DNA of 36,047 nucleotides from the IMG/VR virus record IMGVR_UViG_3300022690_001581, positions 1 to 36,047 of that record; one strand, 5' to 3'. The notes below the pieces were generated by a model. The model was not told where the DNA came from and did not search any database. It saw only the letters and a list, made by a program, of their open reading frames with translations. A program made the translations under genes and the position numbers. Positions 1-36,047 of this stretch are shown here, piece by piece. The stretch is from a virus. Numbering within the stretch: the first letter of the stretch is position 1; the number at the start of each line of letters is the position of its first letter.

Positions 1-2
1 AT

Positions 3-405
3 TTAAGGCAAGCTAACATATTAAGGCTTAAAGAGCAGATAGAAAATAAAGGTGCATTTGTTAAATGTGAAAATTGGACGCATCATGATTGGGCCATAGC
101 TTTAATGGGGGGAATTTGGCGAGCTATGTAATTTTCTTAAGAAAATAAAACGTGGTGATTTTCCTCAAAGCGCAGCAATTCAAAAAATAGAGGATGAATT
201 GGCTGATACACAAACCTACCTGGATTTATTAGCAAGTAGCTTAAATGTGAGTTTAGGGCAAGCAACTATCAATAAATTTAATGAGGTTAGTCGTAGAGTT
301 TCAAGTAAAATACTATTACAAGGCGAAGTAAAAAGAACATGTCCTTATGGTGGATGCGATAACCCCTATGGAGCAAAGCCACCATGCGCTTTGTGCTATG
401 AATAA
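3..405 (+). pseudogene. MazG-like NTP pyrophosphohydrolase, 5' partial, frame broken
   Basis: Two reading frames together spell a MazG-like nucleotide pyrophosphatase. The first runs from the window edge to WTHHDWAIALMG. The second continues directly with EFGELCNFLKKIKRGD and then EDELADTQTYLDLLA. The E-x-x-E and later E-x-x-D residues are the Mg-binding pattern of this family, which hydrolyses (d)NTPs to monophosphates; phages use such enzymes on nucleotide pools. The frames switch at a run of six G at 107-112, where five would keep the frame. As read, the upstream frame stops at 127-129. The C-terminus is odd: after the usual end it carries CPYGGC and CALC, a possible zinc-binding tail. An assembly error, a real mutation or a programmed shift are all possible. 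The family call is fairly sure; the functional state is not. Confidence 0.7.
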
Positions 406-650
406 TGATTATAGATATGACCCTAGAGGCAAATAAACTAGACCGGCATATATTCCCTACAGGGGCTGTAGATAAAATTACCTCATGCGAATACCACGCC
501 TTGCTAGACCGTGTAAAAAGATTCTGCATTGTACAAGTGATGAATGAAACAGGGGGGAATAAGTGTCGAGCAGCTAGGATACTTGGAATAAATAGAAATA
601 CCCTAGCACATGTAATCAAATCTCTAAAAATAAAGGTAAGGCAATGCTAA
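405..650 (+). CDS. Fis-type helix-turn-helix DNA-binding protein
   Basis: 81 residues. The C-terminal half (about residues 47-77) reads NETGGNKCRAARILGINRNT followed by a short basic helix. This matches the Fis/NtrC C-terminal helix-turn-helix, where GGN-x-x-x-AA-x-x-LGI-x-R-x-T-L is characteristic. The N-terminal half is not recognised but resembles a short dimerisation helix. It probably binds DNA and regulates phage or host transcription, or bends DNA. The start overlaps the preceding stop as TAATG; an in-frame ATG at 417 is an alternative. It overlaps the next gene by 7 bases, so they are probably co-transcribed. The domain call is strong; the target is unknown. Confidence 0.8.
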   Translation: MIIDMTLEANKLDRHIFPTGAVDKITSCEYHALLDRVKRFCIVQVMNETGGNKCRAARILGINRNTLAHVIKSLKIKVRQC

Positions 651-862
651 ACCCAACTAAATTACAAAAGCCAAAATTAGAGCATACCCATTATTCATAT
701 AAAGAAAAAGTTTACCGGGTAATTGACGTTGTACGGACCAAAGATTTTTCTACTCGTGAATGGTTATGGGCTGTGCTATACAAAAGTGAAGAGGACGAGC
801 TACCGCTTTGTGTGAGGAGTTGGTTAGAATTTAATAAAAGATTTTACCCAATACCATTTTAA
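644..862 (+). CDS. DUF1653-like small protein
   Basis: 72 residues. The segment HYSYKEKVYRVIDVVRTKDF, then a hydrophobic strand with a Y (AVLYKSEEDELPLCVRSW) and a terminal F-x-x-RF, follows the DUF1653 pattern (HYKG-x-Y-x-V followed by Y-x-x-LY and LWVRP-x-x-x-F). That family is a small SH3-like barrel of unknown role found in bacteria and phages. The ribosome binding site AAGGTAAGG lies in the end of the Fis-like gene, indicating coupled translation. The assignment rests on pattern only and is moderately sure. Confidence 0.6.
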   Translation: MLNPTKLQKPKLEHTHYSYKEKVYRVIDVVRTKDFSTREWLWAVLYKSEEDELPLCVRSWLEFNKRFYPIPF

Positions 863-884
863 ACCATTAACATTTAGGAGATAT

Positions 885-1112
885 ATGAAACCACAAAAGC
901 ACGCAAAAAGAATGATAGCCCACTTAGGTCCAGAAAAAACCTACATGATAGCCAAAGATCTATCTAGAAAGGTTTTCGGGGAATTGGGAAGCTTTCTACC
1001 TAACCGACAATGGCCCTACTGGGCAGAGGTTAAGGCGCACGCCAAAAAATTTATGATAACCTCTGGGGCTTGGCCTAAGTTTTATTCAGGGGAGTTAGCT
1101 AATGGAAATTAA
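885..1112 (+). CDS. Small basic phage protein of unknown function
   Basis: 75 residues, rich in Lys, His and aromatic residues (NRQWPYWAEVKAHAKKF), with no recognised domain. It has a clear ribosome binding site, TTAGGAG, 6 bases before the ATG, and it overlaps the following gene by 11 bases. This supports a real gene in a plus-strand accessory operon. No membrane segment or signal peptide is seen. Confidence 0.65.
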   Translation: MKPQKHAKRMIAHLGPEKTYMIAKDLSRKVFGELGSFLPNRQWPYWAEVKAHAKKFMITSGAWPKFYSGELANGN

Positions 1113-1347
1113 GCTGACTTTAGAGCCGAAAGAGTTAGGAAAAGAATTAGCTGCAGCGAGTGATGCAGATCAAGCAGAGTTTTTTAATTCTTTTGGGTAC
1201 TGGTTAATGCTAGGGACAAAGTCTTTTCAAAGGCGTGAAATGCAATTTGCTTACATCACTGATCTTTTGGATGCTTCTGGCCGTGACTGCTTCATAGAGT
1301 TTGGGGGGATGATAGAAGTAGTCAAAGAAGAAAGGGCTAAAAAATAA
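1102..1347 (+). CDS. Hypothetical phage protein
   Basis: 81 residues. It starts with a beta-like segment MEIKLTLEPKELGKELAAAS, followed by DADQAEFFNSFGYWL and an amphipathic helix. The D-x-x-Q-A-x-F-F-x-x-F stretch resembles small hypothetical proteins common in phage early regions, but no function is known to me. It overlaps the upstream gene by 11 bases and is the last gene before the convergent minus-strand lipoprotein gene, 6 bases away. Confidence 0.65.
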   Translation: MEIKLTLEPKELGKELAAASDADQAEFFNSFGYWLMLGTKSFQRREMQFAYITDLLDASGRDCFIEFGGMIEVVKEERAKK

Positions 1348-1353
1348 ATTGGT

Positions 1354-1839
1354 CTACTCAATAGAAACCCCTAGAAGCTCATCAAAATAATATTCGTTTA
1401 ACTCTGGATGTAGCTCAGCTTGGTACGCAGCCACTGAGCTATCTGGATACATTAAACTTTCTGGATATCTGTACCCTTCCCGTTGAATGAAAGTCCTACT
1501 ATGGTCTAGTCCTAATAAACAATGACCTAATTCATGGGCGATTAGAAATTTTTTTCTTAGTTGTCCTTTAGTCCTGTTTTTCCAACTAAATCGACCTATA
1601 GCTATATAGTTGCCTGTTATAAAATTACGGTGACATGTTCCACCTTTACCTGTGTCCTCATCATCTGACATGAATACAATGGGGATAGAATCATCATAAT
1701 TAAACCCTCTAATATTAAATTCGTGTTTTACTTCATTAATTGTTTTAATAAATTCTGGATCTGTCTTTTTAATACCGCATCCTATGCAATTTGAAATAAA
1801 TACCGTGCCTATTAAACCTAAAATAAGTATGTTTTTCAT
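1354..1839 (-). CDS. Putative secreted or lipoprotein zinc metalloprotease (metzincin-like)
   Basis: 161 residues. The N-terminus MKNILILGLIGTVFISNCIG is a signal sequence. A Cys at residue 18 or 21 could be lipidated, although neither lipobox is ideal. The catalytic-type motif is AHELGHCLLGLDHS near residues 102-115. It follows HExxH with a third His, but has one residue more than the classical HExxHxxGxxH. ESLMYPDSS near residue 128 resembles the Met-turn of matrixins. It is probably an envelope zinc protease of unknown substrate. A G-rich ribosome binding site (GGGGG) precedes the ATG, and a TATAAT lies at 1862-1867 on this strand with no good -35. A minus-strand gene among plus-strand genes suggests a separately expressed accessory gene. 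Catalytic activity is inferred. Confidence 0.75.
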   Translation of the reverse strand: MKNILILGLIGTVFISNCIGCGIKKTDPEFIKTINEVKHEFNIRGFNYDDSIPIVFMSDDEDTGKGGTCHRNFITGNYIAIGRFSWKNRTKGQLRKKFLIAHELGHCLLGLDHSRTFIQREGYRYPESLMYPDSSVAAYQAELHPELNEYYFDELLGVSIE

Positions 1840-2019
1840 AGTTTCCCCCTATTTAGTGTCTATTATATATCGGTGATTTGTAAAATAATTATACCCTTAA
1901 ATAGACTTAAGTCTTTATTATTGTAAAGATTATATGTAAATTGTACTGTTTTGATAAAACCCCTTGATTTAGTAAAGTACATCGATTACATTAGATAAAA
2001 CAACCAAGGGGATTAAAAC
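1840..2019. promoter_or_regulatory. Divergent intergenic regulatory region
   Basis: This AT-rich gap separates a minus-strand gene from a plus-strand gene, so it should hold promoters for both. On the minus strand there is TATAAT (1862-1867). On the plus strand TTGATA (1951-1956) and TAAAGT (1973-1978) are 16 bases apart, a weak promoter candidate. A perfect 12-base palindrome AGACTTAAGTCT lies at 1903-1914 and could be an operator. CCCCTTG (1960-1966) is complementary to CAAGGGG (2005-2011), which contains the ribosome binding site of the next gene. None of this is tested. Confidence 0.35.
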
Positions 2020-2277
2020 ATGTACAAATCATTGCAGCACAGACTACTTGCAAACTTACTTAAGTCTATTGATGAGACTAGTGAAATATTAAATGAGTTG
2101 CGAGAAATTGAGCGCAAGGCTGTGGTCGAGGGTGATGATGCTGCTTACACGTTCGGTGCAGACTTTGAGTCTATCGATCATGAAATATTACTCGGTATTA
2201 CTGCACGCATGGCCAAATCTCACCAACATGTATGTAATGGCTGTACAGGTCTTGAAAAGATCATAAAGCTTGATTAA
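2020..2277 (+). CDS. Hypothetical protein
   Basis: 85 residues. The N-terminal half is helical and acidic; the C-terminal part has CNGC (near residues 72-75), a single Cys pair. No family is recognised. A good ribosome binding site AAGGGG lies 8 bases before the ATG. The stop codon TAA is the first part of a conserved hairpin that separates this gene from the next. It is probably the first gene of a small plus-strand operon ending with the XRE-type repressor. Confidence 0.65.
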   Translation: MYKSLQHRLLANLLKSIDETSEILNELREIERKAVVEGDDAAYTFGADFESIDHEILLGITARMAKSHQHVCNGCTGLEKIIKLD

Positions 2278-2323
2278 GCCCTTGAGGCGAGTGCACTGCC
2301 GTGCGCTTGCTTGAACGACTTAA
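2274..2323 (+). repeat. Intergenic RNA hairpin, copy 1 of 2
   Basis: A 23-position stem (2274-2296 with 2301-2323) closes a 4-base loop (2297-2300, TGCC). Three positions do not pair (2279/2318, 2281/2316, 2284/2313) and three are G-U. Copy 2 at 2604-2653 is identical at 45 of 50 bases. Four of the five differences fall on loop or weak positions or are a paired swap: G2291-C2306 here is C-G in copy 2. The stem begins at the stop codon of the upstream gene and ends just before the AGGTGAG ribosome binding site of the downstream gene. It may be an RNA processing or stability signal; that is inference. Confidence 0.85.
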
Positions 2324-2337
2324 ACTAATGAGGTGAG

Positions 2338-2607
2338 ATGATGGCAAGGGTAACAGCTAAAAATGCAATGTTTGAAATTGGTGAAGACTATTATCAAATG
2401 ATGCGCGATGGAGTTCAGATCGGCGAGTATTTACATAGTGAAGGTTATAATCAATGTGATATTTGCAATATGTGGGACGGACAAGACCAATTTGCAACTA
2501 GCGGCGGCATCGAAGGTGAAGCGACGGTCTGTGAGCATTGTATCGAACATAGTAACCATAAAGACGTGATCGAAGCACGCGACGTTTTAAAACGTAACAA
2601 TTATTAA
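2338..2607 (+). CDS. Small Cys-pair (zinc-finger-like) protein
   Basis: 89 residues with CDIC (near residue 41) and CEHC (near residue 65), about 24 residues apart, a spacing compatible with a four-Cys zinc site. Between them lies MWDGQDQFATSGGIEGEATV, a likely beta hairpin. Function is unknown; such proteins often bind nucleic acid or other proteins. The start is ATGATG, so translation may begin at 2338 or 2341, with GAGGTGAG directly upstream. It lies between the two copies of the hairpin, and its stop codon is part of the second. Confidence 0.7.
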   Translation: MMARVTAKNAMFEIGEDYYQMMRDGVQIGEYLHSEGYNQCDICNMWDGQDQFATSGGIEGEATVCEHCIEHSNHKDVIEARDVLKRNNY

Positions 2608-2653
2608 GTCCTTGAGGCGACTGCACTGTCGTGCGGTTGCTTGAATGACTTAA
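2604..2653 (+). repeat. Intergenic RNA hairpin, copy 2 of 2
   Basis: The stem (2604-2626 with 2631-2653) closes the loop TGTC. Only 2611/2646 and 2614/2643 do not pair. The outer ends TTAAGTC and GACTTAA are perfectly complementary. Relative to copy 1, C2621-G2636 replaces G-C, a compensatory change, and T2609-A2648 restores a pair. As in copy 1, the hairpin starts at the upstream stop codon and is followed by GAGGT and an ATGATG start. There is no T-run after it, so it is not a standard terminator. Confidence 0.85.
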
Positions 2654-2663
2654 CTAGTGAGGT

Positions 2664-2810
2664 ATGATGACACAAAGACAACGCAGACAATTAACTGATA
2701 AATATCAACCAGACGCAGCCTTTAATGTTAGCCATTTTCTATTTATGATAATTGAAAGCGAGGGGATTATATTGTTAAACACGCAGAAGTACAGGGCTGT
2801 TCAAGAATAG
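2664..2810 (+). CDS. Small hypothetical protein (48 aa)
   Basis: A short open frame beginning MMTQRQRRQLTDKY with a basic N-terminus, then an amphipathic stretch NVSHFLFMIIESEGIILLN. It begins with ATGATG after GAGGT, exactly as the gene after hairpin copy 1 does, which is the main support for its reality. No family is recognised. Confidence 0.5.
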   Translation: MMTQRQRRQLTDKYQPDAAFNVSHFLFMIIESEGIILLNTQKYRAVQE

Positions 2811-2818
2811 TAACTAAT

Positions 2819-2911
2819 ATGACTTACCCTGAATCATCTTATGAAACAATATCAGGTGCTTGTTATGGTATCTGTTGTTTTGTGGATAGCATAGCGGCAA
2901 AAGGAAGGTAG
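2819..2911 (+). CDS. Possible very short ORF (30 aa)
   Basis: A 30-residue open frame, MTYPESSYETISGACYGICC, then FVDSIAAKGR. It fills the gap between two better-supported small genes and has the same direction. No ribosome binding site is visible before its ATG, so it may be chance. It carries three Cys. Confidence 0.25.
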   Translation: MTYPESSYETISGACYGICCFVDSIAAKGR

Positions 2912-2914
2912 TAG

Positions 2915-3088
2915 ATGAATTTAAAAATATGCTGCAATTGTGACAAAATGCTAACGACTAAAAGTGTGATTCGATTAGGCATCCAAAAATCGCGTGCCTC
3001 AAAGACAATGCTTTTACTTGTTAATTGTATTTGCGGTGGAACTAACGTTGTAGCAAAACGTCAAAATTTAACAAAAGGAATAAAATGA
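2915..3088 (+). CDS. Small zinc-ribbon-like protein
   Basis: 57 residues beginning MNLKICCNCDKML, with a second Cys knuckle NCICGGTNVV about 30 residues later. This is the layout of a zinc ribbon, similar in shape to Com-type translational regulators of Mu-like phages, though no direct relation is shown. AAGGAAGG lies 5 to 12 bases before the ATG. The stop overlaps the start of the XRE-type gene as ATGA, so the two are translationally coupled. Function is unknown. Confidence 0.6.
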   Translation: MNLKICCNCDKMLTTKSVIRLGIQKSRASKTMLLLVNCICGGTNVVAKRQNLTKGIK

Positions 3089-3336
3089 ATCAATTAGGAA
3101 AGTACTTAACTAAAATACGAAAATCTGCAGGACTTACTCAGAGGAAAATATCAGATGATGCCGAGTACACTACGCCTCAATATGTTTCAAATGTAGAGCG
3201 AGATCTTATCATGCCATCTGCTGATTACGTGGCAAGGCTTGCTAGAATGACTGGGCAAGACTACACATCAATTGTAAACAAAATGTTTGCGATTAAAAAA
3301 GAAGAGTTTTTGGCTGAAATTAAAAGGTGTAAATAA
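3085..3336 (+). CDS. XRE-family (Cro/CI-type) transcriptional regulator
   Basis: 83 residues with a helix-turn-helix typical of the XRE family: LGKYLTKIRKSAGLTQRKIS, then a recognition helix region TTPQYVSNVERD and MPSADYVARLARMTG. It lacks the C-terminal cleavage domain of CI repressors, so it is Cro-like in size. It probably binds operators in this phage; which ones cannot be told. It is the last gene of its operon, followed by a strong terminator at 3460-3486. The domain call is strong. Confidence 0.88.
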   Translation: MNQLGKYLTKIRKSAGLTQRKISDDAEYTTPQYVSNVERDLIMPSADYVARLARMTGQDYTSIVNKMFAIKKEEFLAEIKRCK

Positions 3337-3459
3337 AATATTCTGATGATAGCTTCCAGCCTAGTCTATATGATTTGATATTATTTTTAAGGGTTTGGAG
3401 GAAATTTATGGGTTATTACTAAAGGACCTAATACTTTTAAGTAGTATTCTGATATTCAT

Positions 3460-3486
3460 AAAGGTCTCATATAGAGGCCTTTTTTA
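3460..3486 (+). terminator. Rho-independent terminator
   Basis: AAAGGTCTC pairs with GAGGCCTTT (one G-U) around a 5-base loop, followed by TTTTTA. It sits between the XRE-type gene and the convergent HNH gene, and can stop plus-strand transcription. On the minus strand only three T follow the stem, so it is weaker in that direction. Confidence 0.75.
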
Positions 3487-3831
3487 TTATCTTCTAGGCC
3501 CCTTGCCCCATCGCATATTCAAAGCAAAAGCAATGTTACGTAAATTATTTTCCTTTGTAGTAGTATTTTCTAGATTATCTCTTTGATTATTTAATCCATC
3601 CGAATCGCTATGCTCACAAATTAAATGATGAGGAGTATCCATAATTTGTCTATGCATTCTTATATTTTTCTTATATAGAATACCCTCAGATTTTTTACCC
3701 GTCCTGACAGTATAAGGTTTGTCACCATTGGCAGAGCCTATAGATACCCGCCATTTATACTGTATCAACCAATGAAAGTCCTCATCATCCACTTGTGCGT
3801 AGTAGCCTTTAGTTAGTTCAATGAGTTTCAT
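3487..3831 (-). CDS. HNH homing-endonuclease-like protein
   Basis: 114 residues. The N-terminus MKLIELTKGYYAQVDDEDFH with a Trp-rich continuation is the usual opening of phage HNH_3 proteins. The nuclease part carries an MHRQIM segment, then ICEHSDSDGLNNQRDNLENT and a final ENN, with the conserved His, Asp and Asn residues of the HNH beta-beta-alpha metal site. Such genes are often mobile and cut near their own site. It overlaps the upstream small gene by 4 bases and is the last gene of the primase transcript. It may be free-standing and selfish; a packaging role is less likely because it is far from the terminase. Confidence 0.8.
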   Translation of the reverse strand: MKLIELTKGYYAQVDDEDFHWLIQYKWRVSIGSANGDKPYTVRTGKKSEGILYKKNIRMHRQIMDTPHHLICEHSDSDGLNNQRDNLENTTTKENNLRNIAFALNMRWGKGPRR

Positions 3832-4067
3832 ACTACTTCCCAGTTTTTAAGGTCCTCTCTAAAATTAGCTTTTACCATACGTTCAATTTCTTCTTTAACA
3901 TATATATGTGAATTATAGTATTTTATACCCTTAAAATTTTTGCCTTCATCTATCCACTTAATTGGATATTCATCGCCAAGTTTTGGCGGCCTACCTGATT
4001 TATCTAAATCATATCTTTGTATTTTGTATAGGTCATAACCTTTTAATTTTACTATTCTATATTCCAT
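3828..4067 (-). CDS. Hypothetical protein in the primase operon
   Basis: 79 residues, basic, beginning MEYRIVKLKGYDLYKIQRYD. No family is recognised. It starts one base after the primase stop codon and overlaps the HNH gene by 4 bases, so it is translated from the same message. It could be part of the HNH mobile unit or a primase accessory; the sequence does not decide. Confidence 0.6.
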   Translation of the reverse strand: MEYRIVKLKGYDLYKIQRYDLDKSGRPPKLGDEYPIKWIDEGKNFKGIKYYNSHIYVKEEIERMVKANFREDLKNWEVV

Positions 4068-4068
4068 G

Positions 4069-6543
4069 TCAGTACCTCAAGTTACTTGTGAAACCTTTAA
4101 ATACCTTTACACCATTATCTACTTTAGATTCATACCCTTTAGCCTCCAGCTTTCTATAAAATTGGGCTCTATTAAGCTTAAAATTTTTACCGCGTGCATC
4201 CTCTACCCATTGTTTAAAATGCTCAAAAAGCTCAGTAGCTTTTAACGAAGAATTTTCACAAAAGCTTACTAGAGCTTCATTGTCTTTTATATCTTTGATG
4301 AAACTTTCAAATAAATCATTTTCATTCTGCCAATCATTCAACATTTTTTTTCCACTATCTGGATTTGAAAAAATCCCTTTATATTTTTTGGCTAAATCAA
4401 ACAGTCCTTTGATTGCAAAATTTAAAACGCCTTGTGGGTTTTTATTAAAAATGTAATTGGCGTAATCTCTTCTGTACTCCCCTTTTACAACGACATTAAA
4501 TTTTATAATTGAGATACGCCTACTATGAGCCCCTGAACTTTCTAGAGTCTTTGGCAAGTCATTGCCACCAAACACATGTACAGGGGGCAAAGGGGCTAGT
4601 ATATCATCTTTATATTTCACTTTTATTCTTACAGGTTGACGGTCCTCAATTTGTTTTATGATATCATCATTGATAGCTGCCCGTATTTTAATGTCCATAA
4701 CAATATTAACAAGTTTGCCCACCATTGACGCCATATTGTATTCATCAAATTCAGTAGGTTGTACTCGTGATATATTTTGTTCAGATAAAAGATTGGTTAG
4801 AATTATTCCTACTGTGGACTTTCCTGTTTTAGGTTTTCCCTGCATAAAAAATATGTGAGGGAAAGCAGGCATGATACATGCGCCAAACATTTGAGCAAGC
4901 GCTAATATTTTTTCATCTTGGTCATCATCTTCAGCAAAAAGATTTTTTAGCATTTCTTCAAAGGCTACATTTTTATTTTCATAATCGTAATCATCACCAT
5001 AAGACTTGCAAAAATCTAGCTCTATACGATTAGTTATATAATCGCTTTTTGAATGGCACCTAAATTCAAATATAAAGCTGCCGTCATTTTCAGGTATTAG
5101 ATGCAAGGTGCCGTTTTTAAAATTTGCACAGTAAGGGTTAGAAGAAAAAAGGTCTATATTTTCGGGGGGCTCTGGTACCCAATTCATAAAACGTTTTAAT
5201 GTTTGGTCTATCTTATTAGTAGTGGCACGTTTGTTATATGATAAATCAATACGTTGCTTAAGCCTTGAAATTTGTGAAGTCTTGCAATGATTCCATTTTG
5301 CATTCTGGTAAAAAAATAATTCGTTGCCCTGCTTAATTATTTTTCCATCTGTGTTGTAAATATCCAGCTCTTTATTATATGTGCAAGCAAACACCTTAGT
5401 TAAAAGGCTATCAACTACATCCATTTCTTTTGGCTGCTTAGCCTTTTCATTTTCAGCCATCATTTTCTTAGGTGCATCAACTACGTTGGGTCTTTTTTCA
5501 GGCTTTAATTTTTCATACAATGGACAACGTCCAGAGCATAAATCAGATTTTAGAGGGTCTTGGCATCCATGGTTGTAGTATTTCTTGCCACTATAAACGT
5601 CGTTAATTATCCCCTGTATTTCTATCTGACCTTTTCCAGCTATAGCATTTTTATTAATCCATGAGGCTAAAGTAAGCTCTGCATCTGACTTATGCTTGCC
5701 TGTTTTAAAAAGGTCATTAACGATAATAACAGCAGTCGAGTTTCTTTGTCCTACCGGGCATCGCTCATTAAGCATTTTTTGGACGCATATCTTGCCGTCG
5801 AATATTTCAAATGGAGTAGGTTTATCACGAGTACCTGCATCTTGTACGTCAACCTCTGAGACTTGGCTTGTGGCTATCTCGTTCACTAACAAATCGTGAG
5901 GCTCAACCTCAGAGGTTTCTAGGATGCTTCCTTGAGGATGATGAGCCATAGCTTTTATGTCCTCAATGTAAAGCTTATGGTCTGTCAGCACTTTATAAAG
6001 ACTTGTTTTTGGATGCCTGGAATTTGGAACCCTAAATTTTCTATTGGCGTTATAGATAGAAGTATCAAGCGTAGGAAAATCTTTTTTAAGTCTATGAGCA
6101 AGCGAGCGTAGAATCTTTGTTAGTTTGCCATCTGCAGGTAGTCCGAAATATCCAAATGGCACATAGATATGAAAACCCTTAGAGCCTGAAAACCATAATT
6201 GATAATGCTTAAAGTCGAAGTAATCTAAAAACTTTCGGACATCATCTAGAGATTTTTGTAAATCATCTTCAGAATCAAAGTCGAACGGCACTAGCCCCTG
6301 ATGAGGATAGACGGGCCCTACATACTGTTCAAAAGTAGGTATCCCCCCAGACTCTTTAAGTATGTTATTGCCTTCAGCGTCCTTACCAACTACATGCTTT
6401 AACAAGTCTCTTTTACAGTCGAAAACACAGTAATATGCCTCATGGTGACAAGGCTTTTTGATGGTCTCTGCTATGGCTACAGCAGTGTCAAGACCTTCTG
6501 AATTCTTTGCGAATTTTGATGACACAAGAAAATTATAAAACAA
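4069..6543 (-). CDS. Primase-helicase: AEP-type primase fused to SF3 (D5/P4-like) helicase
   Basis: 824 residues. Residues about 35-200 look like an archaeo-eukaryotic primase: FDFDSEDD (87-94) supplies two metal-binding Asp, WFSGSKGFHIYVPF (117-130) the S-x-G-x-H motif, and RKFRVPNSRHPKT the later basic motif. A Cys cluster, GCQDPLKSDLCSGRC (326-340), resembles the PriCT-type linker. The C-terminal half has an SF3 ATPase with Walker A GKPKTGKST (569-577), a Walker B region near 612-620, and GGNDLPK with SRR (659-676) as sensor and arginine residues. It would synthesise primers and unwind the origin. The start is a TTG preceded by GAGGGG; no ATG fits near it. It is divergent from the replication operon, an unusual orientation. 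Confidence 0.88.
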   Translation of the reverse strand: MFYNFLVSSKFAKNSEGLDTAVAIAETIKKPCHHEAYYCVFDCKRDLLKHVVGKDAEGNNILKESGGIPTFEQYVGPVYPHQGLVPFDFDSEDDLQKSLDDVRKFLDYFDFKHYQLWFSGSKGFHIYVPFGYFGLPADGKLTKILRSLAHRLKKDFPTLDTSIYNANRKFRVPNSRHPKTSLYKVLTDHKLYIEDIKAMAHHPQGSILETSEVEPHDLLVNEIATSQVSEVDVQDAGTRDKPTPFEIFDGKICVQKMLNERCPVGQRNSTAVIIVNDLFKTGKHKSDAELTLASWINKNAIAGKGQIEIQGIINDVYSGKKYYNHGCQDPLKSDLCSGRCPLYEKLKPEKRPNVVDAPKKMMAENEKAKQPKEMDVVDSLLTKVFACTYNKELDIYNTDGKIIKQGNELFFYQNAKWNHCKTSQISRLKQRIDLSYNKRATTNKIDQTLKRFMNWVPEPPENIDLFSSNPYCANFKNGTLHLIPENDGSFIFEFRCHSKSDYITNRIELDFCKSYGDDYDYENKNVAFEEMLKNLFAEDDDQDEKILALAQMFGACIMPAFPHIFFMQGKPKTGKSTVGIILTNLLSEQNISRVQPTEFDEYNMASMVGKLVNIVMDIKIRAAINDDIIKQIEDRQPVRIKVKYKDDILAPLPPVHVFGGNDLPKTLESSGAHSRRISIIKFNVVVKGEYRRDYANYIFNKNPQGVLNFAIKGLFDLAKKYKGIFSNPDSGKKMLNDWQNENDLFESFIKDIKDNEALVSFCENSSLKATELFEHFKQWVEDARGKNFKLNRAQFYRKLEAKGYESKVDNGVKVFKGFTSNLRY
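6070..6118 (-). repeat. Inverted repeat with 7074-7122 (primase copy)
   Basis: A 49-base segment inside the primase gene, coding for the KILRSLAHRLKKDFP region. It is repeated in inverted orientation on the genome (same sense relative to coding) at the start of the plus-strand gene beginning at 7057, with 47 of 49 bases identical. The adjoining 21 bases at 6112-6132 also match 7123-7143 with three differences. Confidence 0.9.
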
Positions 6544-6626
6544 CCTCAGCCCCTCAATTTTTAATGACTTATCCCCAAGCGCTAATTAATGTGTGCTCGA
6601 CTACATCCCTAGTCAACCTCAATTTT

Positions 6627-6667
6627 ATACCGCCCTACGAAATTATTTTTGCAGGGCGGTATTTTTT
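6627..6667 (+). terminator. Rho-independent terminator upstream of the replication operon
   Basis: ATACCGCCCT (6627-6636) pairs perfectly with AGGGCGGTAT (6653-6662) around a 16-base loop, followed by a run of six T. It acts on the plus strand, yet lies between two divergent genes where no plus-strand gene precedes it. It may insulate the promoter at 6681-6709 from read-through, or stop antisense transcription. Confidence 0.7.
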
Positions 6668-6680
6668 CAGTAAATTTAAG

Positions 6681-6709
6681 TTGCCCAAGGTGTCCAGTGT
6701 ATGTCTAAT
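6681..6709 (+). promoter_or_regulatory. Candidate sigma-70-type promoter for the replication operon
   Basis: TTGCCC (6681-6686) and TCTAAT (6704-6709) are separated by 17 bases. They match the consensus at four and five of six positions. It lies just before the first gene of the plus-strand replication operon and after a terminator. Confidence 0.5.
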
Positions 6710-6735
6710 GGCCGGACTTTAAAAAGGGGTAGTCA

Positions 6736-7002
6736 TTGACTGAACAAGAAAAATTTAAAAAGACCTGTACAGATGCACTTGAAAAAGTCGAAAAGGACTT
6801 TATAGATATGCAAAATCAAGTAGTAAAACTAACTGAAATAGTTGATACCTACAAGGTTTTGTATATAGACAAGGCTGCAGATCTTACTGTATTTATTAAC
6901 GCCGTTGAAAAACATATTGATAGCTTAAATTGGCGTACTGCTTATAGAACTAAAATTGAACTAACTAAACTCATCACAGAAGAACGGAATCGTACCCAAT
7001 GA
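6736..7002 (+). CDS. Hypothetical coiled-coil protein
   Basis: 88 residues, mostly helical and charged (VEKDFIDMQNQVVKLTEIVD), likely a short coiled coil. No family is recognised. The start is a TTG with AGGGG 6 bases upstream; no ATG is available at that distance. It is the first gene of the replication operon. Confidence 0.6.
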   Translation: MTEQEKFKKTCTDALEKVEKDFIDMQNQVVKLTEIVDTYKVLYIDKAADLTVFINAVEKHIDSLNWRTAYRTKIELTKLITEERNRTQ

Positions 7003-7056
7003 TAAAGTATAAATATTTTCGTATCAGCAAAAATGTAGTTCGTAAAAGGCCTATAT

Positions 7057-7437
7057 ATGTTTGATAAGTCTCTAAAGATTCTACGCTCGCTTGCTCATAG
7101 ATTTAAAAAAGACTTTCCTACGGATGACAAACTAACAAGGATTTCTGATGATCAGCTTAACAACTATCAACTACGTAAAGTTGCTGACTTTCTATTTGAT
7201 GGTGATCCATTAGTAGCACATTATATGCATCGAGTACGTCAATTTAAAGACGGCGATAGAATTTTACTGTGGTTTGTACGTGAAAATATCAAAGGTAAAA
7301 AACTTGTAGAGTTTTTTAAAAATGAATCCGATGGTTGTGAAGGTATGTCAATACTTAGGGGCGTTGAAACAGCAAGGCGTCTGATGTCCGGTAACGTTGA
7401 TAAACTTAGGGGCTCTGACTTAAAGGTGATCAAATGA
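7057..7437 (+). CDS. Hypothetical protein with an N-terminal segment copied from the primase gene
   Basis: 126 residues. Residues about 6-22, LKILRSLAHRFKKDFPT, equal primase residues 142-158 except for one residue (F for L at SLAHRF/SLAHRL). The rest (ISDDQLNNYQLRKVADFLFD onward) is unrelated to the primase and not recognised. The DNA shows why: 49 bases match the primase gene at 47 positions. The original start of this gene was probably replaced. AAAGG lies 7 bases before the ATG, so it is likely expressed. The stop overlaps the next start as ATGA. Confidence 0.65.
   Translation: MFDKSLKILRSLAHRFKKDFPTDDKLTRISDDQLNNYQLRKVADFLFDGDPLVAHYMHRVRQFKDGDRILLWFVRENIKGKKLVEFFKNESDGCEGMSILRGVETARRLMSGNVDKLRGSDLKVIK
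7074..7122 (+). repeat. Inverted repeat with 6070-6118
   Basis: The second copy of the primase segment, located within codons 6-22 of the gene at 7057. The two mismatches are both C/T changes. The bases that follow (7123-7143) resemble the stretch lying just upstream of the segment in the primase gene, so a short homology may have guided the rearrangement. Confidence 0.9.
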
Positions 7438-7619
7438 AAACGAAAATAGAACTTAATGAAAAAGAATTACGTGAACTAGTGCTAGCTTATCTATCAAGAC
7501 AGTTAGGAGATTTAGATTTTAATATAGACGACATAAAAATACAGGTAAAGTCTAAACAAAATTACAAATCAGAGTGGGAATCAGCAGAGTTTAAAGCAAC
7601 ACTTGAGGTGTTTAAATAA
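7434..7619 (+). CDS. Small hypothetical phage protein
   Basis: 61 residues, MKTKIELNEKELRELVLAYL then a basic beta-like segment. No family is assigned. AAGGTGA precedes the ATG, and the gene overlaps both neighbours (ATGA before, TAATG after), indicating a tightly coupled operon. Confidence 0.65.
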   Translation: MKTKIELNEKELRELVLAYLSRQLGDLDFNIDDIKIQVKSKQNYKSEWESAEFKATLEVFK

Positions 7620-8365
7620 TGTTATTACTAGGATTAGATGTAGAGACAACGGGACTCGATGAAAAAAATGATTTTATAACTGAAATAGGTGCAGCCCTTT
7701 ATGACACTGAAATGGGAGAGATGCCTGTAAAACAAATTTCTTTTTTGATCAACGAAAAAGGTAGAAAACCCCTAGAACCTATAATACCTAAATTGACTGG
7801 CATCACTGATATAATGCTAGAAAAATATTCCACACCTGCACAGTGGGTACTCGGGTTTTTATGTGAGTTATACGATGATGTGGACTACATAGTAGCTCAC
7901 AACGCATCATTTGATAGGGCTATGCTAATGTCTTTTATATCTAGGTATACTGAAGATATAAAACCTTATGAGTTTAAACCTAAAAAATGGATAAACACTA
8001 CTACAGACCTACCGCTTGACAGAGAGCTATGTAAGTTTACTAACTTAACTTACTTGCAAGCATTCCATGAAATACTAAACCCTTTCCCTCACCGCGCCAT
8101 TACCGACGTAATGACCATGATGAAAATATTTTTCATGTATGACACTGAAGAGATTATAAAACGTGCAGAATCGCCAACGGTAAGAATTTGGTGCAAGCCA
8201 GGATTTCATGGTAAAGACGCACCTAAAAAAGCAGGTTTTTACTACAATGGAGATGATAAGACCTGGTTTAAAGAGTTTAAAGAATGCGACTTAGATCAGG
8301 AAAAATATATAAGCAACACGTTGTACGACTTCCAGTATAACGTAGATCATTTAGGGGCTCAATAA
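7619..8365 (+). CDS. DnaQ-like DEDDh 3'-5' exonuclease
   Basis: 248 residues. Residues 1-175 form an RNase T/DNA polymerase III epsilon-type exonuclease with all catalytic residues: D7 and E9 in LDVETTG, D99 in HNASFD, and H158 with D163 in PHRAITDV. It would trim single-stranded 3' ends in proofreading, repair or recombination. The last 60 residues (KKAGFYYNGDDKTWFKEF) form a small extra module resembling short domains with a G-x-x-W-x-x-x-x-x-x-W pattern; its role is unknown. It overlaps its neighbours by one or a few bases in the replication operon. Because the polymerase has its own exonuclease domain, this is a second nuclease. Confidence 0.88.
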   Translation: MLLLGLDVETTGLDEKNDFITEIGAALYDTEMGEMPVKQISFLINEKGRKPLEPIIPKLTGITDIMLEKYSTPAQWVLGFLCELYDDVDYIVAHNASFDRAMLMSFISRYTEDIKPYEFKPKKWINTTTDLPLDRELCKFTNLTYLQAFHEILNPFPHRAITDVMTMMKIFFMYDTEEIIKRAESPTVRIWCKPGFHGKDAPKKAGFYYNGDDKTWFKEFKECDLDQEKYISNTLYDFQYNVDHLGAQ

Positions 8366-8571
8366 TGATAATAAAAGAAAATGAAAAACTCCCCGCATTC
8401 TATGGATATGCTTGGCGTAGAGGTGAACATAACGATAACGCAGCTTTTATAATACCCTTCAATTTTATAGTAGGATGGTTTATGTTTTTTAGAAGCAGAC
8501 TAAAACTAGGGCCAAATTTAAATCAAGGTCATGAGCCAATATCATTCTGGTTTTTCAGAAGTAAAAACTAA
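8365..8571 (+). CDS. Small hypothetical phage protein
   Basis: 68 residues with a hydrophobic aromatic stretch, AAFIIPFNFIVGWFMFF, followed by a basic FRSRLK. It could be a membrane-associated peptide or a small buried fold; no family is known to me. AGGGG lies 7 bases before the ATG. It joins its neighbours by TAATG overlaps. Confidence 0.6.
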   Translation: MIIKENEKLPAFYGYAWRRGEHNDNAAFIIPFNFIVGWFMFFRSRLKLGPNLNQGHEPISFWFFRSKN

Positions 8572-9992
8572 TGTTAAAACCCTACGATTTTCAGCAAGAA
8601 ATAATAGACCGCTTTGAGCCTCACGATGAGGCTGCTCTTTTTATGGATACAGGCACCGGAAAGACCCTTACAGCTATAAATATTCTGCTAGGGAAATGGC
8701 GCAAACATGATGCCGCCCTACGCACTGTAATCTTCTGTCCTATCATCACACTGGAAAACTGGCGAGATGAATTTTTAATGAACAGCCAACTAGATGTACA
8801 GTACATCCAAGTAGTGGATGGTAGTAATTCTAAAAAACGTATAAAGCAAATACAGCAAGCCAAAAATAAGTTTGTTTTAATCATAAACTACGATGCATTA
8901 AGAAACGTGGATGTGATGGAAGCGATTATAAATTGGCGTGCATTAGCCACTATCGCAGATGAATCACATGAAATAAAGACCCATAACTCGCAACGATTAA
9001 CCAACGCTGTGAAGGTCTCACAGTTTGCAAAATACCGGCAACTATTGACAGCTACGCCTATGACTAACGGACCTGCAGATGTATGGGGGCAGTTTTATTT
9101 TATGGATCATGGTGCCACATTTGGCCGTAAATTCTACGCCTTTCGTAGACATTGGTTTGATAACACAAATGAGGGATGGCAAGGCGGTAAGTCTTTTGCT
9201 AAGTGGGATTTTAAACAAAATAAAAAAACAGATTTCCAAAAACTACTAGCTGCTAAATCTGTGTTTGTTAATAAAGAAGACGCGCTAGACTTGCCAGAAA
9301 AGGTAGAGCAAACTATCAAAGTTCGTCTAACCTCTGAGCAGGGGAAGCACTACACAGAGGTTAAGCAAAATTTAATCACATGGCTAGAAGGTCAAGAGGA
9401 TAATCCCTTAGCTGTTAAGAATGCGCTGGTTAAGATATTACGGCTAAACCAAATAGTATGCGGGTATATGAAACTTGAGGATGGAACAGTAATTAGATTC
9501 AAAGAAAACCCTAGACTCGATGCCTTGATCCAAACTATCAAAAGCTGTAGGCCTCATAAATTTATTATCTTCACAGTGTTTAGAGAGACCTATGAAATGA
9601 TAGGGCGTGCGCTTGATAAAGAGGGTTTTAACTACGTGACTATACATGGCGGTAATTCAACCAAAGAAAAACTGGGAAACGTAGCTAAGTTTAATGATTT
9701 TGATAGCGGTTATGACATCATGATGGCTAACCCTCAAAGCGGGGGAGTAGGTATTAATATGAAGTCAGCCCCCTATACTGGTTTCTTCTCTAGAAATTTC
9801 AGTAAAAAAGACTACATCCAAGCGTTAGGACGAAACGACCGAGCTGGATCAATAAAGTTGTTCAGTAAAATAACCCGGTTTAATTTTCTAGCTCCAAATA
9901 CAGTCGATGAGTATATTGCTGACAAAGTGCAAAACGATATTGAAAACATAAATTCCATTCTTGACATAAAGAGGCTGCTACTAGACTGTTAG
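8571..9992 (+). CDS. SNF2-type superfamily 2 helicase/ATPase
   Basis: 473 residues with the ordered motifs of SNF2/DExH proteins: Walker A DTGTGKT (residues 26-32), motif Ia FCPIITLENW, motif II DESH (130-133), motif III TATPM (160-164), and motif VI QALGRNDRAGS near residue 420. It is shorter than cellular SNF2 remodelers and lacks extra domains, like phage SF2 helicases that act in replication, branch migration or recombination. It lies between a DnaQ exonuclease and a family A polymerase, so a role at the replication fork is likely. The family call is secure; the exact role is not. Confidence 0.9.
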   Translation: MLKPYDFQQEIIDRFEPHDEAALFMDTGTGKTLTAINILLGKWRKHDAALRTVIFCPIITLENWRDEFLMNSQLDVQYIQVVDGSNSKKRIKQIQQAKNKFVLIINYDALRNVDVMEAIINWRALATIADESHEIKTHNSQRLTNAVKVSQFAKYRQLLTATPMTNGPADVWGQFYFMDHGATFGRKFYAFRRHWFDNTNEGWQGGKSFAKWDFKQNKKTDFQKLLAAKSVFVNKEDALDLPEKVEQTIKVRLTSEQGKHYTEVKQNLITWLEGQEDNPLAVKNALVKILRLNQIVCGYMKLEDGTVIRFKENPRLDALIQTIKSCRPHKFIIFTVFRETYEMIGRALDKEGFNYVTIHGGNSTKEKLGNVAKFNDFDSGYDIMMANPQSGGVGINMKSAPYTGFFSRNFSKKDYIQALGRNDRAGSIKLFSKITRFNFLAPNTVDEYIADKVQNDIENINSILDIKRLLLDC

Positions 9993-10017
9993 CGGACATC
10001 TAAACTAAGGGGTAAAA

Positions 10018-10452
10018 ATGAAAATTGATGGTCTACAAGAATTAGTTTTAGAGTGCCAGGCTCTTAAAATTAAGCATAAAGAAATCAAAGCAGAGGCTGA
10101 TAAAAGAGCTTCTGTAGTTTGGTCTGAACATATGCAAAAGAAAAGTAAGATTGTAGATGTTCTCAAAGCACATGATTTAAAAGTGTTTGATACTGGGCAA
10201 GGAAAAGCTACTTTGAAAGAACATAGATCTTTGAAGATAGTTGATAAAGAAAGATTTTATGACTACTTGGTTGAAACAGATAGGTTTAGAGACTATGCCA
10301 ACGTAACTGCTACCAAGGCTGCTAGTGTGTTTAAAGATGATATGGCGGTAGCCATTGAAGATAAGGACGTGCAGTTCCTAAAAAATGGTGTACCAGGCTT
10401 AGAACAGTCAGGTGTGTTTGAAGATGTATCATTAACAGGATTTAAAAAATGA
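10018..10452 (+). CDS. Hypothetical replication-operon protein
   Basis: 144 residues. Residues 1-45 are helical and charged (KIKHKEIKAEADKRAS), followed by a beta-rich part with GQGKATLKEHRSLKIVDKER and a C-terminal GLEQSGVFEDV. It resembles small proteins found beside phage polymerases, but I cannot name a family. AAGGGG lies 6 bases before the ATG. The stop overlaps the next start as ATGA. A nuclease-modulating or DNA-binding role would be a guess. Confidence 0.65.
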   Translation: MKIDGLQELVLECQALKIKHKEIKAEADKRASVVWSEHMQKKSKIVDVLKAHDLKVFDTGQGKATLKEHRSLKIVDKERFYDYLVETDRFRDYANVTATKAASVFKDDMAVAIEDKDVQFLKNGVPGLEQSGVFEDVSLTGFKK

Positions 10453-10628
10453 CTGACAAAAAATTTTGTAGGCCTTCTGACCATGTGTTTACCGTCGTGA
10501 CTAGTGACAGAGGAAAGAAACTTGGTCGTAGATGTATTAGGTGTAACTATTGGGAGAAAAGAAAAAATGAAAAAGTCCACCAAACTAAACAAACAGAAAA
10601 GAGATTGGTCGATAATAAGAGCAGCTAG
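10449..10628 (+). CDS. Small Cys-containing protein (59 aa)
   Basis: A 59-residue frame, starting MTDKKFCRPSDHVFTVV and continuing with GRRCIRCNYWEKRK. One Cys plus a later CIRC pair suggests a small zinc site. The ATGA overlap with the preceding gene is good support for translation. Its last 62 bases overlap the following gene in another frame. Function is unknown. Confidence 0.5.
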   Translation: MTDKKFCRPSDHVFTVVTSDRGKKLGRRCIRCNYWEKRKNEKVHQTKQTEKRLVDNKSS

Positions 10629-10764
10629 GAATTCTAAGGCGGGTAAAAATAATGTGACCCGTAGAGGTAATGAATACATAAAAGAGTTTAATGAAAATAT
10701 GTCAGATATAATACGTAACTTTTTTAGCCCTTCAAAAAATGGGAATAGAGGAATTAAAAGATGA
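10567..10764 (+). CDS. Small basic protein
   Basis: 65 residues if started at ATG 10567; a GTG at 10504 is possible but has poorer context. The sequence MKKSTKLNKQKRDWSIIRAA is strongly basic and suggests nucleic acid binding. GGGAG lies about 10 bases upstream, and the stop overlaps the next start as ATGA. It shares 62 bases with the preceding small gene in another frame, so at least one start may be wrong. Confidence 0.5.
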   Translation: MKKSTKLNKQKRDWSIIRAARNSKAGKNNVTRRGNEYIKEFNENMSDIIRNFFSPSKNGNRGIKR

Positions 10765-11693
10765 CAAAGAAAAAAGTAACAAAAAAAACACCAAGTAAAA
10801 AGGCTGCAGCAAGTATAGACAAAACCCCTGCAGTACCTGAACATGCTGCGTCTGTAGCGGTAGTAAAAAATGAGGGGACTACACTTGTAGTAAAGCCTGC
10901 TTCAGAGCTACCTGCAATTCCTAGAAGGGCTCTGGGCGCAGCCGAATGTATGGACGCACGGGACGTTGCAATACCAACGGTTATTTTAATGCAAGCCAAG
11001 TCAACTTTTGTAGAAGATGAAAGCAGTGATATTAAGATAGGTGACTTTGTCCACTCAATGACTGAAGAGGTATTAGGGCACAAAGATAAAAAACCTTTGA
11101 AGTTTGTATCTTGTTACATGTTTAAAACCTACCAAATATTTCATGGCGAAGGTGACAATGCGAAGTACATCAATACTGAGGCTTGGACTCCTGCAAGATC
11201 CCTAGATGAATACCAATCAATAGTCCAAGTTGATGGCAAAGATGTAATGGAAACTAGAAAGCTTGTCTATAATCATTGCGGCTATCTGCCCGACCATACT
11301 CGTCAAGTAGGTGAACGTGTTGCTGCAAGTCCTGTAATTGTTAAATTCAAAGGTCTGTCTAAGAAGCATTGTAAAAAACAAATCAATTCATACATCACAG
11401 ACTTGTCTGACTTTAATCAGGCATCATGGCAGTATGAATTTATACTAACGTCTAAGATTGAGGATACTGCAGAATACGGTAAGTACCAAGTCTGGCAGTC
11501 AGCATTAGGTGACAAAGTGTCTAAGAAACTAGACGACTTTGGTTACATCTTATACCAACGATTTAAAAGCCTTCAAGACGCTGGAAAATTAGAGGCGTCA
11601 GATAAAGAGGACCATACACCTGATGTCCAAAGTGAAGAAAAGCAAATTAACGAAAAAGAAATCCCTGCAGAAGCTAAAAAAGTTTCCTTCTAA
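10761..11693 (+). CDS. Phage replication-module protein of unknown function
   Basis: 310 residues. The first 60 are Lys/Ala-rich and low-complexity (MTKKKVTKKTPSKKAAAS). A compact core from about residue 65 follows, beginning DARDVAIPTVILMQAKSTFV and then GDFVHSMTEEVLGHKDKKPL. The C-terminal 30 residues are acidic and basic by turns. Proteins of this shape occur beside phage polymerases, but I do not recognise a characterised family. A single-stranded DNA binding or recombination accessory role is possible and unproven. The gene overlaps the following one by 71 bases. Confidence 0.7.
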   Translation: MTKKKVTKKTPSKKAAASIDKTPAVPEHAASVAVVKNEGTTLVVKPASELPAIPRRALGAAECMDARDVAIPTVILMQAKSTFVEDESSDIKIGDFVHSMTEEVLGHKDKKPLKFVSCYMFKTYQIFHGEGDNAKYINTEAWTPARSLDEYQSIVQVDGKDVMETRKLVYNHCGYLPDHTRQVGERVAASPVIVKFKGLSKKHCKKQINSYITDLSDFNQASWQYEFILTSKIEDTAEYGKYQVWQSALGDKVSKKLDDFGYILYQRFKSLQDAGKLEASDKEDHTPDVQSEEKQINEKEIPAEAKKVSF

Positions 11694-11841
11694 AGTTGGG
11701 TTTACTTTTAAGACTAAGCAAGAAAACATTGAGCGCCTTAAAACTGAGGCGCTCAAAATTAACCTTACAGCCAGTAGACTTATAGAATTAGCACTTGATG
11801 AATTCTATAAGTCTGATAAGAAACAGTTGACGTTAGTATGA
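11623..11841 (+). CDS. Small basic protein, ribbon-helix-helix-like C-terminus
   Basis: 72 residues. The first 25 are Lys-rich; the remainder, VGFTFKTKQENIERLKTEAL and then TASRLIELALDEFY, has the strand-helix-helix layout of ribbon-helix-helix proteins. It probably binds DNA. The start lies inside the upstream gene (71-base overlap), with AGAGG about 11 bases upstream; no internal ATG would shorten it. The stop overlaps the polymerase start as ATGA. Confidence 0.6.
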   Translation: MSKVKKSKLTKKKSLQKLKKFPSKVGFTFKTKQENIERLKTEALKINLTASRLIELALDEFYKSDKKQLTLV

Positions 11842-13688
11842 TAGCTGCCCGTGATAAAGTTAGTTTAGACGAATGCCTGCACAAATTAATTACTGCAGAT
11901 TTTAGGGCATTAGATACTGAAACCACGGGCAAGCATCCCTATCATGGGGACAAACTATTTTCAATTATATTCGCAGATGATAATGAAGAGTACTATTTAG
12001 ATTTTAACAAGGGGGGCATCCCTAGAAGATACATCAAAGAACTAGCCCCCCTACTTTCTAAGGACTCTGCTCAAACATATTTTGTAAATGCTCTTTTTGA
12101 TTTGGCCATGCTAAAAAATGAAGGTCTCGAAGTTAAGGGAAAAATAATAGATGTTCCAAGCCTTGCACGTGTAGAATATAATTTACACGTCGGTAAGAAG
12201 GTAGACAAAGATGAATCACTTTTATCAATGGATTATCTACTAGGTTTTTATTTGAAATTAAGTAAAGACGATAAGGTTTTAGAGTGGATAAAAGAAAATG
12301 ACGCTTATAAAATTGATTTCTTGGGGGAAAAAGCGCCTGATTTTACTGTTGTGCCTTGGGATATTATTTTTCCTTATGGCTGCTCTGATGCTAGACACAC
12401 TTATGATCTAGGGAATATTATTTCTAAAAGAATTGTTTTTTGCCATGATAATTTATTTCAAGTTGCAGCCCGTGAAGTAGCATTAACTCCTGTGCTTTTC
12501 AGAATGAAAAATCATGGTATGAAGGTCAATGTAAAATACACAGAAGATGCTTATCAGCGTGCAGTTAAAACTCATGATAATATTTTAGCTAAAGTACAAG
12601 GCATTCTAGGCGAGAAATTTAATCTTTCATCAGGAAAGCAATTAGGCACCTATATAGAATCACAAGGGATAATACTTCCCAGAACAGCTCCTACAAAATC
12701 AGCGCCAAATGGAAATGCTAAAACAGATGCAAAAACCCTAGAAAAATTTTCAGATAAGATGCCTATACTTGCAGATATAACCAAGGCCAAAAAAGCACTT
12801 AAGAAAGCTAACACCTATTATAAAAACTTTCTAAAGCTCCGAGATAAAAAAGATATTATACATTGTAATATAAACCAAAACACAACCATAACAGGTAGGT
12901 GCAGTAGCTCAAAACCTAACCTACAAAACCTTCATAAAGAGGCATATGAAAGCCCCGACATAGATTATGTGCGTAAATCATTCAAGCCAGTTATAGGGGA
13001 ATTATTCTTTTTTGATTTTAAGCAGCAAGAAATGGTTGTCATGGCTGATCGAGCTGAAGAAATGAACATCATAAATAAAATGCTAAAGGGATTTGATTTT
13101 TATGAAGCCTCTAGGACCGTTATGGAGTCCATCACGGGAAGGGAATTCACAAGGTATCAAATCAAGCAAGTCTGTCTAGGCGTTGCGTACGGACAAGGCA
13201 ATGGCCTTCTAGCTAAGAATCTGGGCATCTCAAAAGCTGCAGCTAAAAAATTTAGGGCAGAATTCTTTAAGGGTCTGCCAAAGATTAGGGAATTTACTAA
13301 ACTGCTGAAACTCGCCGTAAAGACTAGAGGTTACGTAACCACTGCTTATGGGCGCAAGTTGCATGTTCCTAAAGATCTTGACTACAAAGCTATCAACGCC
13401 TTTGTACAGGGCACTAGCGCTGACATGACTAAACAAGCCATGATATTAATAAGTGAATGGTTAGACTTTGAAAAGATGAAAAGCCAGTTATGTCTACAAG
13501 TACACGATGAGGTATTGGTAGATGTAGTCTATGAAGAAAGGGCTAAAATAGTAGCTAACGTGCCAAGACTAATGATAAAATCATACCAACACATCCACGT
13601 ACCAATGAGTGTAGATATTGAATACTCACCGAATGGTGGTACATGGGTAGAAAAAATTAAATACGAAGGGGAAGAAAATGCCGCATGA
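11838..13688 (+). CDS. Family A DNA polymerase with 3'-5' exonuclease domain
   Basis: 616 residues. The N-terminal proofreading domain has D26 and E28 (LDTETTG), N84 and D88 (VNALFD) and Y180 with D184. The polymerase domain has TITGRCSSSKPNLQN (350-364), motif A with D393 (FFDFKQQEMV), motif B R439, K443 and Y451 (RYQIKQVCLGVAYG) and motif C HDE (556-558). It has no 5'-3' exonuclease domain, as in T7-type phage polymerases. L447 aligns with E. coli Phe762, an unusual residue there. Motif A is also atypical, with FKQQEM where YSQIEL is common. It would be the replicative enzyme, with the neighbouring helicases and primase. Confidence 0.95.
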   Translation: MIAARDKVSLDECLHKLITADFRALDTETTGKHPYHGDKLFSIIFADDNEEYYLDFNKGGIPRRYIKELAPLLSKDSAQTYFVNALFDLAMLKNEGLEVKGKIIDVPSLARVEYNLHVGKKVDKDESLLSMDYLLGFYLKLSKDDKVLEWIKENDAYKIDFLGEKAPDFTVVPWDIIFPYGCSDARHTYDLGNIISKRIVFCHDNLFQVAAREVALTPVLFRMKNHGMKVNVKYTEDAYQRAVKTHDNILAKVQGILGEKFNLSSGKQLGTYIESQGIILPRTAPTKSAPNGNAKTDAKTLEKFSDKMPILADITKAKKALKKANTYYKNFLKLRDKKDIIHCNINQNTTITGRCSSSKPNLQNLHKEAYESPDIDYVRKSFKPVIGELFFFDFKQQEMVVMADRAEEMNIINKMLKGFDFYEASRTVMESITGREFTRYQIKQVCLGVAYGQGNGLLAKNLGISKAAAKKFRAEFFKGLPKIREFTKLLKLAVKTRGYVTTAYGRKLHVPKDLDYKAINAFVQGTSADMTKQAMILISEWLDFEKMKSQLCLQVHDEVLVDVVYEERAKIVANVPRLMIKSYQHIHVPMSVDIEYSPNGGTWVEKIKYEGEENAA

Positions 13689-13914
13689 TTGTAAAGGTAG
13701 AAAAATTGATTTATTTGACGTGATAAAAGTAGAAGCAATGAACACAAAACCTGTAAGAACAGTTGTCGGTACTGTTGTTGAAATGAAAGAAGAGCAACAT
13801 TGTACTGGGCAAGTAAAGTTTCAAGAAATGGGCGGCTTAGTAAAAGATTATTTCGACGCTGATAAAGCTACATTGATATTAAAATGTGATGGTAGTGAGC
13901 CTGAAGATGTCTAG
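13678..13914 (+). CDS. Hypothetical small beta-rich protein
   Basis: 78 residues: MPHDCKGRKIDLFDVIKVEA, then TVVGTVVEMKEEQHCTGQVK, likely a small SH3-like barrel. It resembles short phage proteins next to polymerases, with no known role. AAGGGG lies 7 bases before the ATG, inside the polymerase end; the two genes overlap by 11 bases. Confidence 0.65.
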   Translation: MPHDCKGRKIDLFDVIKVEAMNTKPVRTVVGTVVEMKEEQHCTGQVKFQEMGGLVKDYFDADKATLILKCDGSEPEDV

Positions 13915-14116
13915 TAAAAGGGTTTATGTAGAGATGTTATTAGAAGATTATGAAAAAGAAAAGGCAGAGATTATCAAGCAAGCCAAAGAGGATGAGCGTA
14001 GTAGGATCGAAAGGCTTTTATCAGATGTTATAAAGTGCTCTGCTCCTAACCTGTTTACTTGTAATTGGCCTAAACAAAACATAATCAAACATGTTCGCAG
14101 GGCCTTGGGGTTGTAG
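13907..14116 (+). CDS. Hypothetical helical protein
   Basis: 69 residues from ATG 13907, MSSKRVYVEMLLEDYEKEKA and then KEDERSRIERLLSDVIKC, an acidic-basic helix. GTG 13886 and ATG 13889 are in frame and would add up to seven residues; the ribosome binding site is weak for all. It overlaps the previous gene by 8 bases. No family is recognised. Confidence 0.55.
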   Translation: MSSKRVYVEMLLEDYEKEKAEIIKQAKEDERSRIERLLSDVIKCSAPNLFTCNWPKQNIIKHVRRALGL

Positions 14117-14119
14117 TAA

Positions 14120-14254
14120 ATGGGAAATAAATTTTGTAGAACATGTAAGCAAATAACTTTATGGATAATGCCTGATCTTACACCTACTTGTACAAGATGT
14201 AAAAAGACAGGTCGAGAAGATCGAGTAAAACGTTGTAAGGTACCTATGAAATGA
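14120..14254 (+). CDS. Small zinc-ribbon-like protein (44 aa)
   Basis: A 44-residue frame, MGNKFCRTCKQITLW, with a second pair TCTRCKKTG 18 residues later, a typical four-Cys zinc ribbon. The stop overlaps the nuclease start as ATGA, strong support for translation. A DNA-binding or regulatory role is possible. Confidence 0.6.
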   Translation: MGNKFCRTCKQITLWIMPDLTPTCTRCKKTGREDRVKRCKVPMK

Positions 14255-14559
14255 GTAAACCCCTAGAAGCTGCATTAACTAAAAAATGTAAGAATTATTT
14301 TGAGGCCCTTCGTTTAAAACACAAGGGCTTTAAATATCACAAATTATCCGATAGGTTTACCAGTGCCATATTAGATTTTTATATTTGTTATGAGGGAAGA
14401 TCGGTTTGGATAGAACTTAAAAAGGCCAGTGGTAAACCAAGGCCCCTACAATCTGATGAAATAAGGACATTAAGGCGTGCAGGTATAGGAGCCTTTTGGT
14501 CTGATGATTTACAAGACGTGATTGACTACATTGAAAAATATATCCTTAAATTATCTTAA
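14251..14559 (+). CDS. VRR-NUC domain nuclease
   Basis: 102 residues, the usual length of a stand-alone phage VRR-NUC protein. Residues KYHKLSDRFTSAILDFYI hold D42, GRSVWIELKKASGK holds E55 and K57, and PLQ holds Q67, the PD-(D/E)xK pattern of this family. The usual G-x-PD is changed to AILD, with the Asp kept. Such nucleases resolve or cleave branched DNA, perhaps in replication or packaging. It is the last plus-strand gene of the replication operon and overlaps the convergent M15 gene by 14 bases. Confidence 0.88.
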   Translation: MSKPLEAALTKKCKNYFEALRLKHKGFKYHKLSDRFTSAILDFYICYEGRSVWIELKKASGKPRPLQSDEIRTLRRAGIGAFWSDDLQDVIDYIEKYILKLS

Positions 14560-14971
14560 ATTTTTTAAGGTTACTACCCGTCAATGCGTAGTACTTTCCT
14601 GCGCAGCATACCCACCTAGCACCACTGAAATGCGGCGGTAGTGAACGTAAATCTAGATGCAGACCACCTACCTTCATACCTGAAAAACGCCAATCTGAGT
14701 AGATGCCAAGGCCTGTAAAATTAAATTGTTCTGCATGTAAATAAAAATCAAAAATATTAATGGCTGGACACATTACATCTACTGCTAAGCCTCTAGGATG
14801 CTGTGAGTTTTTGGAGTGCTTGCCTTGAGTACCGTATGAAATTATTATTCTGCTACCTACATCTTTCCGTAAAGCGTCTAGCTCGAATAACAAATCATGA
14901 TTCATCATGTCTGCATTACCCCAATTTTCCTCACGTACAAAATGCTTTAACTGATCAAAAATATTTTTCAT
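14546..14971 (-). CDS. M15-family peptidase, probable endolysin
   Basis: 141 residues with the zinc ligands and catalytic pattern of the peptidase M15_3 group: SQHPRGLAVDVM gives H58 and D65, and GGLHLDLR gives H105 followed by D107. These cut peptide cross-links in peptidoglycan. No signal peptide is present, so it would need the holin-like protein encoded just upstream. It overlaps that gene by 4 bases. It is transcribed at the end of the late region, as is usual for lysis genes in this layout. Confidence 0.85.
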   Translation of the reverse strand: MKNIFDQLKHFVREENWGNADMMNHDLLFELDALRKDVGSRIIISYGTQGKHSKNSQHPRGLAVDVMCPAINIFDFYLHAEQFNFTGLGIYSDWRFSGMKVGGLHLDLRSLPPHFSGARWVCCAGKYYALTGSNLKKFKII

Positions 14972-15219
14972 GGCTTAAGCTCTTTCGCTAATGACTTTAG
15001 ATTAATAGATAGACAAAGATCAAAAACAATATATGCGATAACAGCGCCTAGCTTATGTTCTGTGAATTTAATAATGTATTTTGCTACAAATTTATCATCA
15101 TCTTTAGTGCCAGTTTCTTTAACCTTTTTAATGATGAAAGTCATAGCAGGCTTTGCTACCAAACGAGCAGAGCCAATAAAAGTTGTTACGCCTGTTATTA
15201 CAGCTAAAATTAATTCCAT
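14968..15219 (-). CDS. Holin-like membrane protein
   Basis: 83 residues with two hydrophobic segments, MELILAVITGVTTFIGSARL (residues 1-20) and LGAVIAYIVFDLCLSIN (about 57-73), separated by a Lys-rich loop. Size, two transmembrane parts and position directly before the M15 peptidase fit a class II type holin. There is no family-specific motif, so the call rests on topology and context. Confidence 0.65.
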   Translation of the reverse strand: MELILAVITGVTTFIGSARLVAKPAMTFIIKKVKETGTKDDDKFVAKYIIKFTEHKLGAVIAYIVFDLCLSINLKSLAKELKP

Positions 15220-15575
15220 TATAGCCCCCTAGTCATGTGTTCACACATCGTTTTTACTGTGCCTGATAGAGTGCCACATTTTATTTTCAATGTTTCTAGA
15301 CCTGTTTTCCTGGCATCCATTTTAAGCTTTAATTGCATCTCGACATCGGTTTTAGTTGGTGGCATAGGTGGAGTAAATGTAGCCCCATCATATGACCAAC
15401 CAGGTCCGGCAAAATCATCTTTTATTATGTTATCGAAACCTGATAATTTTGAAACGAAATCAGCATTGGCATTTATCGAGTTGACAACTTTTCCGTTTTT
15501 GATTAACTGCCATTTTTCGGCGAAAGAATTAAAACAAAACTGAACCATTAAAATCATTATGATTATTTTCATCAT
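15219..15575 (-). CDS. Secreted fibre-region protein
   Basis: 118 residues. Residues 1-19, MMKIIIMILMVQFCFNSFA, form a Sec signal with cleavage after SFA. The mature part begins EKWQLIKNGKVVNSI and contains GWSYDGATFTPPMPP, a pattern seen in small proteins next to phage tail fibres, sometimes called assembly or tail-tip proteins. The mature part has two Cys, in a C-x10-C arrangement at the C-terminus. A signal peptide on such a protein is unusual. It overlaps the upstream gene by 4 bases and the downstream holin by one. Confidence 0.7.
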   Translation of the reverse strand: MMKIIIMILMVQFCFNSFAEKWQLIKNGKVVNSINANADFVSKLSGFDNIIKDDFAGPGWSYDGATFTPPMPPTKTDVEMQLKLKMDARKTGLETLKIKCGTLSGTVKTMCEHMTRGL

Positions 15576-16939
15576 CTATACTCCCACACAATTATTATCC
15601 CAGCTGCACCGGCACCGCCAGCCTTATCTACGACTGAACCAGCTGTGTATCCACCACCACCACCACCACCAGGAACAAAACCGACACCACCAGCATCATT
15701 ATTTGGCACCACGCCCACACCACCCGCGCCACCGCTTGGACCAGCTGCTTTACCACCGATACCACCTTGAGAATTTGGTGCAGCGGCTAGGGCTAGACCT
15801 GAAGAACCAGCTTCACCTTGAACATTAACATCACCTAAACTACCCACACCACCGATAACAAAAGGTGCAGAAATTACAGCTACACTTGACTGTGTCGGAT
15901 CGCCAATTCCAGCCAAACCACCTGTCGCCTGCGCATGTCCACCAAATGAAGATGTACCGCCTGCACCTCCGTTACCACCACCTGAAGCTGCACCACCACC
16001 GCCTGCTGCGCCGACAGTAACGGTTTCAGTCGATCCAAGACCCACTGTAATAAATTTAAGTGAATAGCCACCACCACCACCACCACCACCTGCACTTGAG
16101 AAAGTTCCAGCAGCACCATCTGCGCCACCACCTCCACCTCCACCACCATAGACCTCTACCATAACTGCTCTGGTTCCAGCGGTGGGTGTCCACGTACCTG
16201 ATGATGTAAATATTTGAGTACCAATTAATGTGTAGGCTGGATTTCTGAAGTTATCGACCTTGGCAATTGTTCCCCAATTTGGATTTGACCATGTGGCTGT
16301 GGTTGATCCAATCCACCTGATTGGCTTACTCGTGTGTGCGCCTGTACAATACAAAGTTGTAGCGTCAGTTTCTGCACCTGCTGTTAAAGCTGTTGCAGAC
16401 GCCAATTCATCGTCTGGGAATAATTTCAATGACAAACATATTTCGTCCGTGGTGTCAGAAAGTACATACATATTAATTGATTGAGGGACTGATGCTGTAG
16501 AACCAATAGAATCTTGCGCCTCTAAAGTAATTGATGTAGCTGCAATAAATGAAACCTCATCGAATCCCCCATTAGTTATTGTAGAGTTTCTAAAAGACAC
16601 AATAACAGCAGCATCCCCAGTAGACGGGTCTGTAGAACCATCTGCTTGTGTTAGATCCACAACTAAATCGTTAGTACTAATAGCAACTTGAGAACCTAAA
16701 TTTATTAGCCCGTTAGGGGATGCGCCACCTGCTGATATTGATACAGAGTCAAAAGATGTGCCATTAAATACCTGTAATACTTTAGTTGCACTATCATAAA
16801 CTATATCACCTTCACGAGAAACGCCCACTAGTGGCGTAGTTTGCGGTGTAAGCCTTACAGTGCCGTAAGTGCTACGCTTGGCGGCCAAACCACTAGCAGA
16901 GGTTAACAAAATGTATAAATAAACCATAAAAATTTTCAT
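15572..16939 (-). CDS. Gly-rich tail fibre or adhesin with signal peptide
   Basis: 455 residues. A Sec signal (about residues 1-20, MKIFMVYLYILLTSASGLAA) is followed by RLTPQTTP and GDIVYDSATKVLQVFNG, a common fibre-tip opening. From about residue 240 the protein becomes a Gly-rich domain, VYGGGGGGGGADGAAG and repeated GGAGG blocks, like the polyglycine-helix adhesins of phages. It ends with GAAGIIIVWEYR, which is common for such domains. It probably binds the host. Only two Cys occur in the mature protein. The Gly tracts are encoded by CCA/CCG runs that may slip in length. Confidence 0.85.
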   Translation of the reverse strand: MKIFMVYLYILLTSASGLAAKRSTYGTVRLTPQTTPLVGVSREGDIVYDSATKVLQVFNGTSFDSVSISAGGASPNGLINLGSQVAISTNDLVVDLTQADGSTDPSTGDAAVIVSFRNSTITNGGFDEVSFIAATSITLEAQDSIGSTASVPQSINMYVLSDTTDEICLSLKLFPDDELASATALTAGAETDATTLYCTGAHTSKPIRWIGSTTATWSNPNWGTIAKVDNFRNPAYTLIGTQIFTSSGTWTPTAGTRAVMVEVYGGGGGGGGADGAAGTFSSAGGGGGGGGYSLKFITVGLGSTETVTVGAAGGGGAASGGGNGGAGGTSSFGGHAQATGGLAGIGDPTQSSVAVISAPFVIGGVGSLGDVNVQGEAGSSGLALAAAPNSQGGIGGKAAGPSGGAGGVGVVPNNDAGGVGFVPGGGGGGGYTAGSVVDKAGGAGAAGIIIVWEYR

Positions 16940-17430
16940 ACTAAATTACTCCTTGATATCCAAATGTCTACAGCGCCTGCACTTAGTTGATCAAGATTAG
17001 CGCCCGTTGCCTCTATTAATAATTCTATGTCTGTACCCACTGGTAGATCAAACCTTCCAAGATCAACTGTAACCTCATCGTTAGATGTACCGCTAACTGC
17101 TTGGAGTAAATCAAAAGATGTTAAGTACTTTTCAGTATCACCGCTTATTCCTATCTTGGCTGTTAAAACAGTAATACCAGTGCCTACAAAAGAAGTGCCA
17201 AGCTTTATCACTACTTCATGCACAGCCTCTTCAGTGATAGAAGTAAACAGCGTTATAATCTTAGATGTAGCTGCTGTAGAAAAATCCCCAAATACTTGGG
17301 CAAATTTAGTAGGGTTATTTATCCCTACCTCTAAATCTTTTCCTGCTTGAACAATACTTCTAAGTAAATCAAGACTTAAAATGCCTTGAGTATTTGATTG
17401 AGTAGGTAATGTTATGCCTGCAAAAGTCAT
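16936..17430 (-). CDS. Structural protein of the tail-tip region
   Basis: 164 residues, no signal peptide and no Cys. Beta-rich pattern (IITLFTSITEEAVHEVVIKL, then FDLPVGTDIELLIEATG), which suggests a beta-sandwich as in tail-tip or adhesin accessory proteins. No named family. It overlaps the Gly-rich fibre gene by 4 bases. Confidence 0.65.
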   Translation of the reverse strand: MTFAGITLPTQSNTQGILSLDLLRSIVQAGKDLEVGINNPTKFAQVFGDFSTAATSKIITLFTSITEEAVHEVVIKLGTSFVGTGITVLTAKIGISGDTEKYLTSFDLLQAVSGTSNDEVTVDLGRFDLPVGTDIELLIEATGANLDQLSAGAVDIWISRSNLV

Positions 17431-17439
17431 CTTATAACC

Positions 17440-18348
17440 TCATAATTCATATGCCACTAGTTTTACATTAGTTACGTGAACGGTATCGGAAGCAGAATTA
17501 ATTTTTATTCGACCTTTATAAGTATATGTACCTGCCACTACGACATCCAACGCACTAAACGATGAAGAAGGGATGAAAGTATCTGTCTGTGTTCCTCCGC
17601 TAACCCCAAAAAATTCTGCGCTTATCACGGTACCGCCACGATCAAAATTGAATATGCCTTGGCAAGTACCATTTGCGCTCACATCCTCACAGCGAATATT
17701 ATTAATGCCTATAGAATTAGTGCCTTGTAAAAAAAGTCTCACTGGCCGCCCAGTAGTAGTCAGCGTGACACTAAGATTAGTTATGTCCACAGTTGAGCTG
17801 CTAGTAGTTGAAAATGAACCAGAACTAGCGGATATTTGCTCGCCTACAGCCGCTAGTTTATCTCTAGTTACTGCATTCCCGTTTATTTTGTCAGTCGTGA
17901 CAGCACTTGCATTTATTTTTGAGGTTTCAATTGCAAGAGCTACAATTTCATCAGTGTCTACTGAATTTGTGCCCATTTGAGTAGTTGTTATCGAACCAGT
18001 TACTATACCGGCACCCGCTAAACCAGCGCTTGATATATTGACTACTTCAGTATCACCAATCTCTATACTTAAATCACCTGCTACCTCTTTTAAGGCTATA
18101 CCGCTAGCAGTAGGCCCTAAAAATAAATCTGACCACCTAAGTAATGAAGTGCCTAAACTGCCTGCATCATCTGTAGCAACGCCAGAAGAATTTCTAGGTA
18201 CCCAATTTTGATAAGTAGCTGTGCGCACATCGTTGATATCTGTTTTACGTACTCTGGGACCAACGATTTGACTCAAAGTTCCAGTACCAGCAAAAACTGC
18301 ATCACAACTCATAAAAATAAATACACAACACAAAAATACATACTTCAT
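17440..18348 (-). CDS. Fibre-like protein with signal peptide
   Basis: 302 residues. Residues 1-20, MKYVFLCCVFIFMSCDAVFA, are a Sec signal; a lipobox at C15 is weak. The middle has short repeats, such as NSVDTDEIVALAIETSKI and AVTTDKINGNAVTRDKL, spaced about 10 residues, typical of elongated fibre stalks. A C-terminal beta domain includes NIRCEDVSANGTC, the only two Cys of the mature part. Likely an exported or envelope-routed fibre component. Function is inferred from repeat type and position. Confidence 0.75.
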   Translation of the reverse strand: MKYVFLCCVFIFMSCDAVFAGTGTLSQIVGPRVRKTDINDVRTATYQNWVPRNSSGVATDDAGSLGTSLLRWSDLFLGPTASGIALKEVAGDLSIEIGDTEVVNISSAGLAGAGIVTGSITTTQMGTNSVDTDEIVALAIETSKINASAVTTDKINGNAVTRDKLAAVGEQISASSGSFSTTSSSTVDITNLSVTLTTTGRPVRLFLQGTNSIGINNIRCEDVSANGTCQGIFNFDRGGTVISAEFFGVSGGTQTDTFIPSSSFSALDVVVAGTYTYKGRIKINSASDTVHVTNVKLVAYEL

Positions 18349-18350
18349 TA

Positions 18351-19589
18351 TTAAACCTTTCGTAATTTTAAATCTATTTCAAATCGATTTACACTAGGCT
18401 GAATTCTAACGCCAATCAATGCATAATTTTCAGATTCAGCAACTTCAAAACTTGTTAACTCTTCTGCATAATTAGATACCTCATAATCTGACACCTCATA
18501 AAATGCTTGATCTTCTACATCAACAACTAATGGCGGACTATCCACTTTTAATATAGACATTAACGCATATTTTATACGCTCTGAATTCATTGGCATTCTA
18601 ACAGTAAAACGCCTTTCTGGATTTGCGAAAAATGACACGATTGATGTAGCTACCGTTGTACGTTTTGTTGTGTCAGTAATTGACGGTATATCTATTTCTA
18701 ATTTCCGTATGCCAAACTGACTTTGTGATGTCGCATCACTAGCAGATACAGAGGAATCTTTTATAGTAACAAAATTTATTATTTGATCGGTGCCTGGATC
18801 AATTTGGCTAATATTAATTAAAGTCTGTACTGCAGTGTCACTAGTCGGACCTACTAAAGTTTCAAGTGATGAGCCTGTAGGTACTCTGTCTTTTAAAATA
18901 AAATTACTATTTTCATCGATAAATAAAATACTATTTCCAATCAATAATAATTCTTCTAAGGACTCTTTACCTGTTTCACCTACATAGCCTGTAGTCACAT
19001 CTAATATAGGATTATTAGACGGGTTTATATTTGCTGCTAATACTGTTACATGATCAGTTATTTTAGTTTGATCTAGTATTGCTAAAATTGCAGTTTTTAC
19101 TGTGTCAACTCCTGCAGTTAGGGCGGGAGTAAGTACTTGGTCTACAAGGGACTCACGTCCAATAACTGTAAAATTTAACATGTGATTTAATAAATTCATT
19201 TTAGTGCCACTATCATCCAGTAAGCCTCTAAAAATTTCTATCTCATCTGATAAAGTAAAAGTCGCATATTTAGCTATATTCCAAAAAGGCTCTACATCTG
19301 CTAAGTCAAAAGTAATTCTTACTGGCGTGCCTTTACGCGCAAATTTAAAAATACTTGTAGCTATTGGGACCTCTGAATATCGTCCTTTTAGGTTTGAGAT
19401 TTTGAAACTATATGTAGAAACATTAACTAAACCTATTTGTATATCATTACGGTCAATTGCCTTACTGATAGCTCCGATAGATGCTATGTCTACATCATCG
19501 GTAATTTCTGTCCAGTTATCTATCTCACCATCGGTTTTTGATAGATTACCAAGATCATCAAAAGGTGCCACAAATAGTCTTACCCTCAT
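18351..19589 (-). CDS. Tail-tip/baseplate hub-like protein
   Basis: 412 residues. The first 130 residues are beta-rich (VRLFVAPFDDLGNL, SFKISNLKGRYSE), and later parts (RRFTVRMPMNSERIKYALMS) resemble the hub or tail-associated proteins that follow the distal tail gene in siphophages. No enzymatic motif is seen and there is no Cys. It overlaps the upstream gene by 4 bases and lies 3' of the tape measure and Dit-like genes, matching the usual order of tail-tip genes. The assignment is by position and general fold. Confidence 0.65.
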   Translation of the reverse strand: MRVRLFVAPFDDLGNLSKTDGEIDNWTEITDDVDIASIGAISKAIDRNDIQIGLVNVSTYSFKISNLKGRYSEVPIATSIFKFARKGTPVRITFDLADVEPFWNIAKYATFTLSDEIEIFRGLLDDSGTKMNLLNHMLNFTVIGRESLVDQVLTPALTAGVDTVKTAILAILDQTKITDHVTVLAANINPSNNPILDVTTGYVGETGKESLEELLLIGNSILFIDENSNFILKDRVPTGSSLETLVGPTSDTAVQTLINISQIDPGTDQIINFVTIKDSSVSASDATSQSQFGIRKLEIDIPSITDTTKRTTVATSIVSFFANPERRFTVRMPMNSERIKYALMSILKVDSPPLVVDVEDQAFYEVSDYEVSNYAEELTSFEVAESENYALIGVRIQPSVNRFEIDLKLRKV

Positions 19590-20407
19590 CTTAAAACCTG
19601 CCTAAGTAGTACCCTAAACTTAATGCCATTATTGTAAATTCCCCTATTCTTATTGGGTCTGAATTGGCCGACAAATCTAGATACAAAAATATCTTTAAAT
19701 CTGTAACCCTCTACTAATGGTATAAACTGTGAGTCATCCCCACCGCATGGCCAGAATAAAAATCCATCTACTTTGTTAAATAATAAATCAATTATATCTA
19801 AGTCTGCTTGTAAGGTATAATTACTAACAGCTAAGGTTGTACGATAGCCCCCTTGTCTATCAATAATATTTGCTAGCCCTTCTAACGCCTCTGTAGCGCT
19901 TGTATCTCTACCTACTCGTATCCCTCCCATGACGGGAAATCCCTTTAACTGCCCTATTTTTTCAGTGGTGATAAATTGAGTTAGTATTTTTGCATCATCG
20001 ACTACAAACGTTGCCTTAATAGTTATGCGTACTCTTTCTGCATCAACAACCTTAACTGTTTCATGAAAAGATTCATTAGATGTATTTCCAGTAAATGAAG
20101 TTGTGCCGCCTGTAACCAATGTAAACAATTTGAATATAGCGCCGTCAAAATATTCAATGTCATAATCTTTAAAATTATGTCCAATTAAAATCAATGAATC
20201 TAGTTCGACTACACGGCCAAAGTCTAAAGTGTAAGTAGTGTTTGCTGCATCTGTAGAATCATCTGTTTGCCATGCTGAAGTATTTTTACGATTTACTGCA
20301 AGGTCTGATAACTCTGAATTTTCACTAGCCGTAGTTGATGCCCCTGCTATAAAAAAGTTTGGGTCTGCTTTATTCTTTTCAAAAAATAATAATTGTTCTG
20401 ATGCCAC
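19586..20407 (-). CDS. Distal tail (Dit-like) protein with discoidin-like domain
   Basis: 273 residues. Residues about 30-130 (AWQTDDSTDAANTTYTLDFG, LDSLILIGHNFKDYDIEY) resemble an F5/8-type (discoidin) galactose-binding-like domain that could bind sugars. The C-terminal half, with GFLFWPCGGDDSQF and YRFKDIFVSRF, is typical of tail-tip proteins. It directly follows the tape measure gene, the position of Dit in siphophages. Sugar binding is inferred. Confidence 0.65.
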   Translation of the reverse strand: MASEQLLFFEKNKADPNFFIAGASTTASENSELSDLAVNRKNTSAWQTDDSTDAANTTYTLDFGRVVELDSLILIGHNFKDYDIEYFDGAIFKLFTLVTGGTTSFTGNTSNESFHETVKVVDAERVRITIKATFVVDDAKILTQFITTEKIGQLKGFPVMGGIRVGRDTSATEALEGLANIIDRQGGYRTTLAVSNYTLQADLDIIDLLFNKVDGFLFWPCGGDDSQFIPLVEGYRFKDIFVSRFVGQFRPNKNRGIYNNGIKFRVLLRQVLR

Positions 20408-22992
20408 TAGCTACTCCTCAATCCTAAGTCAGGTAATTTAGATATGCCTTGCGCCTGTCTACGAACTACGTCTATTTCAAACATCTCCACTGCATCACCT
20501 TTTAAATTTATAGTTAAATCTATTTCCTCTGCGCCTACATCTTCGCCTGGATCTGGACGCCCTGCAGTTTGTAAAAAGCTAGGTGTCAATGCTGCAGGTA
20601 CTATTAGTTCCCCTGGTTCTGCTAATATGTTTACACGATCACGTTGCCCCCCTATAGCATTAGGAACTATTCCCCCGCCCTGAGCTTTTATAACTGAACC
20701 AGCCTGCTCTGCCCCAAATAAAACTATAGCCGCTGCTGCAGCAGCCCCAAGTGCAGCCCCTATAGGACCAAATTTAGCAAAAGAAGTAAAAGCATCGACT
20801 GCCCCCCTAGCAGTGCTTATACCAATTTGTACTAATGCAGAAGATTTACCTATGGCCTTTAACTGACTATTTTTAGATCTCTGTAAACCCACGAGAAGCT
20901 TCGATGCTTTGTCAGCATTTTTTACCTCTTCACTATTTACAACTCTATTTATTGTAGCAAACGTTGTACCAAATCTTTCTTGCTCAGCTAGAAAAGTATT
21001 ATTTTCTTTTATTCTGGTAGCCAGCTGCTCTTTAGCAAAATCATTTCTTATTTTTCGTTTTGTCTTTATTGTCTTTTTAGCATTATCAAGATCTTTTTTG
21101 CTTAATGCTACTTGATTATCTACTGTAAGTTGGTCAAACGATGCTATTAACGCCGCGTCTTTTTCACGTTCTTCTATAAGTAATTCTCGTTTAGTTTCTC
21201 CCTCATCTCTAATGCGTTGTAGATCTTGTTCAGCTTTTTCATCTTTTTTAGATTCATCTTCTTCATCTTTTTTAGCCTCACCAATTTCGGGGGCATCTGC
21301 TTGTAGCGCCTCAGCAAAAGCTACATTGAAAGCGCCTGCAGTTTTTTTGCCAATATCCACAAGGCCATTAATCAAATTATCTTTTAATGTATCTAATCCG
21401 CTTTTTATTTTAGCAATATCAAATGTAAATACCCCTACTAGAATACTGCCAAGTGCAGATAGCTGCTCACCTGCTTTTTGTACAAATGCTTTTATAAATG
21501 TTCCAGCAGCTTTAAATGTGGCAATTGTAGCAGGTACTATTTTTTTGTAGTTAAGAAGTAAAAATCCAAGAGCTACAACTAAAAGTCCTATGCCTGTAGC
21601 GCCTGCTAATACACGCACTGCTGTAGCACTAGCAAGTGTTGTGATTCTAAATAATTTTAATATTTTATCGCCTACGCCAACTACAAAATTTAAAGCGCCT
21701 TGGCTTATTGCTGCAATTTTAGTAGCTGCATTTGTAGCAATTAATAAAGCCTTAAATTTTATATAGCCTAATGTAGCTAAGGCCACTATGGTTACTGTGC
21801 CAAATAGAGCAGCAGACAAACCAATAACTACAGCAATTGCCTTAATGAATAGGGGATTAAGACCGACAAATACTTTAACAATCTCTGCCAATGCATTCGC
21901 AGATGTATTAACTACAGGCGCAAATTGTTCTCCTAACACAGTGGCTGCGGCATCTACAGAAGTTCCTAACCTTTTAAATGCTCTTTCTGATGTAGCATTT
22001 TTTACATTTAATGCTTCGGTAAAAGTTGCAGCTCTTTTTTCTTCATCACCTAATTCTTTAATTTGTTTTTTGACGAGATCAGACTGAGCGCCAGTCAATG
22101 AAAGCACTGTGCCTAGGGCCTCTGAACTTCCAAGTAGCCTTTGTATCTCTACTACATTTCCACCTGTAGCCTCTTTTAATAAATCAAGAGATGCAATAAG
22201 TCCACGTTGCCTAATGTTCTGTAAACTTAATGCATCTTGTACAGCTGCAGATTCATTTTTTAATTTGCCCTGCACTAAAATTATTGCATTCAAAGCAGCA
22301 CGTAACTCTGACGCAGCTACAGTAGTTGGTTTAGCTCCGTTAGCTGTTAGACTTGAGAGGCTTGCTAGGGTCTCGTCAAAACTCAAACCTAGCTCTTTAC
22401 TAATTCCTGCTACCTTATTAAATTCTGATGCCAATTCAGCTACGGTAGTGACACCAAACTTTTGCGCCGTAAAAAACTTTTCTGATATTTCCCTAGCTGT
22501 ACCAGCCTCTTTACCAAAAGAAGTGAACGTAGCAGCCAACGCTTTTACAGCAACATCAGTGGTTGTAGCGCCCGCTATTGCAAGTTCTGTAGCAGCTGTT
22601 AATGCGTCTATAGAACTTTCAGCTGCTACCCCACTAGAGACTAAATCAAAAAGACCTTGATTTAATGTCTCGAAACTTTCCCCGGACTCTGCACCTAATG
22701 AAATTACCTCCCCTTTTAAATCATCTATGCCTTTAGCAAGTGTCTTAGTAGTGAAAGATGATTTATCAAGTAAGGTAACTACATTGGTAAAACCTTTTTC
22801 AAACTTAGCAAAACGCGCAGTAGTCGCTGCTATCACGCCAATCAACGCAGTAAAACCAGCAGCGCTAACCTTAGCAGTTTTTATTAAAGCTTTTTCTAGG
22901 TCCTCAGTTTTTTTTCTGACCTTGTCTAGTTCTTCAGTAAAGTTTTTAGCTGTACCATTTATTCGTATTAATAATTCTTGATCATTTGCCAT
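20407..22992 (-). CDS. Tape measure protein
   Basis: 861 residues, the second longest product in the window. The N-terminus has helical charged repeats (ELDKVRKKTEDLEKALIKTA); residues about 60-330 fit the TP901-type phage tail tape measure domain (FETLNQGLFDLVSSGVAAES, LAATFTSFGKEAGT). Hydrophobic segments follow around 380-490, with a charged coiled coil around 570-680 and a Gly/Ala-rich end. It sets tail length and passes DNA at ejection. Gene order (chaperone G/GT then tape measure) is canonical. It overlaps the chaperone T part by 11 bases. Confidence 0.93.
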   Translation of the reverse strand: MANDQELLIRINGTAKNFTEELDKVRKKTEDLEKALIKTAKVSAAGFTALIGVIAATTARFAKFEKGFTNVVTLLDKSSFTTKTLAKGIDDLKGEVISLGAESGESFETLNQGLFDLVSSGVAAESSIDALTAATELAIAGATTTDVAVKALAATFTSFGKEAGTAREISEKFFTAQKFGVTTVAELASEFNKVAGISKELGLSFDETLASLSSLTANGAKPTTVAASELRAALNAIILVQGKLKNESAAVQDALSLQNIRQRGLIASLDLLKEATGGNVVEIQRLLGSSEALGTVLSLTGAQSDLVKKQIKELGDEEKRAATFTEALNVKNATSERAFKRLGTSVDAAATVLGEQFAPVVNTSANALAEIVKVFVGLNPLFIKAIAVVIGLSAALFGTVTIVALATLGYIKFKALLIATNAATKIAAISQGALNFVVGVGDKILKLFRITTLASATAVRVLAGATGIGLLVVALGFLLLNYKKIVPATIATFKAAGTFIKAFVQKAGEQLSALGSILVGVFTFDIAKIKSGLDTLKDNLINGLVDIGKKTAGAFNVAFAEALQADAPEIGEAKKDEEDESKKDEKAEQDLQRIRDEGETKRELLIEEREKDAALIASFDQLTVDNQVALSKKDLDNAKKTIKTKRKIRNDFAKEQLATRIKENNTFLAEQERFGTTFATINRVVNSEEVKNADKASKLLVGLQRSKNSQLKAIGKSSALVQIGISTARGAVDAFTSFAKFGPIGAALGAAAAAAIVLFGAEQAGSVIKAQGGGIVPNAIGGQRDRVNILAEPGELIVPAALTPSFLQTAGRPDPGEDVGAEEIDLTINLKGDAVEMFEIDVVRRQAQGISKLPDLGLRSS

Positions 22993-23691
22993 TTTTCAAT
23001 TTCTTTTCTAAATGTCTTTGTCTCAAACGTCTTAAAAGGTTTTCAGCGTCCTTATTAAATTCTTCTCTTTCTTCTTTTCTAGCCCCTAAAGGCTGTATTG
23101 GTTTTTTGTATTCCCTACCGTGTAATTTAGCCTGTATTTCCATCTCATTTACTTTGGCTTTTTCAATCGACTTTTTCAAAAAAAGTACTTGTCTTAAAGA
23201 CAAAGAGTAAAATCGTTCTAAACTATATCCATATCTTGCAGCGAAAAAATCGTATAGGTCCGCATAACAATGCGCTGAGCCTACTATCTTACCACTGCTC
23301 TGGACTTTTTTAGTTCTTCGTCCTCCTCTATTTCATCTTTACTAGGCTCTGAAGCTCCAAGGCAAGCGTTTAAAGCATTATATAAATCAATTAAAATGGT
23401 ATTAGTATTTTTAGGGGCCTTTTCAATAGCATCTATAAAACTTTCATATGTTCCAAACAGGTCTTTTTCTTTTATAAGATGAAAAACCGTTTTAGACACT
23501 GCAGGTAAATCATTCCATTTGTTTTGTAACCTCTGGGCTAGGGCCTTTAGGCCGTCCTGTTCATCTTCAGTTTTAAACTCATCGTGCGCCCATACACGAG
23601 CATTTAAATCGAACTTCCTAAGATGATATGTCTTACCATCTAAAACAAATTCAGCGTCCCTAGCATTTAACTCATAAATTTTAGCGCCCAT
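22982..23691 (-). CDS. Tail assembly chaperone GT, by -1 frameshift
   Basis: The reading frame after the slippery site A AAA AAG (23311-23305) is open in the -1 frame from GTC at 23305 to the stop at 22982, with no stop between. The product would be 129 residues of the G protein followed by about 107 more, ending in the Lys/Arg-rich helix LLRRLRQRHLEKKLKNGK. The 73-residue open frame at 22982-23203 is thus an extension and not a separate gene. GT proteins prime tape measure folding and tail tube assembly. No ribosome binding site was seen for an independent start in the T part. Confidence 0.85.
23284..23691 (-). CDS. Tail assembly chaperone G
   Basis: 135 residues: MGAKIYELNARDAEFVLDGK, then a helical region and an acidic end EEDEELKKSRAVVR. 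Length, acidic C-terminus and position between tail tube and tape measure genes match the G part of siphophage G/GT chaperones. Most ribosomes would make this form; a minority shift at codon 128/129 to make GT. A plus-strand gene separates it from the tail tube gene. Confidence 0.85.
   Translation of the reverse strand: MGAKIYELNARDAEFVLDGKTYHLRKFDLNARVWAHDEFKTEDEQDGLKALAQRLQNKWNDLPAVSKTVFHLIKEKDLFGTYESFIDAIEKAPKNTNTILIDLYNALNACLGASEPSKDEIEEDEELKKSRAVVR
23305..23327 (-). promoter_or_regulatory. Programmed -1 frameshift signal
   Basis: On the coding strand, AGGAGG (23327-23322) is followed by 10 bases and then the slippery heptamer A AAA AAG (23311-23305). E. coli dnaX uses the same heptamer, with a Shine-Dalgarno-like stimulator at about the same distance. 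A small hairpin CGCAT-TGTT-ATGCG lies downstream, about 30 bases after the site, and may add stimulation. Confidence 0.85.
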
Positions 23692-23717
23692 AATTTCCCC
23701 TATAAGTTTATTTTTTG

Positions 23718-23764
23718 TTGCCAGAGCATAATTTTCAATTAGAATAAAGTAAAACGTTTTCGTT
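23718..23764 (+). promoter_or_regulatory. Candidate promoter and operator for the RHH-like gene
   Basis: TTGCCA (23718-23723) and TAGAAT (23740-23745), 16 bases apart, each match the sigma-70 consensus at five of six positions. A perfect palindrome AAAACGTTTT (23751-23760), within the dyad AACG-TTTT-CGTT, lies about where transcription would start and could be an operator. Confidence 0.55.
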
Positions 23765-23780
23765 AAACAAAGGGTTTTAC

Positions 23781-24002
23781 ATGCAAATTTTAAAAGCAGC
23801 GTCGAAAAAGACCAATGGAAAAATGGAGTTTGTAGGACTTCGCCTAAAAACTGAGGAAAAGAACTATATCAAAATGAAAGCTAATTTGTATACCGGGGGA
23901 AATATAACCGCATGGATGGTTTATTGTGCAATGAATTATAGACCAAAATCTATAGAGTTATTAGAAGAGGCCCCACAAAAAGTAAGGCCCCTTAAAAAAT
24001 GA
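23781..24002 (+). CDS. Small ribbon-helix-helix-like protein on the plus strand
   Basis: 73 residues, MQILKAASKKTNGK then EFVGLRLKTEEKNYIKMKAN and TGGNITAWMVYCAMNYRPK. The strand-helix-helix pattern with G-x-N-I-T resembles small ribbon-helix-helix DNA-binding proteins. It is the only plus-strand gene within 20 kb of minus-strand late genes, has AAGGG before its ATG, and has its own promoter candidate. It ends one base before the tail tube stop codon. It may be a separately expressed accessory gene, possibly self-regulated. Function is inferred from fold pattern only. Confidence 0.6.
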   Translation: MQILKAASKKTNGKMEFVGLRLKTEEKNYIKMKANLYTGGNITAWMVYCAMNYRPKSIELLEEAPQKVRPLKK

Positions 24003-24887
24003 TTATGAGCCCGCAGTTGCAGTGATTTTCAAAATCTTATCCTCATCCTCATCATACAAAAGTTTTGTAGTGAGTTCGGGGATAGCAAAAACAGTTTCCT
24101 CTAATGAAATTGGAAATCCTGCACCAACAACCTTAAACATTTCAATCTCAAAAAGACTTTCGTCTGCACGTTTTTGAGAAAGTGCTACAAGTCCATGTTC
24201 AGGAAATGTAGTTGTGGTTTTTCCAACAATTATTTCACTAATGCCGCCATGTGCAGCACTGACAGAGAAAAACGCAGTGTCATCTGCCACTAAAGCAATT
24301 GTGCCCCCCCCGCCAGTGATTTCTAAACCAAAATTTGGAATATCAGCAGCAGCAGACATAACTAAAGTAATAGGTGTAGCTGTTATTTTAAGCGCATCGT
24401 TTTCATAGGTGACATCAACACCTTTATCAAAAGCAACGTCGGTTAAAATAAATACATCATACGTTGTAGCAGTTACTGCTTTAACTACATAAATACCGTC
24501 TTTCAAATCAGCCTCAGAGCCTGCCTTAATGCCTACTGAGGCTATTCCAGTACTAGCTACAACACTTGTGCCCTTAACATTTACAATCGCTTGTCGAACA
24601 GTTCCAAGCAGAGCAGCTGCAGTTGTCGTTATAGTTGCACCTAGATACAGCTCAAACAAAAAGTCTGGCATCGATTTTACAGCCGCTGTAAACTCACTTG
24701 TTACAGTTTTTGCTTCACTTGCCCAAGCAAATTTATTAGATCCACCAAAGAGGTCTTCAAACTCTGCAGTTAGGCTAAGAGCACCACCACCCAAAACTTT
24801 CAAAATACCAAAAGGTAGTTTGTCAGCCCTAGCATAGGGGGCTAAAGAATGAATTCCATATACAATTCTATTTGTACTTAATGCCAT
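24003..24887 (-). CDS. Major tail tube protein
   Basis: 294 residues. It opens MALSTNRIVYGIHSLAPYAR and GILKVLGGGALSLTAEFEDL, as in siphophage tail tube proteins, with WASEAKTVTSEFTAAVKSMP. The middle, from about 85 to 165, has an immunoglobulin-like look (GIYVVKAVTATTYDVFILTD). It is followed by chaperone and tape measure genes, the expected order. A run of eight C at 24304-24311 in the plus strand encodes Gly residues and could be prone to slippage. Called from sequence look and context. Confidence 0.8.
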   Translation of the reverse strand: MALSTNRIVYGIHSLAPYARADKLPFGILKVLGGGALSLTAEFEDLFGGSNKFAWASEAKTVTSEFTAAVKSMPDFLFELYLGATITTTAAALLGTVRQAIVNVKGTSVVASTGIASVGIKAGSEADLKDGIYVVKAVTATTYDVFILTDVAFDKGVDVTYENDALKITATPITLVMSAAADIPNFGLEITGGGGTIALVADDTAFFSVSAAHGGISEIIVGKTTTTFPEHGLVALSQKRADESLFEIEMFKVVGAGFPISLEETVFAIPELTTKLLYDEDEDKILKITATAGS

Positions 24888-24890
24888 TTT

Positions 24891-25085
24891 CTAACTTCCT
24901 TTCTTCAAAATAACTTTTTCAGTAATCAAATTTTGTATAAAAAGATTAGGCACCATTAATTTCACACCTTTTACAATTTTTATATCGTACTTATTATGCA
25001 CAATATGAAAATCTTTTAATGGCATTATTTCAGTAGATGCCGGTAATTTACTTTCCTTTTTATCCATTTTAATCGTTTTATCCAT
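24891..25085 (-). CDS. Small hypothetical protein between tail genes
   Basis: 64 residues, Lys-rich: MDKTIKMDKKESKLPASTEI and then VKLMVPNLFIQNLITEKVI. It resembles short proteins located between tail completion and tail tube genes, of unknown function. It is 3 bases from the tail tube gene and 11 bases after the upstream gene. Confidence 0.6.
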   Translation of the reverse strand: MDKTIKMDKKESKLPASTEIMPLKDFHIVHNKYDIKIVKGVKLMVPNLFIQNLITEKVILKKGS

Positions 25086-25096
25086 AAAGTACCTTC

Positions 25097-25603
25097 CTAT
25101 ATCGCGGTCATTTTAGTACTTACTAAAACTCCCCCGGTCCTAAATTTTTTTCCTGCTACAGAGGCAGTAGCAGGTATGAGGCTTTCGACTTTAAACTTAT
25201 AACCACGCTGAACTTCATCAACGTTTTTAGTTATTATTTGGCTTAAAGCGCGAGCATATCTTAAAAGTTTAAAAAACTCTGTTTCATTATTTGATGTGCC
25301 AGAATCTGGCATCACTACTTCAAAAAACCATTCTATATCATATAAAAAATTATCCTCTTGCTGAGCGCTTGGCTGAAGTCTTGATAATCCCCATACAACA
25401 AACTGTTGGTACGACCATACGCGGGGGAGCTGTGTTAAATACCAAGCCCTATCTTCTATTAGAGGTATTGCAGTATCATTAGTTGTTATTTCATCTGTAG
25501 TTTTTTCTGCATTAATTATTCCAATTTGTGTATTTAAATTTGCTTTAAAAAACACTTCTATTCGTCGTGTTAAATCTTCTGGGTCTCTTACTTTTACGCC
25601 CAT
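25097..25603 (-). CDS. Tail completion/terminator-like protein
   Basis: 168 residues: MGVKVRDPEDLTRRIEVFFK, then DRAWYLTQLPRVWSYQQFVV and EWFFEVVMPDSG. Position directly upstream of the tail tube region and one base after the gpG-like gene suggests a tail terminator or head-tail joining protein. No conserved motif is decisive. Confidence 0.55.
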   Translation of the reverse strand: MGVKVRDPEDLTRRIEVFFKANLNTQIGIINAEKTTDEITTNDTAIPLIEDRAWYLTQLPRVWSYQQFVVWGLSRLQPSAQQEDNFLYDIEWFFEVVMPDSGTSNNETEFFKLLRYARALSQIITKNVDEVQRGYKFKVESLIPATASVAGKKFRTGGVLVSTKMTAI

Positions 25604-26181
25604 TAAGCTACCTCACCTGTTAGTACTTGTGCTGCATATTCTACAATTATTTTATTCCATGCCTCAGCACGGCCAGAAATAAAAGCGTCCTGGGCAATTT
25701 CAGCAGGACCGCCATCAATAAAAATTATTTTTCTTTGTGGTAATATTTTTCTAGGTAATTTATCAGACTGATGAAATTTTGCATAAGGTACATCAGTACC
25801 CATAACTAATTCTGAGCGTCCAGCAAAAAACACAGCAAACGCAGAACTACGATTACTTAAAGACTTTTCTAAAACGCCAGTACGTTTCATCATAGGAAAA
25901 ATAAAACCAAATTCTTCAGATTTTAAAACCTCTGCTTTTTCTCGCTTAGTTGTGAGTTGTCCTAAAAAAGGAACTTTTTCAGTAGGATTAAATCCCCCAT
26001 ATACTGGGTACAAGCCTTCAGATTTTAACGAAAAAATTTTACGGTTTCCCCTGTACCAATGATTACCAATTAAATTAAACGGTATACGAAAATCGGAAAT
26101 TTGTTTGCCGATCTTCTTTAGAATTTTTTGAAACTCTAAATCATTTTCAGGAATGAAACTTATTATTTGATCTTCAGCCAT
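25603..26181 (-). CDS. Virion morphogenesis protein, Mu gpG-like
   Basis: 192 residues. The stretch GTDVPYAKFHQSDKLPRKIL fits the Y-A-x-x-H-Q-x-G-x-x-x-P-x-R end of the phage virion morphogenesis family (Mu gpG, PF05069), and SLSNRSSAFAVFFAG the preceding strand. Such proteins complete heads or tails. It joins both neighbours by one-base overlaps. Confidence 0.7.
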   Translation of the reverse strand: MAEDQIISFIPENDLEFQKILKKIGKQISDFRIPFNLIGNHWYRGNRKIFSLKSEGLYPVYGGFNPTEKVPFLGQLTTKREKAEVLKSEEFGFIFPMMKRTGVLEKSLSNRSSAFAVFFAGRSELVMGTDVPYAKFHQSDKLPRKILPQRKIIFIDGGPAEIAQDAFISGRAEAWNKIIVEYAAQVLTGEVA

Positions 26182-26678
26182 TACCAGTTATTTCCACCTT
26201 TAGTAAATGTAGGTTGTGCTACTGCTGTATTAGATTTAAATATATTACTTGATTCTGGGCTTGTGTCTTTTGCCACTGCATCAGGTAGGGGAGTTTTAGG
26301 ACGATCTGTACTTTTGGTTGTTTTATTTACTTGAGGTAAAAGGCATTGAATAATTTTGTTAGCTTTTAAATCTAAATTGCCCTGAACTTCACTTTGTAAA
26401 TCAGCTTCAGCATCTACTACCTCTAAAATACCTTTGATTACATGAGCCACTTTCATTTTTATAATCTTTTTGACTATTAATACTGAATCGGTGCCTGTAA
26501 TAGGAGTATCATAATAAGTAGATAAGGTAGCATTTAAAAGCGCTTCCTCTTCGTCTATAAACTGGTTTACCTCTTCAGTAGTTATAACTGTATTGGTATC
26601 TTCGTTGCTTGTATCGTCTTCTATGTCTAGTTTTCTAAACATTGATTGAATATCAGCTACAGCTGCATACACTCCCAT
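26181..26678 (-). CDS. Head-tail connector-like protein (DUF1320, Mu gp36-like)
   Basis: 165 residues. MGVYAAVADIQSMF and VNQFIDEEEALLNATLSTYY, then helices, fit the DUF1320 pattern of a helical adaptor. The C-terminal part is disordered and Pro/Ser/Thr-rich. Position two genes before the tail completion protein supports a head-tail joining role. Confidence 0.7.
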   Translation of the reverse strand: MGVYAAVADIQSMFRKLDIEDDTSNEDTNTVITTEEVNQFIDEEEALLNATLSTYYDTPITGTDSVLIVKKIIKMKVAHVIKGILEVVDAEADLQSEVQGNLDLKANKIIQCLLPQVNKTTKSTDRPKTPLPDAVAKDTSPESSNIFKSNTAVAQPTFTKGGNNW

Positions 26679-26680
26679 AC

Positions 26681-26842
26681 TTATCCCTTACCTAAATCAA
26701 AAAGTTTTTCGATATCTTTTGTATTTCTTGTCGTTTCAGTTTTTACTTTTGTAAAAGCAGCTACTATTTTTATAGAAGCTACCCAAATAGCAATAATAGT
26801 CCCCACATTTGATAAAATTAAATACCCTTGTATATTGTCCAT
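26681..26842 (-). CDS. Small single-membrane-segment protein (53 aa)
   Basis: A short gene missed by length cut-offs. It starts MDNIQGYLILSNVGTIIAIW, with a hydrophobic segment of about 20 residues (6-27), and ends with a charged helix TRNTKDIEKLFDLGKG. GGGGATAAAG precedes the ATG, and the gene fills a gap in the late operon exactly. It may be a membrane accessory protein; the location among head-tail genes is unusual. Confidence 0.65.
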   Translation of the reverse strand: MDNIQGYLILSNVGTIIAIWVASIKIVAAFTKVKTETTRNTKDIEKLFDLGKG

Positions 26843-26844
26843 CT

Positions 26845-27345
26845 TTATCCCCAAGCTATAATTTCTAAATCATGGTTCCCTACTACTCCGGGTTTTTTTC
26901 TATAATTTAATTTCGTGTTTTTACTTATAGCTATATGGGGCGTCCATGGGTCACCTACTTTTATAGTTATATATTCAGTTGAAAAATCTTCATCTTTAAA
27001 ATTAACTTGAATATCTTCAGTACTATCATTTCTTAAAGAAATAAAACCAAGCTTTGCAGAACTAAATGTATGCGTAGTTTTAGCCGCAACAGCTGTTTTA
27101 CGAAAAGTTTTTACTATGTTTTTATCTAAAACAGGCGCATTACCAATAGATTTATAATTATCTTCAAAATCTATTTGGTTTGCACTTCTTGGTGATGTTT
27201 TTTTAATTGTGGACTCAATTATAAATGTATGATCAACGGCAAACAAAAAATAAGTGTTATTAGCATCTACCCATTGGATAGATAAACTTTTAGTATCGAC
27301 CACTACTTTTAATTTATCCCATTTTAAGTTTAAAGTACTGCTCAT
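26845..27345 (-). CDS. Virion structural protein, unknown
   Basis: 166 residues if started at ATG 27345, which has GGAGAG 7 bases upstream and shares its A with the preceding TAA. A TTG at 27360 would add five residues and is less likely. The sequence, MSSTLNLKWDKLKVVVDTKS, then a NQIDFEDNYKS segment, is beta-rich. Such proteins occur among late genes but the role is not known to me. No Cys. Confidence 0.65.
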   Translation of the reverse strand: MSSTLNLKWDKLKVVVDTKSLSIQWVDANNTYFLFAVDHTFIIESTIKKTSPRSANQIDFEDNYKSIGNAPVLDKNIVKTFRKTAVAAKTTHTFSSAKLGFISLRNDSTEDIQVNFKDEDFSTEYITIKVGDPWTPHIAISKNTKLNYRKKPGVVGNHDLEIIAWG

Positions 27346-27947
27346 TATATAACTCTCCAATATTTAATAGCAGATCTAATAAAATCAATTTGTGTTAGGT
27401 TATCATTTATACGGTAAATAATATTATCGTTATTATCCCCTATTAATTCTATTTCTGGATTAATTTTATATTCCCCTGCAAATAAGTTATCATCATCAAT
27501 AAATTGTTTACTAGACCCCAATACAGTAGCAGTAAATAAAAACGCTATGCCCATATTTGATTTAAAATTTGCAATAATATGCTCTACAGAATTAAGGGTG
27601 ATAATTAAATCTATACCATTAACAAGTTCTGGTCCATTTCCAAAATCTACTCTGCTAGCTGTTCCACCATCTTGTATACCTAAACCAAAAGAATATAGAT
27701 TCCACTTTTCCCCTTGCGGTACGGAAGCAATAAAATCAATGGGCGCAGCAGAACCATCAACGTTCATATCAGTACTACCCGCATCATCAGGTAAAACTAT
27801 ACTATGTGTTTTAGGCCCAGCATTTAATCGCCCATTAGCAATAACTGTATTTTGGGCAAGTTGATTAGATCTAGACCTATCACTTTCATTTATTACACCT
27901 TGCGTGTCAAAATGCGTATATAATCTAGACTCATCAGTTAAACCCAT
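27345..27947 (-). CDS. Virion structural protein, unknown
   Basis: 200 residues. MGLTDESRLYTHFDTQGVIN, then beta-rich NLYSFGLGIQDGGTASRVDF and INPEIELIGDNNDN. It lies next to a similar-sized beta-rich protein; together they may form head or neck appendages. No motif gives a function. It overlaps its neighbours by one base. Confidence 0.65.
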   Translation of the reverse strand: MGLTDESRLYTHFDTQGVINESDRSRSNQLAQNTVIANGRLNAGPKTHSIVLPDDAGSTDMNVDGSAAPIDFIASVPQGEKWNLYSFGLGIQDGGTASRVDFGNGPELVNGIDLIITLNSVEHIIANFKSNMGIAFLFTATVLGSSKQFIDDDNLFAGEYKINPEIELIGDNNDNIIYRINDNLTQIDFIRSAIKYWRVI

Positions 27948-28456
27948 TACTTACCCTCTAAAAACTTTTCGCGTTTTTCAAGATCATTGCTCATTTCTTC
28001 TAAAGATTCTGCAAGCTCATCAAGTTCAGTTTCTCGTGCAGCTCTGTTACCTTCAAGCTCATCAAGTTCAGTTTCTCGTGCAGATATGTTACCTTCACGC
28101 TCTTTAAGTTCTTCATGCTTAAACTCAATAAACTCCAAAGACTCTTTTACTTGGGCCTCTGTTTCTGCAAGTCTTTTAACCTGCAGCTCTGTTTTTTTCT
28201 CATCCACTACAGACATCCTTACTTTTTTGCCGTCTGTATATGCGCCTACTTCTAAATCTTCAATGTTTTTGACCTTTATAATTTCCATATAATGATTAAA
28301 CTGTATAGATTTAAGAAATCCACCTTTTTTAAATTCAGTTTCTTCATATTCAAAAACCTTGGGACGCATTTCAATTTTATTCATTCCAAGATGCATACCG
28401 CGTTTACGAATTTTTGCTGCAATACTGTCTTTAATTTTAAGCACTACTTTTTTCAT
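27947..28456 (-). CDS. Coiled-coil protein with two-heptad repeats
   Basis: 169 residues. Residues 1-85 are basic and beta-like; residues about 90-165 are one long Glu-rich coiled coil. Within it, SARETELDELEGN is repeated as AARETELDELAES, encoded by a tandem 42-base repeat (28012-28095). It sits just after the capsid gene. It could be a head fibre, scaffold-like or assembly factor. Function is not known. Confidence 0.65.
   Translation of the reverse strand: MKKVVLKIKDSIAAKIRKRGMHLGMNKIEMRPKVFEYEETEFKKGGFLKSIQFNHYMEIIKVKNIEDLEVGAYTDGKKVRMSVVDEKKTELQVKRLAETEAQVKESLEFIEFKHEELKEREGNISARETELDELEGNRAARETELDELAESLEEMSNDLEKREKFLEGK
28012..28095 (-). repeat. Tandem 42-base repeat (two units)
   Basis: Units at 28012-28053 and 28054-28095 agree at 40 of 42 bases. 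Each encodes 14 residues, that is two heptads, so copy number changes would keep both reading frame and coiled-coil register. Confidence 0.9.
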
Positions 28457-28474
28457 TATCTACCTTTCAAAATT

Positions 28475-28494
28475 AGGGGGCTTTTAATGCCCCC
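28475..28494 (-). terminator. GC-rich hairpin after the capsid gene
   Basis: GGGGGC pairs with GCCCCC around a 7-base loop. On the minus strand it is followed by TAATTTTG, a weak T-run. It lies just after the capsid stop codon and could be a partial terminator or protect the capsid message. Confidence 0.5.
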
Positions 28495-28506
28495 AAACTA
28501 GATTAA

Positions 28507-29412
28507 TTAGTTGTTAATCTTAATCATTTTCTGCCATCGGCCAAAGCCAAACCCGACTCTGTAATCAACGCCAAAAAGAAGATGCTTGCGCATGAATGCA
28601 CGCTCACCTTTTTCAAGTGCTTCAAATCTTACAGGTTGACGTGTCTGCATAATCGTAGCCCTTACACCACCCATTTCAACCGCAAGATACCAATCATCAC
28701 TTGAATCAAGACGGCTAGAAACAGTTTTCTTAGCAGCGCCTTTCAAGACGTTGGTATTATTGCTAATCAAAGTAGCTTCTAGAATTTCGTCGGCAACGGT
28801 TTCTAGCTGCTCTGGGATTACAACGCGCATATTCAAATCACTGCCGTCATTAATTGGCTCACCTTGGTCATCGGTAAAACCTCTGAGCCTTGCTCGAGCA
28901 GTTGTGAAATCTGCAGCGAATTGAGCAGTAGTATAAGGCCCCCCTGATGTGCCTGTAACAATATTACTTTGGTTTACGCCACTCTCTGGATGTGATGCAG
29001 AGAAAAACGGTACACCATCATAAGCTAGGTCAACTTCCCCGGCCAAAATCAAATCAAAGAAAAGTTTTCTTGGATGAGTCTTGGCACGTTTGGCAAGATC
29101 ACTAATGCGAATATTGATAGCACCTAGCTGATCATCATCACGCGTGTTCCTATCAACTTTTAAAGTTGACTCATAATCCCGGTTAGGAATAGTGAAGTCA
29201 AAATCTTGCAGCCCGCTTAATTGACGCTCGTCTAGCCATTCACGAAGCTGTGGGACCTCGCCAAGCCATCCATACTTTTCCTCGTTGGCCGTACTGGACG
29301 CCGTCATGACCATGCCCATAATATCAGCAGGTGATTCCTGTGATTCAAAGGATTTTAAGAAAGCAGCCCTTAGGCCTTTTTCTAGTAATAATTCATTTGA
29401 TAAAATACCCAT
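28507..29412 (-). CDS. Major capsid protein, Mu gpT-like
   Basis: 301 residues, close to the family length. MGILSNELLLEKGLRAAFLK, SSTANEEKYGWLGEVPQLRE and HPRKLFFDLILAGEVDLAYD, then GVPFFSASHPESG, agree with the Mu-like gpT capsid family (PF10124). It forms the capsid shell. It follows the decoration and protease genes and is followed by a GC-rich hairpin. Confidence 0.92.
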   Translation of the reverse strand: MGILSNELLLEKGLRAAFLKSFESQESPADIMGMVMTASSTANEEKYGWLGEVPQLREWLDERQLSGLQDFDFTIPNRDYESTLKVDRNTRDDDQLGAINIRISDLAKRAKTHPRKLFFDLILAGEVDLAYDGVPFFSASHPESGVNQSNIVTGTSGGPYTTAQFAADFTTARARLRGFTDDQGEPINDGSDLNMRVVIPEQLETVADEILEATLISNNTNVLKGAAKKTVSSRLDSSDDWYLAVEMGGVRATIMQTRQPVRFEALEKGERAFMRKHLLFGVDYRVGFGFGRWQKMIKINN

Positions 29413-29428
29413 TTAAATGCCGCCTTTC

Positions 29429-29968
29429 TTAGCCTTGGATAATTCTTTCACCGCGCAACGCAGCCAAAATACTGTTAACAGTCGTTCGTAAAGTTGCCAT
29501 TTCGCCCGCGCTAGGTGGGTCCGTAAATGCTCCTAAATCAGCAATTGCAGCTTCCCCAATACTTGAGTGCTTTTGCAATCGTACAAAAACCTTGGTAGAG
29601 GATTGAAATTGTTCAATGATCCCTACATAAGGCAAGTCAGCAGCAAAAGTTTTGGTTATTGTTTGGTCATCTGATGCATAGACTTTTACGCCTACATCAG
29701 TCTGCGCAAAACCTGTACCTGTAAGAAGCGCAAGACCACCGGCAACGTACTTAGCGTTTAAATCGCCTGCAGAGCCCCCAGAGTTATCCAGTTTAGCCTC
29801 TGACAAGCCTACAAAGCGCCCGCCCGCTGCTGCAGCAGCAGGAGCAATAAAGCCTGCAGCATTCATCATCAATAAAGCACCACGAAAAATAATGTCAACC
29901 GCCATAGGCGACGTTAACTTAATACCGTCTTTTTCAGTTACTTCAATATCATCTGTTAATACAGCCAT
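29429..29968 (-). CDS. Head decoration protein (DUF2190-like)
   Basis: 179 residues. MAVLTDDIEVTEKDGIKLTS, AVDIIFRGALLMMNAAGFIA and PAAAAAGGRFVGLSEAKLDN, then VYASDDQTITKT, fit small capsid cement proteins of the DUF2190 type. It lies between protease and capsid, as is common in Mu-like head clusters. The C-terminal 35 residues are helical. Confidence 0.7.
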   Translation of the reverse strand: MAVLTDDIEVTEKDGIKLTSPMAVDIIFRGALLMMNAAGFIAPAAAAAGGRFVGLSEAKLDNSGGSAGDLNAKYVAGGLALLTGTGFAQTDVGVKVYASDDQTITKTFAADLPYVGIIEQFQSSTKVFVRLQKHSSIGEAAIADLGAFTDPPSAGEMATLRTTVNSILAALRGERIIQG

Positions 29969-29983
29969 TAGTTACCGCCTTTC

Positions 29984-31201
29984 TTATTGGTTGTACTTGA
30001 CGAATTCTTCGTCAGTTAGGTCAAGGGTTTTCGCCATCTTCTTTTCATCATCAGATAGCTGCACAATTTCATCAGTAATCACTTTTCCATTGGGTGAAAC
30101 ATTTAGTTTAGTGTTCATTTGCAACACTTCATAAATATTTTTACCTTCATCCAACAAAGTAAGCTGTGCTTTGTTAATCTTTCCCTCAGTGAAAAGCTTA
30201 TTATGCATATCACTTTTTTCAGCCTTTTCAGCAGCTTCCTTAAGAGTCTTATTCTCATCAGATAGCTTAACGTTTTCAGCTTTGAGGTTAGTAACAATGT
30301 TAACGGTTTGAGCTTCAGATAATTTTAGATCACTGATCAGCTTATCTAAAACCCCTACCTTTTTTTCATGGTCAACTAAAAGAATTTTATCCACTTCAAT
30401 AGGTCCTTTCGAGTTTTTATTATTTAATTCAACCATAGCGTCCATTTTTAAAAATGGCCTATTAGTTAAGGCACCGCCCGATAACGTTGGGCCATGACTT
30501 TCGCCAGTATGCTGATGTACGAAGTCCAAACTATACTCAGGGCTGAAATACCTAAATTCTTTGTCGCTTAAAGAAAGCGCACCTTTAGGTGTCCATCTTA
30601 CAACTCCCAGTAATGACTCTTCATCAACTGATAAAAACACTTCTTTCAACCATCCCGCAGCCTCTCTTACTTCGTGGTCAAAATCTATGCTGATATCAAC
30701 GCCGATTACATTCGCATCAAAATTATTTTTAAAACTTACTAATGTTTCTTTTGTTATTTCAATATCACCAAATCTAGGATGAAAACCACTCACTACTTTG
30801 GCTAATTCAATAATGTGAGGAACATCAGAGTTAAGCTTAATATTGTTATCACCATCTTTAAAGAAAAAGGGGTTGTCCTCAGTCATAGGCCTTAAGATGC
30901 CTACCACTATTATTATACCTTCTCGTAAAGGTACTTTTTTAATAGTTGAATCAACAAAACCCTCTGCCCCTAAGAGCGTGACAATAAATTTCTTTTTTTC
31001 ATCTTCAATAGTATGCCCACCTAAAAAGTGTGCGCCTAAAAAATCATTTACTAAATCTTCACTGCTAAAAATATCTTTATCGAATTCTAAGCTTTGAGCT
31101 AGTGAGCCATCTTCTACGTCGTTATCCTCAATAAATTTGTCTACCTCTTCAAGTGCTTTGAAAATCTCTTTGTCCATTAATAATGATTTTAGTAAACTCA
31201 T
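29984..31201 (-). CDS. Head maturation protease/scaffold, Mu gpI-like
   Basis: 405 residues. The N-terminal two thirds contain GVDISIDFDHEVREAAGWLK (residues about 167-186) and FRYFSPEYSLDFVHQHTGES, then GGALTNRPFLK, the pattern of the Mu-like protease family (PF10123). The C-terminal third (about 275-340) is a charged helix with a scaffold-like look, ending in acidic SDDEKKMAKTLDLTDEEF. It would process and template the capsid. It begins one base before the portal stop codon ends. Confidence 0.85.
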   Translation of the reverse strand: MSLLKSLLMDKEIFKALEEVDKFIEDNDVEDGSLAQSLEFDKDIFSSEDLVNDFLGAHFLGGHTIEDEKKKFIVTLLGAEGFVDSTIKKVPLREGIIIVVGILRPMTEDNPFFFKDGDNNIKLNSDVPHIIELAKVVSGFHPRFGDIEITKETLVSFKNNFDANVIGVDISIDFDHEVREAAGWLKEVFLSVDEESLLGVVRWTPKGALSLSDKEFRYFSPEYSLDFVHQHTGESHGPTLSGGALTNRPFLKMDAMVELNNKNSKGPIEVDKILLVDHEKKVGVLDKLISDLKLSEAQTVNIVTNLKAENVKLSDENKTLKEAAEKAEKSDMHNKLFTEGKINKAQLTLLDEGKNIYEVLQMNTKLNVSPNGKVITDEIVQLSDDEKKMAKTLDLTDEEFVKYNQ

Positions 31202-33640
31202 TTAAGCGTCCTTTAATGTAATTGAATCTCGTTCGGTCTTAGTTATGTCTGGCAGACCTGCTACATCAGGTAAGTTTTTAGATACTTTTAAATTAGCCCT
31301 TAAATATGTTTTACAATTTTGATGAAACCCAGGGCTTAAAGTTACGGCATTTGTAGCTACCGTTACAGGTGGATCTGTAAGCTTTTTACAGATAGCTGCG
31401 ACTGGGTCACTATTGATATAAGTAAATGATGCGATATCTTGTATTACCTCATCATCAAAGAAAAAATCTTGTCGGGTTTCATTCACTAACAAAGTTGATA
31501 CGTCTTGAGCCAGAGTCTCTGTAGTACCTGCAGCTATCTTTTTAGCTGCAGCATCTTCTAGTACTTGCTTAATTACTTCTGGATCATTAGTGCTACCTTC
31601 TACATTAAAAAACTGAAAAGAAACTACATCTGCAATATCTTTGGACTCTTTTTCTGACAATAAATTTGCCTGATTACCAATAAGAAGTTGGATGCGTCTA
31701 GGAAGCTTAGAGAAATCATTTAACTTTATATGTGCATAATTACCAAACTGTTTCAATAACACTGCATCATCTGATTTTAATTTTACGTCCTCTTTACCGG
31801 GTACTTCTGTTTGAGCCATGGTCAACGCTGAAACAGAAGTACGTGTAAACACAGCTTGTAGTTCACGTCTAAATTTTGCTTGCCCACCAATCTTTACATT
31901 TTTAGTTGCATTGATCTTTTGTTTTTCGGGGAGTTTTTTATACTCTCGAATAGTGTCAGCTATATATTTTTCTGCAATCATTCCCATGTGTAATTGCATA
32001 GTGTTTACTATTTTTACTTGCTCATTAATCATTAATTTTCGTGCATCGTTTTTAGGTGCAGCAGCTAATTCAATCGACAATACCCCGCCTGTTTCATTGT
32101 CATCATCTATTGCATGAGTATGGGGTTTACCTGTTATTGCTTTTTTAGTTACGGTTATACCGCCATCACTCTCTACCAATTCATGAAAATGTTTTTTACC
32201 TGCAGCAATTGCAGGGCCTGTAAGTCTGCCTTTGAATCTATGGTTATGTCCTACAATATGAGAAAGTTGGATTTTAAGTTCTACTCCGTTAGGTGGATTA
32301 TCAGTACTGCCATCATCCCCCCCGTTAGGAAGCCCACCATCATCATTACTAGTGCCACTTGTAAGTCCACCATTTCCATTTCCATCATCCTTTTCACTTT
32401 CTTGATTATCTAATTGAGTTCCTTCAGCCTTTTTAGGTAAGTTGTGTATTTTCCTAGTATGATCTTCTAGAGCCTCATCAATCGTGATTACACCCGCCTT
32501 AGTGTATCCCGTGATAATATCCATAGTCTCTTTTCCAGCCTTATCGGAAATACCGCTATAAATCAATTCAGGATTAGTTTCTATAGTGTCACCAAAGTTC
32601 ATCTCCATAAGGCTAGGTATTAAAATACTGTTGATAGTGTCTCTAGGGATGTTTGCCATATTGATTAAAAAATTAAAGAAAAAATCACTTAGGTCATTGG
32701 TTAATGCAAAAGCCCCGCTATTGCCCCCCGTACCCAACTCTAAAAATGAAGCTATGATAGCTCCTACCATTGCCTCATCTTCAGACTTTTTTACTACCTC
32801 AAATTTTTCGGGATCAAATGCACTTCCTGTAGACCAATCTAATTTCCATCCATCGGGTATCATTAAGAACTGATTTTCAGCACTAGTAAACGCTTTTAGC
32901 ACTTCAAAGGCTGCAATGTATTCAGCATCATCAGGTTTTATTTTTGAAGGAACTATAACACTAGGGGAGTTAATCGCATTTCGCTCCATACCAATATACT
33001 GCAACTCTGTAGCTAGCAATTTTCTACGCCAAGGTCCGTACAAAATTCTGCAGATTGGGAATCCTATATTGTCTCCTTCTTGTTCATTAAAAAACAAAAG
33101 TAAATTTTCAGCTGGTATAAACGCAGTTACTTGAATATCTCCAAACGCTTCTTGTTTTATATTTATAAGTTTTCCTGTAATAGTGTCATGCTCCCACTCA
33201 GTAATAGTTGACTGTTTTCTAAACCCTAGTTGTGCAAGCCCCGTGTACTGTCCAAAGGATTTATTTTCTCGATTCATATGAACTACTTCAAAGGCAGAAA
33301 ACCCATGCGGTATAAAAGTAGTCACCTCATTTAAGAACTTGTTCCAATTGATATCTTTAAAAAGTATTTGCTCCATAAGAGCAGCAGCATCAATATCTTT
33401 TTGATCATCACTTACAGGGGGGATAGACCAGGTAGCTGCTTTAATAGGTGCCTGTAAAGCTGTTAAAACTTTTCTTACTTGTGTGTCAGACCTACGCATT
33501 TTATCGTATTCTGCTGCAGCTTCTACTGATGATAATAATGTTACATGATCATTGGCATTATGTAATTTACCTATGACATCAGTACCACTAGCCCCTAGGG
33601 GCATATTATTTCTTTTAAGTTCTTCAGAGGTTTCAGCCAT
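31202..33640 (-). CDS. Portal protein (DUF935) with gp7/gpF-like minor head domain
   Basis: 812 residues, nearly twice the usual DUF935 portal. Residues about 30-405 match Mu gp29-type portals (SVEAAAEYDKMRRSDTQVRK, ENLLLFFNEQEGD, GGNSGAFALTNDLSD). A Gly/Asn/Asp linker (407-452) follows, then a His-rich stretch GHNHRFKGRLTGP and GKPHTHAIDDD (about 460-510). The last 280 residues end with FTYINSDPVAAICKKLTD and SPGFHQNCKTYLRA, close to the C-terminus of SPP1 gp7/Mu gpF head proteins, where P-x-x-H-x-N-C is typical. The gene thus seems to fuse portal and minor head protein, usually separate. Confidence 0.85.
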   Translation of the reverse strand: MAETSEELKRNNMPLGASGTDVIGKLHNANDHVTLLSSVEAAAEYDKMRRSDTQVRKVLTALQAPIKAATWSIPPVSDDQKDIDAAALMEQILFKDINWNKFLNEVTTFIPHGFSAFEVVHMNRENKSFGQYTGLAQLGFRKQSTITEWEHDTITGKLINIKQEAFGDIQVTAFIPAENLLLFFNEQEGDNIGFPICRILYGPWRRKLLATELQYIGMERNAINSPSVIVPSKIKPDDAEYIAAFEVLKAFTSAENQFLMIPDGWKLDWSTGSAFDPEKFEVVKKSEDEAMVGAIIASFLELGTGGNSGAFALTNDLSDFFFNFLINMANIPRDTINSILIPSLMEMNFGDTIETNPELIYSGISDKAGKETMDIITGYTKAGVITIDEALEDHTRKIHNLPKKAEGTQLDNQESEKDDGNGNGGLTSGTSNDDGGLPNGGDDGSTDNPPNGVELKIQLSHIVGHNHRFKGRLTGPAIAAGKKHFHELVESDGGITVTKKAITGKPHTHAIDDDNETGGVLSIELAAAPKNDARKLMINEQVKIVNTMQLHMGMIAEKYIADTIREYKKLPEKQKINATKNVKIGGQAKFRRELQAVFTRTSVSALTMAQTEVPGKEDVKLKSDDAVLLKQFGNYAHIKLNDFSKLPRRIQLLIGNQANLLSEKESKDIADVVSFQFFNVEGSTNDPEVIKQVLEDAAAKKIAAGTTETLAQDVSTLLVNETRQDFFFDDEVIQDIASFTYINSDPVAAICKKLTDPPVTVATNAVTLSPGFHQNCKTYLRANLKVSKNLPDVAGLPDITKTERDSITLKDA

Positions 33641-33645
33641 TATTT

Positions 33646-35298
33646 CTAGTACTCCGTAGATTTAATTCTTGCGCGTATTTTATTAAGTGCATTTTTTCTG
33701 CTCGTCGTTTTTCTGAGAGTATTTTGCTTAGGTTGTCCTATAAACGTTCCTACTTCATCATCCATATGCCTACCTAGATTAGCTAACCCTAAGCTATCAG
33801 AATCATCAGGGGATGGTTTATTTGTACGTTTCTTAAAATCTTTTTTACTTTCAATTACTATTCTGCCACCTGTATCATATGAAAACATAATCATTGGTAA
33901 TTCTTCTAAATACGAATCTTCTGGAAACAAAGATAATTTATGCTCCATGTCTTGGCCCAACTTATCGAAGATTTTTGATTTTAAATTAAAGTACTTTCTA
34001 GAATCTTTTTTAAGCTGCTTTTTTTTAGTTTCATTGTCCGTATCTTTAGGGACAAATCTTTGTCCAAAATGAATCTCATAAATTTCTACATGCCTTGGGA
34101 TGTCCCCTTTTCTCTGAGCCTCTAGAAGCTCATCATGCACGCCTGAGCCTATACCAGTACAATCAATCAAAACCTTTGTAGGCAAATCAGAGTACTTACT
34201 ATCATTTATTACCCTAATAGCTTTACCTGACACTTCTGTAGTCTTTCGTTTACTTAGGGAATATTTGCCGTCTTGTATGTAGTCAATTAAATCAGTTATT
34301 ACAGATTTATCAGGGCCAAATCTGGCCGGGTCTATTCCTATATATCGATACTGGGGATCAACTATGTCTAATGAGCGATTGATAGCTAGCTGAACATGAG
34401 AGTACTTTATTGCAGAATCTTCGTCATCTTCTGGAAACTCCCCAAATGCTTTTGACAATGATAATGGATGCTCCATACCCCACTTAGAAACTCGACTTAC
34501 TACCCACTGTGCAGTTAATAAATAAGGTACAGGTTTTTTATATGCTGAAATCTCACTAAGGGCTTGGTCTTGAGGCAAAGCCTTTAGGCGCTCTATTTCT
34601 AATTCTAATTCATCTTTATTAGTAAACCCATTTGCTATCATGTTAGGGGAGTCAAAGCAGGATATTTTTACCTTAAACCATTCAAAGCCTTTAGACCTTT
34701 CAAAAAATTCACAACTACGAGTAGTAGGGTTTGCAATGCATACCCACTTAACTTTTTTACCTGATGTTAGTAGTCCCTCTGCCATTACCCAAATGTCATG
34801 GGTAATTCCTACTGCCTCATCAAAAATAATTAATACATGGTCAGAATGATAGCCTTGAAAACTTGATCCTTGCTGCTCTTTACTTTTTGTTTCTGCACCT
34901 TTCCTAGGGCTGAAACCTTTCATGTACCATTTTTCTTCAAATTTTAATTCCGTATCTAAGAGCTTACCAGTAAGACTATATCGTGCAGATTTAAAACCAT
35001 CCCTAATTTCCCCCCATAATAAATCTTTAACTTGTCTAAATGTAGGGGCTGTAGTGATTACTATGGAATTTGAGAACACTGAATAAAACCATAAAGCTAT
35101 TCTGCCCATAGTGTAGGTTTTAGAGATTGAATGAGTAGCATAAACTAAAACTAAGTCATGCTTTACAATTGCTTCAGTTATTCTGTGTTGATGAGGCCAC
35201 CAATCTTTTACCCCTAGTATCTCGTTCATCCACATCGGCGGATTTTCTTGATAGGCTTTATTTAAATTAGAAAATGTACGTAGTTCATTCGCTCCCAT
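33646..35298 (-). CDS. terL: Terminase large subunit
   Basis: 550 residues. The ATPase has the sequence YATHSISKTYTMGR (53-66) at the P-loop, Walker B LIIFDEA (D160, E161), and IANPTTR as motif III. The nuclease domain has Asp in YIGIDPARFGPDKS, VLIDCTGIGSG and PDDSDSLGLA. It drives DNA into the head and cuts it. The P-loop has Ser (S59) before the Lys where Gly is typical. It overlaps the small subunit gene by 14 bases and is followed by the portal gene. Confidence 0.93.
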   Translation of the reverse strand: MGANELRTFSNLNKAYQENPPMWMNEILGVKDWWPHQHRITEAIVKHDLVLVYATHSISKTYTMGRIALWFYSVFSNSIVITTAPTFRQVKDLLWGEIRDGFKSARYSLTGKLLDTELKFEEKWYMKGFSPRKGAETKSKEQQGSSFQGYHSDHVLIIFDEAVGITHDIWVMAEGLLTSGKKVKWVCIANPTTRSCEFFERSKGFEWFKVKISCFDSPNMIANGFTNKDELELEIERLKALPQDQALSEISAYKKPVPYLLTAQWVVSRVSKWGMEHPLSLSKAFGEFPEDDEDSAIKYSHVQLAINRSLDIVDPQYRYIGIDPARFGPDKSVITDLIDYIQDGKYSLSKRKTTEVSGKAIRVINDSKYSDLPTKVLIDCTGIGSGVHDELLEAQRKGDIPRHVEIYEIHFGQRFVPKDTDNETKKKQLKKDSRKYFNLKSKIFDKLGQDMEHKLSLFPEDSYLEELPMIMFSYDTGGRIVIESKKDFKKRTNKPSPDDSDSLGLANLGRHMDDEVGTFIGQPKQNTLRKTTSRKNALNKIRARIKSTEY

Positions 35299-35851
35299 AT
35301 ACGGCCTCAGCTTTTTTTAATAACTGTCCGTAACTCATTTGGTTTATACTAAGAGTATCTACTAAGGGCCCTTCTTTTACTGCGCCAGTATGTTTGGCTA
35401 ATAGTTCAATCATTTTAGTTTTGTCTATCAACTTAAATTTATATCTGCTATACGATACAAAGCGCCCGCCATTAATATCGGTTTCATAAAAATCTAAACG
35501 TTCAATCTGTGTAACCATTTTTCGGATTTCATCAGGCATTTTCATCAAATCAGATTCTGATGCGCCTTCTGAGCCTAGGCATACGTATTTTACCAAATCA
35601 GCCTCTAGTACTGCTTTGATTTTATTAACTACAAAAGTTTTGTTTGCTAGGGCTGCTTCGTCTTGCTCTGAACAGATTCGATTTATCTCATCACGGATAT
35701 TTATATTTCTTAAAAGGTTGTGTCCTCTGACACTGAAAGCATTATCCGAAGCACATCTAAATTTTGCGTCCTTAGCTGCCCGAGTCGCATTAAAATGCGA
35801 GCAGTAGGCAACTATGAAAGCTCTGTGCTGTTTTGAAATTGCTTCATCCAT
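35285..35851 (-). CDS. terS: Terminase small subunit
   Basis: 188 residues from ATG 35851; a TTG at 35890 would add 13 residues with no better ribosome binding site. MDEAISKQHRAFIVAYCSHF NATRAA is a split form of the Terminase_2 opening, with helix-turn-helix A-T-R-A-A and the helices RDEINRICSEQDE. It recognises phage DNA for packaging. Position directly before terL supports this. Confidence 0.85.
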   Translation of the reverse strand: MDEAISKQHRAFIVAYCSHFNATRAAKDAKFRCASDNAFSVRGHNLLRNINIRDEINRICSEQDEAALANKTFVVNKIKAVLEADLVKYVCLGSEGASESDLMKMPDEIRKMVTQIERLDFYETDINGGRFVSYSRYKFKLIDKTKMIELLAKHTGAVKEGPLVDTLSINQMSYGQLLKKAEAVYGSE

Positions 35852-35962
35852 AGTGAATGATTTACAACTCGTTAAACAATTGGCAAGCAAAAATTACACT
35901 AAAGGTCTGAAAACAGGCCTAAAAGTCACCCTCACTAGGTATTTCTTCATAAGCTTTATTTT

Positions 35963-36046
35963 CTAACTCTTCACGTTGACCATCTGATATTTGTGTATTT
36001 TGAAAACACCTTTCCTTTTTGCAATACTTAAAATTTCTTCTTTGTT
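35963..36046 (-). CDS. Partial ORF at the right edge, frame uncertain
   Basis: One frame, open at the edge, reads KEEILSIAKRKGVFKIHKYQ and stops at 35963. A second frame, 35919-36044, reads NTQISDGQREELENKAYEEI and lacks a start codon. Either may be the end of a gene that precedes terS, or the two could be one frame-shifted gene. A weak hairpin (35902-35922) follows. No function can be given. Confidence 0.3.
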   Translation of the reverse strand, partial: NKEEILSIAKRKGVFKIHKYQMVNVKS

Positions 36047-36047
36047 A

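Follow-up and report, generated by a model that had tools for sequence, protein, structure and literature searches.

A small gene cluster with two near-identical joints

The window analysed, a 36,047-base IMG/VR virus record, contains a cluster of small plus-strand genes at 2020-2277, 2338-2607, 2664-2810, 2915-3088 and 3085-3336, the last of which is an HTH regulator by PHROG matches. We infer that the cluster forms one operon, which probably ends at a terminator-like hairpin. Two similar hairpins, each with its own ribosome-binding site (RBS), lie in neighbouring gaps. The features are as follows:

2020-3336, plus strand: small gene cluster with both hairpins (open reading frames and PHROG matches)
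2273-2341, plus strand: repeat unit copy 1, comprising stop codon, hairpin, RBS and start codon (local alignment)
2274-2323, plus strand: hairpin copy 1, with 20 of 21 pairs and a C.A at 2279/2318 (repeat, folding and difference analysis)
2330-2334, plus strand: GAGGT RBS 1, before ATGATG at 2338-2343 (sequence)
2603-2671, plus strand: repeat unit copy 2, comprising stop codon, hairpin, RBS and start codon (local alignment)
2604-2653, plus strand: hairpin copy 2, with 21 of 21 pairs (repeat, folding and difference analysis)
2659-2663, plus strand: GAGGT RBS 2, before ATGATG at 2664-2669 (sequence)
3460-3490, plus strand: terminator-like hairpin with a T-run (terminator-like site scan)

The first-pass annotation had described two hairpins of 50 nt that agree at 45 positions, each beginning at the upstream TAA and followed by GAGGT and an ATGATG start. 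The repeat alignment confirmed the 45/50 agreement between 2274-2323 and 2604-2653, and the sequence confirmed the TAA, GAGGT and ATGATG in both copies, with the stop codon (2275-2277 and 2605-2607) sitting within the stem base. The plus-strand direct repeat itself spans 2273-2323 and 2603-2653, at a spacing of 330 and with 90% identity. The homology of the copies was found to extend beyond the hairpins first noted, starting at the stop codon, running via CTARTGAGGT and ending at the ATGATG start codons. The full repeat is thus ~69 bp (2273-2341 and 2603-2671 by local alignment of both copies), with the order stop codon, hairpin, GAGGT, ATGATG. The leader after the hairpin, CTARTGAGGT(GAG)ATGATG, contains indels, and the hairpin is better kept. 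An 18-base core with up to three mismatches was found twice in the window, against 0.01 matches expected.

The proteins flanking the hairpins were mutually unrelated by blastp. The neighbouring genes show no paralogy, so the copied piece was the hairpin-RBS unit rather than a gene, and a whole-gene tandem duplication was ruled out. The duplicated element is a 69-bp joint of stop codon, hairpin, RBS and start codon, without genes. Protein coding through the hairpin past the stop codon was also rejected; four of the five changed codons would differ, and there was no sign of protein-level selection.

Elsewhere, the window encodes a Mu-gpT-like major head protein, portal, terminase, tape measure, primase, SNF2-type helicase and DNA polymerase, and the phage is an orphan, siphovirus-like and of Mu-gpT type. 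The best protein relatives of the terminase, polymerase and helicase, the three genes searched, were ~30% identical. The nearest relative, IMG/VR contig G001 (L091-L093), showed about 30-51% amino acid identity over the shared genes; by polymerase the relative was L008/G001 (37%), and by terminase G001 and L098. The genes flanking the hairpins led to no relatives, and the hairpin region had no DNA match in phage records. Among the remaining genes, the ORF at 14251-14559 (102 aa) gave a sub-threshold Pfam match to Ntox33 (E=8.8e-05, 23.4 against 28.4 bits).

Hairpin folds and strand bias

The folding energies were -23.0 kcal/mol for copy 1 and -27.8 kcal/mol for copy 2, with z-scores of -5.42 and -6.92 and no shuffled sequence folding as well. 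Both stems have the layout 7 bp, mismatch, 2 bp, mismatch, 12 bp and a UGYC tetraloop. The stem of 23 positions claimed earlier was borne out, and is made up of 21 pair positions and two conserved 1x1 mismatches; 20 pairs are formed in copy 1 and 21 in copy 2, which is approximately two helical turns. The outer arms of copy 2 are perfect over 7 bp (TTAAGTC/GACTTAA). Few local hairpins in the window are as strong as these two, and no other codirectional gap has as low a folding energy per base as the gaps that hold them (60 and 56 nt, with the hairpins ending 14 and 10 nt ahead of the next start codon). In a fold of a 1.5-kb transcript, both hairpins formed, with a mean pair probability of 0.85 and 0.95, and pairing of copy 1 with copy 2 was rejected (probability ~1e-14). 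The terminator-like site scan found no T-run after either stem. An intrinsic terminator was therefore rejected, in line with the earlier remark that the element is not a plain terminator.

At three stem pairs common to both copies, the sense strand has G-U where the opposite strand has an A.C mismatch, which disfavours a single-stranded DNA structure. The antisense folds were weaker (-15.8 and -17.5 kcal/mol vs -23.0 and -27.8 kcal/mol for sense), a covariance model scored 82 bits on the sense strand vs 35 bits on the antisense strand, and both copies lie in gene orientation. The strand bias and the gene orientation favour an RNA over a DNA structure, and the strand bias is better evidence for RNA than the base-pair swap described below. 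The first-pass annotation had proposed a functional RNA or a single-stranded DNA structure. The RNA part is supported by the sense-strand bias, the position between stop codon and RBS, and the T7-like geometry, while the G-U pairs and the covariance scores speak against the DNA part.

Differences between the copies and the search for homologues

The two copies differ at five hairpin positions. The swap on which the earlier case for conserved pairing was built, G-C at 2291/2306 in copy 1 and C-G at 2621/2636 in copy 2 (stem positions 18/33), was confirmed by comparison of the copies. The accompanying claim that the other differences lie in loop or weak positions held for position 26, which falls in the loop, and for position 43, which faces an existing mismatch. 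It did not hold for position 6 (2279 C vs 2609 T), where a U-A pair becomes C.A in copy 1. In a null simulation, five random changes produced at least one compensated pair with P ~0.07-0.08. When pairs also had to be retained no worse than in the real copies, P was 0.019-0.038 with copy 2 as the starting sequence and 0.0004-0.002 with copy 1, these values depending on the assumed ancestor copy and mutation model. A pair-counting tool, given two sequences only, could not tell one swap from chance (253/500 shuffles). The swap is thus real, while the covariation argument is weaker than first presented (one event, one broken pair, P ~0.07); it is suggestive but weak evidence for selected pairing, being one event from two copies.

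Further copies, or covariation in relatives, had been put forward as a check by covariance model, and none were found. No third or diverged copy was present in the window; the next-best match, at 11728-11757, was discarded as a short hairpin without real sequence likeness. It lies in a 144-nt gap before the polymerase gene (11694-11837) with two strong consecutive hairpins, a perfect 12-bp stem at 11729-11756 and another of 15 bp near 11780-11818, both lacking a T-run downstream; this gap may be coding, as it overlaps the ORF at 11623-11841. Two other repeats were noted in the window. The stretch at 6065-6118 (54 nt, primase gene, minus strand) recurs inverted, with 93% complementarity, at 7074-7127, the start of the plus-strand ORF 7057-7437. 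Over this stretch, 17/21 residues agree (KILRSLAHRxKKDFPT); a short piece of coding sequence seems to be shared by, or copied between, two genes that are unrelated. The other comprises two tandem 42-nt copies, 93% identical, at 28009-28092, which form an in-frame 14-residue repeat in the minus-strand ORF 27947-28456.

No homologue of the hairpin element was identified in IMG/VR with three exact patterns, which would miss diverged copies, or by blastn in phage and plasmid records, where one plasmid match had E=6. One pattern run against GTDB genomes gave a single match (L097) without the outer stem, taken as chance. Rfam analysis of the whole window returned no family at gathering score, the only weak match being a plant miRNA model (18.5 against 90 bits). 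The covariance model, run over 1.42 Mb of loci, recovered the two copies and a 13.7-bit match in L031, likewise taken as chance. Such a hairpin is missing from the nearest relative, G001, whose primase-terminase interval of only ~0.9 kb indicates that the operon is not shared; the terminase relative L098 also shows no such operon. Since the collections contain no close relatives, the failure to find covariation in relatives says little and does not count as a negative result. The hairpin sequence is new and without known relatives, and its design is of a known kind.

A candidate RNase III processing joint and its alternatives

The first-pass annotation had pointed to the RNase III sites of T7-like phages as a comparable design. 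The T7 gaps were folded with the script used for both hairpins; the RNase III sites were placed in these gaps by us, the T7 record carrying no such annotation. The gaps with sites folded to 18-25 bp. The R0.5, R6.5 and R18.5 hairpins have the same offset from the stop codon as both copies here, and R0.3 and R1.3 end 9-13 nt ahead of the start codon, where the two copies end 14 and 10 nt ahead of it. Six T7 sites showed the same sense-strand folding bias. The hairpins here, like the T7 sites from R0.3 to R18.5, lie in codirectional gaps just before the next RBS, several of the T7 sites also starting in the upstream stop codon, and each is a long (~20 bp) non-terminator hairpin. The proposed likeness is thus supported by strand bias, stop-RBS position and the similar geometry of the folded T7 sites, with cleavage itself drawn by analogy. 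The T7 sites form a diverged repeat family within one genome, and in R1.1, the model substrate, RNase III cleaves a single phosphodiester (PMC4858673).

There are also differences. T7 has about ten sites and this Mu-gpT-type, siphovirus-like phage two, with no sequence homology between them. T7 sites usually have an asymmetric internal loop, whereas the hairpins here have two symmetric 1x1 mismatches flanking 2 bp; such a loop is, however, not required of RNase III substrates generally. In addition, hairpins of at least 17 bp were present in 59/282 codirectional gaps of ~90 phage loci by a loose definition, and as they are not rare, geometry alone does not imply processing. Two near-identical hairpins in neighbouring gaps are probably more unusual than one strong hairpin.

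The most likely reading, in which we place about as much belief as doubt, is that a duplicated intercistronic RNA hairpin serves as an RNase III-type processing joint in a short plus-strand operon. Each copy would fold in the mRNA as a ~21-bp hairpin reaching from one gene's stop codon to 10-14 nt before the next start. As in T7, host RNase III would cut low in the 3' arm, close to the weak CUUG/GAAU segment. The downstream message would thereby gain a short 5' leader of its own and the upstream message would keep a 3' stem, each cistron then being translated and decaying separately. The strong folds (also in the 1.5-kb transcript), the sense-only G-U pairs, the T7-like geometry and the lack of a T-run support processing. 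The lack of an asymmetric internal loop, the presence of two copies only, the lack of homologues and the frequency of strong gap hairpins count against it.

Translational coupling or insulation without cleavage is a reading that we consider about half as probable. In this case, the hairpin would halt the sliding of terminating ribosomes, or bridge an upstream anti-RBS onto the next RBS, and the next gene would be translated only during upstream translation. The candidate partners are as follows:

2212-2224, plus strand: possible anti-RBS 1, at the end of gene 2020-2277, pairing with 2332-2345 (pair probability 0.92-0.98; synonymous-shuffle P=0.005; noticed after the fact)
2536-2551, plus strand: possible anti-RBS 2, at the end of gene 2338-2607, pairing with 2655-2669 (weaker than copy 1; synonymous-shuffle P=0.12)

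The RBS/anti-RBS duplex of copy 1 (-20.6 kcal/mol) beats 99.5% of synonymous recodings, and the intergenic distance is short. In the fold of the 1.5-kb transcript, each RBS is predicted to pair with the 3' end of the gene before it; this pairing is clear only in copy 1 and suggests coupling. However, the pairing in copy 2 is not significant and was a post hoc observation, leaving the upstream gene end out of the fold makes the RBSs largely freer, and long-mRNA folds are unreliable. A coupling switch is nonetheless a lead, in that cleavage of the hairpin would part the RBS from the anti-RBS. In its full form, this would be a portable stop-hairpin-RBS-start joint copied before new genes, with the hairpin bridging RBS to anti-RBS and an RNase III cut irreversibly freeing the RBS, so that coupled translation becomes independent; we consider this the least probable of the readings, and a distinctly unlikely one. 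In the phage lambda N leader, an RNase III hairpin lies between a control segment and the RBS, and cleavage parts repression from the RBS. Unlike the hairpins here, that hairpin is not intercistronic, and no nut site or N homologue was identified in this phage.

We consider it unlikely that the repeat acts as duplex DNA, as an operator, a recombination or replication site, or a small mobile repeat. The perfect 7-bp outer arms of copy 2 would suit such an element, and the limitation of sharing to the 69-bp unit, between unrelated genes, resembles a mobile or recombination joint. However, the G-U pairs are strand-biased, the orientation and the stop/RBS register are fixed, no target duplication was seen, and no other copy was present in the phage, plasmid and genome collections, unlike a spreading repeat. 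Marginally less likely again is a recent neutral duplication of a leader segment with a chance hairpin, the second copy having no selected function. The copies differ at no more than five positions, with one pair broken, and the compensated pair alone has P ~0.07, as this reading would allow. Against it, the hairpin is kept better (45/50) than the adjoining leader with its indels, and pair retention with compensation has P 0.0004-0.04, by ancestor and mutation model.

If the joints are processed by RNase III, an orphan siphovirus-like phage would have independently reached the T7 arrangement, in which a polycistronic mRNA is cut wherever a joint recurs. The duplication would have involved the joint and not the gene, and joints of this type would then appear to be portable regulatory parts. 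Without processing, the hairpins are one more instance of the strong intergenic hairpins that are frequent in phages.

Among described repeats with this placement, the extended start-associated sequence (ESAS/SAS) pair of cluster K mycobacteriophages is the nearest (PMC3203893). It is also a repeated inverted-repeat unit directly 5' of an RBS-containing repeat and start codon, before unrelated small non-structural genes. The ESAS has imperfect inverted-repeat arms of 17 bp with a variable spacer, and the SAS is the 13-bp GGGATAGGAGCCC at the start codon (PMC3203893). This 13-bp sequence is absent here, the CTARTGAGGT(GAG)ATGATG leader taking its place. The ESAS authors concluded that the arm changes do not support RNA pairing and favoured DNA-binding sites (PMC3203893), and in 2025 the role of ESAS/SAS was still described as needing experimental verification (PMC12699233). 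While the ESAS arms are not kept complementary, the arms here have 23 positions, 20-21 of them paired, and one compensated change. In the nearest relative L008, the block AAGGAAGTAAACCATGG recurs before successive start codons, at 1018-1037 and 1241-1258, and is a start-associated repeat without a hairpin.
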